64,000 bases of DNA, from positions 1 to 64,000 of the forward strand of contig NZ_SCHL01000010.1 in NCBI RefSeq assembly GCF_004099695.1, read 5' to 3'. Every line of letters starts with the position of its first letter. The stretch's first letter is position 1. This stretch comes from Methanosarcina sp. MSH10X1. GTDB lineage: Archaea; Halobacteriota; Methanosarcinia; Methanosarcinales; Methanosarcinaceae. The position numbers and the translations under genes were made by a program. Shown piece by piece: positions 1 through 64,000 of the stretch. The notes under the pieces are model-generated. The model worked only from the letters and a program-made list of their open reading frames with translations, made no database searches and had not been told where the DNA came from.

Positions 1-58
1 CCTTTCTTACTCTTTCTCCTTCAAACATTGGGGAAATCTCAAATGGGAATTCTGCCAT
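1..58 (-). CDS. cdhC: CO dehydrogenase/acetyl-CoA synthase beta subunit, N-terminus only
   Basis: Only the first 19 codons lie in the window; they read MAEFPFEISPMFEGERVRK, which I recognise as the start of CdhC. CdhC carries the nickel A-cluster that makes or cleaves acetyl-CoA in the ACDS complex. An AGGAGGC ribosome binding site precedes the ATG at 58. It lies 24 nt downstream of cdhB on the same strand, so it is the third gene of the cdh operon. The rest lies outside the window. Confidence 0.9.
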   Translation of the reverse strand, partial: MAEFPFEISPMFEGERVRK

Positions 59-81
59 TATATTTCGCCTCCTAAATTAAA

Positions 82-594
82 TTATAATGCGTTAATAAGG
101 TCATCCAGGGCAGCATAGTGGTCTGCCTTACTCAGGTTTCCGAAGGACATGGTTGCGTTCTGGATGTAGTTTCTGTCAATTGATATTGCTTTGACATCTG
201 AAAAGTTCTTTGTTCCGGACAATACCTGGTTGATGTAGTATTTTATGTGTCCTAAAACAATGAGTGTGTCATAGGTTCCGTTTCCATCAAGCCCTGGCCA
301 GTTAGAATCAGTCACATAAAAGCCAAGCTGATGCAGGTTGATGTACTTGGCATTGACATCCTTGTCAACAAAGCCGGGCATAGAGCTTCCAGTAGCTGCA
401 ATTGGGATATTTTTTGCTTTTGCAATCTTTACTACCCTGTCCAGAAGCTCCGGGTCAAGGATTTTGGTCCCAACCACGAGAAGTGGCCTCTTTGCTTTTG
501 AGATCAGTTTAGCTGCTATCTCAGGAGTGGTTGTCTTGGCAGTTGTCACTCCATAGCTGGTAAAGAGCTTGGTATTCTTGGTAGTGTCAACCAT
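82..594 (-). CDS. cdhB: CO dehydrogenase/acetyl-CoA synthase epsilon subunit
   Basis: This 170-residue protein is the epsilon subunit that binds the CdhA CODH subunit in the ACDS complex. It carries no cysteine cluster, as usual for this subunit, and has the expected length and Rossmann-like pattern ([22 protein letters not shown]). I chose the ATG at 594 rather than the one at 612 because cdhA ends at 597 and its last codons supply a GGAGG 7 nt before the 594 ATG. The two genes are therefore nearly abutting and probably translationally coupled. Confidence 0.93.
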
Positions 595-596
595 CT

Positions 597-3023
597 TCAG
601 GCCTCCTTGCAAAGTCTCTTGAGGTTAGTTGGCTGTGCCGAGACGTCGAATTTGATCTTCGGACCGGATATGATTTTCTTCTTCTTCCAGTCAATTTCCC
701 AGCCGTGCTCCTTTTCGAGTCTCCTAAGGAGTTCTTCACGCTTGGCAAGTGGTAGATCGGCTTCGTTTCTGACGAACTTCCACCAGTCTTCGGGTTCTAC
801 ACCGAGGTACTTCTTGGAAAGCTCCATCCAGTGGGTCAGTTTTATGGACCTGCCCATGCTGTTATCGGACGGACGGATGCAGGCTTTTGCCATCATCGGA
901 ATCGCTTCCTGCCAGGTCTCTGCTGTGGTCAGGAGGAATTCGGGTGCTGGTGGGATTGCCATTTCCTGGCCGTTCCTTGCATCGTAAACTTTCCACTTGG
1001 ACTCATCATAGTTCTTGGCAATCAGGGCTCTCCTGTACTTGGAACCGTGAGGGCCGAGCACTGCCGGAATACCATAGATATTACATCCGGTACCGATTGC
1101 AGCTGCCTTCTGCGAGTATCCACCCCAGGCAAGTCCGCAGGCACCTACACGGTTAAGAGTGTAGTCTGCAACTTCTGCCAGGTTTCCTGCCAGAGTTCTC
1201 TGGGCAAAGATTCCGGCAACTTTCTCAGCAGCTCCGCTGATGTGTGCATTGGATACACAGGAACCGGTGTTAAGCAGTCCGCCGCCTGCGAATGTACCTG
1301 GGTACCTTTCGTAAAGGGTCTTGCCTTCTTCGTCCTTGTACATACCAATGTCCATTGCGGAACAACCGCTTACAGCCAGGAGATAGTTTCTCTTCAGGAA
1401 CTCTTCGGCGATAAGGTAGACATCTTTTGTACCGGCTGGATAATTCGGGCATCCAATAATTGCAATGATACCAGGGGTAGTTCCCATAACAAGGTTCAGG
1501 CCTTCTTTCCTGATTTCTGCATCACTCGCCTGACCTCTGCCGGCTCTGACCCAGCCTTTTTCCTCACTGATAGCCTTCTGTGCAGCCTTCTCAATCACGT
1601 TAACGATTGGGATTTCCTTCTTACAGACCTGCTCGCAGCGGCGGCATCCTATACAATTATCATGGATTGCTTCAAGGTATTCGTAGCTTCCCTTGGCTGC
1701 ATATTCCAGGGCTTCTGGAATGTCGAGCTCTTCGGGACATGCCAGCAGGCATTCTCCGCACTTGGCACATTTGTCTATGTAAACTTTGAATTCTTCATCA
1801 GTTGGAATTGCGGTTATGCCTTCTGCGTCACGGATCGGAGCCATTACGTCTGCAAGCTTCGGGACAAGCTCTCCGAGCTTTTCATAATCCAGCATTACGC
1901 AACCAGGAATTGCCCCTGATTTGAGCTCTTCGATTGTTGAGTCCACATCTGCAAAAGTGCGGTCAGGCAGACCCATCATGATCTTCTCATTGGAGGCGAT
2001 CACAGGTATCTTGAGTTTCTGAGCCTCTGGTAGAACATCACCACGGACACACTGTTCGTCAACAACAATGACATCAGGCATTCCGGAGCGTATAACCTTC
2101 AGTTCCTTTGCCAGGGAACCTACGATCTTTGCATACGGCTTTCTCTTGTCAGCTTCTTTATACCTTGTCATATCGAATGCTGTACAGCAAAGCCCGGCAA
2201 TCTCCATCTTATCGGTAAGGTTGTTGTCCTCCATGTAGTCCATAATATAAGTTACACCGGCGACATTGTGTCCGATTGCAACGATGAGCGGCTTGGACTT
2301 GTCAATTGCTCCCATACCGATCTCAATGAGTGGGGCTTCAGGGTCAGCTTTCGGGAAGTCGTATGCCGATACCTGAGCAATGTCGGAAACTTCCATACCT
2401 ACATGGTCCAGGCTTCCACTGAAGAGAGCTTTTGAGTCGTAGTCAATCTCCGCACTTTCCTGACCTGCGTGGATGGTTGCAAGGAGCTGGGTGAGCTCTT
2501 CTTCAACATACTCCATTGGAGCTCTGCATTCTCCAAGGGTCTTTGGGCTATACCCCGTACAGATTGTAACGTTTGGAGTCAGGACATTTGATTCTCCAAG
2601 ATTGAGGGGATAGTCTTCTCCAAAGATGTCTATTACATGTTCAAGCAAGTGGCGCCCGTGAGCAGCGTGACATGCAGTACCTGTAATTACACGAAGGAAG
2701 AATTCCCTTCCAGTGTGGCCTGCCAGGTCAATACCACAGGCACCTCTCTTGTTTCCAGAAAGGTCACAGGGTCCATAAGTACAGTAGCAGCATTGGTCAC
2801 ACATGGGGGTCAAGACAGGCTCATAGCGGTTAAGCAGGAGGAAGTTCCAGTCATTCCTGTAAGATGCCATGCCTGCAAGAGGGGTCGGACCCACTGGTCC
2901 CAGCTCTTTTTCCTCTTTTGCCTCTTTGGCAACCTCCTTTGCTGCTCCCACAATATTGTTAATAGTGATCTGAACGGATTCCAGATCTTCTATAGAAAAA
3001 CTCCCGGTAGTTAGTTTGCTCAT
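597..3023 (-). CDS. cdhA: CO dehydrogenase/acetyl-CoA synthase alpha subunit
   Basis: This 808-residue nickel-iron CO dehydrogenase subunit oxidises CO released from acetyl-CoA during growth on acetate and passes the electrons to ferredoxin. Cluster ligands visible near the N-terminus are Cys75, 78, 79, 81, 86 and 96. Two ferredoxin-type motifs, [12 protein letters not shown] (about residue 417) and [11 protein letters not shown] (about 456), mark the archaeal alpha subunit with extra [4Fe-4S] clusters. Later Cys-rich segments ([22 protein letters not shown]) fit the C-cluster region. The ATG at 3023 follows GGAGGT. It is the first gene of cdhA-cdhB-cdhC, transcribed from a promoter about 370 nt upstream. 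Confidence 0.97.
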
Positions 3024-3394
3024 TTGAGCTTTACCTCCTAAATTTGTTTAAAGTCGACTTCGCCAAGACGATTGCAATTTATAGTATCCGGCATATTCTT
3101 AATGATTATTAATTATATTTTCTCTTTGCCGTCTTCTTTAAGTTACAACCGTTTAATAATACTTCTCTGGCAAACGCTTTTGATTGTTTCTTTCAGCTAT
3201 TAAGCACTTAACCAGCGTTTTTTCAAATAAAATCGTTTTTGTAGGAAATATTTCCTTGCTAAAGTCGTTTTTAGGGCTTAATTTCTCTTCAAATCCTTTT
3301 TTACGCCCTCTATCTCAAAAAAAACCGTTTTTGCCAGCGATTTAGACCTTAACCATGATGAGGGGTCGCTATCGATGGATAATAAACACTAATT
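3024..3394 (-). promoter_or_regulatory. Long 5' leader of the cdh operon
   Basis: No gene fits between cdhA and the inferred start site. On the transcribed strand the leader holds an eight-U tract (plus-strand A run 3317-3324) about 70 nt after the start, a GGAAATATTTCC palindrome, and four AAAAACG-type motifs (plus-strand CGTTTTT starting at 3216, 3234, 3266 and 3326). Published work on methanosarcinal cdh genes, as I recall it, describes a leader of about this length that controls expression. That this leader acts the same way is inference. Confidence 0.65.
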
Positions 3395-3415
3395 AAATGT
3401 CTTAACGTACCAAAT

Positions 3416-3424
3416 CTATATAAC
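3416..3424 (-). promoter_or_regulatory. TATA box of the cdh operon
   Basis: Read on the minus strand this is GTTATATAG, a good archaeal TATA box. The usual 25-nt spacing puts the transcription start near 3394, giving a leader close to 370 nt before the cdhA ATG at 3023. Confidence 0.6.
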
Positions 3425-4638
3425 ATTTTCTAATTTGTAACATGCTATTTCGACAAGGGTAAAATGGAATACTCACAATTTGCATACTTCTCAAATTTAC
3501 TCAATCCTTGTATGAAAAAAGTATATCAGTGGCACCTGGTGGCATTTTTCTATCAAAACTCTTTACACTACTGGTGTTTATTTTTCTAGTGCTACTAATT
3601 GTTATTAATCTCAAATTTTTCTCACTTTTAAAACAGAAAATTATGTACATATTTGTTACTGTACAATGGTATCATCCTTAAACAAAACTTATCCGTTTCG
3701 TGATTATATAATTCAAAAAAATACTTCGAATTTTATAATTATATACTTAATAAATAAATGGAAAATTATTTATAGTCTTAGCATTGTCATGCGGCTTTAT
3801 AAAGTAAACGCCGTAAACTATTTTTGTGTTTTTCTCAGGAAAAGCATAAATATGATTTTCTCGTTTGAATATTAATAACTATATTTTCCAATTTAAATAA
3901 TTTTTATTTCAATTAAAATAAGATTGATTCCTTACCGAATAAATCCACTTTTGGATATAATCCATTCTTGAATAGACACCTTACTGATTATAATATAACT
4001 TTTCTACAGAGGTTATAATATAACATTTCTACAGAGGTTAAGTTCCTGCTCTCTCATTGGGCTTTAAGCTCTGGACTTATCCATTGAGGGTCTGGGGCGA
4101 AAAGAAATTGGTTTATTCAATCTAATGTCTCTCAAAATAGAATTCTATAATTAAAGTGAGCATCTAAACTAGAGTGCCCGGAATTTACAGGCTTTATCTT
4201 GAAGTATAAATCATATCATTGAATGCGGCTCCATAGCCTGTTCTTTGAATTAATGCTTTACTTCATAAATTGCAGCATATACATATATTTCAAGTATTGA
4301 GTCATATATTTCAACCTTCAAGAATAGGGTTATCCCCAGGCTAGAGGGATTAATGATCACAATACAACTTACCATGTGTAATTCTGTATTGCGAAGGTTA
4401 TACATTATATACAAATGCTAACAGCGTTATTGTATACTAATATCTGGGAGAATTTCAATTCTCAAATCAATGAAAATGATACTACTGATATCACCTTAAG
4501 CCGGGATCATTTTATCTGGGTTGCACATGAGGTGTTCTTATTGCCTCAGATTGACGTAGTTTTATACTATACTAGACCGGAGAGTAATTGGAAATATGTT
4601 TGATCTTAATTCATCTTATATCCCCGGAGGTGGAACAG
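3425..4638. other. Gene-free AT-rich stretch upstream of cdhA and the rhomboid gene
   Basis: About 1.2 kb with no convincing coding region. Short open frames at 3666-3875 and 4415-4603 lack ribosome binding sites and protein-like composition. The only clear structure is the 25-bp tandem repeat at 3988-4037. It must also hold the promoter of the rhomboid gene; runs such as TTATACATTATATAC near 4400 are candidates. Confidence 0.6.
3988..4037. repeat. Two tandem 25-bp units
   Basis: Units 3988-4012 and 4013-4037 differ at one base. Each runs TTATAATATAAC then W then TTTCTACAGAGG. The TTTCTACAGAG part also occurs at the outer end of the decayed insertion sequence near 21223-21240 (there as its complement), so the repeat may derive from transposon ends. 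Confidence 0.85.
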
Positions 4639-5262
4639 ATGGCAGGTAAAGATTCTATTCTGGCAAGCCCGACTATAGTAATCATTATTCTCTGCACGCT
4701 TTCATTCTTCGTGGAAATGGTTCCGGGCATAGGTTACTTTTACATAAATGCCTTTCAGTTTGACCCCAGTTCTCTTGTGACAAAGCCGTGGACGCTTATC
4801 ACATACATGTTTCTTCACACCGGTCCATTGCATCTTTTATTCAATATGCTCGTCCTGTACTTTTTCGGGACTGCACTGGAAACCCGGGTCGGCAACAGGC
4901 AGCTTCTGGCGATTTTCTTCACTGCCGGAATTCTGTCGGCAATAGGGTACACTTTTCTAAGCCGGCCAATTTTCAGTATCTCTCCTGGCCCGATGGTTGG
5001 AGCAAGCGGCGCGATCTACGGGGTCTTTGCAGCCCTTACAATGCTTGAGCCGGATATCCGTGTCTACGTCTACTTTATCCCTATGAAGCTAAAACATGCC
5101 CTTGTGCTTTTTGCTCTCTTCGATTTTCTTATGGTTGGCTCATCGGATATGATAGCCCATACAGCCCACCTTAGCGGTCTCTTTGTCGGCCTTTATATGG
5201 GACTTCGTATAAAGAAAATTCAGGAAAACTCTGCAAAATCCAGATACCTGGGCAGGTGGTAA
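4639..5262 (+). CDS. Rhomboid-family intramembrane serine protease
   Basis: This 207-residue polytopic membrane protein has the rhomboid signature: GASG with catalytic Ser123, His177 in HTAHLSG, and the helper His65/Asn69 pair in HLLFNM. Rhomboids cleave transmembrane segments of other membrane proteins inside the bilayer. About six hydrophobic helices are visible, the minimal rhomboid core. I start it at the ATG at 4639 because GGAGG at 4626-4630 precedes it; an in-frame ATG at 4588 has no such site. Its substrate is unknown. The next gene overlaps its 3' end by 7 nt. Confidence 0.88.
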   Translation: MAGKDSILASPTIVIIILCTLSFFVEMVPGIGYFYINAFQFDPSSLVTKPWTLITYMFLHTGPLHLLFNMLVLYFFGTALETRVGNRQLLAIFFTAGILSAIGYTFLSRPIFSISPGPMVGASGAIYGVFAALTMLEPDIRVYVYFIPMKLKHALVLFALFDFLMVGSSDMIAHTAHLSGLFVGLYMGLRIKKIQENSAKSRYLGRW

Positions 5263-5678
5263 ATCTGGAAGGGGATAACCTTCTAGAGGGTACATACTAC
5301 TATCCGAAACCTGAGCCCGGAGAGAAAATCCCGATCCAGGTTTTAAACTACAGAAGGCTGTTTGCAGCCTGGTCTCCAGAGTTAAAGAAAACTCTATATT
5401 TTGAAAAATTGCCTGAGGATGAAAATCTGAAACGGATAAGGGAGATTGTCCTTCTCCAGGTCTATGATTGGCTTGCTGGCAGAGAGGGATTGATAGAGCT
5501 TACTGACCTGGAATTTGAGCAATTCATGGAAGTTTATGAGGCTTTTCTGGAGAAACTCGGGGAAATTCAGTACTTAAGGCGTAAAAAAGGACGAAAGACG
5601 GAAAACATCTTTGAACTCAAGGAATCTCCGTATGTTATCCGGGAAGTCAAAAAGGGACCCTTTTCCGATAAATTATAA
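5256..5678 (+). CDS. Conserved hypothetical protein coupled to the rhomboid gene
   Basis: 140 residues, soluble, rich in charged residues, with no motif I recognise. It would start at a GTG (5256) inside the last codons of the rhomboid gene, so translation is probably coupled; no strong ribosome binding site is seen. The predicted helical centre (residues about 60-105) and basic patch YLRRKKGRK near residue 105 are its main visible traits. The function is unknown. The overlap suggests it works with or is dosed by the protease, which is inference only. Confidence 0.7.
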   Translation: MVNLEGDNLLEGTYYYPKPEPGEKIPIQVLNYRRLFAAWSPELKKTLYFEKLPEDENLKRIREIVLLQVYDWLAGREGLIELTDLEFEQFMEVYEAFLEKLGEIQYLRRKKGRKTENIFELKESPYVIREVKKGPFSDKL

Positions 5679-6080
5679 TTCTATGAATTATATTCTATGC
5701 TTTATAAATCAGTGTTCTTTTTCCTGCAGAAATTTTCTTTCCGTTCTTTTCGCAGGATAAGTCTCCGGTTTTTTAGTACATTCAATTACAGAGGGGCAAA
5801 GTTACAAATTTAGATTGCCTTAATATGCAAATGTTTTACTACAGAGAAGCAGATATTAGATATCATCGGATTGTATGCAAATTGCGGTATCAAGATTTAA
5901 ATCTTAAAGATTCGGAACTTTAAACTCAAAAGCTGATGACTGATGCATGAATTCTGTACCGGCAGATTGGAGGGCTGCTGGAAGTGTAGCTTTCCCCCAG
6001 AATTGGTGCTGTATGTTCACATGAAGCAAGTATAAAAAGTGCAGGTTCCGTGAACTGCAAGATCACAGAGGACATTGATA
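5679..6080. other. Intergenic stretch before the NYN-domain gene
   Basis: About 400 AT-rich bases without a supported gene. It separates the rhomboid pair from the NYN gene and should hold the latter's promoter. I see no hairpin or repeat worth naming. Confidence 0.5.
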
Positions 6081-6680
6081 ATGAAACCTGTAAAAAGCGG
6101 AATTGATTCCATCTCAAAATACCTCCGCTCGAAAAAGGAAGTTGGCAGGCGGAAAATAGGACTTCTAGTGGATGGTCCGAATATTCTCAGAAAAGAATTT
6201 GATGTAAATCTCGAGGAGATAAGGGACGTCCTGAAAGACTATGGAAATATCAAAATCGGGCGTGTTTTCCTTAACCAGTACGCGTCTGACAAGCTTGTGG
6301 AAGCTATTGAAAATCATGGGCTTGAGCCTATAATTTGTTCCAGCGATGTTGATGTGCGGCTCGCGGTAGAGGGTATGGAGCTTGTATATAACCCTAACAT
6401 CGATACCCTTGCGATCGTAACCAGGGATGCGGACTTCAAGCCGCTATTGAACAAAGCAAATGAACATGGCAAAGAGACTATTATTTTCGGGGTTGAACCC
6501 GGCTTTTCTACAGCGCTCAAGAATTCTGCGGACTATGTCATCCTTATGAAAAAAGACAGAATGAGCAGTTATGATGAGTCTGATGGAATTGCCCCTGGTG
6601 AAGGAAAAATTGACGCTGCGGAATATCAGGACAGTATATATGAAGGGGCCGTAGAAAAGACCTATGTGGAGAAGACCTGA
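6081..6680 (+). CDS. NYN-domain (PIN-like) protein, TIGR00288 type
   Basis: 199 residues. The NYN/PIN-like nuclease fold is indicated by VDGPN (Asp31, Asn34) at the end of the first strand, DVDVRLAVEG around 89-98, and TRDADF (Asp116, Asp118) around 114-119, which together form the acidic metal site of this superfamily. Members are thought to be RNases or RNA-binding proteins; no substrate is known for this archaeal family. The start is the ATG at 6081, with a GAGG just upstream; an in-frame TTG lies 6 nt earlier. The acidic tail after residue 155 looks disordered. Confidence 0.8.
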   Translation: MKPVKSGIDSISKYLRSKKEVGRRKIGLLVDGPNILRKEFDVNLEEIRDVLKDYGNIKIGRVFLNQYASDKLVEAIENHGLEPIICSSDVDVRLAVEGMELVYNPNIDTLAIVTRDADFKPLLNKANEHGKETIIFGVEPGFSTALKNSADYVILMKKDRMSSYDESDGIAPGEGKIDAAEYQDSIYEGAVEKTYVEKT

Positions 6681-6719
6681 ATTATACCTGCCCTTTTCTG
6701 ATATTCCTTTCCCACTTTT

Positions 6720-7697
6720 TCAAGGATAGTTGACATCTACGCCAAGGATATCTTTTTTTCCGGCAAAAACGTCCCGCGCTATCTCGGCACAGCCTATTGC
6801 AGCATGCCACTTTCCGAGACACTGGCACTCCTGCCCCAGGTGTGCACGGATTTTTTTCTGCACATATCCGGATTCGCCTACTGATCCTGCAAGAAAGATC
6901 TCTCCGATTGTCTCATAGTCTCTGAGAAGAAGCTGCATTGAGGCGATTTCCATAGCCGCAAACAGTGCAATAGTATCAAGGGCGAGAAGGGCAGGACTTT
7001 CTTCTCTTCCGGCTGCACTGAGCAATTCTTCCCTATCTTTATATGGGGTCATCTTCAGAGCTCCTGCTTCTATAAAAGCCTGGTTTGCAGTGCAGTACCC
7101 ATTATCTACATTCCTGATAGCCTGAAGGTCAAGAGGACCGTGATGGACGCCCGGGGCAAATATGCAGGCGTCAATTGCACCAATTACCTTCCCCTCGGCA
7201 ACGGCAAGAGTAACAGTATTTGAGCTTATATCAGAGACCACGAAATTCTCATAGCCAAGGCAGAGGATATGGTAAGCAATTCCAAGCTTCTCCGGGCTTG
7301 TGAGATGGGAAAATACTTTCATTCTGGGATCCACCTTGCTCTCTGCATGAAGGCCGGGGATAGCTATCGATGGAATTCCCGAGTTCCTGATGGCATCAAA
7401 AACTCTTGTGCCTCCACCTGTCTTTTTTCCAGCCCCTTCAATGCTCTTGAGCCCCCTTCCTTCCAGGTTCCTTACATTTTTAATTGCGGAGAAGCCATCT
7501 CCCATCGAGTATGTCAGTGCAATCAGGTCAATCGACTCGCGCAGGATTCCAAAATTCTCCTCAACAGAGGTAAGGATTTCGTTTTCGGACATGGCAGCTG
7601 CCTCAGCCCTCCCAAGCTCAAAGGTAAGGGTTTTTTCCCTTTCTATCAGAGCAAAACGCATTGCAGTTGTGCCATGATCAATCCCTATAAACGCCAA
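6720..7697 (-). CDS. Methanogenesis marker protein 12
   Basis: 325 residues of the ASKHA (acetate kinase/Hsp70-like) fold. The phosphate-1 loop is DHGTT at residues 7-11, and a second glycine-rich loop is SDISSNTV near 155. It matches methanogenesis marker protein 12, found across methanogens and otherwise uncharacterised; the fold suggests ATP binding or carbamoyl/acyl phosphate chemistry. It lies 23 nt after the DUF2103-like gene on the same strand, so the two probably share a transcript. Confidence 0.85.
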   Translation of the reverse strand: MAFIGIDHGTTAMRFALIEREKTLTFELGRAEAAAMSENEILTSVEENFGILRESIDLIALTYSMGDGFSAIKNVRNLEGRGLKSIEGAGKKTGGGTRVFDAIRNSGIPSIAIPGLHAESKVDPRMKVFSHLTSPEKLGIAYHILCLGYENFVVSDISSNTVTLAVAEGKVIGAIDACIFAPGVHHGPLDLQAIRNVDNGYCTANQAFIEAGALKMTPYKDREELLSAAGREESPALLALDTIALFAAMEIASMQLLLRDYETIGEIFLAGSVGESGYVQKKIRAHLGQECQCLGKWHAAIGCAEIARDVFAGKKDILGVDVNYP

Positions 7698-7720
7698 TTA
7701 CTTCTCTCTCCTTTAACGCC

Positions 7721-8083
7721 TCAGAGGGCAGTTTTTAAAATTTCATTCAGTTCGTTCATAATCCTGTCTCCCTCTTCGGCGGTCCCAACTGTTGTTACCA
7801 GTCTTATTTCCTGGTAACTCCTGCCTTCAGAGAGCAATAGCCTTAGATTCCCTCTCGCATCCGCACGCAGCACCTTTCCAGTCAGACTTCCTCCTGCAAT
7901 GCCTTTTACGGAAATTACAGACGGGATTAGCTTTTTTATCTCGGGGTGCTGGCTTATCATTTTTACAAGTTTTTTACCAGCCCTTCCCCCTATTACTGTC
8001 GTATGGACTCCACCAAGCTTATTTTTTGATGAGTTTTGTGTGTTTTCCTGTAAGTTAATCTTATTTTCCGTCATTATTGTCAA
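7721..8083 (-). CDS. DUF2103-like small conserved protein
   Basis: 120 residues. The segment HTTVIGGRAGKKLVKMIS followed by IPSVISVKGIAGGSLTGKV looks like DUF2103, a family annotated as possible metal binding; that assignment is from memory. The first about 22 residues are polar and poorly conserved in character, so the start could be the ATG at 8083 or the next one at 8074. It is transcribed with marker protein 12 directly downstream, which hints at a methanogen-specific role, but no function is established. Confidence 0.65.
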   Translation of the reverse strand: MTIMTENKINLQENTQNSSKNKLGGVHTTVIGGRAGKKLVKMISQHPEIKKLIPSVISVKGIAGGSLTGKVLRADARGNLRLLLSEGRSYQEIRLVTTVGTAEEGDRIMNELNEILKTAL

Positions 8084-8343
8084 ACCGGTAACCTATTCTC
8101 CTGGTGACTCTTTTCTTCTCTTATTTATTTCTTTTTATATTTATTATGTCTATCTATTTATCCGGTTAGAAGTTAAAAAAGTCCTTCAGGCTATGATCTC
8201 TTAAAGTCCTGCCCTGAAGCCAGATGCCGTAAAAAGAAGCCGTTCCAGAATCTCGAAAACACAATGTGCAGAATTCTGGATCGTTCTATTGTTTTTCCTC
8301 TAAAATTACTTTACCTTCCGGAAGATCCGGCTTTTCATTAAAA

Positions 8344-8781
8344 TCAGATTTTTTCAAGCTCTTTCATACCTATGAGCTTGATATTTTCTTCTTCAAGCGT
8401 TTTAACCGCTTTTTCAATATCGTTAACCCTTACTATTAAAAGGGCTTTTTGCTCCCTGGTGACAAAAGCATATGCATAATCAATATTGATCTTTGCCCTT
8501 CCGAACACTTCCGCAATACGGGACATGCTGCCGGGCACATCCTCCATTTCGATTCCCAGCACGCTAGTTTCAGAAACGGTAAACCCTTCCTTATGGAGTA
8601 CACGGTGTGCATACTCGGACCTATCCACAACCATGCGGATTATCCCGAAGTCTCCGGATTCAGCAATGGTAAATGCCCTTATATTTATGCCGGCGCTTTT
8701 CAGTTTGTCTGCAACGTTTGCAAGTCTGCCAGGCTTATTTTCCGCAAAGAGGGAAATCTGCTTTATGATTTTATCTTCCAT
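8344..8781 (-). CDS. Tandem ACT-domain regulatory protein
   Basis: About 145 residues with two ACT domains (roughly 1-67 and 68-145): KQISLFAENKPGRLANVADKLKSAGI and SVLGIEMEDVPGSMSRIAEVFGRAKI are the paired ligand-binding entry motifs. Free-standing ACT proteins bind amino acids and regulate metabolism. I prefer the ATG at 8781, which has GGTG seven bases upstream, over the ATG at 8793, where the AAGGA abuts the codon. In many archaea such a gene sits beside a phenylacetate-CoA ligase homologue, as here (paaK lies upstream on the same strand); the two may act on the same aromatic amino acid-derived acids. Confidence 0.82.
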   Translation of the reverse strand: MEDKIIKQISLFAENKPGRLANVADKLKSAGINIRAFTIAESGDFGIIRMVVDRSEYAHRVLHKEGFTVSETSVLGIEMEDVPGSMSRIAEVFGRAKINIDYAYAFVTREQKALLIVRVNDIEKAVKTLEEENIKLIGMKELEKI

Positions 8782-8908
8782 TCCAGCACCCATGTCCTTA
8801 TATTGCTTGTTCTTATTTTCTCTTATTTCCTTATCTAATCTTTTTACCTGAGTATAATATAAGCTTTTATGTATATTTTAAGTTTACATGTGGTTTTCAA
8901 ACTTATAA

Positions 8909-8988
8909 CCAGTTAATTTATTTGATGTCTGGAAGTTTTATTCTATATCCGGTAATTTTATTTTGCACCCGGTAACTTCATTTTATAT
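8909..8988. repeat. Four tandem 20-bp units
   Basis: The units start at 8909, 8929, 8949 and 8969. The consensus is near YYGGTAAYTTTATTYTRYAT; the third and fourth copies are closest, the first most diverged. The block lies in the noncoding gap between the ACT gene and paaK, upstream of the ACT gene's start, so it could be part of its control region. Confidence 0.8.
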
Positions 8989-9038
8989 CTGGCTCTGAAT
9001 TGTAAGAAAACTCCGAGATCCCAGAACTAAAAAAGAAA

Positions 9039-9073
9039 AACCTGCAGAATATACCTTACCTGTCCTGCAGGTT
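9039..9073 (-). terminator. Terminator-like hairpin after paaK
   Basis: Arms AACCTGCAG (9039-9047) and CTGCAGGTT (9065-9073) form a 9-bp stem with a 17-nt loop. On the minus strand the stem is followed by a T-rich run. It sits 20 nt past the paaK stop. Confidence 0.7.
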
Positions 9074-9094
9074 TTTTTCAATTTCCAGGATTTT

Positions 9095-10399
9095 TCAAAT
9101 CTTTCGTTTGTCGATAACCTTCTTTGATTTTCCTTCCGAGCGGGGCAGAGAGCCGTGTTCCACGAGCTCCACCTCGACAGCAAGGTTCAGTACGCTCTTC
9201 AGGGCACCTGAAATCTTCCTTTTAAGCGCCATCATGTCTGACATCTTGTCGCTGAAAGCCGACTCATGCATTTCAATCTGGACTTTCATGGAATCAAGGG
9301 GTCCGATCCTGTCTACAATAATCATGAAATGGTTTCCGACCTCAGGAATCTTCATCAGGACCGATTCCACCTGTCCGGGGAACACATTGATGCCGCGCAC
9401 AATAATCATATCGTCCGAACGGCCGCTTATGCGTGTAATTCTCGGGTGGGTTCTTCCGCACGGGCAGGGCTCCGAAAGTTTTCTTGTAAGGTCTTTTACC
9501 CTGTAGCGGATCAGAGGAAGGGCTTCTTTGGTGAGGGTCGTGATAACAAGTTCTCCGATCTCTCCGTCAGGGACAGGTTCTCCGGTTTCGGGGTTAAGAA
9601 TCTCAACCAGGAATTTGTCTGCCCAGATATGAATTCCGCACTGAGCTGAACATTCGGTAAAAAGGGGACCGCTCATTTCCGAGGTTCCGTAAATATCATA
9701 TGCTTTTATTCCGGATTCGGATTCTATTCGCTTCTTGAGTTCCTCGGACCAGGGTTCAGCCCCAAAAAAGCCTATTTTCAACTTCGTTTCGTCCCTGAGG
9801 CTGATACCTAATTTTCTTGCAGTCTCGATCATAAAAAGGAAGTACGAAGGCGTGCAGGCTATAGCAGTGACCTCAAGGTCTTTCATCAGTTCAAGCTGAC
9901 GTTCGGTGTTTCCGGAACTTGTCGGGAGTACGGTTGCACCCAGCTTCTCGCTTCCGTAATGAGCACCAAGTCCACCTGTAAAAAGCCCGTACCCGTAACT
10001 TACCTGGAGAATATCATCCTCTCCCATTCCAACAGAAGTAAATCCCCTTGCAAGGGATTCAGCCCATTCATCGATATCATTCTGGGTATACCCTACTACA
10101 GTCGGTTTGCCTGTTGTGCCCGATGAGGCATGGAAACGGGTGAGCTCCGTATTCGGGACGCAAAACATACCTGTCGGATAGGTATCTCTGAGATCCTGCT
10201 TAACTGTAAAAGGCAACTTCCTGACATCCTCAAGAGTCTGGATGTCTTCCGGCTTAACACCATGTTCATCAAACCTTTTTCTATAGAAAGGGGAGCGCTC
10301 ATACACATAATGTACAAGTTGTTTCAACTTTTCTTCCTGCAGCTTCTTTAAATCCTCTACAGGCATCATCTCTATCTCAGGATCCCAGTATTCTGGCAT
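9095..10399 (-). CDS. paaK: Phenylacetate-CoA ligase (AMP-forming)
   Basis: 434 residues of the adenylate-forming PaaK family, which activates an aryl acid to its CoA thioester with ATP. The nucleotide loop SSGTTGKPT is at residues 92-100, the IYGTSEMSGP motif is near 245, and the GRSDDMIIVRGINVFP hinge is near 330. A CPCGR pair after residue 315 is typical of this clade. In methanogens without phenylacetate degradation these enzymes likely activate aryl acids such as arylacetates for amino acid biosynthesis; that role is inferred. Length matches the family. Confidence 0.85.
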   Translation of the reverse strand: MPEYWDPEIEMMPVEDLKKLQEEKLKQLVHYVYERSPFYRKRFDEHGVKPEDIQTLEDVRKLPFTVKQDLRDTYPTGMFCVPNTELTRFHASSGTTGKPTVVGYTQNDIDEWAESLARGFTSVGMGEDDILQVSYGYGLFTGGLGAHYGSEKLGATVLPTSSGNTERQLELMKDLEVTAIACTPSYFLFMIETARKLGISLRDETKLKIGFFGAEPWSEELKKRIESESGIKAYDIYGTSEMSGPLFTECSAQCGIHIWADKFLVEILNPETGEPVPDGEIGELVITTLTKEALPLIRYRVKDLTRKLSEPCPCGRTHPRITRISGRSDDMIIVRGINVFPGQVESVLMKIPEVGNHFMIIVDRIGPLDSMKVQIEMHESAFSDKMSDMMALKRKISGALKSVLNLAVEVELVEHGSLPRSEGKSKKVIDKRKI

Positions 10400-10888
10400 T
10401 TTTTCACACTCTGTATATCTTATGATTGGGCTCTTTATCCCAGGCCCGATATTTTCAGCTTATTTTTTCGGTTATATATCCCATTTAATGCCTCTTTAAG
10501 GCCATGCTTCAGTTCCGGTTCTCTCTTCTATCTTCAATCTAACCTTCTTACTACGGAGTCTCAGATATCCAGCGGATATATACTGCCGGCAAATATAATA
10601 TGAAGATTAAGCTTGACTAATATGAAGATTAAGCTGGATTCTCATATAAATATTAGCTGTTAAGCTGGAAAAAAATTTCTTAAGTTGACTTGAAAGCTAG
10701 TTGCATAAAGAGAAGGATCTGCCGGTAAAATCCGCTGTAGGTTCTAAAATAGTCAGTAAATTTACTCCTGGCCGTGATTATAAAATCAGTAGGTTCCGAT
10801 ACTTTGGGGCAGGGTAGATTTGAAGTATATTATGGAGTACGGGATTTTTGAAGTATATCCTGAAGTATAATTCCTTTACTTTTAAAAA
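10400..10888. other. Intergenic stretch with a 22-bp direct repeat
   Basis: About 490 bases without a gene, between two minus-strand genes. Two tandem 22-bp copies (10596-10617 and 10618-10639) share TAATATGAAGATTAAGCT. It must contain the paaK promoter near its left end; no clear TATA box can be assigned. Confidence 0.6.
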
Positions 10889-11896
10889 TCACTCATCTTC
10901 AAGCTCTTCGATCTCATCCTCTAAAGATGTCTCTTTTGACCTTGCTCCAAACGAGACTTCAAGAATCTGCTTTGTCCTTTCCCTGCATTTATCGAGCACT
11001 TCTTTCATGTCTGCAACCACGTCGATTCCGGCAGCTCCGGAATGCCCTCCGCCTGTGCCGCTATACTCGTTACTTATATCTTCCATTAGCTGGCCAAGAT
11101 TAACTCCGGCGTTTACAGCGTCACGTTTCGCTCTTGCACTTATTCTGGCGCTCTCGCCTTTGACTGTGCCAACAAAAGCAACATCAGCTCCAATATTAAT
11201 TAGCATGGAGGATGCCGAGCCTCCAAAAGAGCTAACATGGGAAGATGCGATCAACATATCCTGTACTCTATCAAGTTCGACGCGGCTGGCAGCTTTCAGG
11301 ATAGCTATCCGCATGGAAATGTCCTGCGGGGTAGCAGCCATAAGGTCTAGCACTTCCCCGTACTCAACGCCACTATCCTCAATTATTTTTGCCACTGTCC
11401 GGAACGTATCTGCAGATGCATGTTTGAAATGTCCTGTATCAGTTACAATTCCTGTGAGCATCCCGATACCCACCCGCCGATTAATCGGTGCGCCCATTGC
11501 TTTCAAAATATTGTAAACTATTTCTACGGTAGAGGTACTGTTCCTGTGCAGATAAAATTCAGCTTTTTCTGTCAGAGCTGTGGTTGTATGGTGATCGATC
11601 ACACAATATCTCGTAAGCTCCAGATCATTTAATTGGGCTTTTGTCGAAGTATCAACCACAACAACAAAACCGTAATCAGCAGGATTGGGCTTGTCCACGA
11701 CTTCAATCCCGAGTCTTTCTATAAGCACAGACGCTACACGATTACAGCCGTCCACAAGTCCTACAGTACCCCCGATCGCTTCTGAAAGGGCAAAAGCACT
11801 GCTAATCGCGTCCGGATCTGCATTCCGGTGGCACAAATACAAAATGTTTCGATAGTCAAGGAGCCGGTTGAAAAACTCCGCTTCATCAACTTCCAT
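10889..11896 (-). CDS. DHH-family phosphoesterase (RecJ/NrnA-like)
   Basis: 335 residues with the DHH catalytic domain followed by DHHA1. Metal ligands visible are His23 and Asp27/Asp29 in CHRNADPD, Asp82 in VDTST, the DHH triad at 101-103 and Asp in TDTGHF near 150. The DHHA1 signature GTGGGHSGAAG sits near 277. Such proteins hydrolyse short oligonucleotides or cyclic dinucleotide products; which substrate applies here cannot be read from the sequence. The acidic tail EDEIEELEDE is probably disordered. Confidence 0.85.
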   Translation of the reverse strand: MEVDEAEFFNRLLDYRNILYLCHRNADPDAISSAFALSEAIGGTVGLVDGCNRVASVLIERLGIEVVDKPNPADYGFVVVVDTSTKAQLNDLELTRYCVIDHHTTTALTEKAEFYLHRNSTSTVEIVYNILKAMGAPINRRVGIGMLTGIVTDTGHFKHASADTFRTVAKIIEDSGVEYGEVLDLMAATPQDISMRIAILKAASRVELDRVQDMLIASSHVSSFGGSASSMLINIGADVAFVGTVKGESARISARAKRDAVNAGVNLGQLMEDISNEYSGTGGGHSGAAGIDVVADMKEVLDKCRERTKQILEVSFGARSKETSLEDEIEELEDE

Positions 11897-12033
11897 TGTC
11901 TACTCTGGCTATCGTTTTTAGAGGCATTGATCTCCCGGATTCAAGAATTTCGGGAAATCGGCATGATTTCTGTATGAATTTACCAAAGCCATACTTTTAT
12001 TTCCTATTCCATATGAGGGAATAAAAAATAAAA

Positions 12034-12387
12034 TTATTCTGCTCTGGTGCCCAATGCCTGCTGGATCTGCTCCTGAAGCTGTTTAAATCGAGAAGTCAGC
12101 CTTTCTTCCTGCCTGGTTATGGACTGAAGCCTGAGTGAGAGCGTTTCTTCCCTATCTTTCAGTTTTGTTATAGACTCCCCTTTGCTCGTTTTTATTACCA
12201 GCTCCCCTACGTTGCGATAAACTATTGCATCGTCAGCGAGCCTTTCCAGTTCTTCAAGAGCCATCTTGGACTCTTTTTGCATAGCTTCAATCTGTGATTT
12301 TTGCATGGACAGAGCCTGTATCTGCTGCTGTATCTGCTGAAGCTGTGCAATCTGGTTCTGAACTTGAGGGGGTAATTCTGCACTCAT
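12034..12387 (-). CDS. pfdB: Prefoldin beta subunit
   Basis: 117 residues: two long coiled-coil helices flanking a beta hairpin (VYRNVGELVIKTSK), the beta-class prefoldin layout. Four beta and two alpha subunits form the hexameric chaperone that hands unfolded proteins to the thermosome. The ATG at 12387 is preceded by AGGTGAAAATCAA, giving a good ribosome binding site. A TATA-like run near 12535-12550 on this strand suggests a leader of about 120 nt. Confidence 0.93.
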   Translation of the reverse strand: MSAELPPQVQNQIAQLQQIQQQIQALSMQKSQIEAMQKESKMALEELERLADDAIVYRNVGELVIKTSKGESITKLKDREETLSLRLQSITRQEERLTSRFKQLQEQIQQALGTRAE

Positions 12388-12850
12388 TTGATTTTCACCT
12401 GAGTCCTCAATAAACCTGAAGGGATTTTAATGTTTCTGTCCTTCCAGCTTTCGAAAAATCCTCTTTCGGCACTTGAAATCAATCTGGAACTCGCCTGCCG
12501 GAAACTCAGGTAACATAATCTTAATAGATAGATAGTATAATAATCATTAATCTGGATTGGAAACGGCTTAATTAATCCCAAAATGACTTAATTAGCCCTG
12601 ATTCCGAAACTTGATAAAATTTCCCTGGCAAGAGGTAATATATAAAAGATCAGTTATCAAAAAATGATTGTAAAAACTAATTTAAAAAATCGTTTATCAA
12701 AACTGACTTAACAAAAAAACGTTTAACAAAAGATCGTTTAACATATGATAATCATAGATGGATAATTATAATTATCTTCATTAAATTACAATTAGTCTCA
12801 TTAAGATTAATTTAAACTCTGAACGACTAATATGCAGGAGACCTTCGAAA
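12388..12850. other. Divergent promoter region of pfdB and the M42 peptidase
   Basis: About 460 AT-rich bases between divergent genes. Three related copies of WCGTTTAWCA start at 12690, 12719 and 12734, all upstream of the peptidase. They resemble the CGTTTTT motifs of the cdh leader only superficially. No protein gene is supported; a 65-codon open frame reading toward pfdB is rejected. Confidence 0.55.
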
Positions 12851-13924
12851 ATGGAAGAAAGCGAAAACCTTACAGAAATAAAATCTCTACTTGAAAAATT
12901 TACAAATGCTCACGGAATTTCAGGTTTTGAGCATGATATCCGAGAACTGCTTAAAAAGGAGCTTGAACCTTATGTTGATACTGTACGGAGAGACTGCATG
13001 GGAAATCTCATAGCTGTCAAAGAAGGAGAAGGCCCTTCTATAATGCTGGCTGCCCATATGGACGAAATAGGGCTTATGGTCAGGTACATTGATGATAATG
13101 GCTTCCTAAGGTTTGTCGGGATTGGGGGATGGTTTGACCAGACCCTTCTTAACCAGAGAGTTGTAGTTCACGGCAAAAATGGTTCGATACCCGGAGTTAT
13201 CGGGTCCAAGCCTCCTCATGTAATGAAAGATGAGGACAGGAAAAAGCCTGTGAAGCTGGATGATATGTTCATCGATATAGGTGCAAAAGACAGGGAGGAT
13301 GCTGAAAACCTGGGAATTGAGATAGGTACGACAGCGTCACTAGACCGGGAGTTTGTATCCCTGGCAAACGGAAAGGTAACTTCAAAGGCATTTGACGACC
13401 GTGCAGGCCTGGTAATCCTTATTGAAGTCATGAAACGGCTTTCCAAACATAAAATCAAAGCGAATCTCTTTGCCGTAGGTACCGTCCAGGAAGAGGTGGG
13501 GCTGAAGGGTGCAAAAACCTGTGCTTTTGGGGTTTGTCCGAACATTGCGCTTGCCCTTGATACGACTATTCCTGGAGACCATCCCGGCATTACTAAAATC
13601 GACTCTTCCCTTGAACTCGGGAAGGGACCTGTAATTACCGTAGCCGATGCATCCGGTAGAGGGCTTTTAGTTCATCCGCAGATTCTTAAGTGGCTTAAAG
13701 AGACTGCCGCTGAAAATAAGATTCCTTACCAGCTTGGAGTTGGGTCCGGGGGCACAACCGATGCAACCTCAATACACCTCACAAAAGAAGGTATTCCTAC
13801 GGGTACGGTCAGCATAGCCACCCGCTACATCCATTCCCCGGTTGAGGTTCTGGATACGGCAGACATTGAAGCTTGCGTTTCTTTAATCGTAAAAGCAGTG
13901 GAAAACGTGGGCAGATATTTTTAA
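12851..13924 (+). CDS. M42-family metallo-aminopeptidase (TET type)
   Basis: 357 residues. Family metal and catalytic motifs are visible: AAHMDEIG (His69, Asp71), KAFDDRAG near 180, the QEEVG acid pair near 217, ALDTT near 235 and a late His in ATRYIHSP near 325. M42 enzymes are cobalt- or zinc-dependent aminopeptidases forming dodecameric TET particles that clear peptides made by the proteasome. The ATG at 12851 is preceded by AGGAGA. It appears monocistronic and is followed by a strong hairpin terminator. Confidence 0.9.
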   Translation: MEESENLTEIKSLLEKFTNAHGISGFEHDIRELLKKELEPYVDTVRRDCMGNLIAVKEGEGPSIMLAAHMDEIGLMVRYIDDNGFLRFVGIGGWFDQTLLNQRVVVHGKNGSIPGVIGSKPPHVMKDEDRKKPVKLDDMFIDIGAKDREDAENLGIEIGTTASLDREFVSLANGKVTSKAFDDRAGLVILIEVMKRLSKHKIKANLFAVGTVQEEVGLKGAKTCAFGVCPNIALALDTTIPGDHPGITKIDSSLELGKGPVITVADASGRGLLVHPQILKWLKETAAENKIPYQLGVGSGGTTDATSIHLTKEGIPTGTVSIATRYIHSPVEVLDTADIEACVSLIVKAVENVGRYF

Positions 13925-14550
13925 AGCCGACTTCCGCTTCGGGATCACAGAAAATCTTCATTTTCTGGGAATTGCGATGTAGTCGTAGCAGCACGAGATC
14001 CTTTTCGCTTCGCTAAAAAGGGCAAAATTCTAAAGTTGCAGCATTTATACCAGAATAGCGCTTTAGCAGAGCTGCAGCTCTGCAGTGCGCTATCTTTTTT
14101 GTTTTCTGATCCTATTCATTACGATTTGAAAGCCGATTAATACATCTTTAATAATATAATAAAAATGTACTTATTGCGGTCTTCTTGAAAGCAGTTTATC
14201 CTTTTATTAATGAGAACTTTAACTCGATTGATTATTAAGAATGTAGTATTATAATGAAGTAATTTTGAGTTTTGGGATGAGCCTACACTCTATATTATGT
14301 TAATTGTTAACTGGAAACTAAAAATACTATGGTCTACTATTGAAGAAGAGTTTTCAGAGCGCCACGGCAAAACCTGGAGATCTTTCTGAAAAAGCCGGGT
14401 TCCTGAGAAAAATATATGTAATTTGTATAATAAAATAAAGTTGCAAAATTGGACATAATATTATAATATAATAAGTATCTTATTTTGATATTATCTCCGA
14501 ATTACTGAAGAAGTCTAATAAACCTATATTAATAGAACAAAGACTGAGGG
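13925..14550. other. Intergenic stretch after the M42 peptidase
   Basis: About 630 bases with no gene. Its left part carries the terminator hairpin at 14055-14100; the right part is AT-rich promoter DNA (ATTATAATATAATAAG near 14460-14475) for the citramalate synthase gene. Confidence 0.55.
14055..14100 (+). terminator. Strong hairpin terminator
   Basis: An outer stem ATAGCGC (14055-14061) pairs with GCGCTAT (14087-14093); inside lies an 18-bp self-complementary segment (14066-14083). A CTTTTTT run follows. This is a textbook stem plus U-tract 130 nt past the peptidase stop. Confidence 0.75.
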
Positions 14551-16041
14551 ATTGTATTATTCGAAAACATCCGCTTTCTGGACACTACTTTGAGAGACGG
14601 TGAACAAACACCTGGCGTTGCCCTGACGAAGGACAAGAAGCTTTTAATTGCCCGGGCCCTTGATGAGATGGGAGTCTCGGTAATTGAGGCCGGTTCTGCA
14701 ATCACTTCCGAAGGTGAAAGGGAATCTATCAGGGCTGTTGCAAACGCAGGACTTGATGCCGAAATTTGCAGCTACTGCAGGATCGTAAAGTCCGACGTTG
14801 ACCATGCTCTGGAGTGTGACGTTGACTCTATCCACCTTGTATCACCTGTTTCGGACCTTCATATCCGAACGAAAATTAAAAAGGACCGGGACGCGGTACG
14901 GCAGATCGCAGCTGAAGTAACTGAGTATGCCAAGGACCACGGCCTGATAGTGGAACTGAGCGGAGAAGATGCCTCGCGCGCAGATCCTGAATTCCTGAAG
15001 GCTATCTATGCCGATGGAATAGCTGCAGGCGCTGACAGGTTATGCTTCTGCGATACTGTAGGACTTCTGGTACCTGAAAAAACTACCGAGCTTTTCCGGG
15101 ACCTGTCTTCCTCTCTGAAAGCCCCTATAAGCATTCACTGCCACAACGATTTCGGGTTAGCAACTGCAAACACGGTTGCTGCGCTTGCGGCAGGGGCAAA
15201 ACAGGCCCATGTAACCATAAACGGGTTAGGAGAAAGAGCCGGAAATGCATCTCTGGAAGAAGTAGTCATGAGTTTAGAATGGCTATATAAATATGATACA
15301 GGTATCAAACATGAGATGATCTACCGGATTTCAAGGCTTGTAAGCCGGCTTACAGGCATTCCGGTATCCCCCAATAAGGCTCTTGTAGGCGGGAATGCAT
15401 TCACTCACGAAGCAGGCATCCATGTTCACGGCCTTCTGGCCGATAAGGCAACCTATGAACCTATGAGTCCCGAGTATATCGGAAGACAGCGGCAGATCGT
15501 ACTTGGAAAACATGCAGGTCGGAGTTCGATATCCCTTGCCTTAAAGGAAATGGGGCTTGAAGCCGATGATGCCCAGACCGAGGAGATTTTCAACAGGGTC
15601 AAGCAGATGGGAGACCAGGGAAAGCATGTAACTGATGCTGACCTGCAGACTATTGCGGAAACCGTACTTGATATCTATAAAGAACCCCTCGTAAAGCTGG
15701 AAGAGTTTACCATTGTATCCGGAAACCGGGTGACTCCAACGGCATCGATAAAACTTAACGTAAAAGATAAGGCTATAGTACAGGCAGGAATCGGAAACGG
15801 GCCTGTGGACGCTGTAATCAATGCCATCCGGAGAGCTGTAAGTTCCTGTGCGGAAGATATCATTCTCGAAGAATATCACGTAGACTCGATTACTGGCGGA
15901 ACCGATGCCCTTGTTGAAGTAAGGGTAAAACTTTCCAAGGACGGAAAGGTAGTTACTGCAAGTGGAGCCAGAACCGACATTATTATGGCTTCCGTGGAAG
16001 CCGTAATGAATGGAATGAACCGTCTTATCCGGGTCGAGTGA
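14551..16041 (+). CDS. cimA: (R)-citramalate synthase / 2-isopropylmalate synthase family
   Basis: About 496 residues of the LeuA/CimA family, condensing acetyl-CoA with a 2-oxo acid. Visible motifs are [15 protein letters not shown] at the N-terminus, [14 protein letters not shown] near 200, [10 protein letters not shown] near 225, and a full C-terminal regulatory domain. The text is close to M. jannaschii CimA as I recall it, so pyruvate is the likely substrate and isoleucine the product, in line with ilvB-ilvN-ilvC downstream. The start is odd: the first ATG/GTG/TTG is TTG 14590, which would cut FLDTT away, while the open frame continues to 14548. I place the start provisionally at ATT 14551; GAGGG lies at 14546-14550. 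Confidence 0.8.
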
Positions 16042-16073
16042 TTCCAGAAGGATGAATCTTAAAAATTTCTCAG

Positions 16074-16100
16074 GAGGACTTTTCTGTCCTCTCTCTTTTT
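16074..16100 (+). terminator. Hairpin terminator after the citramalate synthase gene
   Basis: GAGGAC (16074-16079) pairs with GTCCTC (16086-16091) over a 6-nt loop, followed by TCTCTTTTT. It separates this gene from ilvB, which has its own promoter. Confidence 0.65.
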
Positions 16101-16164
16101 CCTGCTGTAGAAATTTTGAAATAAGATACCTCTGTCATTTCTGGAGTCAGGAAAAACCCTTATC

Positions 16165-16174
16165 CATATATAAC
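16165..16174 (+). promoter_or_regulatory. TATA box of ilvB
   Basis: CATATATAAC is a good archaeal TATA element. A start about 25 nt later, near 16195, leaves a leader of roughly 130 nt before the ilvB ATG at 16325. Confidence 0.55.
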
Positions 16175-16215
16175 ATGATCGATTATGATGTATTCGGAAA
16201 ATTCATAACGAAAGC

Positions 16216-16286
16216 CTGTCAGAGATAAGTATTTCTGATAGACACACCCTTACTGGAAGCATCTCACTTCAGGGTGAGTATCCAGT
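16216..16286 (+). promoter_or_regulatory. Structured ilvBN leader with possible pseudoknot
   Basis: A first hairpin pairs CTGTCAGA (16216-16223) with TCTGATAG (16234-16241). Next, CACCCT (16245-16250) can pair with AGGGTG (16271-16276) and ACTGGA (16252-16257) with TCCAGT (16281-16286); the two pairings interleave, as in an H-type pseudoknot. A competing hairpin CTCAC (16263-16267)/GTGAG (16274-16278) would break the first of these. This suggests RNA-based control of branched-chain amino acid synthesis, but it is inference from base pairing alone. Confidence 0.45.
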
Positions 16287-16324
16287 TAAATCTAGGTTTC
16301 AATTAGAGAAATAGGAGTTAAATA

Positions 16325-18091
16325 ATGACAACCGGGTCAACAGAAAAAGTTAATGGCGCAAGGGCTCTGATAAAGTGCCTGGAAGAAGAAGGGGTTGACA
16401 CCATCTTCGGATATCCAGGAGGGCAGATCATTCCCTTCTATAATGAACTTTATGATTCAAATCTGCGCCATATACTTGTGCGCCATGAACAGGCAGCAGC
16501 TCACGCTGCGGACGGGTACGCCCGTGCTACTGGAAAGACCGGGGTCTGTGTTTCCACTTCAGGTCCCGGAGCAACCAATCTGGTAACAGGCATTGCTACC
16601 GCATATATGGACTCAGTACCTATTGTAGCCTTAACAGGTCAGGTCCCTACGTTCCTGATAGGTAACGATGCTTTCCAGGAAGCCGATATTACGGGAATTA
16701 CCCAGCCCATTACCAAGCACAACTACCTTGTACAGGATGCAAACGAGCTCCCAAGAATTGTAAAGGAAGCTTTCCATATCGCTTCTACCGGAAGGCCTGG
16801 CCCGGTATTAATTGACCTTCCAAAGGACGTACAGAACGCTGAGATTGACTTCTACTATCCTGACAAAGTAGAGCTCAGAGGATATAAGCCAACGTACAAA
16901 GGCAATACCCAGCAGATTAAACGCGCTGCCGAAGAAATAGCAAATTCCTGCATGCCTATAATTTATGCAGGCGGCGGAGTTATCAGCTCTAATGCAAGTG
17001 CCGAACTTGTGGAACTCGCCGAGACGATCAGTGCTCCGGTTACCACCACTCTTCTGGGAATTGGCTCAATTCCGACAGAGCATCCCCTGTATGTTGGGAT
17101 GCTTGGAATGCACGGAAGCAAATACGCAAACTATGCTGTCCAGGAGTCCGATCTTATTATTGCTGTGGGAGCGAGATTCGATGACCGAGTGACCGGAAAA
17201 CTCGAATCCTTTGCTCCCAACGCCAGGGTTATTCACATTGATGTTGACCCTGCCGAGATCTCCAAGAACGTGAAAGTTCATATTCCAATTGTCGGAGATG
17301 CAAAGCAGATACTCAAATCACTGAATAAATACATCCGGTGCTGCAATTCCGGGGCATGGCTTGAGAAAATAGACCACTGGAAGAAAGAGTATCCCCTTAG
17401 CTATAGCCAGGTTTCACCTGATGTTATAATGCCTCAGTTTGTCATCGAGCAAATCTCCGAGGCATGCAGGGACGCGATTATAGTTACCGAAGTCGGGCAG
17501 CATCAGATGTGGGCTGCTCAGTTCTTTAAATATAAGAAGCCACGCACTTTCATCACATCAGGCGGGCTTGGCACAATGGGGTACGGTTTCCCCGCAGCCA
17601 TAGGAGCAAAGGTCGGCAGGCCGGATAAGACTGTTATCAATATCGCAGGCGACGGTTCTTTCCAGATGAATTCCCAGGAGCTTGCAACTGCAGTCCAGAA
17701 TGATATTCCGGTTGTCTCCGTTATCCTGAATAACGGTTACCTGGGTATGGTCAGGCAGTGGCAGGAACTGTTCTATGACAGGCGGTATTCTCACACTTTC
17801 ATCAAGGGCAGCGTTGACTTCGTGAAGCTTGCCGAGGCCTATGGAGCCCTTGGACTGCGTGCGGAAAAGCCGTCCGAGGTACGGCCCGCAATCGAAGAAG
17901 CTGTCAACTCGGGCAGACCTGCTGTTGTTGAGGTTATTGTTGAGTGTGAGGCAAATGTTTATCCTATGGTACCGGCAGGAGCAGCAATCAACGAAATCCT
18001 TGACCCTGAGGGACATGCAGATACCCCGTGCGCCATGCCTGACCTGCGTGCTGCAACAGCAGACAGGGTGCTTGACCTGGAGGAACACTGA
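16325..18091 (+). CDS. ilvB: Acetolactate synthase large subunit
   Basis: 588 residues. This thiamine diphosphate enzyme makes acetolactate or acetohydroxybutyrate, the first shared step to valine, leucine and isoleucine. Visible are [11 protein letters not shown] near 29-39, the catalytic Glu55 in [15 protein letters not shown], the FAD-domain [10 protein letters not shown] near 285, and the ThDP/Mg motif [15 protein letters not shown] through LNN near 440-470. The ATG at 16325 follows TAGGAG. Its stop shares one base with the ilvN start (TGATG), so the two subunits are translationally coupled. Confidence 0.96.
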
Positions 18092-18576
18092 TGAAACACA
18101 CGCTTGCAGTCCTTGTGGAAAATAAGTCAGGAGTCCTCTCCAGGGTCTCTGCGCTTTTCTCAAGGCGCGGATACAATATCGACAGCCTGGCTGTGGGAGT
18201 TACCGAGGACCCGGAGATCTCCAGGATGACTATTGTGGTTCACGGAGATGACCATGTGCTCGAACAGGTTACAAAGCAGCTTAACAAGCTAGTGGATGTA
18301 ATAAAGGTCTCGGATATCGGGGGCGATGAAACCGTAGAAAGGGAACTCGCTCTGATTAAGGTAGCAGCCGATGCCAGTACACGCTCCGAAATCATCCAGA
18401 TTGTGGATATCTTCAGGGCAAGAATTGTGGATGTAGCTCCTAAGTCAATGACTGTCGAAGTAACCGGGGATGAAGCCAAAATTGAGGCAATCGAAAAACT
18501 TCTCAGGCAGTTCGGGATTAAGGAGATGGCAAGGACAGGCAAGATTGCCCTGGTCCGCGGTCCAAAGAAGGTTTAA
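18091..18576 (+). CDS. ilvN: Acetolactate synthase regulatory subunit
   Basis: 161 residues with an N-terminal ACT domain ([34 protein letters not shown]) and the C-terminal ALS small-subunit domain. It activates IlvB and confers valine feedback inhibition in characterised relatives. Length matches the IlvH/IlvN family. It begins inside the ilvB stop codon. Confidence 0.95.
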
Positions 18577-18647
18577 ATATTAAGGGCAGGTAAAGAAAGG
18601 TAGCTGCTTAATTATTTTTCACAGATTGGGGCCGCCGGAAGTGTTTT

Positions 18648-18665
18648 AAAACCCCCGGGGGTTTT
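18648..18665. other. GC-rich perfect palindrome between ilvN and ilvC
   Basis: AAAACCCCCGGGGGTTTT is an 18-bp perfect palindrome 72 nt past ilvN in otherwise AT-rich DNA. As RNA it would need to open its centre to form a loop. It could be a terminator or processing site that separates ilvBN from ilvC, or a protein-binding site. Confidence 0.5.
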
Positions 18666-18861
18666 GTTAAAGGTAGGCTTGAGATTTCAGGCGCTTCCTG
18701 TAACTTCAAAAAGCTGCCCCTCTCCAAAGAAGCAACTTTTTGAGAATTGACTTAAAGCAATTTAGTTCTAGGGAAAGCAAATTGAGTTCATAATTGTATG
18801 CTTCCTAAAGACATGTGAGAAGCTTTGCTCAAAAACTGAAAACTTATCAGGAGAATCAAGT

Positions 18862-19869
18862 ATGGCAACGATAATTTATGATAACGAAACTACTTTTGAT
18901 GCACTTAAGGACAAGACTATTGCGATAATGGGTTATGGAAGCCAGGGTCACGCTCATGCCCGAAACCTTCACGAGTCAGGGCTTAATGTTATTGTCGGGC
19001 TCAGAAACGGAAGTTCAAGCTGGGCAAAAGCCGAGGGTGACGGCCTTAAAGTCCTGTCTGTGGCAGAAGCTGCAAAAGCTGCAGATGTTATCATGATCCT
19101 CCTTCCGGACGAAAAACAGGCGTCGGTCTATTATTCAGAAATCGAGCCCAATCTGAAAGCCGGGGATGCTATCGCTTTCGCACACGGCTTCAATATCCAC
19201 TACAACCAGATTGTACCCCCGAAAAATGTTGATGTTTTCATGGTCGCCCCCAAGGGACCCGGACATATTGTAAGGAGAACCTATACCGAAGGTATCGGAG
19301 TGCCGGGCCTGATTGCAGTCTACCAGGACGCAACCGGAAACGCCAGAGAAATTGCTCTTTCTTATGCTAAAGGGATCGGTGCAACAAGGGCAGGGGTTTA
19401 TGAAACCACCTTCCGTGAGGAAACCGAAACCGACCTTTTCGGAGAACAGGTTGACCTTTGCGGAGGAATCTCATCCCTCATCAAGACCGCTTTTGAGGTG
19501 CTTGTGGAGGCAGGATACCAGCCCGAGATGGCATATTTCGAAACCTGCCATGAAGTCAAGCTCATTGTGGATCTTATCTATGAAGGCGGGCTTGAGAGGA
19601 TGTGGCACTCGGTTTCCAACACCGCAGAGTACGGAGGCATGACCGTGGGACCCAGGATCATTAATGAGGAATCCCGTGAAGCCATGTATGAAGCCCTGGC
19701 AAGAATCCAGAACGGCGAATTTGCCAAGGAATTCGTGCTCGAAGGCATGGTTAACCACCCTGTACTCAAAGCAATGGAGCGCCAGGAAAAGGAGCACCAG
19801 CTCGAAGTCGTCGGAAAGCAAATTCGTGCAAATATCCCCTGGCTTAACAAAAAGATTGATGACGACTGA
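18862..19869 (+). CDS. ilvC: Ketol-acid reductoisomerase
   Basis: 335 residues, a class I KARI that isomerises and reduces acetolactate or acetohydroxybutyrate with NAD(P)H. The cofactor loop [13 protein letters not shown] is at 24-36, with an Arg/Ser-rich specificity loop ([12 protein letters not shown], 46-57). The knotted C-terminal metal domain shows [12 protein letters not shown] near 192 and the [17 protein letters not shown] segment near 227. AGGAG precedes the ATG at 18862. It continues the ilv block 285 nt after ilvN. Confidence 0.96.
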
Positions 19870-19944
19870 TTTTTCTGCATCTGACAGCCTGTAAACAGAA
19901 AATTCATTAATCTGGAAGTAGAAATTTTAATCCGGAGGGAAATA

Positions 19945-20487
19945 ATGCCAGTAACAGGAGAAAACAAAGTCATAGACACTATCCTTAACAGGCGAAGCGT
20001 CCGGGAGTTTACGGACAAACCCGTCGGCAAGGAAGATATCAATACAATCCTCGATGCAGGCCACTGGGCTCCTTCCGGATTGAACAACCAGCCCTGGCGC
20101 TTTATCGTTATCCGCAACCGGGAGACTATCCATAAGCTCTCGGAATGTACGCATTATTCCGGTATAGTTGCAGGGGCTCCTCTGCTTATTGCCGCTTTTC
20201 TGGATACCGAAACTTCGTATAACAGGACGAAGGATGTCCAGGCAATAGGGGCTGCAATCGAGAATATGCTCCTTGCCTCATGCGATCTTGGGCTTGGCGG
20301 AGTCTGGCTCGGAGAAATCCTGAACCAGAATGAGAAAGTCAATTCAATTCTCGACTGCCCTTCAAAACTTGAGCTCATGGCAGTGCTCGCAATCGGAGAA
20401 CCTGTCCCGAAAGAAAGGACTTCTACACGCAAGCCTCTTTCCGAAATCGTATCTGATGACAGGTACGGGCGTAAATGGGAAGAGTAA
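19945..20487 (+). CDS. Nitroreductase-family FMN oxidoreductase
   Basis: 180 residues with the family FMN signature NRRSVREFTDKPVG (residues 11-24) and WAPSGLNNQPWRF near 42-54. Members reduce quinones, flavins or nitro compounds with NAD(P)H; the natural substrate cannot be read here. The start has a strong GGAGGG site. It lies 75 nt after ilvC and may be cotranscribed, but no metabolic link to isoleucine synthesis is evident. Confidence 0.88.
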   Translation: MPVTGENKVIDTILNRRSVREFTDKPVGKEDINTILDAGHWAPSGLNNQPWRFIVIRNRETIHKLSECTHYSGIVAGAPLLIAAFLDTETSYNRTKDVQAIGAAIENMLLASCDLGLGGVWLGEILNQNEKVNSILDCPSKLELMAVLAIGEPVPKERTSTRKPLSEIVSDDRYGRKWEE

Positions 20488-20715
20488 CCTTGATTCTAAT
20501 GTGAAAAGTAAGGAGAGTAAATTCTCCGACCTCTCCACTGTAAAAGCTGAAATTTTATCACGCAGAGTCCGGGAATACCCGGCTTAATTTATCTTAAGAT
20601 TTATTTTCATTGTCTGTCTGAGGATAATTATTCCATTATTGGGGATAAATTTATAAGCTATTTGGCACTATAAACAGCCAGTTGACTGATCACAGTTTTA
20701 TCTGCCAGTTAACCA

Positions 20716-20750
20716 ATTCGAATTTTTCACAGATTCGAACTTTTTCACAT
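20716..20750. repeat. Tandem 17/18-bp duplication just upstream of tRNA-Arg
   Basis: ATTCGAATTTTTCACAG (20716-20732) is followed by ATTCGAACTTTTTCACAT (20733-20750), three bases before the tRNA. It lies where the tRNA start site should be, so it may matter for its expression. Confidence 0.7.
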
Positions 20751-20752
20751 GA

Positions 20753-20824
20753 AGGTCTGTAGTGTAGCGGATATCACTGGAGCCTCCGGAGCTCCGAACC
20801 TGGGTTCGATTCCCAGCAGACCTG
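20753..20824 (+). tRNA. tRNA-Arg (anticodon CCG)
   Basis: A full cloverleaf is visible: acceptor AGGTCTG pairs with CAGACCT, anticodon stem GGAGC/GCTCC encloses loop CTCCGGA (anticodon CCG, reads CGG), and the T-arm is CTGGG-TTCGATT-CCCAG. G is the discriminator; CCA is not encoded. No intron is seen. A TTTACTTTTA run follows as a likely terminator. Confidence 0.95.
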
Positions 20825-20967
20825 TTTACTTTTAACTGCCTATTTAGTGGTCTGGGTTTGTTTTTATTGTTTTTTGGACAAAATTTATAAAGTCTGAAAT
20901 GAAATATAAAAAACAATACATCAGTTTTATAATAAAACAGGATCTTAGTTTTAAAGGTGTTTATATA

Positions 20968-21147
20968 ATGGCTAGAGGATGGAATCGCCGCTTTTTGCGT
21001 GCCGGAAGGAAAATATCTTTAGTTCAGTTAATTCTTATAGCGATAATACTGTACTTTTTGCTGAGAATTCTTTTGCCTCTGGTGTGGACTTTTATTCTAG
21101 TTCTTGCTTTAATTATACTTTTGAAAATAGTGCTGGAAAATCTCTGA
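20968..21147 (+). CDS. Small two-helix membrane protein
   Basis: 59 residues from the ATG at 20968, which has AAAGGTG at 20953-20959; an in-frame ATG at 20899 lacks a site. A basic N-terminus (MARGWNRRFLRAGRK) is followed by two hydrophobic segments (about 18-36 and 38-55). The function is unknown. Its last codons recur as fragments near 21985-22015 and 27305-27340, so this locus has been duplicated and broken. Confidence 0.6.
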   Translation: MARGWNRRFLRAGRKISLVQLILIAIILYFLLRILLPLVWTFILVLALIILLKIVLENL

Positions 21148-21164
21148 TTTATTTTTAATGCATT

Positions 21165-21969
21165 TCAGAAATTCTGAATATTCTCAGGTTCGCTGTTGTC
21201 TTTTAGAATATGTCCTTTACATGGCTCTGTAGAAATCCTTAATTCAATCCATATTATTTCTATTACTTTTTTGTTTATGTTATAGACTATCAGTTTAACT
21301 TTTACTTCTTTTACTTGATTTCTAACCTTTCTTGCTCTTAATGTTTCTCCAAATTTCCTTTTTACGACAGATATTATTGTCTCTACTATATTCCTTCGAT
21401 TGTATGTGATTCTGTCAAACTGTTTTTTTAACTGCTTTCTATATTTTCCGTTTATTCTCTTTCTTTTCCTTTCTCTTAAAGGTACTATTGAATCTGCTTT
21501 TATCTCTTCTCTTATTAGAGTATGAATTTCTTCGGAATCATACCCTTTATCCATAACATAACATTGAGACTTTCTTAACTTGTTTGATTGCCTTATCAGA
21601 GTCTTTGCATGCTTGACATCATGATCTGTTTTTTGGCTGATTTTCCATCCTAATATTATTTTTTTTATCAGTATCTACTGATATTGAAGTTTTAAGGAAG
21701 CTCCTTCGGAGCTTCCCTGTCCTTTTAGAATAATAATGATTCGCATATGAACTCGTAAATCCAGTTGAGTCAATTGCTGTAATAGAAGCATTTTCTCCAT
21801 GTGAATAAAATAGTTTTAGAGTTTTTGACAAAATTAGGTTAAACAATGAGGAAGGGATTCTGGACACAAACTTTTGAAGAGTAGTATAATGAGGAACCTT
21901 ATCAAGGTCAAGTTTTTCCTTTATATTATTCATGAGGTCAATAAGTTCTACAAAGTCCTTTTTTCTCAA
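21165..21969 (-). pseudogene. Decayed IS5-family transposase
   Basis: Two open pieces, 21619-21969 and 21165-21554, together read as one DDE transposase: [11 protein letters not shown] and AIDSTGF...[12 protein letters not shown] in the first, MDKGYDSEEIHTLIREE and RNIVETIISVVKRKFGE in the second. The break is a frameshift near a long T run at about 21655-21667, where DTDKK changes into nonsense; TAA also stops the frame just upstream of 21969, so the N-terminus is lost. It cannot make a working transposase. Confidence 0.85.
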
Positions 21970-21975
21970 TTCCCT
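21223..21975 (-). mobile_element. Truncated IS5-type insertion sequence
   Basis: The left end is probably GGCTCTGTAGAAATCCTT at 21223-21240, the terminal-inverted-repeat style of these elements. No matching inverted copy exists near 21970-22200, so the transposase-start end is deleted. The deletion edge abuts a copy of the small membrane gene's 3' end at about 21983. Confidence 0.6.
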
Positions 21976-21982
21976 ATAAATT

Positions 21983-22017
21983 AATTATACTTTTCAAAGT
22001 AGCGCTGGAAAATATTT
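21983..22017 (+). pseudogene. Fragment of the small membrane protein gene, copy 2
   Basis: TTAATTATACTTTTCAAAG followed by TAGCGCTGGAAAATATTTAA matches the last codons of the gene at 20968-21147 at about 31 of 35 positions and would encode a similar end (KVALENI). It directly follows the broken insertion sequence. Confidence 0.55.
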
Positions 22018-22200
22018 AATTTTTTCTCCTTATCAGCAGCTTTGTTTTTTCTTGTTAGTATTCTTTCATTCTTTGAATTCTTGACCTTTAATTGGCTTTT
22101 TTCTTCAATTGGTTTTTCTTTTAGAAGTAAATTATTTATTTGTTGAGACTCTAATAATTTTTTGTTCCAGTGATTTTTACTTGTTTTGGGGAAGAGTTTG

Positions 22201-25200
22201 ATGGCCGGGAAACCTTACAATTTTTCATTCTTTATTGAGGATACCTGTGCCTATATTCCCTACGCCGTAATCGGGATTTTCATCCTGCTTATTGCGACCT
22301 TTACTTCGGTTTACCTTTTAAAAATAGACAGCGAGGTTGCAGAAACCATTTATACGACCGGGAACATTGATCCGGAAAAAAGTGCCATCAACCTTGCCTC
22401 TTTCGACCTTGCCCGCTGCCTGAACTATGCAGGAATGGAAGCCCTTGAATGGCAGGGCGAACATCCTGTAATCCTGCCTGAAGGCAGTACGGCTGACAGG
22501 TCCTCTGAAGACGGTTTTCTGGTCATCCCGCAAAACCAGAATCTAGAGAAAGGAGATTTACTTCAGGTCAGCATAAACCTGCCTTCGGATATCTGGGGCA
22601 AGATTGAAGCTCTCTGGAAAAACCGCGACATCAGGCTGGTTGTCAACGATTCTTCAGGCTATGAAATAAAAAGTATAAACTACGGCCAGGCAACCGGTTT
22701 TTTCCGGAAAGTCTCACTTCAGGAAAATGTGGAAATTCCGGATTCCGCAGCCTCAGGATATGCCTCAATTGAGCTTTATTACGGCAACGAATTAAAAGCC
22801 TCGGACTGGTTCGTAATTGAAATAAGCCCGGTAAAAGATATAACAGCAGACGCTTTTAACAGGCTGCTTTCTGTAAATTACCAGGGAAACAGCCACACCT
22901 TCAGGGAATACGCAATCAATGTGGAGTCGTACATAAAGCCCGAGCAGATAAAAATCAAGAAAGTAACAGGAACTCTGCAAAGGGAAATTTCATCTGGCGG
23001 CAAAAATAAGAATTACGCTGACACAAACCCCGCTTTTGATACAGATTATAACACTCCTGCAGGTAAAAATTATACTATTTATTACGTTTTTGAGATACCA
23101 GTCCTGAATTATACCCTTGTTAACCTTGAGTCAGGAGAAAGCTTCAACCGCAGCATGAAACTCTCCACGATGATTACCTCAAGGGAACCGCTTCTTGAAG
23201 AACTTGTCAGGGAATATGAAACCGAGCTTGGAAACACCTCAAGCCTTGATTCAACATCAAACCTTGTGCTCGGGGCGACAAACCTGAGGACTTTTGTCTA
23301 CGGGCCCTGGCAGCATTACGCAAACGGGCCTCTTAACATCCTGACAAATCCCGCTCTTTCAAGCTCGATCAATGGAGCCATGCTCTATACTCAGAAAAGA
23401 ATTTTTGACTCGGTTGACCCCCTGGCTCTAACCTATACAACCTACTATAACGGAAAAGTTCTTTATGAAGACGTTTCTACCTCAAGCAGCACCTCAGGTA
23501 GGGGGAAATTACCATCTGGCTCTAACAGTAAGCTGAATGCTTCAATCTCTCGTTATGAGCAGGATAAAGGCGTAAACCTGACAACAACTTACGATTCGCT
23601 TGCACAGAACAAATCCTTTTCCCTGGACGTGGAAAAGAGCATAGAAGAATCCCTGAGAGAGACTAATACTTCATTTGAACAGCTTTCCGAATATTCGAAA
23701 ATTGAAGTTTCAGCTTCCAATTATACCGACGGAGTTATTGACGGCTGGGTTTTCAACGACCATGTATGGACAGAAAAAAATCCTGATCTTATCCACGCAG
23801 TTACGGACAGCGTTTATATGGCATCGGTTCAGGGGCAAATTCTGAGAGATGGCTTTGATTCTCCTGATCCGGTTGCCTCTGAAGTTATTGCAAATTTCAA
23901 TCCGGATTCGGTCTCGTTTAGCGGTCAAACCGTTAGCTGGAGCTCAAACTATCTGGCATCAGGAACTCATATCGGGTCTCTTGTGCCTTCTTACTCCTGG
24001 AGGGATTCGACCGGAAGATCCTATTCCGAATCCTTAAACCCTTCAATCGAGCCTCCGGAAGGGACTGTATCGAGCTGGTCGGTCACATCGGCAGATGTCA
24101 GCCTGTCTTCTGTTAACATTGCCGATGTAAAAATCGAACCCCATTTTTCCTATGCAGGTAATGATACCCTGACAGTTGAAAACCGGAGCGAGGGCTACCT
24201 GAACTGCGAAGACCATGTTTTTGACTGGCGAATCAGGTACGATATCTCTTACAAAGTAGTAACAAATTGGAAGATCGACTACAGTTACGATTATACTTAC
24301 AAATGGAAAACCAGAGAGCAGCTGCCTGACGGAAACTATACAACGGTCACGCATTATGATACGTCAGATGGTTCAGACTCTCAAACTATTAGTAAAACCA
24401 ATATAGAATCGCTTTCCCATACTGAAACTGAAGCTGAAAAACTGACAGTTGTTTACCACAAGCGACCTCCGGCAGGTGGGTATATCGGGTTGTCAACCTA
24501 TTCTGATCCCATAGAAAGGGAATACAGGGAAACAACTCTGTATCTGGACAGTACAGGTGATACAACAGATATTGCAAATGACAGCGAAAGATTCGATCCA
24601 TGCTGTTCTGATGCTGCGGATAAATACAGGGACGAGTATCTGGATTTAAGGGCAATCGAAAGCACATTCTGGGCTTACCCTGACAGGCAATACCTGTCCA
24701 AACATGCTGTGAATTGTGACATCCCATCCTGGCTACACAAAATTATGGCAGAAGAAGTCCTGGCAATGCTTGATTCGGTAGAAAAGAACAATCTTACCTT
24801 TAATTATTCTCTTATTGATTCTCCTGGGCAGGACCCTACAGATTTGCAGGTAGAAACTGCCGAAAAACTCATTTCAGAATTGCAAAAATACAGGGAAGCT
24901 TACGTGAACAGAGAGCAGTGCCTCACATCGTCAGGAAAAATATACGCTTCAAGCGATTCTGCCCGGTACATTGCAAAAAATGAAGCTTATAACAGGCTGA
25001 TAGAAGATATTGACCGAAAAAACCGTAAACTGGATTCTGATCTCAATTCTTACATTTTTAAAGCTCTTGAGAAAAAAGGCATTGATACCAGTTCATTTGA
25101 CAGTGTAACCTCAGGTCCTATGACTCTTTTTAACAATCCGGCAGTGGAAAGGGCTGCTTCAGTTCTTGGTGAAGATATGGGAATAATCTCCACAATGACT

Positions 25201-26409
25201 GTTACCGGTCAGCCGGAGAGCAAATACAACTGGACAGAAAATCTGACAATCATTGTTGACCAGAAACCCAACTATCTTTATCATGATCCTGATTTTGACC
25301 TGAGAGAGGAATATGAGTGGGTCGATCCGATGAGCAAGAGAACGATTTATCCTCTTGGCATCCGAAATACCTGTATTTTCACAACCGGAATTTCAGAGGA
25401 AATAGCAGATGGTATCGCCTCAAGCGACGAGTACGTAAAAACCGAAACTTCTCAGCAAATCAGCCAGAGTATTTCCAATCTGAATGCAGAGGTCTTCCTG
25501 TTTAAGCAAAATCTTAGCGAACAGAACATTTCTTTGGATACAACTCGACTCAACACTGAAGTTTACAATTTGAAGCATACATATGTGCAGGAAATGAGGT
25601 CTCAGGTAACTGAGAATGTAGTCGAAGAGGTGAATTCAAACCCGGTTATTTCAGGCTGGATTAAAGAAGACGAGGTTAGAGTGGCTACAGCAAGTTACCT
25701 GAACAGTCTTTCTGACGACCAAATAATTCAAAAATCAACTACTGATGAACTTGCAGTCGAAATTACCTCTGTAATAAAAACCGAGATCCGAAGTTTAAGT
25801 CCACCTGTAGAACCTGATGAACTTGAGGCTACTTTGAATAGGGTGGATACTGACATTAGAATTGGGGTTGCGAACGGTATTTGTGCAGTTACAGTAAGCA
25901 GAGGTGAACTTCTCGACTCCGGTTTTGGGAGAGTAGATAATGAGTTGAAAAATTTGGCAAATAAGACTGTTGACACTTGTTCAGGGGAGCTAGAGAGTAA
26001 AGTTTTAAAAAGACTTGATAGAACGATGGCAACTGTTCCATGTGGGCTGCCTGTGTTGCCACCACACTGGGTTTTTACAATTAACGTATGGACTTATGAG
26101 ATAATTGGAGAATATGAAGAGTTTACTGTTATTGATAACGATAACGAGGTAATTCCTAAACCTTATTTTGGACATAAAGGGCAGAAATATATAAGAAAAT
26201 ACTCAGAGATTTTCGATCCTATAAAAGTTAACGAAAGAGGGTATAGTCTGAAATTGGGAACTAACAGTCCGATTAATTTCAAATTTTCAGGATATGCTGC
26301 TACTGTTGTTGGTCCTGGTGTGAAGGGAGTTGGAGATAAAGAGGGTGACAGGTCTGAACAATCGGTTGGATATGAGAGTTTAATGAAAAAGTATGGGGAA
26401 TTATTGTGA
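22201..26409 (+). CDS. Very large membrane-anchored surface protein, function unknown
   Basis: 1402 residues. A single transmembrane segment at about 19-40 (YIPYAVIGIFILLIATFTSVYLL) would leave nearly the whole protein outside the cell; many N-x-S/T sequons suit the nearby N-glycosylation genes. The region after about 850 is helical and charged (coiled-coil-like). The N-terminal pattern recalls haloarchaeal DUF7286 proteins coded with type IV pilus-like machinery, a weak resemblance from memory. GGGGAAG precedes the ATG at 22201. Its last about 400 bases are more AT-rich than the rest. It overlaps the next gene by 4 nt. Confidence 0.75.
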   Translation: MAGKPYNFSFFIEDTCAYIPYAVIGIFILLIATFTSVYLLKIDSEVAETIYTTGNIDPEKSAINLASFDLARCLNYAGMEALEWQGEHPVILPEGSTADRSSEDGFLVIPQNQNLEKGDLLQVSINLPSDIWGKIEALWKNRDIRLVVNDSSGYEIKSINYGQATGFFRKVSLQENVEIPDSAASGYASIELYYGNELKASDWFVIEISPVKDITADAFNRLLSVNYQGNSHTFREYAINVESYIKPEQIKIKKVTGTLQREISSGGKNKNYADTNPAFDTDYNTPAGKNYTIYYVFEIPVLNYTLVNLESGESFNRSMKLSTMITSREPLLEELVREYETELGNTSSLDSTSNLVLGATNLRTFVYGPWQHYANGPLNILTNPALSSSINGAMLYTQKRIFDSVDPLALTYTTYYNGKVLYEDVSTSSSTSGRGKLPSGSNSKLNASISRYEQDKGVNLTTTYDSLAQNKSFSLDVEKSIEESLRETNTSFEQLSEYSKIEVSASNYTDGVIDGWVFNDHVWTEKNPDLIHAVTDSVYMASVQGQILRDGFDSPDPVASEVIANFNPDSVSFSGQTVSWSSNYLASGTHIGSLVPSYSWRDSTGRSYSESLNPSIEPPEGTVSSWSVTSADVSLSSVNIADVKIEPHFSYAGNDTLTVENRSEGYLNCEDHVFDWRIRYDISYKVVTNWKIDYSYDYTYKWKTREQLPDGNYTTVTHYDTSDGSDSQTISKTNIESLSHTETEAEKLTVVYHKRPPAGGYIGLSTYSDPIEREYRETTLYLDSTGDTTDIANDSERFDPCCSDAADKYRDEYLDLRAIESTFWAYPDRQYLSKHAVNCDIPSWLHKIMAEEVLAMLDSVEKNNLTFNYSLIDSPGQDPTDLQVETAEKLISELQKYREAYVNREQCLTSSGKIYASSDSARYIAKNEAYNRLIEDIDRKNRKLDSDLNSYIFKALEKKGIDTSSFDSVTSGPMTLFNNPAVERAASVLGEDMGIISTMTVTGQPESKYNWTENLTIIVDQKPNYLYHDPDFDLREEYEWVDPMSKRTIYPLGIRNTCIFTTGISEEIADGIASSDEYVKTETSQQISQSISNLNAEVFLFKQNLSEQNISLDTTRLNTEVYNLKHTYVQEMRSQVTENVVEEVNSNPVISGWIKEDEVRVATASYLNSLSDDQIIQKSTTDELAVEITSVIKTEIRSLSPPVEPDELEATLNRVDTDIRIGVANGICAVTVSRGELLDSGFGRVDNELKNLANKTVDTCSGELESKVLKRLDRTMATVPCGLPVLPPHWVFTINVWTYEIIGEYEEFTVIDNDNEVIPKPYFGHKGQKYIRKYSEIFDPIKVNERGYSLKLGTNSPINFKFSGYAATVVGPGVKGVGDKEGDRSEQSVGYESLMKKYGELL

Positions 26410-27038
26410 AGAAAAGAAATATAATATTTGGGATAATTATCAGTTTATTGCTTTTACAAAATAGTGCAACTGCAACAAGTGAATACGGAAAAATTGATGT
26501 ATATTTTAATGATCAAATTTTACCAAGTGATGTAGTTGCAACACCTGCTTTAAAAATTGGAGAGCCTTTTAATGTAAAAGTTAACGTAACAGTTTATCAG
26601 GAATATAAATTATCTGGACAGATATCAGAGATTGGAAGTGGTAACTTTGAAGTTATTTATGGTCCTTCCCAAATGAACAGATATTCCAGTGTCGAGCTAA
26701 AACCATATGAATCTTATGTTTTTGAGTGGACAGTTAAACCAACTAAGGGATGGGCAGGTGGGTCGCTTCCAATTAACTTCCGTTACTCTCTCCTCGAAAA
26801 AGGAAATCCAGAGCCAGTACTGAACAGTGGTTTTACAGTTGCTTACTGCACTATCTCTAACGAATACTACAAAGGTGAAACTCCTACTTCTGAGCAACCT
26901 AAATCCGAAGATCAAACCACAAAAGGCCAGTCAGCCTCAGATAACTCATCTGCCTCGACGGCATCTGCACCAGCTTTCAGTTTATTAACTGCTATTCTGG
27001 CGCTTGCGCTAGTATTCTTCAGATTCTACCGCCAGTAG
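26406..27038 (+). CDS. Sarcinarray-family exported surface protein
   Basis: 210 residues starting at a GTG that overlaps the preceding stop (GTGA). Signal peptide 1-23 (LLLLQNSATA), then a beta-rich body (EYGKIDVYFNDQILPSDVVATPALKIGEPF, WTVKPTKGWAGGSLP), a Ser/Thr-rich linker (about 160-186) and a C-terminal hydrophobic segment ending in Arg (SLLTAILALALVFFRFYRQ). This tripartite tail resembles archaeosortase-type sorting signals. I recognise the body as the Methanosarcina sarcinarray (MAST-domain) family. The overlap with the 1402-residue protein suggests they work together on the envelope. Confidence 0.75.
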   Translation: MKKRNIIFGIIISLLLLQNSATATSEYGKIDVYFNDQILPSDVVATPALKIGEPFNVKVNVTVYQEYKLSGQISEIGSGNFEVIYGPSQMNRYSSVELKPYESYVFEWTVKPTKGWAGGSLPINFRYSLLEKGNPEPVLNSGFTVAYCTISNEYYKGETPTSEQPKSEDQTTKGQSASDNSSASTASAPAFSLLTAILALALVFFRFYRQ

Positions 27039-27507
27039 AAGTTCTGGCGAGCGATTAAATTATTTTTTAAGTTTTACTCTATTCAATTAACTTGCCTTTT
27101 GAATCTGATGAACTCGAGACTAAAGATAAATAAGGAAGGATACAAAAAGAAAAGTGCAGTAGAAGATTCTTTAGTTGGATAGAATCACGTAAGAAAGTAT
27201 CCACGGAATATGAAATCAAAGAGATATCAAACCCTGGATTTGTAATCTTAGTAGTAATAATGAGACTAAATTAGGTTTTGGGATAAACTCTAGATTAGTT
27301 GTTCTTTCAAAATGGTACTGGAAAATCTCTTATTAGTTTTTGATGCGTCTTATACATTAATAGTCCTGCTTTGTTTCTTAATAATTTAGTCTAAATAACA
27401 ACAAGTATTTCTATGATTTCTTACGATTTTTATTAATCTGAATTCTCAAACCTCTGAAGCTCTACTACTTAATTTTGAATAAGACAGACTGTTAGAAAGT
27501 GTACTGC
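27039..27507. other. Intergenic stretch with a third fragment of the small membrane gene
   Basis: About 470 bases without an intact gene. At about 27305-27350, TTTCAAAATGGTACTGG then AAAATCTCTTATTAGTTTTT matches the 3' end and the following noncoding bases of the gene at 20968-21147, reading KMVLENL. The rest is AT-rich. Confidence 0.5.
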
Positions 27508-27915
27508 ATGCTAAAGACAAAGAAACGAATACGAAGCACTGCAATTATTGAGACTCCCAGGGGCATACTGGTGGTTGCCGGTAGGAGAGGACTGTATGTT
27601 CTCCCTGGCGGAGGGACGAATAAAGGAGAATCAATAACTCAGGCGGCTGTCAGGGAACTGAAAGAGGAAACCGGATTAATTGTGACTGATGTCAGATTTC
27701 TTTTCCAGCATGCAGGGCATGTGCAAAGAGGATATTCAGGTGTGTACTTTAAAGACTACCACACCGTATGTTTGATAAATGCAAGCGGTATTGCACGACC
27801 ACTCAATGAAGTAAAATACGTGGATTATTATTCCCCGAATTCGGAAATCAGACTTTCCAGAACGACAAAGGAAATAATCGATAGATTTTATGAGTTTAAA
27901 AGGGCGAAGGTCTGA
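27508..27915 (+). CDS. NUDIX hydrolase
   Basis: 135 residues. The complete NUDIX box is G35-x5-E41-x7-R49-E50-L-x-E53-E54-x-G56-L57. These enzymes hydrolyse nucleoside diphosphates linked to another moiety; the substrate here is unknown. The start could be ATG 27508 or GTG 27499; only a weak GAAAG precedes them. It stands alone between the surface-protein pair and the convergent sudA-like gene. Confidence 0.85.
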   Translation: MLKTKKRIRSTAIIETPRGILVVAGRRGLYVLPGGGTNKGESITQAAVRELKEETGLIVTDVRFLFQHAGHVQRGYSGVYFKDYHTVCLINASGIARPLNEVKYVDYYSPNSEIRLSRTTKEIIDRFYEFKRAKV

Positions 27916-28028
27916 AATGCATATGTAAATAGTTGAGATTTTACTCGACCTGATTCAAAAAAGTAGGATATTGCAGAACTTAGCAGCTTTCAAACTTAAA
28001 ATTAAAAAGAAACCAGATTTCTCTGGTC

Positions 28029-29438
28029 TCACTTTTCTTTCAAAAATTCGTCAATTGCTTTTGCGGCTTTCTTGCCTGCGCCCATTGCACTGATAACGGT
28101 TGCTGCGCCTGTTACCACGTCTCCGCCGGCAAAGACTCCGCACTTGGAGGTTGCGCCGGTTTCCTCATCTGCAACTACGGTGCCTCTCCTGTTCTGGTCA
28201 AGGCCTTCTGAGCCTTTGAAGATAATGGGGTTCGGGGAGGTGCCGATTGCGATAACCACAACATCGGCAGGGATTGTGAATTCCGAGCCTTCCACAGGGG
28301 CAGGGCTTCTCCTGCCTGACTTGTCAGGTTCGCCAAGTTCCATTTTTATGCATTCGACGGCTGTAACATTGAATTTCTCGTCACCGAGGATGCGGACAGG
28401 ATTTGTAAGGAGCCTGAAGGTTATGCCTTCTTCTTTAGCGTGCTCGATTTCTTCCCTGCGGGCTGGCATCTCGTCCTCTCCGCGGCGGTAGACTATGCTG
28501 ACCTCATCCGCGCCCAGGCGGAGGGCTGACCGGGCGGCGTCCATTGCCACGTTTCCGCCTCCGACCACCACTACATGTTTCCCGAGCCTGACTTCTGTAT
28601 CGTACTCAGCATCGTAGGCTTTCATGAGGTTTACACGGGTCAGGAATTCGTTTGCGGAATATACACCGTTGAAGTTCTCCCCTGGGATTCCCATGAAACC
28701 TGGGAGGCCTGCGCCCGTGCCCAGGAAGACCGCATCGAAGTCGTCACAGAGCTCGTCCAGGGTTTTGATTCTGCCAATTATATAGTTGGGTTTGAACTCA
28801 ACCCCTAGCTGCTTGATGTATTCAACTTCCTGCCGTACAATCTCTTTTGGCAGCCTGAATTCGGGAATGCCGTAACTCAGCACTCCGCCGGCTTTGTGCA
28901 GGGATTCAAAAATTGTTACTTTGTGACCCAGCTTTGCAAGGTCTGCTGCGGCAGTAAGCCCTGCAGGGCCTGAGCCGACAACGGCTACTTTCTTTCCGGT
29001 CGGCTTCGTAATTTCAGGGACTTTCACTCCCTGCTGGCGCTCGTAATCGGCGCAGAAACGTTCGAGCCTTCCAATCGCTACTGGCTGCCCTTTCTTCCCG
29101 AGTACGCAGAGAGCTTCACACTGAGTTTCCTGGGGACAGACGCGGCCGCAGATGGCGGGAAGGGCATTTGTGCCTTTAATCTTCTCGATTGCCCCTGAAA
29201 AATCTTCCTCACAGATCAGTTTTATAAAACCAGAAATATCCACATTTACAGGGCAGCCTTCTACACATTTTGGTTCCTTGCAGGAGAGGCAGCGGGAGGC
29301 TTCGGCAAGAGCATCTTCTTTTGTATAGCCGAGAGCGACTTCATTAAAGTTCTTTTTGCGCTCCTCGGCAGGCTGTTCTGGCATCGGGGTCCTTTCTTTT
29401 TTTACTTTCCCTGCCTTTTCATCTTGTAATTCTTGCAT
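28029..29438 (-). CDS. NADPH-dependent flavin oxidoreductase, GltD/NfnB/SudA type
   Basis: 469 residues. The N-terminal iron-sulfur domain has Cys50, 53, 58 and 62 plus Cys97, 101, 107 and 111. FAD binding is at GSGPAG (155-160), and the NADPH loop VVVGGGNVAMDAARSA lies near 290. The family includes glutamate synthase small subunits and the large subunit of NfnAB/SudAB. With the FNR-like subunit 17 nt upstream, the pair fits an NfnAB/SudAB-type complex linking ferredoxin, NADH and NADPH pools. No glutamate synthase large subunit is nearby. Confidence 0.87.
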   Translation of the reverse strand: MQELQDEKAGKVKKERTPMPEQPAEERKKNFNEVALGYTKEDALAEASRCLSCKEPKCVEGCPVNVDISGFIKLICEEDFSGAIEKIKGTNALPAICGRVCPQETQCEALCVLGKKGQPVAIGRLERFCADYERQQGVKVPEITKPTGKKVAVVGSGPAGLTAAADLAKLGHKVTIFESLHKAGGVLSYGIPEFRLPKEIVRQEVEYIKQLGVEFKPNYIIGRIKTLDELCDDFDAVFLGTGAGLPGFMGIPGENFNGVYSANEFLTRVNLMKAYDAEYDTEVRLGKHVVVVGGGNVAMDAARSALRLGADEVSIVYRRGEDEMPARREEIEHAKEEGITFRLLTNPVRILGDEKFNVTAVECIKMELGEPDKSGRRSPAPVEGSEFTIPADVVVIAIGTSPNPIIFKGSEGLDQNRRGTVVADEETGATSKCGVFAGGDVVTGAATVISAMGAGKKAAKAIDEFLKEK

Positions 29439-29455
29439 TTTTCATCCTCTCCTTA

Positions 29456-30301
29456 TCAGTGCAGTCCGCACCTGCATTCCTCTTCATACTTCTCCACGGC
29501 TTTTGCCTCTTCGCCGCGGTACATTGCAAGCCTGTTCATGAGCTCCACGAAATCGACCTTCCGTGCATCAAATTCAGGCCCGTCAACGCAGGTGAATTTT
29601 GTCTTTCCGTCAACTGTAACCCTGCAGCCGCCGCACATTCCTGTTCCATCCACCATAATCGAGTTAAGGCTGACCAGGATTTCAACATCGTAAGGAGAAG
29701 CCACTCCTGCTCCTACTTTCATCATTATTGGGGGGCCGATAATCACAACTCTTGCAACCTCATCACCGCTGTCCAGTATTCTTTTCATGATGTCGGTCAC
29801 AAACCCGTGGTGTCCTTTTGAGCCGTCATCGGTTGCGATAAACAGTTCGGAGCTGGCATTTTTCATCTCGTCTTCAAGGATAAGAAGATCTTTGTTCCGG
29901 GCTCCTATAATGGAAATTACCCTGTTGCCTGCTCTGGTGTAAGCTTTTGCCTGGGGATAAATAGGGGCAACCCCTACGCCTCCTCCTACGAGAATTACAG
30001 TGCCGAGTTTCCTGATATCGGCGGGGGTGCCAAGAGGCCCGACAAAGTCTTCCAGAAATTCGCCTGCAGAGAGCTTTGCAAGCTGTTTTGTAGTCTTGCC
30101 CATCTCCTGATATATTACAGTCACTGTGCCCTTATCTTTCTCAAAATCAGCAATCGTAAGGGGAATCCTTTCCCCCTTCTCATTAATCCTGAGGATTATG
30201 AACTGTCCCGCTTTCGCAGCTTTTGCCACGTCAGGGGCATCTATTACCATCCTGTGCACCGACGGGGCAATTTCTTCCTTTTTCAATATTTTATATGCCA
30301 T
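29456..30301 (-). CDS. Ferredoxin-NADP reductase-like subunit (NfnA/SudB type)
   Basis: 281 residues: FAD domain (about 1-95), NAD(P) domain starting at VILVGGGVGVAPIYPQAKA (about 100-118), and a C-terminal [2Fe-2S] site in MCGGCRVTVDGKTKFTCVDGP plus a late CRC. This architecture is shared by dihydroorotate dehydrogenase electron-transfer subunits and the NfnA/SudB subunit; the downstream GltD-like partner favours the latter. In a methanogen the pair could make NADPH for biosynthesis. Confidence 0.85.
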   Translation of the reverse strand: MAYKILKKEEIAPSVHRMVIDAPDVAKAAKAGQFIILRINEKGERIPLTIADFEKDKGTVTVIYQEMGKTTKQLAKLSAGEFLEDFVGPLGTPADIRKLGTVILVGGGVGVAPIYPQAKAYTRAGNRVISIIGARNKDLLILEDEMKNASSELFIATDDGSKGHHGFVTDIMKRILDSGDEVARVVIIGPPIMMKVGAGVASPYDVEILVSLNSIMVDGTGMCGGCRVTVDGKTKFTCVDGPEFDARKVDFVELMNRLAMYRGEEAKAVEKYEEECRCGLH

Positions 30302-30891
30302 GGGATCACATTTTCCTGAGTAAAAGCAATTTTTTGAGCAAATGAATTGGTAAATTTTGATATGGCGGATCCCCTCACGGATTTTTTTAAATCCCGAGCT
30401 TTTCCGTCTGGACGCTCTCCTTATACTGATTAATGGGATATATATTCTCCCAAATAATTTTAATTATTTTGTCCGTCTGGATCATTTTTTGTTAAATTCT
30501 AAACGCCCGCTATCTCAATACTTCCTGTTTAAAAAGAATCTAAATATTCTTCAACTCTTTGACCATTCTTGCAATAATTTAATAAATCTAGTGGGTATAA
30601 TAAATTAAGGGGTAATCCCTGAGACGGTTAAATCAGGAGGTGGATTGGCGTAGAGAAGGGATAGAGCAAACCTGATAGCTATGGCCATATGCCTGAGTAC
30701 AGCCAGAACCTGAACGAACTTTATGGCCGTATTTGAGCCTGAATGTTTAAAACCTTTGCCTGAAGAAGGAGTTCATCCGTTATGTTGCGTTACATACAAA
30801 TGGATAGTTACATACAAATGGATAATTTCGTTCTTGCAGGCGTATTAAAAGAGAAACACAACTGGAATAAACTTATATGGGGGTTAAATAG
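30302..30891. other. Divergent intergenic region with two direct repeats
   Basis: About 590 bases without a supported gene. GTTACATACAAATGGATA occurs twice in tandem (30789-30806, 30807-30824). A looser pair of TATGGCC-R-TAT...GCCTGA segments lies near 30681 and 30721. A GC-richer block at 30605-30760 stands out from the AT-rich flanks and could be a small RNA, but I cannot fold it convincingly. Confidence 0.5.
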
Positions 30892-31032
30892 ATGCCTGAA
30901 GAAAGAAGAGAAGGTACAAAGGGAGAGAAATTAGAGGAAAAAGAAGGAGAAGAAGTCGCTGATGTCGATCCAATTCATCCTACCGAAGCACGGGGCGGCA
31001 AGAAGAGATCGCTTCTTGACACCTGCAAATAA
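30892..31032 (+). CDS. 46-residue charged microprotein
   Basis: Reads MPEERREGTKGEKLEEKEG, then EEVADVDPIHPTEARGGKK and RSLLDTCK. GGGGG at 30879-30883 gives a well-spaced ribosome binding site. It is hydrophilic, disordered-looking and has a single Cys three residues from the end. The function is unknown. A second microprotein gene follows 76 nt later, also with one Cys. Confidence 0.65.
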   Translation: MPEERREGTKGEKLEEKEGEEVADVDPIHPTEARGGKKRSLLDTCK

Positions 31033-31108
31033 TCTCACTCTTTCTATTTTTAGCTGAAATGAATTAAGAGTCTGTGAGATTTAAGGAGTTAAGGGAGGGT
31101 CGCTCATA

Positions 31109-31243
31109 GTGCAGAAAACCGATATCGATTCTCAGAGCCCAATGGAAAAAGAGCTCAAGGACAGGAAAAAACCTCTCGTAAGCTGCGATAAGTACGATGA
31201 AGAGGATAGAAAGGCCCTCTATGGGGAACAAAAAGAGTCCTGA
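31109..31243 (+). CDS. 44-residue charged microprotein
   Basis: Starts at a GTG preceded by GGGAGGG (31093-31099). It reads QKTDIDSQSPMEKELKDRK, then KPLVSCDKYDEEDRKALYG and EQKES. It is highly polar with one Cys. No family is recognised. It is probably cotranscribed with the 46-residue gene upstream; paired microproteins of this kind could bind each other or a partner, which is inference. Confidence 0.6.
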   Translation: MQKTDIDSQSPMEKELKDRKKPLVSCDKYDEEDRKALYGEQKES

Positions 31244-31371
31244 ACATTTTCGGGGCAGAGAAGGGAAAAACAAAGGGAAATTCCTTGCAGGGGTTTTGAT
31301 TGAACCTTTGTTTTTCCTCCTTTTGAAGTTTTTTTTCTTTTTTGCTTGCCTTTTTCTCTCGATTTTTTATT

Positions 31372-31443
31372 CCACTTATTTTCCTAATTTTTTATCTACT
31401 TATCTGCCCAATTTTTATTCTACTTATCTGCCCAATTTTTTAT
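31372..31443. repeat. Three tandem 24-bp pyrimidine-rich units
   Basis: Units at 31372, 31396 and 31420; the last two are nearly identical (CTACTTATCTGCCCAATTTT plus four bases) and the first is diverged. The strand asymmetry is strong enough to favour unusual DNA structure or a U-rich transcript. Confidence 0.8.
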
Positions 31444-31576
31444 CTACTCTGTTTTCCTTGCTTTTATTCTGCTTTATTTTTCTCCATTATCTGATCTTGC
31501 TTTTTTATTCCTCTGTCCTTCTTTTTTTCTTAATTTAAGCACCTTCTTTCATCATCTTCGATTATTTTCGTAAATT

Positions 31577-31608
31577 TTATATGGATATATGCGCATATAT
31601 CCATATAA
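31577..31608. promoter_or_regulatory. Perfect 32-bp palindrome, likely ArsR operator over the TATA box
   Basis: The half site TTATATGGATATATGC (31577-31592) is followed by its exact complement through 31608. TTATATGG doubles as a TATA box about 30 nt before the arsR ATG at 31611, implying a nearly leaderless message. A repressor bound here would block TBP, the usual mode for autoregulated archaeal ArsR proteins. Confidence 0.75.
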
Positions 31609-31610
31609 TT

Positions 31611-31943
31611 ATGCTTGAAAGTAAAGTCAAATTTTTTAAAGCTCTTGCAGACGGGACCAGGCTCACTATCCTTTCCTACTTGCTGGAAAACAGTTACTGT
31701 GCCTGTGACGTTACTTCCCTTACAGATAAGGACCAGACAACGGTTTCAAAGCACCTGAAAGTGCTCGCCGAAGCCGGGATTTTAAAGTATGAAAAAAAAG
31801 GTCGAAATGTGATTTACAGCATAAAGGATGAAAGTACCAGGAAAATGTTACTTGTCCTTGGAATAGGAGAAATAAAACCCTGCTGCGAGAGCCGGAATGG
31901 TTCAGGGGCATTTTCCACGAACCAGGACGAAGTTAGAAATTAA
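31611..31943 (+). CDS. arsR: ArsR-family metalloid-responsive repressor
   Basis: 110 residues: a winged helix with the recognition helix at TTVSKHLKVLAEAGILKYEKKGR (about 43-65). Cys30 and Cys32 (CACD) match the ELCVC-type arsenite site in the helix before it, and a Cys91-Cys92 pair near the C-terminus could add a ligand. I start it at the ATG at 31611, three bases after the operator palindrome; an ATG at 31581 would lie inside the palindrome. With arsM next, arsenite or antimonite is the likely inducer. Confidence 0.88.
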   Translation: MLESKVKFFKALADGTRLTILSYLLENSYCACDVTSLTDKDQTTVSKHLKVLAEAGILKYEKKGRNVIYSIKDESTRKMLLVLGIGEIKPCCESRNGSGAFSTNQDEVRN

Positions 31944-31976
31944 GAAGAAGTTGTCGGTAAAAAAGAAGGTGAAACT

Positions 31977-32729
31977 ATGGATGCAGATGAAAAGAAGGCA
32001 GTGATAAAAAAGAAATATGGGGAGATTGCAATGGCAGGAGGTTCCTGCTGTTCAGGCAGTTCATGCTGTGGAGGCTCCAGCCCCGCAGAGCTTTCAAAAT
32101 CCCTTGGCTATACAGGCGATCAGGTCCTTTCTTTCCAGGAAGCAAATATGGGACTTGGGTGCGGCAACCCGACAGCTTTTGCGGAGATTAAACCCGATGA
32201 TGTCGTTCTCGATCTGGGCTCGGGTGCAGGATTTGATTGTTTCCTTGCAGCAGAGAAAACAGGAAGTTCAGGAAAGGTGATCGGAGTCGATATGACTTCG
32301 GAAATGATTGAAAAAGCAAAGACAAACGCCTTTAAATACGGTTATTCAAATGTTGAATTCCGTTTTGGAGATATTGAGGCCCTTCCGGTCGAGGATAAGT
32401 CCGTGGATATCATTATCAGCAATTGTGTGATTAACCTTGCGCCGGATAAAGAAAAGGTTTTCAGGGAAGCTTCCAGGGTTTTAAAACCGGGAGGCAGGAT
32501 GTATCTTTCGGATATGGTGCTTCTGGCTGAACTTCCCGAGGACCTGAGGAATGACAAAGATCTTCTTGCAGGCTGCGTTGCAGGTGCGCTCTTAAGAGAA
32601 GAATATCTAAGGCTTTTGAATGACGCCGGGTTCTCAGTTGAGATCCTGAACGAAGATCCTGAAATTAGTGAAAGACAGTATGAAAGTTTGCCTGTGGAAA
32701 GTCTGAAGCTGAAAGCATGGATAGACTGA
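31977..32729 (+). CDS. arsM: Arsenite S-adenosylmethionine methyltransferase
   Basis: 250 residues. The SAM motif [10 protein letters not shown] is at 79-88 and the family Cys residues are visible: Cys62 in GLGCGNP, Cys near 151 in ISNCVINL and Cys near 201 in LAGCVAGAL, the set that binds As(III). An extra N-terminal [11 protein letters not shown] segment (24-31) is typical of archaeal and bacterial ArsM. It methylates arsenite to volatile or less toxic species. AAGGTGAAA precedes the ATG, 33 nt after arsR, so the two form an operon. Confidence 0.9.
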
Positions 32730-33027
32730 AAGCGCAAGTCTAAATAATACTTTATCACAGCTTCTTTTTCTATTTTCTTTTTTCCTTGCATCTCTTTCCA
32801 TTTATCTTTACAGGTCATTATTTTTTAGAAAGGATGTCTTCCGTAATACTGAATGAATGACAGGTCAAATCCTTCTTCGGGCAAAGCTTATTTAATGACT
32901 TTCATTATATATTGCTCTAATCGCGTGTTTTTCGGCGGTATGGGTATTATTTTCATTTCTAAATCAATCTATATACCTTCAATTCGATTATTAAGATTGC
33001 ATCCGTTTTAACCAATATCTAAAGGAG

Positions 33028-34404
33028 ATGACAGGTATAAAATCAATAATTCTTGCAGGCGGCTCAGGAACGCGACTCTGGCCTCTCAGCCGGGAAATGT
33101 ATCCCAAACAGTTTTTAAAATTCGGGAACACTTCCCTTTTCCAGGAAACAGTCCTCCGGTGCCTTGAAATTTCTGAAATTTCTGAAATTTTCGTTGTAAC
33201 GAATGAGGCTCAGAAATTTTTTGTAATCGGACAGATTACGGAAATGGGGTACTCAATCCCTTCAGAGAATGTCTTAATCGAGCCCGAAGGCAAGAATACT
33301 CTCCCTGCGATCTTTTTCGGAATGAAAGAAATTGAAAACAAATTTGGGCGCTCTGTGGTAGGAGTTTTCTCCTCGGATCACGTCCTTGACAGAACTGCGA
33401 TGCAGACAATTTCTTCAGCTGAAGAACTTGCTTCGGATTATCTGGTTACTTTCGGGGTAGTTCCTGTTTTTCCTCATACGGGGTATGGTTATATTAAAGC
33501 CTCAGAAGCCTGCGGGTCAGGTTACCGGGTTTCGGAGTTCAGGGAAAAGCCGGATCTGGAAACTGCGGAAAAATACATTCAGGAAGGTTGCCTCTGGAAC
33601 AGCGGGATGTTTCTTTTCGAGACAGGGCTTTTCTTTGAGGAAGTTAAAAAACACGCACCTTCGGTTTTCGCCTGTTTTGAGAGTGGGAAAAATATAAATG
33701 AAATTTATGAGTGCGTTGACAAAATTTCCATTGACTATGGAATAATGGAAAAATCCAATAGGGTTGCAGTTGTAAAACTGGAGCAGAAATGGAGTGATCT
33801 CGGGAATTTTGCAGCAATATATGACGAGCTTGAAAAGGACACTGTAGGGAACGTAATCCATGAATGTGATCCTTTGCTTTTGAATTCCGATGGGAACCTT
33901 GTATATTCAAAATGTGGCAAAATTGTCTCACTCATCGATATTAAGGACATGGTTATTGTCGATACCAGTGATGCTCTGTTAATCTGCCCTAAATCCAGCA
34001 GCCAGAAGGTAAAGGATATTGTTTCCGCACTTAAAGATAGGAAAGATGAAAGGGCATACATAGGGCAGACCGTTTACAGACCCTGGGGGTCGTATACCTT
34101 ACTTGAAGCCTCTCCAGAGCATAAGATTAAAAATATTACCGTGCTTCCTGACCATAAGTTGAGCCTCCAGCTGCATTATCACCGGAGTGAACACTGGGTA
34201 GTTGTTAAAGGTATGGCCTGCGTGGAAGTCAGTGGGCAGCAGTTTTTCCTGAGACCCGGCGAGAGTACTTTTATCAGCGCAGGAGAGAAGCACCGATTGT
34301 CAAATCCCGGGAAAGTCCCGCTTGAGATCATCGAGGTGCAGTTAGGGGAACTTGTAGATGAAGCAGATATTGTCAGGTTTGACGATGTTTACGGAAGGAG
34401 CTGA
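33028..34404 (+). CDS. manC: Mannose-1-phosphate guanylyltransferase / mannose-6-phosphate isomerase
   Basis: 458 residues, a bifunctional type II enzyme. The N-terminal nucleotidyltransferase carries ILAGGSGTRLWPLSREMYPKQFL (8-30), and the C-terminal cupin carries RPWGSY (about 350) and LSLQLHYHRSEHWVVVKG (about 378), the isomerase metal site. Together they turn fructose-6-phosphate-derived mannose phosphates into GDP-mannose, a donor for surface glycans. AAAGGAG abuts the ATG with no spacer, unusual for a ribosome binding site, so the exact start is slightly uncertain. It opens the glycan locus. Confidence 0.92.
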   Translation: MTGIKSIILAGGSGTRLWPLSREMYPKQFLKFGNTSLFQETVLRCLEISEISEIFVVTNEAQKFFVIGQITEMGYSIPSENVLIEPEGKNTLPAIFFGMKEIENKFGRSVVGVFSSDHVLDRTAMQTISSAEELASDYLVTFGVVPVFPHTGYGYIKASEACGSGYRVSEFREKPDLETAEKYIQEGCLWNSGMFLFETGLFFEEVKKHAPSVFACFESGKNINEIYECVDKISIDYGIMEKSNRVAVVKLEQKWSDLGNFAAIYDELEKDTVGNVIHECDPLLLNSDGNLVYSKCGKIVSLIDIKDMVIVDTSDALLICPKSSSQKVKDIVSALKDRKDERAYIGQTVYRPWGSYTLLEASPEHKIKNITVLPDHKLSLQLHYHRSEHWVVVKGMACVEVSGQQFFLRPGESTFISAGEKHRLSNPGKVPLEIIEVQLGELVDEADIVRFDDVYGRS

Positions 34405-34701
34405 ACAGGCTCCTTTACTGGATAGGAAATAGATTATATAAGTGCTGGAACTACGAGAACAGGTGCTATGCATGCAACCGTGCTTCAAAAACACATCTGC
34501 TGCAAGAGAAATAGTACCTGGGGATAGATTAGTTTCCAGTTATTTTTTTACACCAGTGCGAAGTTAAAATAATATTGATTTTAATTTATTATTTGAAATC
34601 GAAATAATTTTTACTCCATAATTGATAATACGGGCAAGAGAGCTCTTAACCGACGATTGATGAAATCTTAAATCTTAACCGATAAAATAAACTAAAAAGA
34701 A
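34405..34701. other. Intergenic stretch between manC and the flippase gene
   Basis: About 300 AT-rich bases; nothing identifiable beyond likely promoter DNA. Confidence 0.5.
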
Positions 34702-36201
34702 ATGATCTTCTGGGCTGTGTTTAATATAATTCCTATTTTTTCAAACATCCTGAAAATAGATCCTATTCAGCGCCAGAGCATAGTATCACTGTTCTGGCAG
34801 ATTGCATTAACAGCCATAGGCTTCTTGAGCACTATGTACTTCGCACAGACAGTAGGCGCTGGAGTTCTCGGTTCATATTTCCTGTTTTTAGCATACTATG
34901 GTATCATCGGCATGATTACTGATGGAGGATTTGGAGGAGCTGCGGTTAAACGCATCAGCGAAGGTGAAGAATCCGATGCATATTTTAGCGCATATTTTGC
35001 ATTGAGATTAGTATTCACGATAACTGGAGTACTGATTTTACTTGTGTTTAAAGACTATTTTGCAGACTTTACTGATTCAGGAATATTTGTCTGGTTATTG
35101 ATATTATTATTAGTATCAATGATTGCAGGTCCAATCTCCAGTGGAGTTGCCGGCAAGGGGAAAATGGGAATACGCAACACCTGTGAAGGCATAAACAACA
35201 TCTTACGTGTTCTATTCCAGGTCCCGGCAATATACCTCGGATATGAAACCGCAGGTCTGGCTGGGGGCATGGTAGCTGGAATCATCGGAGCAGCAATAAT
35301 CGAATTCCGTTTCTTTGATCTGCATTTTGTGCGTTTCAAATGGGACCATATAAAAAGTCTGTTCATATTTTCATTCTGGCTATTTTTGACATCCAGTGGA
35401 GTGCTTGTATTTTCACAGGCTGACACTATCTTTATCGGATATTTCATGAATAATGAAGATGTAGGTATCTACAGGGTAGTATTCCAGTTCACAGCTATTG
35501 CCGCATTTAGTTCTACCGCAATAAGGATGACTCTTTGGCCCAGAATCAGCCAGTGGAGCAAGACCAATGAAATCCATCTTGTAGAGGAGTCACTGTCACG
35601 TGCAATTAGCTACTCACTGATACTTGCAATTCCGGTATTCGTGGGTGGTGTACTGCTGGGTGATCGTTTACTAGGTTCATTCTATGGTGCAGACTTTGTT
35701 CGGGGCTATCATACATTGATAATACTCCTTGCCGTACAGGTGGTTAATGTATTCCAGTACTTTTTCACGATGTATCTGGATGCTCTGGATCATCCTCAAG
35801 AATCATTTAAGGTTACGGCAATCGGAGTTGGGGCAAATATTTTATTAAATATATTGCTAATCCCACTCATTGGAATAAATGGCGCAGCAGTAGCGACGCT
35901 GGCAACAATGACATTAAATGCCTTACTCGCCTGGCGTGCTTTATCCCGATATGTTACAATAAGACTGGAACATCAAAATCTGTCGAATATCGTGATATCT
36001 TCGATTGCAATGGGGGTACTCGTAGGTGGGTACCGTTTGTTTATACCACTTGACAATATCTGGGTTACTATACTGGCGGTTGCTTTCGGCGGGATGACAT
36101 ACGGTTTCTTGATATTGAAATTCGATAAAAAGGTGTACCATGAAATGAGAGATATTGTGGAGAAAATCGGTATAGGTTTTGTTTGGCCAGGCTGGCTGTG
36201 A
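34702..36201 (+). CDS. Wzx-type polysaccharide flippase
   Basis: 499 residues, almost entirely hydrophobic with about 12-14 transmembrane helices, of the MOP/RfbX superfamily. Features include the N-terminal FWQIALTAIGFLSTMYFAQTVGAGVLGSYF motif region and the family-like GANILLNILLIPLIGINGAAVATLAT near 390. It likely flips lipid-linked oligosaccharides to the outside for AglB, which lies 10 kb downstream. Only a weak AAAAAGAA precedes the ATG. Confidence 0.88.
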   Translation: MIFWAVFNIIPIFSNILKIDPIQRQSIVSLFWQIALTAIGFLSTMYFAQTVGAGVLGSYFLFLAYYGIIGMITDGGFGGAAVKRISEGEESDAYFSAYFALRLVFTITGVLILLVFKDYFADFTDSGIFVWLLILLLVSMIAGPISSGVAGKGKMGIRNTCEGINNILRVLFQVPAIYLGYETAGLAGGMVAGIIGAAIIEFRFFDLHFVRFKWDHIKSLFIFSFWLFLTSSGVLVFSQADTIFIGYFMNNEDVGIYRVVFQFTAIAAFSSTAIRMTLWPRISQWSKTNEIHLVEESLSRAISYSLILAIPVFVGGVLLGDRLLGSFYGADFVRGYHTLIILLAVQVVNVFQYFFTMYLDALDHPQESFKVTAIGVGANILLNILLIPLIGINGAAVATLATMTLNALLAWRALSRYVTIRLEHQNLSNIVISSIAMGVLVGGYRLFIPLDNIWVTILAVAFGGMTYGFLILKFDKKVYHEMRDIVEKIGIGFVWPGWL

Positions 36202-36520
36202 GTTATTTATATTCGAGCTATAATATGATCTTAATATCCATAATCCAGATGAAATATTACCATTTTTATAAATTCCAGTATCTCCATTAACGTAGGATTT
36301 TTTAAAATTTAGGATTTGAATAACCAACACTAATAGCTTCTGGAAAGGTGAAATTATAGCTTTGAATAAGTTCAATTAAGCTACAACCGACTCGTATGAG
36401 ATGATTTTGAGAAACTATAGGTATCATCTTTCAAATTATACAGTTAATTATTTGAAGGCAGTTAAAACTCCTATGTGAGGATAGCTGAGTACCAGAACTA
36501 AATGGAAAAATGTGAGATCG
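36202..36520. other. Intergenic stretch before the first glycosyltransferase
   Basis: About 320 AT-rich bases; no gene, repeat or hairpin seen. Confidence 0.5.
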
Positions 36521-37333
36521 ATGACTGAAATTAGTGTCATTATTCCAACCTGGAACAGAGCGGAAACACTGGGTAAAGCTATTTCAAGCGCCTTAAACCA
36601 GACCCTTCCCCCTTTTGAAATCTTAGTGTGTGGAGTTGACGGTTCACCCGATCAAAAAGTGGTTAATTTGATAAATGATCCTCGCGTGCGATGGGTAGAA
36701 GGCGGCAAAGATGGGCTTGCATCAATTCCTCGCAATAGAGGAATTCGAGCAAGTAGAGGAGAATGGTTAGCTTTTTTGGATAGTGATGACGAATGGCTGC
36801 CAGAAAAACTTGAAAAACAGTTCAAACATGCTACGAAAATTGGATGTGATGCCTCCTGTACCAATGCAATGCGGTATATACCATCACAGGGGTACATAGG
36901 AGAATATGTAGATGATATTTTTGAGGATCAAATATCTTTTCCTTTACTCCTTAAAGATAATTGCATTATCTGCAGTTCAGTTTTAGTTAAGAAAGAGCTT
37001 GTAGAGAAATCTAATTACTTTCCGGAAGATCACATATTGAAAATAGGAGAGGATTATGCTTTATGGTTGAGAATAGCTACGTTAACAAACTTTGCTTATG
37101 TAAGTGAGCCGTTGTTAATATATAGAGATGAGCCTCAAAATAGCATAAGAGCTTCCTGCCCTCCTTACTGGGACTTGAAAGCTAATGTTTTGAAATCTTT
37201 CGTTGCATGGGTTGAAAATGAAAGTGTTGATAAAATTAATAGAAAATACTTAGTTCTGGCAAAAAACTTGCTTTTATGTGCCTATATAAGAAAGTTCTCA
37301 CACAGTCTAATGAGAAAAATAAAGTTCCCTTAA
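36521..37333 (+). CDS. Family 2 glycosyltransferase
   Basis: 270 residues of the GT-A fold. The nucleotide-binding start is SVIIPTWNRAETLGKAI (5-21), and the metal-binding acidic motif is AFLDSDDEW near 87. Sugar donor and acceptor cannot be deduced. I start at ATG 36521 because the motif begins right after it; a GTG 9 nt earlier is the alternative. Codon use becomes more AT-rich than manC, a trait shared by the next two transferase genes. Confidence 0.85.
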   Translation: MTEISVIIPTWNRAETLGKAISSALNQTLPPFEILVCGVDGSPDQKVVNLINDPRVRWVEGGKDGLASIPRNRGIRASRGEWLAFLDSDDEWLPEKLEKQFKHATKIGCDASCTNAMRYIPSQGYIGEYVDDIFEDQISFPLLLKDNCIICSSVLVKKELVEKSNYFPEDHILKIGEDYALWLRIATLTNFAYVSEPLLIYRDEPQNSIRASCPPYWDLKANVLKSFVAWVENESVDKINRKYLVLAKNLLLCAYIRKFSHSLMRKIKFP

Positions 37334-37507
37334 AAAGAAAACATTCTTTTTATATATTACTGCGAGTGGATCACACTAATTTTAAGAAATTTTAGAAAAG
37401 AAAAAATTTTGATCTGATACCTAACTTATAATATCTATATAAAAAAATATAATAACTATTACTTTACAAATAAAAAACGAAGTATATAACATTTGGAGTA
37501 TTTGATT

Positions 37508-38662
37508 TTGACAAGAAAAATTGACTTATACTGTGAAGGTGATTGCTGGGATCCAAAATTATGGAGTGCAACTCCTTATGAACTTGCAACAACATTGAAA
37601 AAGATGGGATTACTCCACAATACGTGTAACGTCAATCCTCTTGAAAATGAAAGCTTCATCACCCATTATCTTTCCAAATTGTCTTATCTCCATATTGATA
37701 AAAAGGGTGTTTGTACCCTTCAGGATTCTATTCATCCAAGACGTTATAGAGTCTGCGAAAAAAAAGCCCTGGAATTTTATGAATCAAATCCGAAACCAGA
37801 TTCGATAATTACAATTGGGCACCTTGCTATATTCCATAAAACACCTTATTTTACTCTCCAGGATCTTGATACGAATACAGTTCTAAAATGGAGAAAAGAA
37901 AAGAAAACAACTTATATGCTTGATAGAATCCCAATATCTATACTTGAAAAAAATCAAAAAATTCAACAAGAAGTTTACGAAAATGCCGCGGGTATATTTG
38001 TTTCAAGTGAATGGGTCAGGAAAAATATCTGTTCATATATCAGTGAACCGCGAAAAGTCTTTACTACAGGAATAGGACACAGATATTCTACAGTGGAATT
38101 AACCGAGGAAATTCTCAGGGAAAGATTCGAGAATCCTGTATTATTATTCATAGGTAAAGAAGGAATTAGAAAAGGTGTCGATGCTGTTATAGAAGCCTTT
38201 CAACAGATAAAAAATGAATTCAAAAATATGAAATTAAGAATTGTAACAAATCAGGATTTATTACCAAAGCAGGTTAAAAAGTCCATAAATCGCACTCCTG
38301 AAGTTGAACTTTATAGTAACATAAGTTCAAAAGAGCTGAGTGATATGTATATGAGTTCTTCATTATTTGTTATGCCTTCCAGGTTTGAACCATTTGGGAA
38401 GGTATTCTTTGAAGCAATGGCTTTTGGATTACCTGTCATAGGGGCAAATCATTGCGCAATGCCCGAATTTATAACTAATGACTACAATGGTTATACATCT
38501 TCAGTTAACTCTGAGGAAATTGCAGAAAGAGTAAAGCAGGTTTTTGAGTCCTTTAAAACATATAAAAAGCTTTCAAAGAATGCGATATCTGTAAGTGAAA
38601 AGTACAGAGAGGAAAATGTGGTGGCAGAGATGCTTTCTATAATTGACAGATATTCGAGTTAA
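37508..38662 (+). CDS. Family 4 (GT-B) glycosyltransferase
   Basis: About 384 residues. The C-terminal half shows the GT4 pattern: PVLLFIGKEGIRKGVDAVIEAF, and MPSRFEPFGKVFFEAMAFGLPVIGANH, where the E-x7-E pair contacts the donor nucleotide. GGAG at 37495-37498 points to the TTG at 37508 as start; TTG 37502 and 37493 are alternatives. The 175 nt before it are extremely AT-rich. Confidence 0.83.
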   Translation: MTRKIDLYCEGDCWDPKLWSATPYELATTLKKMGLLHNTCNVNPLENESFITHYLSKLSYLHIDKKGVCTLQDSIHPRRYRVCEKKALEFYESNPKPDSIITIGHLAIFHKTPYFTLQDLDTNTVLKWRKEKKTTYMLDRIPISILEKNQKIQQEVYENAAGIFVSSEWVRKNICSYISEPRKVFTTGIGHRYSTVELTEEILRERFENPVLLFIGKEGIRKGVDAVIEAFQQIKNEFKNMKLRIVTNQDLLPKQVKKSINRTPEVELYSNISSKELSDMYMSSSLFVMPSRFEPFGKVFFEAMAFGLPVIGANHCAMPEFITNDYNGYTSSVNSEEIAERVKQVFESFKTYKKLSKNAISVSEKYREENVVAEMLSIIDRYSS

Positions 38663-39029
38663 GATATTTTTTAAACATGAAAAATTAAAACATTAATATC
38701 CACGTTTTTTTACACCAGGTTTTAAACCAAAATTAATTAATTTTTAATTTATTGTAGTATATAATGATTTATTGTTTAGACAGGATATTTTTGATTGATA
38801 ATATCAAAAGAGAATATTTAAGATCTAATTCTGGTTAAAGGAATAGCTCACATGTAATATGAGTATTGAAATCTTAAAGTATTCTCAAGCTTTAACCCTA
38901 TTCTATCTTCTGTTAGTAGAAATAAAACTCAAATAAAAAAATCTTTTTGTGTTTAGAATTCATCTAATCTACATAAAAATTCACATAAATCTATTAAGCC
39001 AGAAGTATAGTAATTAAATTAGTAGCATA
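38663..39029. other. AT-rich intergenic stretch within the glycan locus
   Basis: About 370 bases, very AT-rich; no gene or clear element found. Confidence 0.5.
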
Positions 39030-40247
39030 TTGGTGGCTTACTCTTTGTCAAAAAATATTTTATACAGGTATATAACGGATATTCTAACGAAAGTATTTCC
39101 ATATGTAAAGAGAGTTCTTGAGAAACCTCTTATACTAGCTGGTAAATTTACAGGCTCATTCTTTACTCTATTTTTTAGATCACAGCTTTTTTTCCTTTTT
39201 CCTTTCTATCATATTGGAGGAGCCGAGAAAGTTCATCTAAAAATTACTGGTTGCCTTAAAGAGTATAGTCCTATCGTATTTTTTGCGGACAAATCAAAAA
39301 ATTCTGCACTAAAAAAACAATTTATGCAAAACGCTAAAATATTTAATCTTGGTTATTTGAATAATCCTCTCTTGATCTACTTTTGGGTTGGTGTATTGTC
39401 TACGGTTTTCAATAGTAACAGAAATTGCATAGTGTTCGGATGTAACAACCTGCTTTTTTACAGACTACTTCCATATCTGGACCCTCAGATACGCTGTATA
39501 GACCTCATACACGCTTTTGGGGGCGGAATTGAAAACTTCAGCCTTCCCTATGTTAACAGATTAGAAAAAAGAGTTGTTATTAATACACGGACATTGAGTG
39601 ATCTGAAGAACCAGTACCTGTCAAATGATGTTAATGAAAAAATGAATGAAAGAATTTTCTTAATCGAAAACTGTGTGCATGTTCCAGAAAAAATCAGAAG
39701 GAAGAGTAAAGGATCTACATTAAGAATCCTGTACGTGGGTCGTGGCTCGGAAGAAAAGCGAGTACACCTTATAGGAGAAATTTCTTGCCTCTGTCATCAA
39801 AAAGAAATGCCAGTTGAATTTATCTTGGTTGGAGATATTATAAATTCAATTCCTCATGAGTATAGAAAGTATTGTAATTTTTTAGGAGAAATCCTGGACG
39901 AAGAAAAGCTCTCAGAAATATACAATAGTTCTGATATATTGCTGCTCGTATCGAAGTATGAAGGTTTTCCTTTAGTCATAATGGAAGCAATGGCTTATGG
40001 CGTCGTACCTATAAGCACGGACGTAGGAGGTATTTCAGAGCATATCCACAACGGGCACAATGGTTTTCTTGTAAAAAATGATAGTGAAGATCTTATAGTA
40101 AAAAATGTATGCAATATTATAAGTGAACTTGTCTCAAACGAACTTCTGGTAGATAGGATTTCTACTGAAGCTTATGAATATGCAAAAATAAACTTTAATT
40201 GTGAAAAATTCTGCTCAAAATATAAAAAACTAGTCTGGGGAAGATAA
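39030..40247 (+). CDS. Family 4 (GT-B) glycosyltransferase with membrane-associated N-terminus
   Basis: 405 residues. GT4 features are LRILYVGRGSEEKRVHLIG (about 230), ILLLVSKYEGFPLVIMEAMAYGVVPISTDVGGISE (about 305-340) and the HNGFLVKN tail motif. The N-terminal 50 residues include hydrophobic stretches (FTGSFFTLFFRSQLFFLFPFY) that may dock on the membrane. The start is a TTG or the next GTG, without a visible ribosome binding site, so it is uncertain. Confidence 0.8.
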   Translation: MVAYSLSKNILYRYITDILTKVFPYVKRVLEKPLILAGKFTGSFFTLFFRSQLFFLFPFYHIGGAEKVHLKITGCLKEYSPIVFFADKSKNSALKKQFMQNAKIFNLGYLNNPLLIYFWVGVLSTVFNSNRNCIVFGCNNLLFYRLLPYLDPQIRCIDLIHAFGGGIENFSLPYVNRLEKRVVINTRTLSDLKNQYLSNDVNEKMNERIFLIENCVHVPEKIRRKSKGSTLRILYVGRGSEEKRVHLIGEISCLCHQKEMPVEFILVGDIINSIPHEYRKYCNFLGEILDEEKLSEIYNSSDILLLVSKYEGFPLVIMEAMAYGVVPISTDVGGISEHIHNGHNGFLVKNDSEDLIVKNVCNIISELVSNELLVDRISTEAYEYAKINFNCEKFCSKYKKLVWGR

Positions 40248-40375
40248 TTGCTCAATTTTTAAAACATAATGTAAGATACCCGATAGAAAAATAAGTAATG
40301 TGAAGAAAATTTTATAATGCTCAACTCTTTATTGAAAAAGATTGTCTTCAGCCTGAAATCAGTTTTAGACGGTTT

Positions 40376-41212
40376 TCAAAAGAAATTATTAATGAGTATT
40401 CTGCGACTTAATACTATCAGGAAACATGGTATCATATACGTTGATTTGATTCCGAAATTTCTTAGTAAAAAAATGATGTGGTTTCTGGCATAATAGTAGG
40501 TCTGTCTTAAGCGCCCGGATAGCCTGCAACCACCCGTACCAACTCTATTGTGGTCTGCTACTGCAGCCGGTTGAAAGTAAAACTTAAATCCTCTATTAAT
40601 TAGCCGCATGTTCAGGTCGCTTTCTTCACGGCAGTATGTGCCCTTGTATGCTTCTTCTTCATATCCGCCTATGGCCTGTAACTTATCCCTTGGGTACAAA
40701 CAACAGGCATGTCCTATATCTACTTCTAACACACTTCCAGAGTCCTGTCCATAATTGTTGAAAATTTCGCCAGTGAGCCTATTTACATAAAATGGAACAT
40801 TGCGCCTGACAGCTTCTTGATCAGGTTCTGTATTTTCTATCAATCTTGGAACAATGACAATATTGTGTGTGTCAAAAGAATTGTAAGTGCTGACAAGTTT
40901 CTCTAAACAGTCCTTATGAAGTACCAGATCGTCTTCAATGAAAAACACCAGTTTACCTTTAGCAGCCGAAAGAGCTGTGTTCCTATTACGCGGGAGGCCC
41001 AGATTTTGTTCATGTGTGACACCGGTTATCCTTATATCTCGGCTCACGTAATGTTTTATGACCTCTACCGTATTATCAGTTGAACAATCGTCCGAAATCA
41101 AAAGTTCCCAATTTGTATATGACTGGTTTAAGACGGATTCGATACAGACTCCAAGAATAGCTGCTCTATTATACGTCGGTAAAATTATTGATACTAATGG
41201 ACTTTTGCTCAT
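40376..41212 (-). CDS. Family 2 glycosyltransferase
   Basis: 278 residues. GT-A start SIILPTYNRAAILGVCIESVL, then LISDDCSTDNT, and the acidic metal motif VFFIEDDLV near 95. The C-terminal YYARNHIIFLLRNFGIKSTY segment resembles rhamnosyl/galactosyl transferases that end in a membrane-proximal helix. GGTGA before the ATG at 41212 decides the start over the ATG at 41236. It is convergent with the preceding transferase. Confidence 0.85.
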   Translation of the reverse strand: MSKSPLVSIILPTYNRAAILGVCIESVLNQSYTNWELLISDDCSTDNTVEVIKHYVSRDIRITGVTHEQNLGLPRNRNTALSAAKGKLVFFIEDDLVLHKDCLEKLVSTYNSFDTHNIVIVPRLIENTEPDQEAVRRNVPFYVNRLTGEIFNNYGQDSGSVLEVDIGHACCLYPRDKLQAIGGYEEEAYKGTYCREESDLNMRLINRGFKFYFQPAAVADHNRVGTGGCRLSGRLRQTYYYARNHIIFLLRNFGIKSTYMIPCFLIVLSRRILINNFF

Positions 41213-41459
41213 AAATTGTTCACCAATTCTTTGCACTGAAGTCTGAGTCTTTATTTTAACTTTTTATTACAGGACATCAACTCGTTTCTTTATACCAAAC
41301 TTTCTAGAAGTACTAACCTTTATATTGATAATGTTGGATTTTTTGCTAAAAGATTTCTAGGATGAATTATAAGGCAATGACCAGAATTGGACTCAGTTCT
41401 TTCAGGTAGCTGTTTGAGATCAATTTCTAGTTTATGTCATTAAAAAAATATCTGTAGAA

Positions 41460-42521
41460 TCATATCTGCAACTCTTTATACAGCTTTAAAGTTTTTTCTG
41501 CAGAATCTTCCCAGCTAAATATCTTAGACCGCTTAAGCCCCTTCCTGATTATCTCTTCTTTGAGTCCATCATCAGTTAATAATTGATACATTTCTTCAGC
41601 AAGCTTATTTACATCATAAGGATCTGCAACTATGGCAGCATCCCCCACAACTTCTGGTAGTGAAGAGGTATTTGAGGTTATGACAGGTGTCCCGCAAGCC
41701 ATTGCTTCCAGGGGAGGCATCCCGAATCCTTCATATAAGGAAGGAAACACGAACAAATCCACAGCATTGTATATTTCTGCAAGTTCGCTCTCTGACACAT
41801 ATCCCGTAAAGATAACATCTTTCTGTAAGTTAAGGGACTCTATCTGTTTGAGGAGTTTTTCTCTCACTCCAAGATAGTTTGGCATCCCTACCTTTAGCAG
41901 TTTTACCTCTGGGATTCGATTTTTTAGTTTGCTGAATGAGTTTACCAGGAACTGAACATTTTTTCTTGGTTCTTCAGCTCCCACATACAGGATTACTTTC
42001 TCATCTTCCCCAATACCATATCTTTTCAAAATTGCCCGGTTTCGGTTTTGATAGTATAAACTGCGGTCCACGGCAGGGGGGATAATTTCTATTTTTTCTT
42101 CCGGATATTTTATGTACTTACTGATGTCCTTTTTAGAAAATTCGGATACTGTGATTATTTTTTCTGCTTTTCTCAGCCCTCTGGCATTAAGTTTCCAGAT
42201 CGGGTTTCTGGTACCGTAATATGCTATGGGTATGATATCGTGGCAGGTAACAATGGTCTTTTTTAAATCTACCAATTCAAGAAGAAATGCCAGATCCTGG
42301 CGGGTTATATGCTTAATATTATCCTTAACCATTTTCTTTTTCACAATAAACGGGTATGCAAAATATTCGACAACTCTGTTAACCCCGGTTAATTTAGATA
42401 CATCAGGATATTCTATCCGGTTTAATTTGACGTTATCTAATCTGCTATGGATTTCACTTTGATATTTTGACATCCCAAATATTTCTTCTGTATTCAGGCC
42501 GTTTATATAATCAATTTCCAT
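41460..42521 (-). CDS. Family 4 (GT-B) glycosyltransferase
   Basis: 353 residues with a classic GT4 C-terminal domain: [22 protein letters not shown], and [35 protein letters not shown], including the E-x7-E pair. This motif set is common in mannosyltransferases of the WbdB/RfaB type, in line with GDP-mannose made by ManC, but specificity is inferred. Its base composition is closer to the housekeeping genes than that of the AT-rich transferases upstream. Confidence 0.88.
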
Positions 42522-42625
42522 ATTTCAGTTCCCCAGAACCCGGAATGATTTATAAACTCTTTTACTATAAAAGAGCAATCTATTATTTTTTTCCCTGAAT
42601 ATTTTTTATTCTGAATAATCTTTTT

Positions 42626-43726
42626 TTAATTCCGTCTGTACTGTTTCTCAATTCTTGCTGAGACTTCATTCCAATCCATTATGTTTTTATCTGTTGCGGA
42701 ATTTATCCCGGAATCTGCTTTTCTTTCCTTTCTCTTGATTTCTCTCAGAGCTCTGGCTACCCTTTCCTTTGAAACCGGATTCTCAATCCCGATGCAGTTC
42801 CTTCCGTCCACAAATTCCTCAAGTGCGCTTCCTTTTGCCACTATACACGGAGTTCCCGCAGCCAGTGCCTCCGCAACCGTTATCCCATACGCTTCATGAG
42901 AGGAAAGCATTAAAAATATCTCCGCATCGGCATAGCATTCAAGCAGTTCTTTTCTTGAAAGGTCTTTTAACCATTCAACTCTACCCTCAACCCCATAACC
43001 CTTTGCCATATTACGAAGCTCGGCCTCATATGGTCCTTTCCCAACAATTCTCAACCGGAAATGCTGAAGTTCAGGCAGACTCTGGATAATATACTGCACC
43101 CCTTTATATTCTTCCAGGCGGCCTACATAGAGAAGAAGTTTTTCCCTCCTTACTTTACTTTTTTGGTTTTTTTCAGACACTTTCAGGTTTTCGAATTCTT
43201 TGAGATTTATTCCGTTCGGGATTTTTACGGTTTTTGAGGCAATCTTGAAATCCGATTCTACAAGCTTCTTTTCATATTCCGATACGCATATTACGGAGTC
43301 TGCCCTGGAGAATATCAGTTTCCCGAGAAGCCTGTAAGGCTTATGCAGTAAATTCCTGAATACGGTATGGCCGTGCCTGTGATAATGAGGAGTGAATACA
43401 AATTTTCCGCCACGCCTCCCAAGCGATGCGAGAAATGCAGGAAAAGCATGATAACTGTGCGCATGAATTACATCATAATCTTGTTTTTTGAGGTAAGTAT
43501 AGATCTGAGGAGCGAAATAATACGCATTCCCCGGAGCAAAAGACCCGAACCTGATAACTTTTACTCCATTTATTGTCTCTTTCTTATTCAGTTTTCCCGT
43601 GGGGTCCGTTGTTATAACCTCAACATCATGCCCTGCTCTAACCAGCCTCTCACTAATTTCTTTAACATGAGTTTCCACTCCCCCTATATCAGGAGAGTAA
43701 CGTGGACAGATCTGGGCTATTTTCAA
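42626..43726 (-). CDS. Family 4 (GT-B) glycosyltransferase
   Basis: 366 residues. The N-terminal PRYSPDIGGVETHVKEISERL (acceptor loop), HAHSYHAFPAFLA and later LLLYVGRLEEYKGVQYIIQSL and FLMLSSHEAYGITVAEALAAGTPCIVAKG are typical GT4 motifs. It starts at a TTG (43726) behind a strong AAGGAGG. Together with the gene at 41460 it forms a minus-strand pair spaced by 104 nt; the next gene is divergent. Confidence 0.88.
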   Translation of the reverse strand: MKIAQICPRYSPDIGGVETHVKEISERLVRAGHDVEVITTDPTGKLNKKETINGVKVIRFGSFAPGNAYYFAPQIYTYLKKQDYDVIHAHSYHAFPAFLASLGRRGGKFVFTPHYHRHGHTVFRNLLHKPYRLLGKLIFSRADSVICVSEYEKKLVESDFKIASKTVKIPNGINLKEFENLKVSEKNQKSKVRREKLLLYVGRLEEYKGVQYIIQSLPELQHFRLRIVGKGPYEAELRNMAKGYGVEGRVEWLKDLSRKELLECYADAEIFLMLSSHEAYGITVAEALAAGTPCIVAKGSALEEFVDGRNCIGIENPVSKERVARALREIKRKERKADSGINSATDKNIMDWNEVSARIEKQYRRN

Positions 43727-43804
43727 GGCTGAACCTCCTTATTCTGGAACCTATACGGAGTAATGCATTAGCTTAATATAAAGATAATGTGATAGTTTAG
43801 ACAA

Positions 43805-44959
43805 ATGAAATCTAACAGGAGTATTTGCATAGTTGGACCTTCGAAACGTTTCTTGAGCGGCATCAGTTATTACACTATTCGTCTGGCAAATGCCATGTCT
43901 GCTGAAAAAGCTGTTTCGGTTGTCTGCTTTCGACAATTGCTTCCAACTTTTCTTTTTCCAGGAAAATCCCATGTAGGAAAGAATATTTCCGCCCTGAACT
44001 TTTCACCCGAAATACCTGTTTTCGATGGCATGGACTATAACAATCCACTGACCTGGATTCAAGCATACCATTTCCTTGAAGTGCAAAAGCCGGATATTAT
44101 TGTTTTGCAATGGTGGACTTCCTCGGTTGCACATATGCAGCTTCTGCTGAAGCTTTTTGCAGGTTTATTGCATAAACCGAAAATGATTATAGAATTTCAT
44201 GAAGTCGTGGACCCTTTTGAAGAATCAATACTTCCTATCCGTTTATATTCAAAAGCAACAGGAAAACTGCTCCGTAAAAACCTTGATGCATATATTACTC
44301 ATTCCGAATCCGACAAACAGCTTGTTGCAAAAAGATACTCAATTCCTTCTGAAAAAATCCATGTAATCCCACATGGGCTTTATGACCAGTATGGGGAGCT
44401 GCTTGATACAAAAGAAGCGAAAAGAAATCTCTCAATAAAGGATGATTTCGTTATACTTTCCTTCGGCTTGATTCGAAAGTATAAGGGAATTCCCTATCTT
44501 ATCAGGGCTTTTGAGCAGTTACCCCCGGAGGTTCTTGAGAAAAGCCGGCTGTTGATTGTCGGGGAAATCTGGGAAGATCGCAGGGAATTGCTTGACCAGA
44601 TTAAAGCCTCTCCTTTTTGTGATTGTATCACGCTGGTAGATGAATATGTTCCTGATGACAGAATAAATGTGTATTTTAGTGCTGCAGATGTGGTGGTTCT
44701 ACCTTACCTGAGGGCTTCTCAGAGCGGGATTGCCCATATTGCCATGTCTTTTGGAAAGCCTGTTGTTGTCTCTGAGGTAGGCGGTTTGAAAGAATCAATG
44801 GCTAAATATGAAGGAACTTTTTTCGTCCCCCCGGAAGATATTGATTCTATCCGGAATGCTATTCTCAACCGGTTTGGGGAAAGAAAGCATTACGAAGCTC
44901 CGGATCAGAAATGGGATAAAATTATAAGCTGTTACATTGAATTAATAGGATCAATTTAA
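43805..44959 (+). CDS. Family 4 (GT-B) glycosyltransferase
   Basis: 384 residues. KRFLSGISYYTIRLANAMS near the start, FVILSFGLIRKYKGIPYLIRAFEQL near 220 and VVLPYLRASQSGIAHIAMSFGKPVVVSEVGG near 300 are GT4 motifs of a clade often acting after the first sugars. No ribosome binding site is seen; a TATAAAG-like box about 30 nt upstream suggests a very short leader. The aglB relic follows 54 nt later. Confidence 0.86.
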   Translation: MKSNRSICIVGPSKRFLSGISYYTIRLANAMSAEKAVSVVCFRQLLPTFLFPGKSHVGKNISALNFSPEIPVFDGMDYNNPLTWIQAYHFLEVQKPDIIVLQWWTSSVAHMQLLLKLFAGLLHKPKMIIEFHEVVDPFEESILPIRLYSKATGKLLRKNLDAYITHSESDKQLVAKRYSIPSEKIHVIPHGLYDQYGELLDTKEAKRNLSIKDDFVILSFGLIRKYKGIPYLIRAFEQLPPEVLEKSRLLIVGEIWEDRRELLDQIKASPFCDCITLVDEYVPDDRINVYFSAADVVVLPYLRASQSGIAHIAMSFGKPVVVSEVGGLKESMAKYEGTFFVPPEDIDSIRNAILNRFGERKHYEAPDQKWDKIISCYIELIGSI

Positions 44960-45013
44960 TTTCTTTTCCGTAGTTGTGTATGAATTTTTAACTTTATTCT
45001 TAAAGGGGTCATT

Positions 45014-45323
45014 GTGAGTTGTCAGGAACATCCTGTATCATCATTCCAAGACAAAATAAAATCCAGCTGGCTTTATACTCTGGCGGTTACGATAATCGGT
45101 TTTATATCTCTGTGGGTCAGAACACTTCCCTCCGACGGTGTACTTTTTCCTTGCGGGCAGGTACGAATTAACAGTGCCCTATCCAACTGAGGACCTCATT
45201 GCCGGCGAAATCCAGTTCGATACTGCGCCTGTGGGACCCTATGTGGTGAGCTATGGTGACACAACAAAAGAAGTAAGGGTGAGTGAAGAAGCTGTATTAA
45301 ATGGAGATGAGATTAAAATCTAA
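45014..45323 (+). pseudogene. aglB relic with a large internal deletion
   Basis: Bases 45014 to about 45153 match the first 140 bases of the intact aglB at 45800, and about 45154-45323 match its last 170 bases. The middle, equal to intact 45938-48150 (about 2.2 kb), is missing. The junction shifts the frame, so the open frame from GTG 45014 stops at 45190 after 58 codons. Homology begins just before the ribosome binding site (TCTTAAAGGGG), so an entire aglB copy once lay here in tandem. Confidence 0.9.
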
Positions 45324-45589
45324 GAAGAGATAAATTTAAGAAGAGATAAATCTCTTTTGAGATTTTTGCAGCAATCTGCTACTTTCCAGAATATTTACGT
45401 ATCTTTTATATATCCATTATTAGTATTCACCATTTACATATACTTTTATATAGTATTAATAAAGTTATCCACATGTATAAGGGCTTCTCAGAGTGGAAAA
45501 ATAGTGCCGCATCTTTTAGCAAGCGTCTCCCAAAAGACTTATTGTTTCATGGATAGGCGGATTTAAATAGATGTCGGCGGCTAAGAGAA

Positions 45590-45613
45590 ACAATATTCTG
45601 TTCGGAATATTGT
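45590..45613. other. Perfect 9-bp hairpin between aglB relic and aglB
   Basis: ACAATATTC (45590-45598) pairs with GAATATTGT (45605-45613) over a TGTTCG loop. It lacks a following T run, so it may be a protein site or an RNA structure rather than a terminator. The rest of 45324-45799 has no supported gene. Confidence 0.5.
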
Positions 45614-45799
45614 AACGCCTTTCGACAACTGTCTTGATCGGCTCAGTATAAAGATCGTATGAAGCTCCTGAACACGAATTAGATAAGATTATAACTAATC
45701 ATACTGAATTGTTAAGTAAAACAATATTATTTATTTGATTTTCTTCTTCCACAAATTATATATTTAATTGCAAAAATTTACCTCTTAAAGGGGATTATT

Positions 45800-48322
45800 A
45801 TGAGTTCTCAGGAACATCCTGTATCATCATTCCAAGACAGAATAAAATCCAGCTTGCCTTATACTCTGGCGGTTGCGATAATCGGTTTTATATCTCTGTG
45901 GGTCAGAACACTTCCTTCGGATACCGTTTTTTTTCCTGGAGGGATCGTAAAATTCGCGACCAATGACGCCTGGTACCACATTCGTACTTTAAATGTCCTG
46001 CTTGAAAATTACCCCCACAGGATGTTTTACAATCCCATGACCAATTATCCTCACGGGAGTTACATCCATTTCGGGCCGTTATTCGATCAGATGATCGCGA
46101 TTACTTCCATGATTCTCGGGGCTGGCAGTCCCAGTCCCCAGCTTGTTAATACTATAGGTGCGTACTTCCCTGCCGTGCTGGGTGCACTTATTGTTATCCC
46201 TGTTTACTACATCGGGAAACATCTTGGCGGGCGCAAAGCCGGGCTTCTGGCTGCAATCCTTATTGCCTTCGCTCCAGGGCAGTTCCTGTCCCGTTCACTG
46301 ATCGGTTTTACGGATCATCATGTTGCCGAATCACTATTCAGCACTTTCTTTATGATGTTTTTCATGCTTGCGCTGATCTCGGCAAAGGAGAAAAAGCTGC
46401 GCCTTGAAGACGTGTTCAATAAGAATTTCGATATCCTGAAAGAGCCTTTGCTATACTCGGTTGTTGCTGGTGTGATGTATTCCGCCTACCAGCTTTCATG
46501 GCCAGGAGGGTCTCTTTTCCTACTAATAGCTCTTGTTTACGCCGTATTCCAGTACATACTTGACAATTTCCGCAATGAATCGAGTGATTATCTCGGGTTT
46601 GCAGGCATTGTTACCTTTCTGGTAAGTGCAATACTTATCCTTCCCTTTGTGCACCCTGATATGGGTTTTTCCCTGTATTACTATTCATGGTTCCATGTGG
46701 TGACTGCACTCGGAACAATGGCAAGCTTTGCAGCTCTGAGTTTCCTTGAAAGGGAGTTCAAAAGAAAGCAGTTAAAGGCTTATTACTTCCCGCTTATAAT
46801 TCTCGGAGCTGGCATTCTCGGACTCCTGATTGCTAAAATCGTGTCTCCTTCGCTTTATTCCCTGATTATACATGCCCCGACAACTGTCTTCATGATTCAG
46901 CAGGGAGGGCCTTCTACTATTGGTGAGGCCAGTTCCATATTCTACCAGGGCGGCGTATTCACTCTTTCAAAGGCTTTTGCAAACTTCACTGCTACAGGTT
47001 TTCTGGCTTCTCTGCTCGGGATGCTAGTTCTGGCTGCAAGCCTGTTCAGAAGACCAAAACCCCAGGAAGTACTGGTTCTTATCTGGAGCTTTTTTATTCT
47101 CCTTGCAATTTACGGCCAGAACCGGTTTGCATATTACTATTCCATAAATGTTTCAATCCTGGGTGCTTATCTGGGAGGACTGCTGCTTGACAGGGTAAAA
47201 TGGAGTGAACTTGACCAGAAGTTCAAAAGTAATGTAAGGTCGCCTGCGGATATTCCTAATGCTTTTAAATTTATCAAAATACAGCAGGTTCTTGCAGTTC
47301 TTGCTATAGTAGTATTTCTGATTTATCCGGTGTACGGATCTGCAATGTATCAGGCAAAAGGCTCAAACGAGCCCAATGAACCCTGGCTGGAAGCTACTTT
47401 GTGGCTTCGTTCAAACACGCCTGATCCCGGAATGGACTTCAACGCCATTTACGAAGCCCCTGAAGACGGTGAGCTTTTCGCGTATCCTGATACCGCATAC
47501 GGTGTTATGTCCTGGTGGGATTACGGTCACTATATAGAATATTTCGGTCACCGGATGCCCAATGCTAATCCCTTCCAGGCAGGCGTAGGAGGCCGCAGGA
47601 CAAGCATTGATGAGGAAAATCAGCCAGGTGCTGCATCATTTTTCACAGCCCAATCCGAAGGGGAGGCAAGTGCCGTGCTTGAAGCCGTAGACCCGCGGCC
47701 TGATAAAACAGGAGCACGTTACATAATGTCTGACGCCAGAATGGCTACGGATATATTCGGTGCAATGCCTGCGTGGACTCTCGATACCGAAGGGTACTTT
47801 CAACCTTACTGGACAGGGAGTGGGTACCAGAATATACCTTCGACCCGATACTTCAACTCGATGGAAGCAAGACTTCACATTTTTGATGCAAACGGTTTGA
47901 AGCAGTACCGTATGGTCTATGAGACCCAGGCCTATCAGACCGATGAGGTAGGATATAAGCAGGTCTACAATTTCTTCTCCGGAGGCAATATTCCTGAAAC
48001 AAATACCGGTTATCTCAAGGTCTTCGAGTACGTCAAAGGTGCAAATATAACAGGTACGGCTTCCTCCAATGAGATTGTTAAAATAAGCACTACAATTCTT
48101 ACAGGGCAGGGACGGACCTTTGAGTACACACAATCAACAACTGCGGACTCTGCGGGCAGGTACGAATTTACAGTGCCCTATTCAACCGAAGGTCCCATTG
48201 CCGGCGAAACCCAGTTCGATACTGCACCTGTGGGACCCTACGTGGTGAGCTATGGCGACACAACGAGAGAAGTAAGAGTAAGTGAAGAGGCTGTGTTAAA
48301 CGGAGAAGAGATAAAGGTCTAA
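45800..48322 (+). CDS. aglB: Archaeal oligosaccharyltransferase AglB (STT3)
   Basis: 840 residues. This membrane enzyme transfers the lipid-linked glycan to Asn in N-x-S/T sites of surface proteins. The first external loop has the acidic TNDAWYH motif (Asp56), about 13 transmembrane helices follow to about residue 515, and the catalytic WWDYG is at 572-576. The C-terminal extension ends in a beta domain (GPYVVSYGDTTREVRVSEEAV). AAAGGGG precedes the ATG. It closes the glycan locus and explains the sequon-rich exported proteins in the window. Confidence 0.95.
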   Translation: MSSQEHPVSSFQDRIKSSLPYTLAVAIIGFISLWVRTLPSDTVFFPGGIVKFATNDAWYHIRTLNVLLENYPHRMFYNPMTNYPHGSYIHFGPLFDQMIAITSMILGAGSPSPQLVNTIGAYFPAVLGALIVIPVYYIGKHLGGRKAGLLAAILIAFAPGQFLSRSLIGFTDHHVAESLFSTFFMMFFMLALISAKEKKLRLEDVFNKNFDILKEPLLYSVVAGVMYSAYQLSWPGGSLFLLIALVYAVFQYILDNFRNESSDYLGFAGIVTFLVSAILILPFVHPDMGFSLYYYSWFHVVTALGTMASFAALSFLEREFKRKQLKAYYFPLIILGAGILGLLIAKIVSPSLYSLIIHAPTTVFMIQQGGPSTIGEASSIFYQGGVFTLSKAFANFTATGFLASLLGMLVLAASLFRRPKPQEVLVLIWSFFILLAIYGQNRFAYYYSINVSILGAYLGGLLLDRVKWSELDQKFKSNVRSPADIPNAFKFIKIQQVLAVLAIVVFLIYPVYGSAMYQAKGSNEPNEPWLEATLWLRSNTPDPGMDFNAIYEAPEDGELFAYPDTAYGVMSWWDYGHYIEYFGHRMPNANPFQAGVGGRRTSIDEENQPGAASFFTAQSEGEASAVLEAVDPRPDKTGARYIMSDARMATDIFGAMPAWTLDTEGYFQPYWTGSGYQNIPSTRYFNSMEARLHIFDANGLKQYRMVYETQAYQTDEVGYKQVYNFFSGGNIPETNTGYLKVFEYVKGANITGTASSNEIVKISTTILTGQGRTFEYTQSTTADSAGRYEFTVPYSTEGPIAGETQFDTAPVGPYVVSYGDTTREVRVSEEAVLNGEEIKV

Positions 48323-48500
48323 AGCAGTACGGAGTGTGCTATTGCTTACTCTCCTGCACCTCTCCCTCTTTTCCTTATGCCTTTATTTCTTAGCTCTATA
48401 TTGTCCGTCTTGCTTTTGAGCCAGATTTGTAGAATCTTTATTAATTTTTCCCGCTACCTAGATATACTATTAAAAAAACCTACTTTGCAGGTGAAGCGTG

Positions 48501-48998
48501 ATGGAAACCCCTATAATAGGCCGAGTGTGGAAGTTCGGAAACGATATTGATACGGATGTGATAATTCCCGGAAAATACCTGCGGACTAAGGATATGCAGG
48601 TTTTTGCAGCTCATGCAATGGAAGGCATTGACCCCGAGTTTGCAGAAAAGGTAAAACCAGGGGATATTATCGTGGCAGGCAGCAATTTCGGCTGTGGCTC
48701 GTCAAGGGAACAGGCTCCCCTCGCTTTAAAACACGCAGGTATAGCCTGCGTTGTCGCAAAATCTTTCGCAAGGATTTTCTTCCGAAATGCAATCAACGTG
48801 GGGCTACCTCTTATGGAAGCTGATGTCGAATGCCAGGAAGGCGACGAGATCAGGGTTGACCTGTTAAAAGGCGAGGTTATAGTTCCGGGAAAAGGTACGT
48901 TTAGAGGGAATAAACTGCCGGATTTCCTGCTCCAGATACTTGCTGACGGCGGGCTTGTAGCTCACAGAAAGAAAATCCAGGACGAGCAAAAGGAATAA
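48501..48998 (+). CDS. Homoaconitase / 3-isopropylmalate dehydratase small subunit
   Basis: 165 residues of the LeuD/AksE family. [17 protein letters not shown] near 62 is the family core. The substrate loop reads YLRT (26-29); from studies of M. jannaschii paralogues, as I recall them, an Arg here goes with homoaconitase activity (AksE, coenzyme B pathway), while a hydrophobic loop goes with isopropylmalate. GGTGA precedes; ATG 48501 is the likely start (GTG 48498 is alternative). The large subunit is not in the window. Confidence 0.85.
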
Positions 48999-49094
48999 CC
49001 TGGTTCCATGAATACTGGAACTGAGTTGAAATTTAACTTTTATTCAAAGCAATCAATCACCTAAAAAACAGATCCTCCAAAACAATCGATACCT

Positions 49095-49973
49095 ATGATT
49101 TTTCCTGATGAATATAAACATGTGGGCGTGACTAAATCTTCCTGCCCTGGCACTGAAGAGCCAATCTACTTTCTGACTGACTACCTTATTGCCGAAAAGG
49201 AAAACCCTCAGACCGGCGGCTCCGAATATGCAGTCTATCACGTGAAAAAAAATGGAGAGGGGCTGCTCAGGAAAGTTGAAGCCCTCGAAACTATAGCTTC
49301 GGGAGAAGAGATAGTAAAATATGACCGGGAACTGAACATAAAAGACCGCACACTTCTGATCGAGACTGCCGGAAGACTCTGTGCCGGCAAAGTGAATACG
49401 GTAATCTTTACAGGTGTGGACCGGCACGTTACTTTTGTCCATAAGCCTGATCCCTCAAGCATTCTTGAACTCGAAATCCTTGACGTTGCTCCTCCTTATC
49501 CTTCCTGGCTTTCACTGGTTGTGCGAAGGCTTGAAGCCAGTGGAATTTTTGGCGATCTGCAGGTGAAGTTTATCGAAAAGGTAATTAACCTCAGGCAATT
49601 CGAAGGGAAAAATACCGTTTTCCCGTGCAGCGCATCAGGACTGGAGGGAAAATGCCTGGATTCGGATGTTCTCACAGAAAATGGGCATTTGCTGGTAGGA
49701 TGCGAAATTTCAAAGACCCTTTTTGAGATGCGTTTTCCTCAACTTGAGTATTCCTTTGTAAATATCTGTCCTTTCAAGTCCGAAATAGTTGTGCCCTCGA
49801 AATCTTTTATTACGCGCTGCTGCAGGTCCGAGAATTCAGGGTTTGTAAGTATCTCGGGTTTTGATGGCGCCGTAGTTCACTGGGGAGCATCGGAGTACCA
49901 GGTTGCTGAGGCTATCCGGAACCTTGTAAACAGCCTGAAGCTGCGATCTGAGGATTCAAATACGCAGCCTTGA
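49095..49973 (+). CDS. Conserved hypothetical methanogen protein
   Basis: 292 residues; I do not recognise a characterised family. It is soluble, mixed alpha/beta, with scattered Cys (for example TRCCRSE near 250) but no clear metal motif. The start MIFPDEYKHVGV has no strong ribosome binding site. It lies 96 nt after the LeuD-like gene on the same strand, so a link to coenzyme B or leucine metabolism is possible but unproven. Confidence 0.7.
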   Translation: MIFPDEYKHVGVTKSSCPGTEEPIYFLTDYLIAEKENPQTGGSEYAVYHVKKNGEGLLRKVEALETIASGEEIVKYDRELNIKDRTLLIETAGRLCAGKVNTVIFTGVDRHVTFVHKPDPSSILELEILDVAPPYPSWLSLVVRRLEASGIFGDLQVKFIEKVINLRQFEGKNTVFPCSASGLEGKCLDSDVLTENGHLLVGCEISKTLFEMRFPQLEYSFVNICPFKSEIVVPSKSFITRCCRSENSGFVSISGFDGAVVHWGASEYQVAEAIRNLVNSLKLRSEDSNTQP

Positions 49974-50608
49974 AAATTTAACTGTAGCTTTTCCAATCGC
50001 CTGCAATGAATATATTACGAAACAATGGTCTATCCAGACCATGTACCCGGAACAGTTAAAAATGAAAAAATAGAATTGCAGGTACCTACTCGAAACCTTC
50101 AGCCAAACTTATACTGGCTCCTCGGTTTAAACCAGTGCTCCATACGCAGCATCTGCTGCTTTTTCCATTTAATCTCATTCCCTGCTAATAATTTATATTC
50201 TTTTTTAGACCCTCTATGAATTGTTCTGAATTTTCCAAGCGAATATTCTTATTTAGCCCATGAGCCCAAATCAGGGTCATAAGCTTTTTGTTCTTTGCCG
50301 AGTGGGGCAAGAATTATTGACCAATCTATTAACCTTACTCCGGCTTATCCTGACCAGCTTCCTGTGAAACAACCTACAACTTGACTGAAAATATCAAATA
50401 TGAATACACAAATAAGTAAATAAAAAGAAGAAATAGGTAAAAATTAGAAAAGCCTATTATCTATAAAGTACATAAATTTAAAGGATCAATTTACGGTGAC
50501 GCTCGCAAAGTAAGGGGACGAGATGGGAACGTCAAGAGTTAAGCGATCTAATGTAATCATTGTCTTTTCCTGTTACAAAATAAAATTGAAGTGTAGGGAT
50601 TTGATACT
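49974..50608. other. Intergenic stretch with a hairpin
   Basis: About 635 bases. ATGGTCT (50025-50031) and AGACCAT (50036-50042) form a perfect 7-bp inverted repeat with a 4-nt spacer, 52 nt past the preceding stop. The right half is AT-rich with a GC-richer block at about 50490-50535. No gene is supported. Confidence 0.5.
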
Positions 50609-51055
50609 ATGTTCTGGCTCATGCTTGCATGGCTTGTCGGGGTTCTTGCAGGGGTTTTCATTCTAAAGATCTTGCTCATAATGGCTGCAGTGCAGGTTTC
50701 AATTGCTTATAACTCAATCCTCGGACGTAATGTTCAGGCGAAATATCAACAGGTGAACGTGATACCTGACTGGGTCAAAACTCTCGCCGACGATAATATA
50801 TACCAGCGTTATTCGATTGATCCTCCACGCTTTGTGGCATATCCGTCATTTTATAGAAGTGGCTTCAAGTTTTTTGATGATCACAACTATAAATATGCCA
50901 TTTCTTATGACGGCACTGGTAAGTACACAGTTTATAGAAAATTGAGCTCTGAACCGTCGGGCAATAAACTAAAATCCGCGGTCGAAGGAAAGTCTAAAAC
51001 AAAGGAAAGTCTAAAACGAAGGTATGACCCAAAACCGTTGACCCGAAACCGTTGA
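50609..51055 (+). CDS. Small membrane-anchored protein with repeat-eroded tail
   Basis: 148 residues. One or two hydrophobic helices at 3-33 (LAWLVGVLAGVFILKILLIMAAVQVSIAY) precede a soluble domain with Tyr-rich strands (YPSFYRSGFKFFDDHNYKYAISYDGTGKYTVYRK). No family is recognised. The last about 25 residues are encoded by short tandem repeats (two 17-bp and the start of three 14-bp units), so the present C-terminus is probably a product of repeat expansion. A GTAGGG lies upstream of the ATG. Confidence 0.65.
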   Translation: MFWLMLAWLVGVLAGVFILKILLIMAAVQVSIAYNSILGRNVQAKYQQVNVIPDWVKTLADDNIYQRYSIDPPRFVAYPSFYRSGFKFFDDHNYKYAISYDGTGKYTVYRKLSSEPSGNKLKSAVEGKSKTKESLKRRYDPKPLTRNR

Positions 51056-51066
51056 CTCGAAACCGT
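50984..51066. repeat. Two short tandem arrays at the 3' end of the small membrane gene
   Basis: Two 17-bp units (50984-51000, 51001-51017; GGAAAGTCTAAAAC core) are followed by three 14-bp units (51025-51038, 51039-51052, 51053-51066; TGACCCGAAACCGT type). Neither unit length is a multiple of three, so changes in copy number shift the reading frame of the gene they invade. Confidence 0.85.
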
Positions 51067-51069
51067 TGC

Positions 51070-51306
51070 GCCGGTCGATCACGCTCCGGTTATACCGGTC
51101 TAGATAAAGCATGAGTTTTTGATAAAACTTTTTTTGAAAAAGTTTTCGCTCAAGCCTTTTCAAAAAAGGCTTGCGTTTCGCCGGTCGATCACGCCGCTAC
51201 GTTATTTTCGATAAAGCATAGTTTTTGATAAAACTTTTTTTGAAAAAGTTTTCGCTCAAGCTTTTTTTGAAAAGGCTTGCGGACAAGCTCTTTTTTGAAA
51301 AGGCTT
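51070..51306. repeat. Large hairpin-rich intergenic repeat, two copies
   Basis: Copies at about 51070-51175 and 51180-51279 each begin GCCGGTCGATCACGC and continue through GATAAAGCAT, a long AAAACTTTTTT/GAAAAAGTTTT hairpin (51124-51146 in copy 1) and an AAGCC-type hairpin (51152-51172). A third AAGCTCTTTTTTG/AAAAGGCTT hairpin is at 51285-51306. This style of intergenic repeat is, to my memory, frequent in Methanosarcina genomes. The stretch to 51510 has no gene. Confidence 0.85.
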
Positions 51307-51510
51307 GTATTTTGAGAAGGGTTTTTATCTTTTCCGAAGACATAACTTTAAATCTGATTGTGGATTTATGGGTCATCAAAAGGGTGACAATCAAGTCATA
51401 TAGACAACTATACGGCTTTTGATTCTCAAACGTTCTCATATGCTGAGGGTTTTCGCGTCCTTAAATGTTAATCTGTACAATTTGTAAAACGAAACCGGAG
51501 TAAATATTTG

Positions 51511-52071
51511 ATGTCTTTCCTGACTAATTTCCTTCTAGGGCTTGGGCTTGCAATGGATGCATTTGCGGTTTCTATGTCCAGTGGCACTACGATAAGACCT
51601 TTCCGGCTCAGTGATGCCCTGAAGCTGGCTTTCTTTTTCGGAGGATTCCAGGCTTTAATGCCTGTGCTGGGCTGGCTTGGAGGGAGTGCAGTAAGCGGCT
51701 TTGTTTCGGACTATGCTCCCTGGATTGCTTTTGGGCTTCTAGCCTTTATCGGAGGCAAAATGATTTATGAGGCTCTTTACGGAAGTCCTGAAGGAAAGGT
51801 AAGTTCTCTTAATTATTCGGTACTTTTTGTGCTCGCAGTTGCTACAAGCATAGACGCCCTTGCTGTGGGGATCAGTTTTGCGTTTCTAAATACGCCTATT
51901 CTTGAGCCTGTAATTATAATAGGCTGCGTGACCTTTTTCATGTCTTTCTGCGGTGCACTCCTTGGATACAGGATAGGTTATTTCTTTGAGCACGAAGTCG
52001 AGATCATCGGAGGTCTTATCCTTGTAGGGCTCGGCGTAAAGATTCTTGCCGAACACCTGCTCTGGATCTGA
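51511..52071 (+). CDS. mntP: Manganese efflux pump
   Basis: 186 residues with six transmembrane helices in two repeats. The conserved acidic residues lie in AMDAFAVSMSSG (helix 1) and SIDALAVGISFAF (helix 4), the signature of MntP (formerly YebN), which exports Mn(II). CCGGAG at 51495-51500 allows ATG 51511 or the adjacent TTG 51508. No yybP-ykoY-type riboswitch is seen upstream; instead the large repeat ends about 200 nt before it. Confidence 0.9.
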   Translation: MSFLTNFLLGLGLAMDAFAVSMSSGTTIRPFRLSDALKLAFFFGGFQALMPVLGWLGGSAVSGFVSDYAPWIAFGLLAFIGGKMIYEALYGSPEGKVSSLNYSVLFVLAVATSIDALAVGISFAFLNTPILEPVIIIGCVTFFMSFCGALLGYRIGYFFEHEVEIIGGLILVGLGVKILAEHLLWI

Positions 52072-52104
52072 GAAGCCGCAGAATCTCAAAAACTTACGCC
52101 AGAT

Positions 52105-52112
52105 TCATATAC
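52105..52112 (+). promoter_or_regulatory. TATA-like box of the dehydrogenase gene
   Basis: TCATATAC lies about 27 nt before the ATG at 52136, with no ribosome binding site in between; the message is probably leaderless. Confidence 0.4.
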
Positions 52113-52135
52113 CTCAAACTATAGATGCAGTTAGC

Positions 52136-53128
52136 ATGAAACTGGCTGTAATCGAAGGTGATGGGATTGGCAGGGAGGTAATCCCTGCGGCTGTCAAAGT
52201 CCTTGATGCTTTCGGGCTTGAGTTTGAGATAGTGCCCCTGGAGCTCGGCTACACCCGATGGGAAAGAACAGGGACTGCAATGTCGAGTGAAGATCTCGAT
52301 ACTATAAAAGGATGCGACGCTGTGCTCTTTGGGGCAGTCACCACTGTGCCGGACCCGAGTTATAAAAGTGTTCTCCTGACCATCCGAAAGGAACTGGATC
52401 TGTATGCAAATATCAGGCCTGTAAAACCTCTCCCCGGCATAACCGGAGTTGCCGGCAGAAATGACTTCGATTTTATTATTGTAAGGGAAAACACTGAAGG
52501 GCTGTACTCGGGAATTGAGGAGATAGGACCTGAACTTTCCTGGACAAAAAGAATCATCACCCGAAAAGGGTCCGAGCGGATTGCCGAATACGCCTGTAAG
52601 CTTGCAAAAGAAAGGAAGAACAGGCTGACCATTGTCCATAAATCCAATGTCCTCAAATCCGACAAACTTTTCCTCGATGTTTGCAGGAAGACCGCTGCTG
52701 CTTATGGCATAGAATATGGGGATATGCTTGTTGACTCGATGGCGTACAGCCTTATCATGCACCCTGAAAGGTATGATGTTGTGGTTACAACAAACCTCTT
52801 CGGAGATATCCTGAGTGATATGTGTGCAGCTCTTGTCGGAAGCCTTGGCCTTGTCCCGAGTGCCAATATAGGAGATAGATATGCTTTTTTCGAGCCTGTG
52901 CATGGGAGCGCGCCCGATATTGCCGGAAAGGGCATTGCAAATCCGCTTGCCGCAATTCTCTGCGTAAAGATGCTGCTGGAATGGATGGGGGAGTCCCGAT
53001 CCCGAATTATAGATGAGGCAATAGCCCATGTGCTTCAAAAGAAAATCATCACTCCTGACCTTGGAGGAACGGCAAGCACAATAGAAGTCGGAAACGCGGT
53101 TGCGGAATATATAGTTAAAAATGTGTGA
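52136..53128 (+). CDS. Homoisocitrate / 3-isopropylmalate dehydrogenase
   Basis: 330 residues of the decarboxylating beta-hydroxyacid dehydrogenase family. Visible are [14 protein letters not shown], the substrate motif [37 protein letters not shown], and the metal/NAD region [11 protein letters not shown] and [18 protein letters not shown]. The RKGSERI and [12 protein letters not shown] wording is closer to the AksF paralogue of M. jannaschii than to its LeuB, as I recall both, which suits the YLRT dehydratase nearby; LeuB cannot be excluded. Translation starts at ATG 52136; an upstream in-frame ATG at 52046 would add 30 unrelated residues over mntP. Confidence 0.85.
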
Positions 53129-53262
53129 AAAGTTCAATCAGGCAGGCTGGTGATCCCTCCTGCCAGAGGAGAGCTTTTAATGTTTTAGACCCTTTTTCTA
53201 ATAGGATGCAGTTAGACTTTTGTCAAAAATACTGCACTCTAATTCCGATGTATAACTGACGG

Positions 53263-53898
53263 ATGAATGGGGGTTTTGTTCTGCGCCAATTTTTCGATGT
53301 CTCATTGCCTATTACGGAAGAAATGGTTGTATATCCGGGAAAGCCGGAACCTTCTATTGAGAGATATGCCTCTATCCCCAGGGATAAGGTAAACGAGTCT
53401 ATCCTGACTCTGGGAAGTCATACAGGTACTCACGTAGAATCAAGACTGCATCTTCGTGAAGGAAGAGAAGGAGCTGCTGATCTGCCTCTTGATCATTTTT
53501 ACGGAAAATGCAGAGTCTTTGATCTTATTCATGTGGAAAACGAGATTCGCAGGCAGGATCTTGAAGCGTTTGAAATACAGCCTGGAGAGATAGTGCTTCT
53601 AAAGACCAGAAACTCGGCTCTGGGTTACGTGAAATTCCTTGAAAATTACGTGCACCTTAAAATGGACGCAGCTGAATACCTCGTCAATGCCGGAATCAAA
53701 ACCCTGGGATTTGATTATCTTAGCGTTAAAAAACCTGAAGGGGACGACGAAGTCCGCGAAATCCTTATCAATAACGCTACTTTGTTTTTAGGACTCAACC
53801 TTGCCGGTGTGCATGAAGGAGAGTATACATTTTTAGGTCTGCCTCTCCGAATAAATACAGATGGAGCTCCGGCGAGAGTGATGCTGGTTAAGGAGTAA
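53263..53898 (+). CDS. Cyclase-family (kynurenine formamidase-like) hydrolase
   Basis: 211 residues. The family metal motif appears as SHTGTHVESRLH, where most relatives have HxGTHxDxPxH: Asp is replaced by Glu and Pro by Arg, so activity may differ. DVSLPI at the start and LGFDYLSV near 145 also match. Characterised members are metal-dependent amidohydrolases such as KynB. The substrate is unknown. The gene begins 134 nt after the dehydrogenase. Confidence 0.8.
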   Translation: MNGGFVLRQFFDVSLPITEEMVVYPGKPEPSIERYASIPRDKVNESILTLGSHTGTHVESRLHLREGREGAADLPLDHFYGKCRVFDLIHVENEIRRQDLEAFEIQPGEIVLLKTRNSALGYVKFLENYVHLKMDAAEYLVNAGIKTLGFDYLSVKKPEGDDEVREILINNATLFLGLNLAGVHEGEYTFLGLPLRINTDGAPARVMLVKE

Positions 53899-54361
53899 TA
53901 TGCACTATAAGTAACAGGAATTCATAGAATGGTAATAGTATAAAATGGTAATAGTATAAAATATTATAAAAGCATAAAATAGCATAAAATAAAATCAAAA
54001 GGCAGCTAAAATAAACATAAGAAATAGTATAAAATGAGTTAAAAAGCAGCTAAAATACACATAAGAAACAGGTAAAATGAGTTAAAAAGCAGGTAAGATA
54101 AAAGAAAATAAAAATTAAAGATAACTATAGAATAAAAGACTGTAAAATAAAAGATCTAAATAAAAGATCTGAGGTAAAAATCAGAATTCTATAAGTTGCA
54201 AAAGCCGGTAGATTATCTTAAGATACTAAAGCAGGTGTTGAAAAATAGCTGGAAGGGGCAACTTTCCTGTTCCAGAAAGCCCTTCCTATTTAAGTCTGGC
54301 GTATTTTTCTGTTTTTCTTAAGTTTAAAACTTAAGCTCTCTTTTCCTCTTCACTTACTTGA
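53899..54361. other. A-rich intergenic stretch with 44-bp repeats
   Basis: About 460 bases, extremely A-rich on the plus strand. GCAGCTAAAATA...GAGTTAAAAA units of 43-44 bp occur at 54002-54045 and 54046-54088, with a partial third from 54089. Shorter TATAAAAT words repeat before and after. No gene is supported. Confidence 0.7.
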
Positions 54362-54490
54362 TTATTCCTTTTTTCCGGACTTGTTTTTCCCCGTTTGATT
54401 TCTCTGGAAGGTTTGCTTATACTCCCTATAAAGTTCAAACTGCTCATAATAAAGGGCTCTTTCGATTATCTCCTCAAAAAACTCATTCAT
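54362..54490 (-). CDS. 42-residue microprotein, YYEQFE family member 1
   Basis: Reads MNEFFEEIIERALYYEQFEL, then YREYKQTFQRNQTGKNK and SGKKE. A GGGGG eight bases upstream decides the ATG at 54490 over an in-frame ATG at 54568. It is a predicted amphipathic helix with a basic, disordered tail. The ERAxYYEQFExYR core is shared with the microprotein at 54858-54995, so both are real genes. No function is known. Confidence 0.75.
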   Translation of the reverse strand: MNEFFEEIIERALYYEQFELYREYKQTFQRNQTGKNKSGKKE

Positions 54491-54857
54491 ATGGATTCCC
54501 CCTGACCCACATGATATTTCTTTCTCATACCTATAAATGTTTGCCGTTGTGCCGGCAGACCTTCCCAAAAATAGTTATAACATGTCAACCTCTAAACTTA
54601 TCCTGTGGAATTGAGGCAGGACTTTCAGGCTGAAATGGAACCGGTTGAAAGCGAGTTTCTCTCCGCCTTTTATCTGCTGGATATTCTCCTGTACTGCCGA
54701 TTTTTTTCTGACCTTCCTTAAAGCTTACTTTTAAATTACTTTTTGTTGAAACTCACTTCCCAACGTTCCAGTTCTTTAGAGACTTTGCAGCATTTTAATT
54801 TACAGCTTTTACTATGTGAATCAAACTACCCTCGGGCTGGGGGTTAATAAATCAATC
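54491..54857. other. Gap between the two microprotein genes
   Basis: About 370 bases; it includes the leader and probably the promoter of member 1. A GC-richer block at about 54600-54700 has no recognisable structure. Confidence 0.45.
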
Positions 54858-54995
54858 TCATATACTTATTGCCTGAGCCTTTAATCTAAGTGCAGGCAAG
54901 TCTTCAAAATACTCCGAAGGGTATATGTTCCTGTAACTTTCAAACTGCTCATAATACTGCGCACGTTCGACAAGACCTTTGAATATTTCCTCCAT
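54858..54995 (-). CDS. 45-residue microprotein, YYEQFE family member 2
   Basis: Reads MEEIFKGLVERAQYYEQFES, then YRNIYPSEYFEDLPALR and LKAQAISI. GAGGTG precedes the ATG at 54995. The first 22 residues align without gaps to member 1 (ERA-YYEQFE-YR identical positions), while the tails differ: acidic/hydrophobic here, basic there. A tandem pair with one conserved helix suggests a dimerising or partner-binding element. Confidence 0.75.
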   Translation of the reverse strand: MEEIFKGLVERAQYYEQFESYRNIYPSEYFEDLPALRLKAQAISI

Positions 54996-55248
54996 TATAT
55001 TACACCTCTATTTCCAAAACTACTTTAGTATTTATTAACCTCAGCCTAGCAAGGTGAAAGTATTTTTAAAGGATTCCGGGCAAAGATTTCCGGATTATAT
55101 GGCTACTGAGACTGAAAGCCTATTTTAAACATTTATAAAAAAATAGAATATAACGAAGAAAAATATTAAAAGGAGAATTAAGATAAGATAAGTTTTAAAA
55201 GGAGAAGAGTTAGACAGAACAAGTTTTTAAAGGCAGCCAGGATAATTA

Positions 55249-56457
55249 CTACTGCTCTTTTGCGGCAGCTGCGAGCTTCTCTCCAAGCTTCTGGCATCTC
55301 ACCAGTTCTTTTCCATATGGCCTGTACTTTACCTGAAGTCCGGGCTCAAATACTTCAATTCCTGCGTTTTTCAGTTCCTGCTCTATTATTTTTACCGCTC
55401 CTCCTCCCCAGCCGTAAGACCCGAATGCCATAGCTTTTTTCTTCCGGGGACGTAAGCCTTTAAGATATACCAGGAAGTCGCCGACCGTTGGAAAAAGCCC
55501 ATTATTAAGGGTCGGCGAACCTACAGCAAAGGCAGCTGCATCAAGTAGCTCCTTCATGATATGGCTCCTCGGGTTCTTCCGGAGATTAAGCAGTTTTACC
55601 TCCACACCGGCGACCCGGACAGCTTCGGCAATTTCGTTTGCCATTATTTCTGTGCTGCCCCACATAGTATCATATATCACAAGCACTTTTTCCTTAACCT
55701 CACCGTTTGCCCATGATCTGTAAGCCTCAAGGATCTTCGGCAGGTCCTGCTTCCATATAATCCCATGAGAAGGAGCTATCTGCAGGGGTTCTATTTCCAG
55801 TCTGGCCAGTACTCCTAGATATCGAAGAAGAGGTATATGAAAAGGCATGAGAATGTTTGAATAGTATTCGGCTGCTTCAGGGAGAATATCTCTTACCTCG
55901 AAATCATACCTTTTTGAGGTTGCTATATGCTGCCCGAAACCGTCGTTTGAGAAGAGAATCCTGTCTTCTTTCAGAAAAGTCTCCATACTGTCAGGCCAGT
56001 GCAGCATTGTAGCTTCCAGGAACATGAGGGTTTTCCCACCCAGATCCAGCTGGTCGCCAGTTGCTACAATCCCAATGTCCCAATTCTCACTGCCCGAGTC
56101 CCTAAAATAACCATTAAGAATATCGATTCCCCTTCTTGTAATGAGAATCTTCGCGTTTGTTTGGTTTTTAAGGTCGGCCAGAGATCCGGAGTGGTCAGGC
56201 TCCATATGGTTTATTATGATATAGTCAAGTTTTGAGGGATCGATGATCTGACCGATGCGCCTTAGCATCTCCCCTGTAAAAGGAGCCTTTACCGTATCTA
56301 TAAGAGCTGTCTTTTCCCCTATAACAAGGTAGGAATTATAGGTTGTTCCTCCAGGGGTAGTAAACCCATGAAAATCCCTGCCATTCCAGTCTATTGCTCC
56401 TACCCAGTAAACTCCGCGGGAGAGTTCGACGACTCCACCTGTTTCTTCCGCATCCAT
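55249..56457 (-). CDS. fprA: F420H2 oxidase (flavodiiron protein)
   Basis: 402 residues. The metallo-beta-lactamase-like domain shows the diiron ligands in HMEPDHSGS (about 83-91), the EATMLHWPDS segment near 150 and SHGIIW near 230. The flavodoxin domain begins at VLVIYDTMWGSTE (about 260). In methanogens FprA reduces O2 to water with F420H2, protecting oxygen-sensitive enzymes. It ends a minus-strand cluster with a ferritin-like protein (23 nt upstream), AfpA and Isf. Confidence 0.93.
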   Translation of the reverse strand: MDAEETGGVVELSRGVYWVGAIDWNGRDFHGFTTPGGTTYNSYLVIGEKTALIDTVKAPFTGEMLRRIGQIIDPSKLDYIIINHMEPDHSGSLADLKNQTNAKILITRRGIDILNGYFRDSGSENWDIGIVATGDQLDLGGKTLMFLEATMLHWPDSMETFLKEDRILFSNDGFGQHIATSKRYDFEVRDILPEAAEYYSNILMPFHIPLLRYLGVLARLEIEPLQIAPSHGIIWKQDLPKILEAYRSWANGEVKEKVLVIYDTMWGSTEIMANEIAEAVRVAGVEVKLLNLRKNPRSHIMKELLDAAAFAVGSPTLNNGLFPTVGDFLVYLKGLRPRKKKAMAFGSYGWGGGAVKIIEQELKNAGIEVFEPGLQVKYRPYGKELVRCQKLGEKLAAAAKEQ

Positions 56458-56480
56458 ATACTCACAGCTCGTGCTGCCTT

Positions 56481-56987
56481 TCAGGTCTGCATTCTGAATC
56501 TGGTAACTTCATCCAGGAAGCTGTCAATCATCTCGTAATGGCCTCTTTCATAGCCTGCCAGCATCTGGAAGAAATTTTTCAGGCTTTCATCTTCAACCCT
56601 TTTTGCGACTTCAGTATAGAAATCCTCGCTTTTTCTCTCATGCCTCAGGGCTGCAAGAAGGATGCCCGCATCTCCAAGCGTGACCTCCCCACCTTTTGTA
56701 CGCCCTAAATCAAACTCAGGGGTGAAAGACTGACCGCTAGGAATTTCCGTACTTATGGCGGGCAACTCTCTCTTATCACGATAGCTTTCTAGGTAGCCAA
56801 GATGCTTTACTTCCTCAGCTGCCAGGTACTCATAGAGTTCTTTAAATTTAGGATCGTCCATCGAAGCAGCTTTACTCAGGTAAAAGTCCCTTGCTTCTTT
56901 TTCTCTCTCGATTGCCAGAGCTACGGCTTCTTCAATTCCCTTGAGGTTTTTTACTTCCTCCACTACATTTCGATACGCGCTATTCAT
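56481..56987 (-). CDS. Ferritin-like (rubrerythrin-related) diiron protein
   Basis: 168 residues forming a four-helix bundle. Iron ligands are visible in AIEREKEARDFY (Glu28, Glu31 region), AAEEVKHLGYL, ALRHERKSEDFY and YERGHYEMID, the paired E...ExxH pattern. There is no rubredoxin domain. Such proteins act as peroxidases or iron oxidases; lying 23 nt upstream of fprA, it probably removes peroxide in the same defence. Its electron donor may be AfpA or Isf. Confidence 0.85.
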   Translation of the reverse strand: MNSAYRNVVEEVKNLKGIEEAVALAIEREKEARDFYLSKAASMDDPKFKELYEYLAAEEVKHLGYLESYRDKRELPAISTEIPSGQSFTPEFDLGRTKGGEVTLGDAGILLAALRHERKSEDFYTEVAKRVEDESLKNFFQMLAGYERGHYEMIDSFLDEVTRFRMQT

Positions 56988-57039
56988 ATCCTTTACCCCC
57001 TCTGATACCTTATTTTTTCAATTTCCCATTTTAAAGTGC

Positions 57040-57675
57040 TCATTTTCCTGCTTCTTTCTTAACTTTCGTCTTCTTTCGTTCTTTCACTTTTACTATTATA
57101 TCCTCAGAAGGCCGCTCAATTCCGAATATATCATAGATCTCATAGGGGCTTGCAAGTACTGTGATATTTTCCATCCGTGCAAGTCTTTCCGAGTTTGTAA
57201 CATCTACTTCGCGCATGGTAAGCTCAAAAGCTCTGCCGCTGGGTGCAGCGGTTTTCACACTTCCCCTTTTCTGGTCTACAGGCAGGATGAAAATAGGTGT
57301 TTTTCCTTTTGCAGTCTGAGATACTGCATTTGTAACAAGGGTGTCTGCAATCCCGTACACAATTTTTGCAACAGTATTGGCAGTTGCCGGGGCTATCAGC
57401 AGGAAATCGTAGTATCCCATCTGCAGCGGGCCTGCAATGAATGGGGAATTGGGGCCTGCATCGACCTTGAAGTTTGGGAAATCGGTCTGGATTTTGTCCC
57501 AGAGATGATACCATTTCATTACGGTCTCGCCTTCCTTGGAGAGAAAAACCATTGCCTCAACCCCTGTCCGGTTCTTGATGTCTACCAGAATGCTGTATGT
57601 CTCAATCATCTGGTCTCCCGAACCTGTTATCCCCCATGCGATTCGTTTAATTTCCTTATTTAACGATTCTACCAA
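57040..57675 (-). CDS. afpA: Archaeoflavoprotein AfpA
   Basis: 211 residues of the flavoprotein (HFCD-like) fold: WGITGSGDQMIETYSIL binds FMN phosphate, and APATANTVAKIVYGIADTLVTNA is the family hallmark. It matches the archaeoflavoprotein type described from Archaeoglobus, which takes electrons from ferredoxin. It starts at a TTG (57675) eight bases after AAGGAGG. The tail KVKERKKTKVKKE is strongly basic. Position between isf and the ferritin-like gene suggests electron delivery to oxygen defence. Confidence 0.83.
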   Translation of the reverse strand: MVESLNKEIKRIAWGITGSGDQMIETYSILVDIKNRTGVEAMVFLSKEGETVMKWYHLWDKIQTDFPNFKVDAGPNSPFIAGPLQMGYYDFLLIAPATANTVAKIVYGIADTLVTNAVSQTAKGKTPIFILPVDQKRGSVKTAAPSGRAFELTMREVDVTNSERLARMENITVLASPYEIYDIFGIERPSEDIIVKVKERKKTKVKKEAGK

Positions 57676-57803
57676 AACAATTCCTCCTTAACTGGTTTGT
57701 CTTATTACGGATCTATTTCGATTTCCTGATTATCCTGTTTAATCTGATATCTGAAATCCCGGCTCTTCCGAAGTTTACATCATTTTCCTGCTTCTTCTGG
57801 TAC

Positions 57804-58463
57804 TTAGGATGGCAGGGATTCGGATTCTTTTTCCGAAGAAGCTCTCCTTACAAACTGGGTAGTCTGGACAAGCTTTTTCAGGGTCTTTCGAAGGCTTCTC
57901 ATGCCTTCGGAATCCTCGGCTACTCCCTCCGCCCCTTTGTCCTTTGACCAGAAAGTTCCACCCAGATTAGCTCCGAAAGAGCCCCCTCCTACAGGTATCA
58001 TCTCGTTGATAACGTAAAAGTTCAGGATAGTCTGGATTGCCGGCTCCTGTCCTCCCATCCTATCTCCTCCGTCTGCAATGCCCATTCCTACTTTATTCAA
58101 AAAAACCCTGGGGTTTTTGGCAAGCACGGCTCTGCATCTATCCATTATAGTTTTGGTTTGAGCACTCAGTGTTCCCTGATAGACCGGAGTTCCAATTATC
58201 CAGGCGTCTGCCCAGATCATCTTATCATAAAGCTCGGCTGAGATGTCATCCTTGTGAATGCAACCTTCCTTTGTTCTTATACAGAAGTCGCAGTGGATGC
58301 AAAAGTTCAGCTTTTTTCCTTTGGCAGAAAAATAATCGGTTTCTGCGCCATATTTCTCCTCTGCAATCTTCAGCGCTTCACGGACCAGAAAATCAGTCGC
58401 CATATTCCTGGGACTTCCGGATATCCCTAGAATCCTTACCGGTTTGGCTTCGGTTTCTTGCAT
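57804..58463 (-). CDS. isf: Iron-sulfur flavoprotein
   Basis: 219 residues of the NADPH-dependent FMN reductase fold. SGSPRNMATD binds FMN phosphate, and the compact cluster motif CIHCDFCIRTKEGC (C-x2-C-x2-C-x6-C) binds [4Fe-4S], as in the well-studied Methanosarcina Isf. Isf moves electrons from ferredoxin and reduces O2 or H2O2. GGAGGGG lies just before ATG 58463; ATG 58481 is an alternative. It heads the cluster isf-afpA-ferritin-fprA. Confidence 0.9.
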   Translation of the reverse strand: MQETEAKPVRILGISGSPRNMATDFLVREALKIAEEKYGAETDYFSAKGKKLNFCIHCDFCIRTKEGCIHKDDISAELYDKMIWADAWIIGTPVYQGTLSAQTKTIMDRCRAVLAKNPRVFLNKVGMGIADGGDRMGGQEPAIQTILNFYVINEMIPVGGGSFGANLGGTFWSKDKGAEGVAEDSEGMRSLRKTLKKLVQTTQFVRRASSEKESESLPS

Positions 58464-58812
58464 GTCCCCTCCGAATTGCATGTAAAATTACACATAATCG
58501 AATATACCTGTATGCTAGTATGCCTTTCGGACAAATAATTTTATGCCTGAATAATGTTATCATCTGATTTTTAAATTTTAGTTTTGCAGGGAATACTTTT
58601 TGCAAAAGCTATCCGCAAAGAAAAATAATAGCCTGATTCCAGCTTGTTTTCTGGCTTTCAAGCTTTTCCCGACACACTCATAACTCGGAAGGGAGTTAAA
58701 CAGGTTTTCATTTTCTGAAAATGGGGCTTTTTACAAATTTAGAAATATAAATTCCCGATACTCCCTTAAGGAAAGTTAATTCAGCCTGAAGGCTATGTGG
58801 AAACCTGCGGAA
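58464..58812. other. Intergenic stretch upstream of isf
   Basis: About 350 bases between the DUF2180 pair and isf, holding the isf promoter. A small CATTTTC/GAAAATG inverted repeat lies near 58709-58724. No gene seen. Confidence 0.5.
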
Positions 58813-59034
58813 TCACACACAGATGTCTTCCCCAAAAATGGAGTCGATACACTGACGGCACAGCATCCTGGGAAGCCCTTTCCTTAGATTCAGTCTGGGC
58901 AGCGGGTATCCCCCTCTCATGGGAAACTCGACCTGTTTAATATGCTCCAGGCACAGACCTTTCCCGCAAACAATGCATACACCCACGGCTTCACGGTCTT
59001 CACTCTTTTCAAGGCAATCGTAACATTTAAGCAT
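58813..59034 (-). CDS. DUF2180 family zinc-binding protein, copy 2
   Basis: 73 residues with paired metal motifs: CYDC (4-7), CIVCGKGLCLEH (20-31) and CRQC (59-62). The pattern resembles a B-box/treble-clef zinc site. DUF2180 proteins are small archaeal proteins of unknown role, sometimes near stress genes. It lies 9 nt after a paralogue, so the two form an operon pointing toward isf. Confidence 0.8.
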   Translation of the reverse strand: MLKCYDCLEKSEDREAVGVCIVCGKGLCLEHIKQVEFPMRGGYPLPRLNLRKGLPRMLCRQCIDSIFGEDICV

Positions 59035-59043
59035 ATAATCACC

Positions 59044-59274
59044 TCAACAGACCTCGTTAAACAGGCAGTTTTCCTTCAGGGCTTGATGGCAGGGAATGCA
59101 CACAATCCGTTTAATATGTTCAAGGTCGGGTTTTAGCTCTACAGGATATTCTCCTTCCCAGGCAGGAGTTTCTTCATGAATTAAATGCTCTTTACAGACC
59201 CCTCTCCCACAGACAATACAGATTGCAACAGCATCGGTATTTTTGCCTTCTTTTGCGCACTCATAGCATCTCAT
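59044..59274 (-). CDS. DUF2180 family zinc-binding protein, copy 1
   Basis: 76 residues: CYEC (3-6), CIVCGRGVCKEHLIHEE (19-35) and CIPC (59-62) give the same Cys/His pattern as the gene downstream, at roughly 40% identity by eye. The tandem arrangement suggests duplication and possibly a heterodimer. The start has GGGAGAAC upstream of the ATG. Confidence 0.8.
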   Translation of the reverse strand: MRCYECAKEGKNTDAVAICIVCGRGVCKEHLIHEETPAWEGEYPVELKPDLEHIKRIVCIPCHQALKENCLFNEVC

Positions 59275-60144
59275 TGTTCTCCCTCTAAATTAAAAATACT
59301 TTTATTCCGTGTCAGATTTGAAAGCATTGTAAGGCACTCCTGTATTTGGCTCAGAGGAAACTCACTGTTTTCTCATTATAGCAGTCATGGCCCCTCCGCA
59401 GCAAAAACAGGAGTTAATCTTCGATTTTTCGGTGGCAACTGAGCTGCCACAGACTCATAAAGGAACCTTTCCTCTTATCAGATAACCCCTCTGCCAGTTC
59501 ACCTCCTCTTACCAAAATTATCTTATCTGGCAGTCTGTTTAACCGCTTTTTTATCAACAATACAGGATAATGACGTTTATTATCTATATCTCAAAAACAC
59601 ATAAACTTTAGCTGGATGTATCACAAAAGTAATATAAAAGTAATAAAAAATGCCAGTATAGACTATAATAATATCTTCGATATACTATAATTCGATATCA
59701 AAATTCAATAAGAAAATTCTCCAGAAATATTCGGTTTCTTTATTAATATCTCAGAACATCCCTGTGAAAACTGTTAAAACGCCTTTAACGTAATGAGATT
59801 CCTGCAGGTTAAATCAGGGCAGTTTTGATAGACTCACATTTGATAAGATATGTGAGCGGTCAGGCAAGGAAAGATTACATGCAAAAGGTGCATTTAACAC
59901 GGCGATAAGAACATCTCGTTTAAATACAGGGTGTAAGAACAGGTTCTTTACTTCGAGACAAAGAAAATCATTACAGGACAGCTGTAATCAATATTAAAAA
60001 AGCCAGGTATTAGTTAGTGTAAATTATAGAAACTTGAGGCAACTCAAGGCAGACAGCCTTTAATTTTGATCATAATATACCTTCGGAAAATAAATGAGTT
60101 GGCTCCCAGTTTCATAACTGAGAGTTTTCCAATTAATTAATCGC
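59275..60144. other. Long intergenic stretch
   Basis: About 870 bases with no supported gene. Its left part should carry the promoter of the DUF2180 pair (AT-rich, ATATAAAAG near 59633). GC-richer text at about 59760-59950 might hold an untranslated RNA, but no fold is convincing. Confidence 0.5.
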
Positions 60145-61050
60145 TTATCCACAGTTTTCAATTCTGTTATCGTGGATATTTACATTAGTTTCTTTTGTGT
60201 TTAAGCGTACTACTGCAGGGGAAGGCAAGTCATGGAAATAGTTGCCAGAGGCTTCTATGTTCTTAAGAGTTCCCTGTAATTCCAAACCTGCGTATCCACC
60301 ACCAGACGTAGTACAATCATTGTCTGTCATTACTCCGTCGGTAACGGAATCAAACCGAACGGATGAATTGGTCCGGTTAATAAATTTAGAGTTTTTAACT
60401 GTAATGCCATTTACGTGATAGGCATATACACCATCGTGACCACACTTGTTTACAGTTACTGTGTCGATCATGACGTTGCTTGACTTTGAAATAAGCATGG
60501 CGTCGTTACATCCGTTCTGGAATGTCATATTCTGAATTGTTAATCCATTAACGCCTATGAGTGTTGCCATATTGTAGGAGGAAGTTCCAAGCCTGACGTT
60601 AGGATAATAGTCTGACTGGCTGCCATCAACAGTAAAGCCTTTAATTGTAACATCGCTTGCAGAATCACCTTTAATCATAATCATGGCTTTCTTTTCTGCA
60701 ATGCTGCTCTCGCGGCTGCCCCAGAGGGATAATCCTTTGGCGAGTTTAATTGTTACACTGGAATCTCCTTCAAGGACCGTGCTGCTGCCGATCTTCAGAG
60801 AATCGCTTATATCATATGTGAATGGGCCTTTGAGGTGGACAGTTGTGCCCGGGTTTTTTGCGGCAAATTCGAGCGCCTGATTAATCTCGACATCATCGGC
60901 TTTTCCATCAACATTATAATCTCCACTTCCGTCTCCTGTAACAGTTACTACCTTTGAACTCTGTGTACTCGCAGCGCCTAAGGCAGCCGGTACAGTTGTT
61001 AAGATAAGGCATGTTACCAGGAATAGGGTTCCTAGTTGTCTTTTAAGCAT
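60145..61050 (-). CDS. Secreted right-handed beta-helix protein
   Basis: 301 residues. Signal peptide 1-25 (LGTLFLVTCLILTTVPAALGA), a dockerin-like DGSGDYNVDGKADDVEINQAL segment near 40-60, then parallel beta-helix repeats (NGLTIQNMTFQNGCNDAMLI, NVMIDTVTVNKCGHDGVYA, NGITVKNSKFIN). Relatives are pectate-lyase-like, including Methanosarcina disaggregatase-type envelope proteins. It stops abruptly at ENCG with no C-terminal anchor or further domain, so it may be a truncated member of a longer family. Confidence 0.83.
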   Translation of the reverse strand: MLKRQLGTLFLVTCLILTTVPAALGAASTQSSKVVTVTGDGSGDYNVDGKADDVEINQALEFAAKNPGTTVHLKGPFTYDISDSLKIGSSTVLEGDSSVTIKLAKGLSLWGSRESSIAEKKAMIMIKGDSASDVTIKGFTVDGSQSDYYPNVRLGTSSYNMATLIGVNGLTIQNMTFQNGCNDAMLISKSSNVMIDTVTVNKCGHDGVYAYHVNGITVKNSKFINRTNSSVRFDSVTDGVMTDNDCTTSGGGYAGLELQGTLKNIEASGNYFHDLPSPAVVRLNTKETNVNIHDNRIENCG

Positions 61051-61145
61051 CGTATCACCTTTGGGTTGGATTTTTATAGGGATTTAAGTGAAATCAAAAT
61101 TTATACGGTAAGCTACTTTCTTCCCAAGTATTTCTCAAAATTCCA

Positions 61146-61163
61146 TATTACGTACTCGTAATA
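61146..61163. promoter_or_regulatory. Palindrome TATTACG-N4-CGTAATA, distal copy
   Basis: Arms 61146-61152 and 61157-61163 are perfect complements with spacer TACT. The same arms recur at 61257-61274. It lies about 100 nt upstream of the beta-helix start at 61050, where a regulator could act. Confidence 0.5.
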
Positions 61164-61256
61164 CTTACTTTTCCGAACTAATCTAATCAGGTAGGGATTT
61201 TTCGAATTCTTTAACAGAACTCCCTGATCAGGTCGGCTCTATACGGGTATGATTCT

Positions 61257-61274
61257 TATTACGTCTGCGTAATA
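61257..61274. promoter_or_regulatory. Palindrome TATTACG-N4-CGTAATA, second copy
   Basis: Arms 61257-61263 and 61268-61274, spacer TCTG, followed by TTTTTT on the plus strand. Identical arms 111 bp from the first copy suggest a paired operator; read as plus-strand RNA it could also be a terminator, but no plus-strand gene ends here. Confidence 0.5.
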
Positions 61275-62719
61275 TTTTTTGAACCTATCCAATTCGGTTC
61301 TTGTGTTTTAGTGGGGCGGACACGTTGCACACAGAGTCTCCACTCTCCAATCACTTATAGGGATTTGTCGGAGGTGGCCGGAAACTGGAAGTTTTGAATT
61401 CTATAAACACAAAACTTATCATTGACCCCAGGATAGCATCCTTCTGGTCAATACTTTCTGCTTACTTAATCACGGCCTTTTGCCACAGGTCAACTCTCCT
61501 TTTAAAAAGCTTTCATTCACCATTGTTGAATTCCTGAGTTGACAACCCTGCTTATGCGATCCTATTATAAAATATTTTTGGTATTTTATTAAACAAATTT
61601 AAACAGTATGTCTTTATTTCGAAACTTTCTGAATCTTTAAGAATACAAGCAAATAAAATTTCATAAAAATTACTTAATTAGCTATCGAATCACGACATAA
61701 AAACGGATTTGTAATTCAAAAGAAACTTACGCAATAAAGGCAATTAAGCTGCCTGATAAAAATCAGGACTAAACATAGAACGCAAACTTATAATTGTTGA
61801 ATCTCGGTTAAAAACGCATTATATTGACTTGATGCCCGTATGGGTAAAAGATCCGGGCATTACTCTGAAATTCTGGTTCCTTGTTCGCCCAATCTTATAC
61901 AATTGGTTATATCTCGAAAAGTGCAAAGAAAAGCTTTTCAAAATATTTCCTTTGATCGCTTACATAACCAGGTGATAAGCTCTAAATAAATATCCAGAGT
62001 TCTTTGAGACAAAATTATTTGTAAATTCGAATGAAAACAGTTGAGGAATAGAGTAGAAAGACAGTTAATTGCTTGAGCTATCAAGTTTTAAATAGGAATT
62101 GCAAAATTAAATATTTTTATTATTCAATCTCCGAGAAAGCCTGTTATGTTTTAAAAAGATATCACTCCATAATGAAAACATTTTTGAGTATGTCAGGGGA
62201 ATTGAATTGTACAACCAGCCGCAGTAAATTTATCTTTCCAGTTTCTCAGCCATTTAGCTCTTGTTTGATATTGATTTTTTATTGATGCTGGTTAGCTGGT
62301 ACTATTTTTTCACCTTCTTCACCAGGAAAATAAATACTAATGCTGACCAGAGGCCGGAATTTTTATCCAGATATCCTGCCTGACTTTTTATATAAATATC
62401 CTGCCTGACCTGAGGCGAGAAGCAAATGTTTTAAATTCTTGAATTAACATTCCCGGATTCTGAGCTGCAACCTGAAGCATTCGATAGATACAGCTTCATA
62501 CTGGTTTTCAGCCAATGAACACTGATATGCAATTATGATTAGAAGATATTTTACTTCTATAATTATATCTTGTGTAGTAATTCTATTAACATAATAATAA
62601 CATTATAAATCAATGATTTAATCAATTATTAAAGATAAATTACAATTATATTAACTTGTGTTGTTATGATAATGTCTGAGGAGATTAAGGCTTTACTAAC
62701 GGCATCCGGTGGGGAAAAA

Positions 62720-63628
62720 ATGAAACGAACATTATTTTCGATATCATTAGTTCTTATACTTTTGATTCTCGTATCGACAGCGGCTTCAGCCGGGCAATAT
62801 GAAAAAATTGGCAGTGGGTCTGAGCCTGCTGTCGATGCTGGTAGAATAGTGTGGGTAGATAATGGTACTATTCACGTCTATGACCTGACGACTAAAGAAG
62901 AAACTGAAATTCTATCTTCTTCAGCCTCTCATCCAGCGATTTCAGGCAATAAATTAGTGTGGTGTGATAAGAGCACTGGAGTCCCGAGGCTTACTGTATA
63001 TGATATAAGTAATGGGGCAAGATCTTATATCACAGCAGATGTAGATAACGGCAGCATTCCTGCCATTTCTGGCGATAGGGTCGTGTGGAGTGCAGATTCT
63101 ACGGTTTACATGCGTGACATATCTACCTCCACACAGATCAAAATCGCAGCTGGAGACAATCCTGATATTTACGATAACAGGATCTCATATGAGTCATATT
63201 CCGGCGATGATACTCCGCAAATTTACATATACGATATTAACACCAGAACAGCAATAGATGTCAGCCAGTATGGTGATAATATGTTTTCACACATTTACGG
63301 CGATAACGTCATATGGTCGGATTTCTACAACAGGCTGGGCAATATCCGCATGTACGATACTGCTACCGGAAAACAGATCGAAGTCACGACAGGTGACGGC
63401 ATGACTGGTTATGATACTGGCGGTCCAGCTGACATAAGCGGCAATAAAATTCTGTATTTAAAACATAATGAGCTTGCGGATCTGAATTCAGGCTATTTAT
63501 ATATATACGATATGGATACCGAAAAAAGTGAACAGTTGACCAATAGCTACACTGCACAAACCCCGGTGATATCCGGCAACGTCATAGTGTGGTCCGATTC
63601 CGGTAGTATCTATATGTTAGATTACTGA
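62720..63628 (+). CDS. Secreted TolB-like beta-propeller surface protein
   Basis: 302 residues. Signal peptide 1-24 (LVLILLILVSTAASA) and about six repeats with the pattern P-x-ISGN/DxxVWxDxxxxxxxIYxYD (for example HPAISGNKLVWCD, IPAISGDRVVWSA, DISGNKILYL, TPVISGNVIVWSD), a TolB/WD40-like propeller common in Methanosarcina envelope proteins. GGTGGGG before ATG 62720 decides the start over 62666. No C-terminal anchor is seen. It probably binds surface partners; the ligand is unknown. Confidence 0.85.
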   Translation: MKRTLFSISLVLILLILVSTAASAGQYEKIGSGSEPAVDAGRIVWVDNGTIHVYDLTTKEETEILSSSASHPAISGNKLVWCDKSTGVPRLTVYDISNGARSYITADVDNGSIPAISGDRVVWSADSTVYMRDISTSTQIKIAAGDNPDIYDNRISYESYSGDDTPQIYIYDINTRTAIDVSQYGDNMFSHIYGDNVIWSDFYNRLGNIRMYDTATGKQIEVTTGDGMTGYDTGGPADISGNKILYLKHNELADLNSGYLYIYDMDTEKSEQLTNSYTAQTPVISGNVIVWSDSGSIYMLDY

Positions 63629-63820
63629 TAGGAAAATCAGACAGCGAAATATACCATAGTAAAATAGAGTAGCAAAATCACTACTCTATCTTTTCTTCTT
63701 ATATCCTTGCTTCAACTTTTTATACTAAACTGAATTTCACGGCAAATCTACTCGTGCTGCTTTTTCATACTTTATTTTCATAGTTACATTTTTGCATTAA
63801 TCTTTATTTTCATCATAGGC
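63629..63820. other. Gap after the propeller gene
   Basis: A T-rich noncoding stretch follows the stop, with CTACTCTATC near 63681; nothing identifiable. Confidence 0.4.
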
Positions 63821-63870
63821 TGTTTCGTAGCTGCAGGTGACGTCAAGCGAAAATACTGGAAATTCCGGCA

Positions 63871-64000
63871 CATGCCGTTTTCTAATATAAATCTTTTGCT
63901 AGTTCCTAAAGGAATCCTTTTATTCAAGAAAAGCTCCCACCCTCTGATGATCCAGGCAGGCAGGTTTGAAATTGCGTCTGCGAATGCAGTTTCTAGAAAA
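63871..64000 (+). CDS. Possible partial gene running off the window
   Basis: From an ATG in CACATGCCG (about 63871) a frame stays open to the window edge: MPFSNINLLLVPKGILLFKK, then SSHPLMIQAGRFEIAS. The codons look protein-like, but no ribosome binding site is clear and the opposite strand is also open here, so this is weak. Confidence 0.2.

Follow-up and report, generated by a model that had tools for sequence, protein, structure and literature searches.

A predicted single-helix microprotein of the Methanosarcinaceae and the promoter element it shares with DNA-repair genes

The window analysed here, a stretch of 64,000 nucleotides from Methanosarcina sp. MSH10X1, carries two short minus-strand genes, A and B. 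The best overall explanation of the data, to which we assign a probability of roughly 0.6, is that B encodes a single-helix microprotein of a new euryarchaeal DNA-repair/damage regulon. The decisive clue is a 20-bp promoter element with an ACTTTC core that B shares with DNA-repair genes. This element went unnoticed in the original prediction.

The microprotein family

The two open reading frames are present as originally described. Microprotein A (42 aa; MNEFFEEIIERALYYEQFELYREYKQTFQRNQTGKNKSGKKE) occupies positions 54362–54490 of the minus strand and microprotein B (45 aa; MEEIFKGLVERAQYYEQFESYRNIYPSEYFEDLPALRLKAQAISI) positions 54858–54995 of the same strand. The predicted common core and divergent tails were likewise recovered: residues 1–22 align with 14 of 22 positions identical (64%; pairwise E 3e-8), and the sequences diverge beyond, A ending in a basic tail. 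Cysteine is absent from both proteins, and the core of each contains several phenylalanines and tyrosines. A good ribosome binding site had been assigned to both genes. B has a strong Shine-Dalgarno sequence, GAGGTG (55003–55008, minus strand), which extends to GAGGTGA in most relatives; that of A, GGGGGA (54497–54502, minus strand), is weaker, yet conserved in A orthologs.

An initial search covered 60 related genomes, in which B was readily found within the genus. Orthologs of B with the same start and core, 37–47 aa in length, occur in 29 of 31 Methanosarcina genomes; that of M. mazei starts MEEIFKGLVERAQYYEQFESFRN. Using a profile built on 16 family members, we detected the family in 107 of 112 Methanosarcinaceae genomes, including 85 of the 86 of high quality. 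The search for the core in other genomes, proposed with the original prediction, thus returned matches in all 14 genera of the Methanosarcinaceae rather than none elsewhere, and the named records include Methanosarcina, Methanolobus, Methanococcoides, Methanohalobium, Methanomethylovorans and Methanimicrococcus, among others. Within Methanosarcina, the B core (codons 2–22) has a pN/pS of 0.067, compared with 0.5–0.6 for the tail, and variation among the orthologs is concentrated at third codon positions. These values indicate that the B core is under strong purifying selection.

The reading frame of most other genera stops directly past the core, yielding proteins of 24–28 aa such as MDDFFTELVNRARYYEQFEEFVRAHK. 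The tails are therefore additions of Methanosarcina and a few other genera. They had been considered part of the interest of the two proteins; since the protein ends after the core elsewhere, they are dispensable. In Methanimicrococcus the core sits inside a protein of about 76 aa, and contig L088 encodes two cores in tandem.

Remote members were found in four other families of the phylum, here termed f7, f34, f9 and f2. Genomes of f7, f34 and f9 matched the first profile with E values of 7.5e-6 to 5e-3; the higher scores that these families reach are partly circular, because their sequences were added to the profile. Family f2, which contributed no seed, yields E values of 0.003–0.02 only, but the matches fall at one position in several genomes, and five genomes of one genus share the same 41-residue frame. 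Nearly all remote members begin at a methionine and most are preceded by the ACTTTC element, about 60–72 nt upstream. Their membership is thus independently supported by position and promoter element.

Neither A nor B matched Pfam or NCBIfam, and PHROGs returned chance-level scores only (E 0.017 or weaker). The string YYEQFE was not found printed in the literature searched. The claim of a new family with a YYEQFE core stands against these resources, and neither the microprotein family nor the regulon was found described in the literature and databases searched. Matches to solved structures (acetolactate synthase, PLC-gamma SH2) had E values of 0.2–0.5 and were dismissed as chance.

The notion that both reading frames are real genes fares differently for the two. 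It is upheld for B by its presence in 29 of 31 genomes and its core pN/pS of 0.067; A is found in only some Methanosarcina genomes, and premature stop codons interrupt it in at least three of these. Both A and a third variant (MEEYFEYLVERAQYYE...) have a TATA box and Shine-Dalgarno sequence of their own, without the ACTTTC element. Judged from these comparisons, the family is real, B is its ancestral member and A a younger, diverged paralog that has left the regulon and is a pseudogene in some genomes. The proposed pair thus consists of paralogs, as predicted, but of unequal standing: the ancestral B is nearly universal, and A is confined to a subset.

A promoter element shared with DNA-repair genes

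The promoter element of B (ATACTTTCACCTTGCTAGGC; consensus ATACTTTCACCNNGCTTGGC) lies at positions 55044–55063 on the minus strand and is followed by the TATA box TTAATA at 55033–55038, that is, at positions 25–31 from the element start, as at other sites. No other match with up to three mismatches was found in the window. The upstream regions of B from different genera read AATACTTTCACCCCGCTTGGC, then a TATA box (TTAATATA), then GAGGTGA. In nearly all B-type genes the 20-bp element has a constant spacing to the TATA box that follows it and lies 64–67 nt before the start codon, and in three other families the distance to the start is about 60–72 nt.

Searching with ATACTTTCACCNNGCTTGGC and allowing up to two mismatches yielded 370 sites in 112 genomes, many of them from related genomes and hence not independent, versus 7 for the reversed pattern. 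The element is present in 106 of the 112 genomes with about three copies per genome (range 1 to ~20). To see which genes follow it, 122 sites were fetched by sequence alone and the first downstream gene was taken, most known microprotein sites being deliberately left out. ACTTTC, at element positions 2–7, is near-invariant (98–100% of the 122 sites), and a TATA-like box occurs at the fixed spacing in 105 of them, even though the search pattern did not include TATA.

The genes downstream of these sites encode the microprotein (24 sites), a radical-SAM protein of the rSAM_link_UDG type (15, scoring under that model's cut-off), the single-strand-binding protein RPA (12), Hef nuclease (9), RadA (8), RecQ (4) and a tyrosine recombinase (4), as well as RmuC (two sequences from one genome), a MutS-like protein and, in genus g4, DinD/BRO proteins, a YhcG nuclease and transposon genes. 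About fifteen sites precede a structured small RNA. Hef, RPA, RecQ, RadA and DinD score above curated NCBIfam cut-offs, and RmuC and YhcG are Pfam matches. With a TATA-anchored pattern, the window's own genome gave B and RPA at zero mismatches, DNA polymerase IV (DinB-type) at one and radA at two, where a single two-mismatch match is near noise in any one genome; of seven Methanosarcina genomes that were compared, most have an RPA site and most have a radA site. Microprotein and RPA genes are likewise both preceded by the element in family f2, which belongs to the same order.

Since the operator is common to a recombinase, a single-strand-binding protein, fork-remodelling helicases, a translesion polymerase and DinD, we read this gene set as a DNA-repair/damage regulon, to which the microprotein, on the evidence of its promoter, very likely belongs. 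No damage-response promoter motif in methanogens was found in the literature searched.

Several further occurrences of the element were observed. Genomes of one genus, g4, carry 6–20 sites each, and four of them 11–20; these copies precede genes for DinD/BRO proteins, a YhcG-type nuclease, PDDEXK proteins and transposons, which looks as though mobile elements had been recruited into the regulon. Several Methanosarcina genomes have a second copy of the B promoter region in front of a glyoxalase-family gene (L213/L348 at G025:C1:4022445, L339 at G014:C1:134941, and L352), and the copies inspected are without a microprotein reading frame. Small CxxC-containing proteins of Methanosarcina (MFIKAHCPVCGTDLY...) have a similar element, TTACTTTCA...GCTT...TTATATA, in front at eight loci. 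Finally, the f7 version of the element precedes an 87-aa protein of unassigned family at two loci (MLQDL[AV]EVDELI...).

Control of the regulon and possible action of the protein

In the Sulfolobales, the damage-response element ANTTTC is bound by the Orc1-like regulator Orc1-2 (PMC9738581). The ACTTTC core upstream of the TATA box fits this hexamer, although ANTTTC is short and permissive as a match. An Orc1/Cdc6-type protein is, because of this match, our first candidate for the regulator, which would turn the regulon on upon DNA damage. In family f7, four loci have the remote microprotein gene in divergent orientation to orc1/cdc6, marking the latter as a candidate regulator; this is a lead, not proof. 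The target genes themselves suggest that the regulon is probably induced by DNA damage. Like the Orc1-2 regulon, the set described here has a hexamer consistent with ANTTTC in the promoters of a small number of damage-related genes. Unlike it, the element is longer (20 bp) with a fixed spacing to the TATA box, and the targets in Halobacteriota are RadA, RPA, Hef, RecQ, Pol IV and the microprotein.

Because the set includes replication proteins such as RPA, the element could instead be coupled to growth or the cell cycle and serve replication and recombination genes, with the microprotein as an accessory peptide of replication or the cell cycle. RPA, among the most widespread targets, has a housekeeping function in replication, radA is needed constitutively, and the divergence of the microprotein gene from orc1/cdc6 in f7 would also suit such a role. 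However, Hef, RecQ, RmuC, DinD, the MutS-like protein, the UDG-linked radical-SAM protein and DNA polymerase IV point to repair, not replication, and the core fits the Sulfolobus damage-response hexamer. We therefore regard growth-coupled control as the less likely reading, albeit one with a real chance of being correct.

Under the damage-regulon reading, the microprotein would be made together with the recombination machinery, from its own promoter. AlphaFold2 predicts B as one helix comprising the core (residues 3–22; block pLDDT 83–84), followed by a disordered variable tail (residues 23–45; pLDDT 48–58). The Eisenberg moment showed no significant amphipathicity of the core helix, and for this reason we describe a helix and not an amphipathic helix. 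The conserved core positions F5, L8, R11, A12, Y14/Y15 and F18 suggest a binding helix. This conserved face would dock on one partner and tune it, analogous to small damage-induced bacterial proteins. The likeliest partner would be a recombination or replication-fork component (RadA, RPA, Hef or RecQ), an assignment that we make tentatively.

The FxxA motif binds RadA/Rad51, as in BRC repeats and the polymerization motif. The pattern [VILF]xRAxxY of the microprotein core has FxxA-type spacing, including an aromatic residue three positions further on, with V or I usual at its first position; RadA of the same organisms reads FETGDTV or similar. As the organisms' own motif (FETG) differs, mimicry of the RadA FxxA motif by the core is kept as a weak idea.

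The small SOS proteins of bacteria (DinI, SidA, YneA, TisB) are similarly very small and co-regulated with recombination and repair genes. They differ in belonging to another domain of life and in their control by LexA, which euryarchaea, to our knowledge, lack; no sequence similarity to them is known. As the SOS regulons of several bacteria include very small division-inhibitor peptides, the microprotein, likewise tiny and under common control with recombination genes, might be a damage-induced inhibitor of cell division, in functional analogy to SidA or YneA of bacteria. A partner in cell division is unlikely, and this specific role more so. SidA and TisB are membrane peptides, whereas no transmembrane segment of this type was found in the microprotein, whose core carries K, R, E and D along the predicted soluble helix (residues 3–22). 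Moreover, no link to ftsZ or sepF was seen among the neighbours or the element-bearing genes.

Transcript, neighbourhood and known small proteins

Outside Methanosarcina, the 3' untranslated region of the microprotein gene contains a hairpin directly 3' of the stop codon, with the loop CCTCC..ATCCC..GTTTGCTTT. Across 19 sequences, each of the five core pairs is supported by compensatory changes, and pairing is nowhere disrupted. The hairpin has been lost in Methanosarcina. A conserved, structured small RNA with the same ACTTTC element occurs in several genera, about 40–160 nt past the element at fifteen loci; it comprises a core (GATGRACACACGCCTTTACAAGTTTCAAGGCTAGGTGCCATC) followed by CATCCCCTC, and neither it nor the promoter region had a match in Rfam.

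The microprotein mRNA may thus have an added RNA function and be a dual-function transcript. A stronger version would rank the transcript above the peptide, as a dual-function RNA that base-pairs with Shine-Dalgarno sequences through the C-rich CCTCC...ATCCC loop of its 3' hairpin. The covarying hairpin outside Methanosarcina and the small RNA under the same element, which also ends in CATCCCCTC, are in line with this version, as are the dual-function RNAs reported in M. mazei (PMC11456600). However, the protein core is under strong selection at the amino-acid level, Methanosarcina itself has lost the hairpin, and the hairpin may partly be a terminator. This makes an RNA as the main product improbable.

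The gene upstream of B in Methanosarcina, 253 nt away and in the same orientation, is fprA; in the window it encodes a flavodiiron protein, an FprA-like F420H2 oxidase with ODP beta-lactamase-like and flavodoxin domains (55249–56457, minus strand). The surroundings in the window are rich in flavoproteins. A and B could accordingly be assigned to an oxygen-detoxification cluster (FprA, a rubrerythrin-like protein and flavoproteins) and modulate FprA or the response to oxygen stress, and an oxygen-responsive small protein, MtrI, which modulates the Mtr complex, is known in Methanosarcina (PMC12774963). Against this, fprA is reduced to fragments in several Methanosarcina genomes where B is intact, the genes around the microprotein differ between genera, and the promoter of B is its own and common to repair genes. 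We reject an oxygen-cluster partner because fprA decays while B stays and because the neighbourhood is absent in other genera, and consider such a role highly improbable. The fprA-like gene upstream of B appears fragmentary at eight loci (L004, L006, L007, L009, L011, L014, L015 and L026), and the remnants suggest repeated loss of this oxygen-detoxification gene in Methanosarcina.

B is an autonomous gene with its own promoter. Methanohalobium has five copies, in which a unit of about 270 bp (promoter, reading frame and 3' end) was duplicated without its neighbours. A leader-peptide function was discarded, since in the window no same-strand gene follows, and in many cases the neighbouring gene is convergent. 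A Roadblock/LC7 protein was discarded as a partner; its gene is downstream in two genomes and does not recur elsewhere. That A and B are chance or decaying reading frames, as their shortness, their lack of annotation and the broken copies of A might suggest, is refuted for B by a start, core, Shine-Dalgarno sequence and promoter kept in 107 of 112 genomes and by the third-position bias of its variation, while A could still be dispensable.

The M. mazei small proteins MtrI (MM_2401, 68 aa), MtrR (49 aa), sP26 (23 aa) and sP36 (61 aa) are, like B, stand-alone and formerly unannotated, and they act by binding a larger protein, sP26 binding glutamine synthetase. Their features do not fit A or B. 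MtrI has an N-terminal four-cysteine zinc ribbon and a cysteine axial ligand to cobalt (PMC12774963), which cannot be reconciled with the cysteine-free A and B. MtrR, the sORF16 protein of 49 aa, has no aromatic residues (PMC13370731), as opposed to the several F and Y in the cores of A and B. sP26 and sP36 are set apart from B orthologs (37–47 aa) by length, and the identity of B with sP26 is unlikely. A Ribo-seq study of M. mazei reported 314 unannotated sORFs (PMC11456600), and the B ortholog may be among them.

Little is understood of how euryarchaea control a DNA-damage response; the archaeal element and regulator described so far are those of the Sulfolobales. An operator that is rare, sharply defined and common to radA, RPA, hef, recQ, Pol IV and a near-universal microprotein makes this question directly testable in the genetically tractable Methanosarcina. 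We consider it possible, at somewhat less than even odds, that the Halobacteriota including the Methanosarcinaceae have an SOS-like regulon whose ACTTTC operator is related to that of Sulfolobus, which would point to an ancient damage response in archaea. The member retained most widely would be the microprotein of some 25 residues, acting as a regulator of recombination or the cell cycle, and a structured small RNA and an mRNA with a conserved 3' hairpin would stand under the same operator. The microprotein described here would be a small member of a DNA-repair/damage regulon, in a clade for which no regulon of this kind had been defined, and would rank among the smallest conserved archaeal proteins with a regulon-based function assignment.
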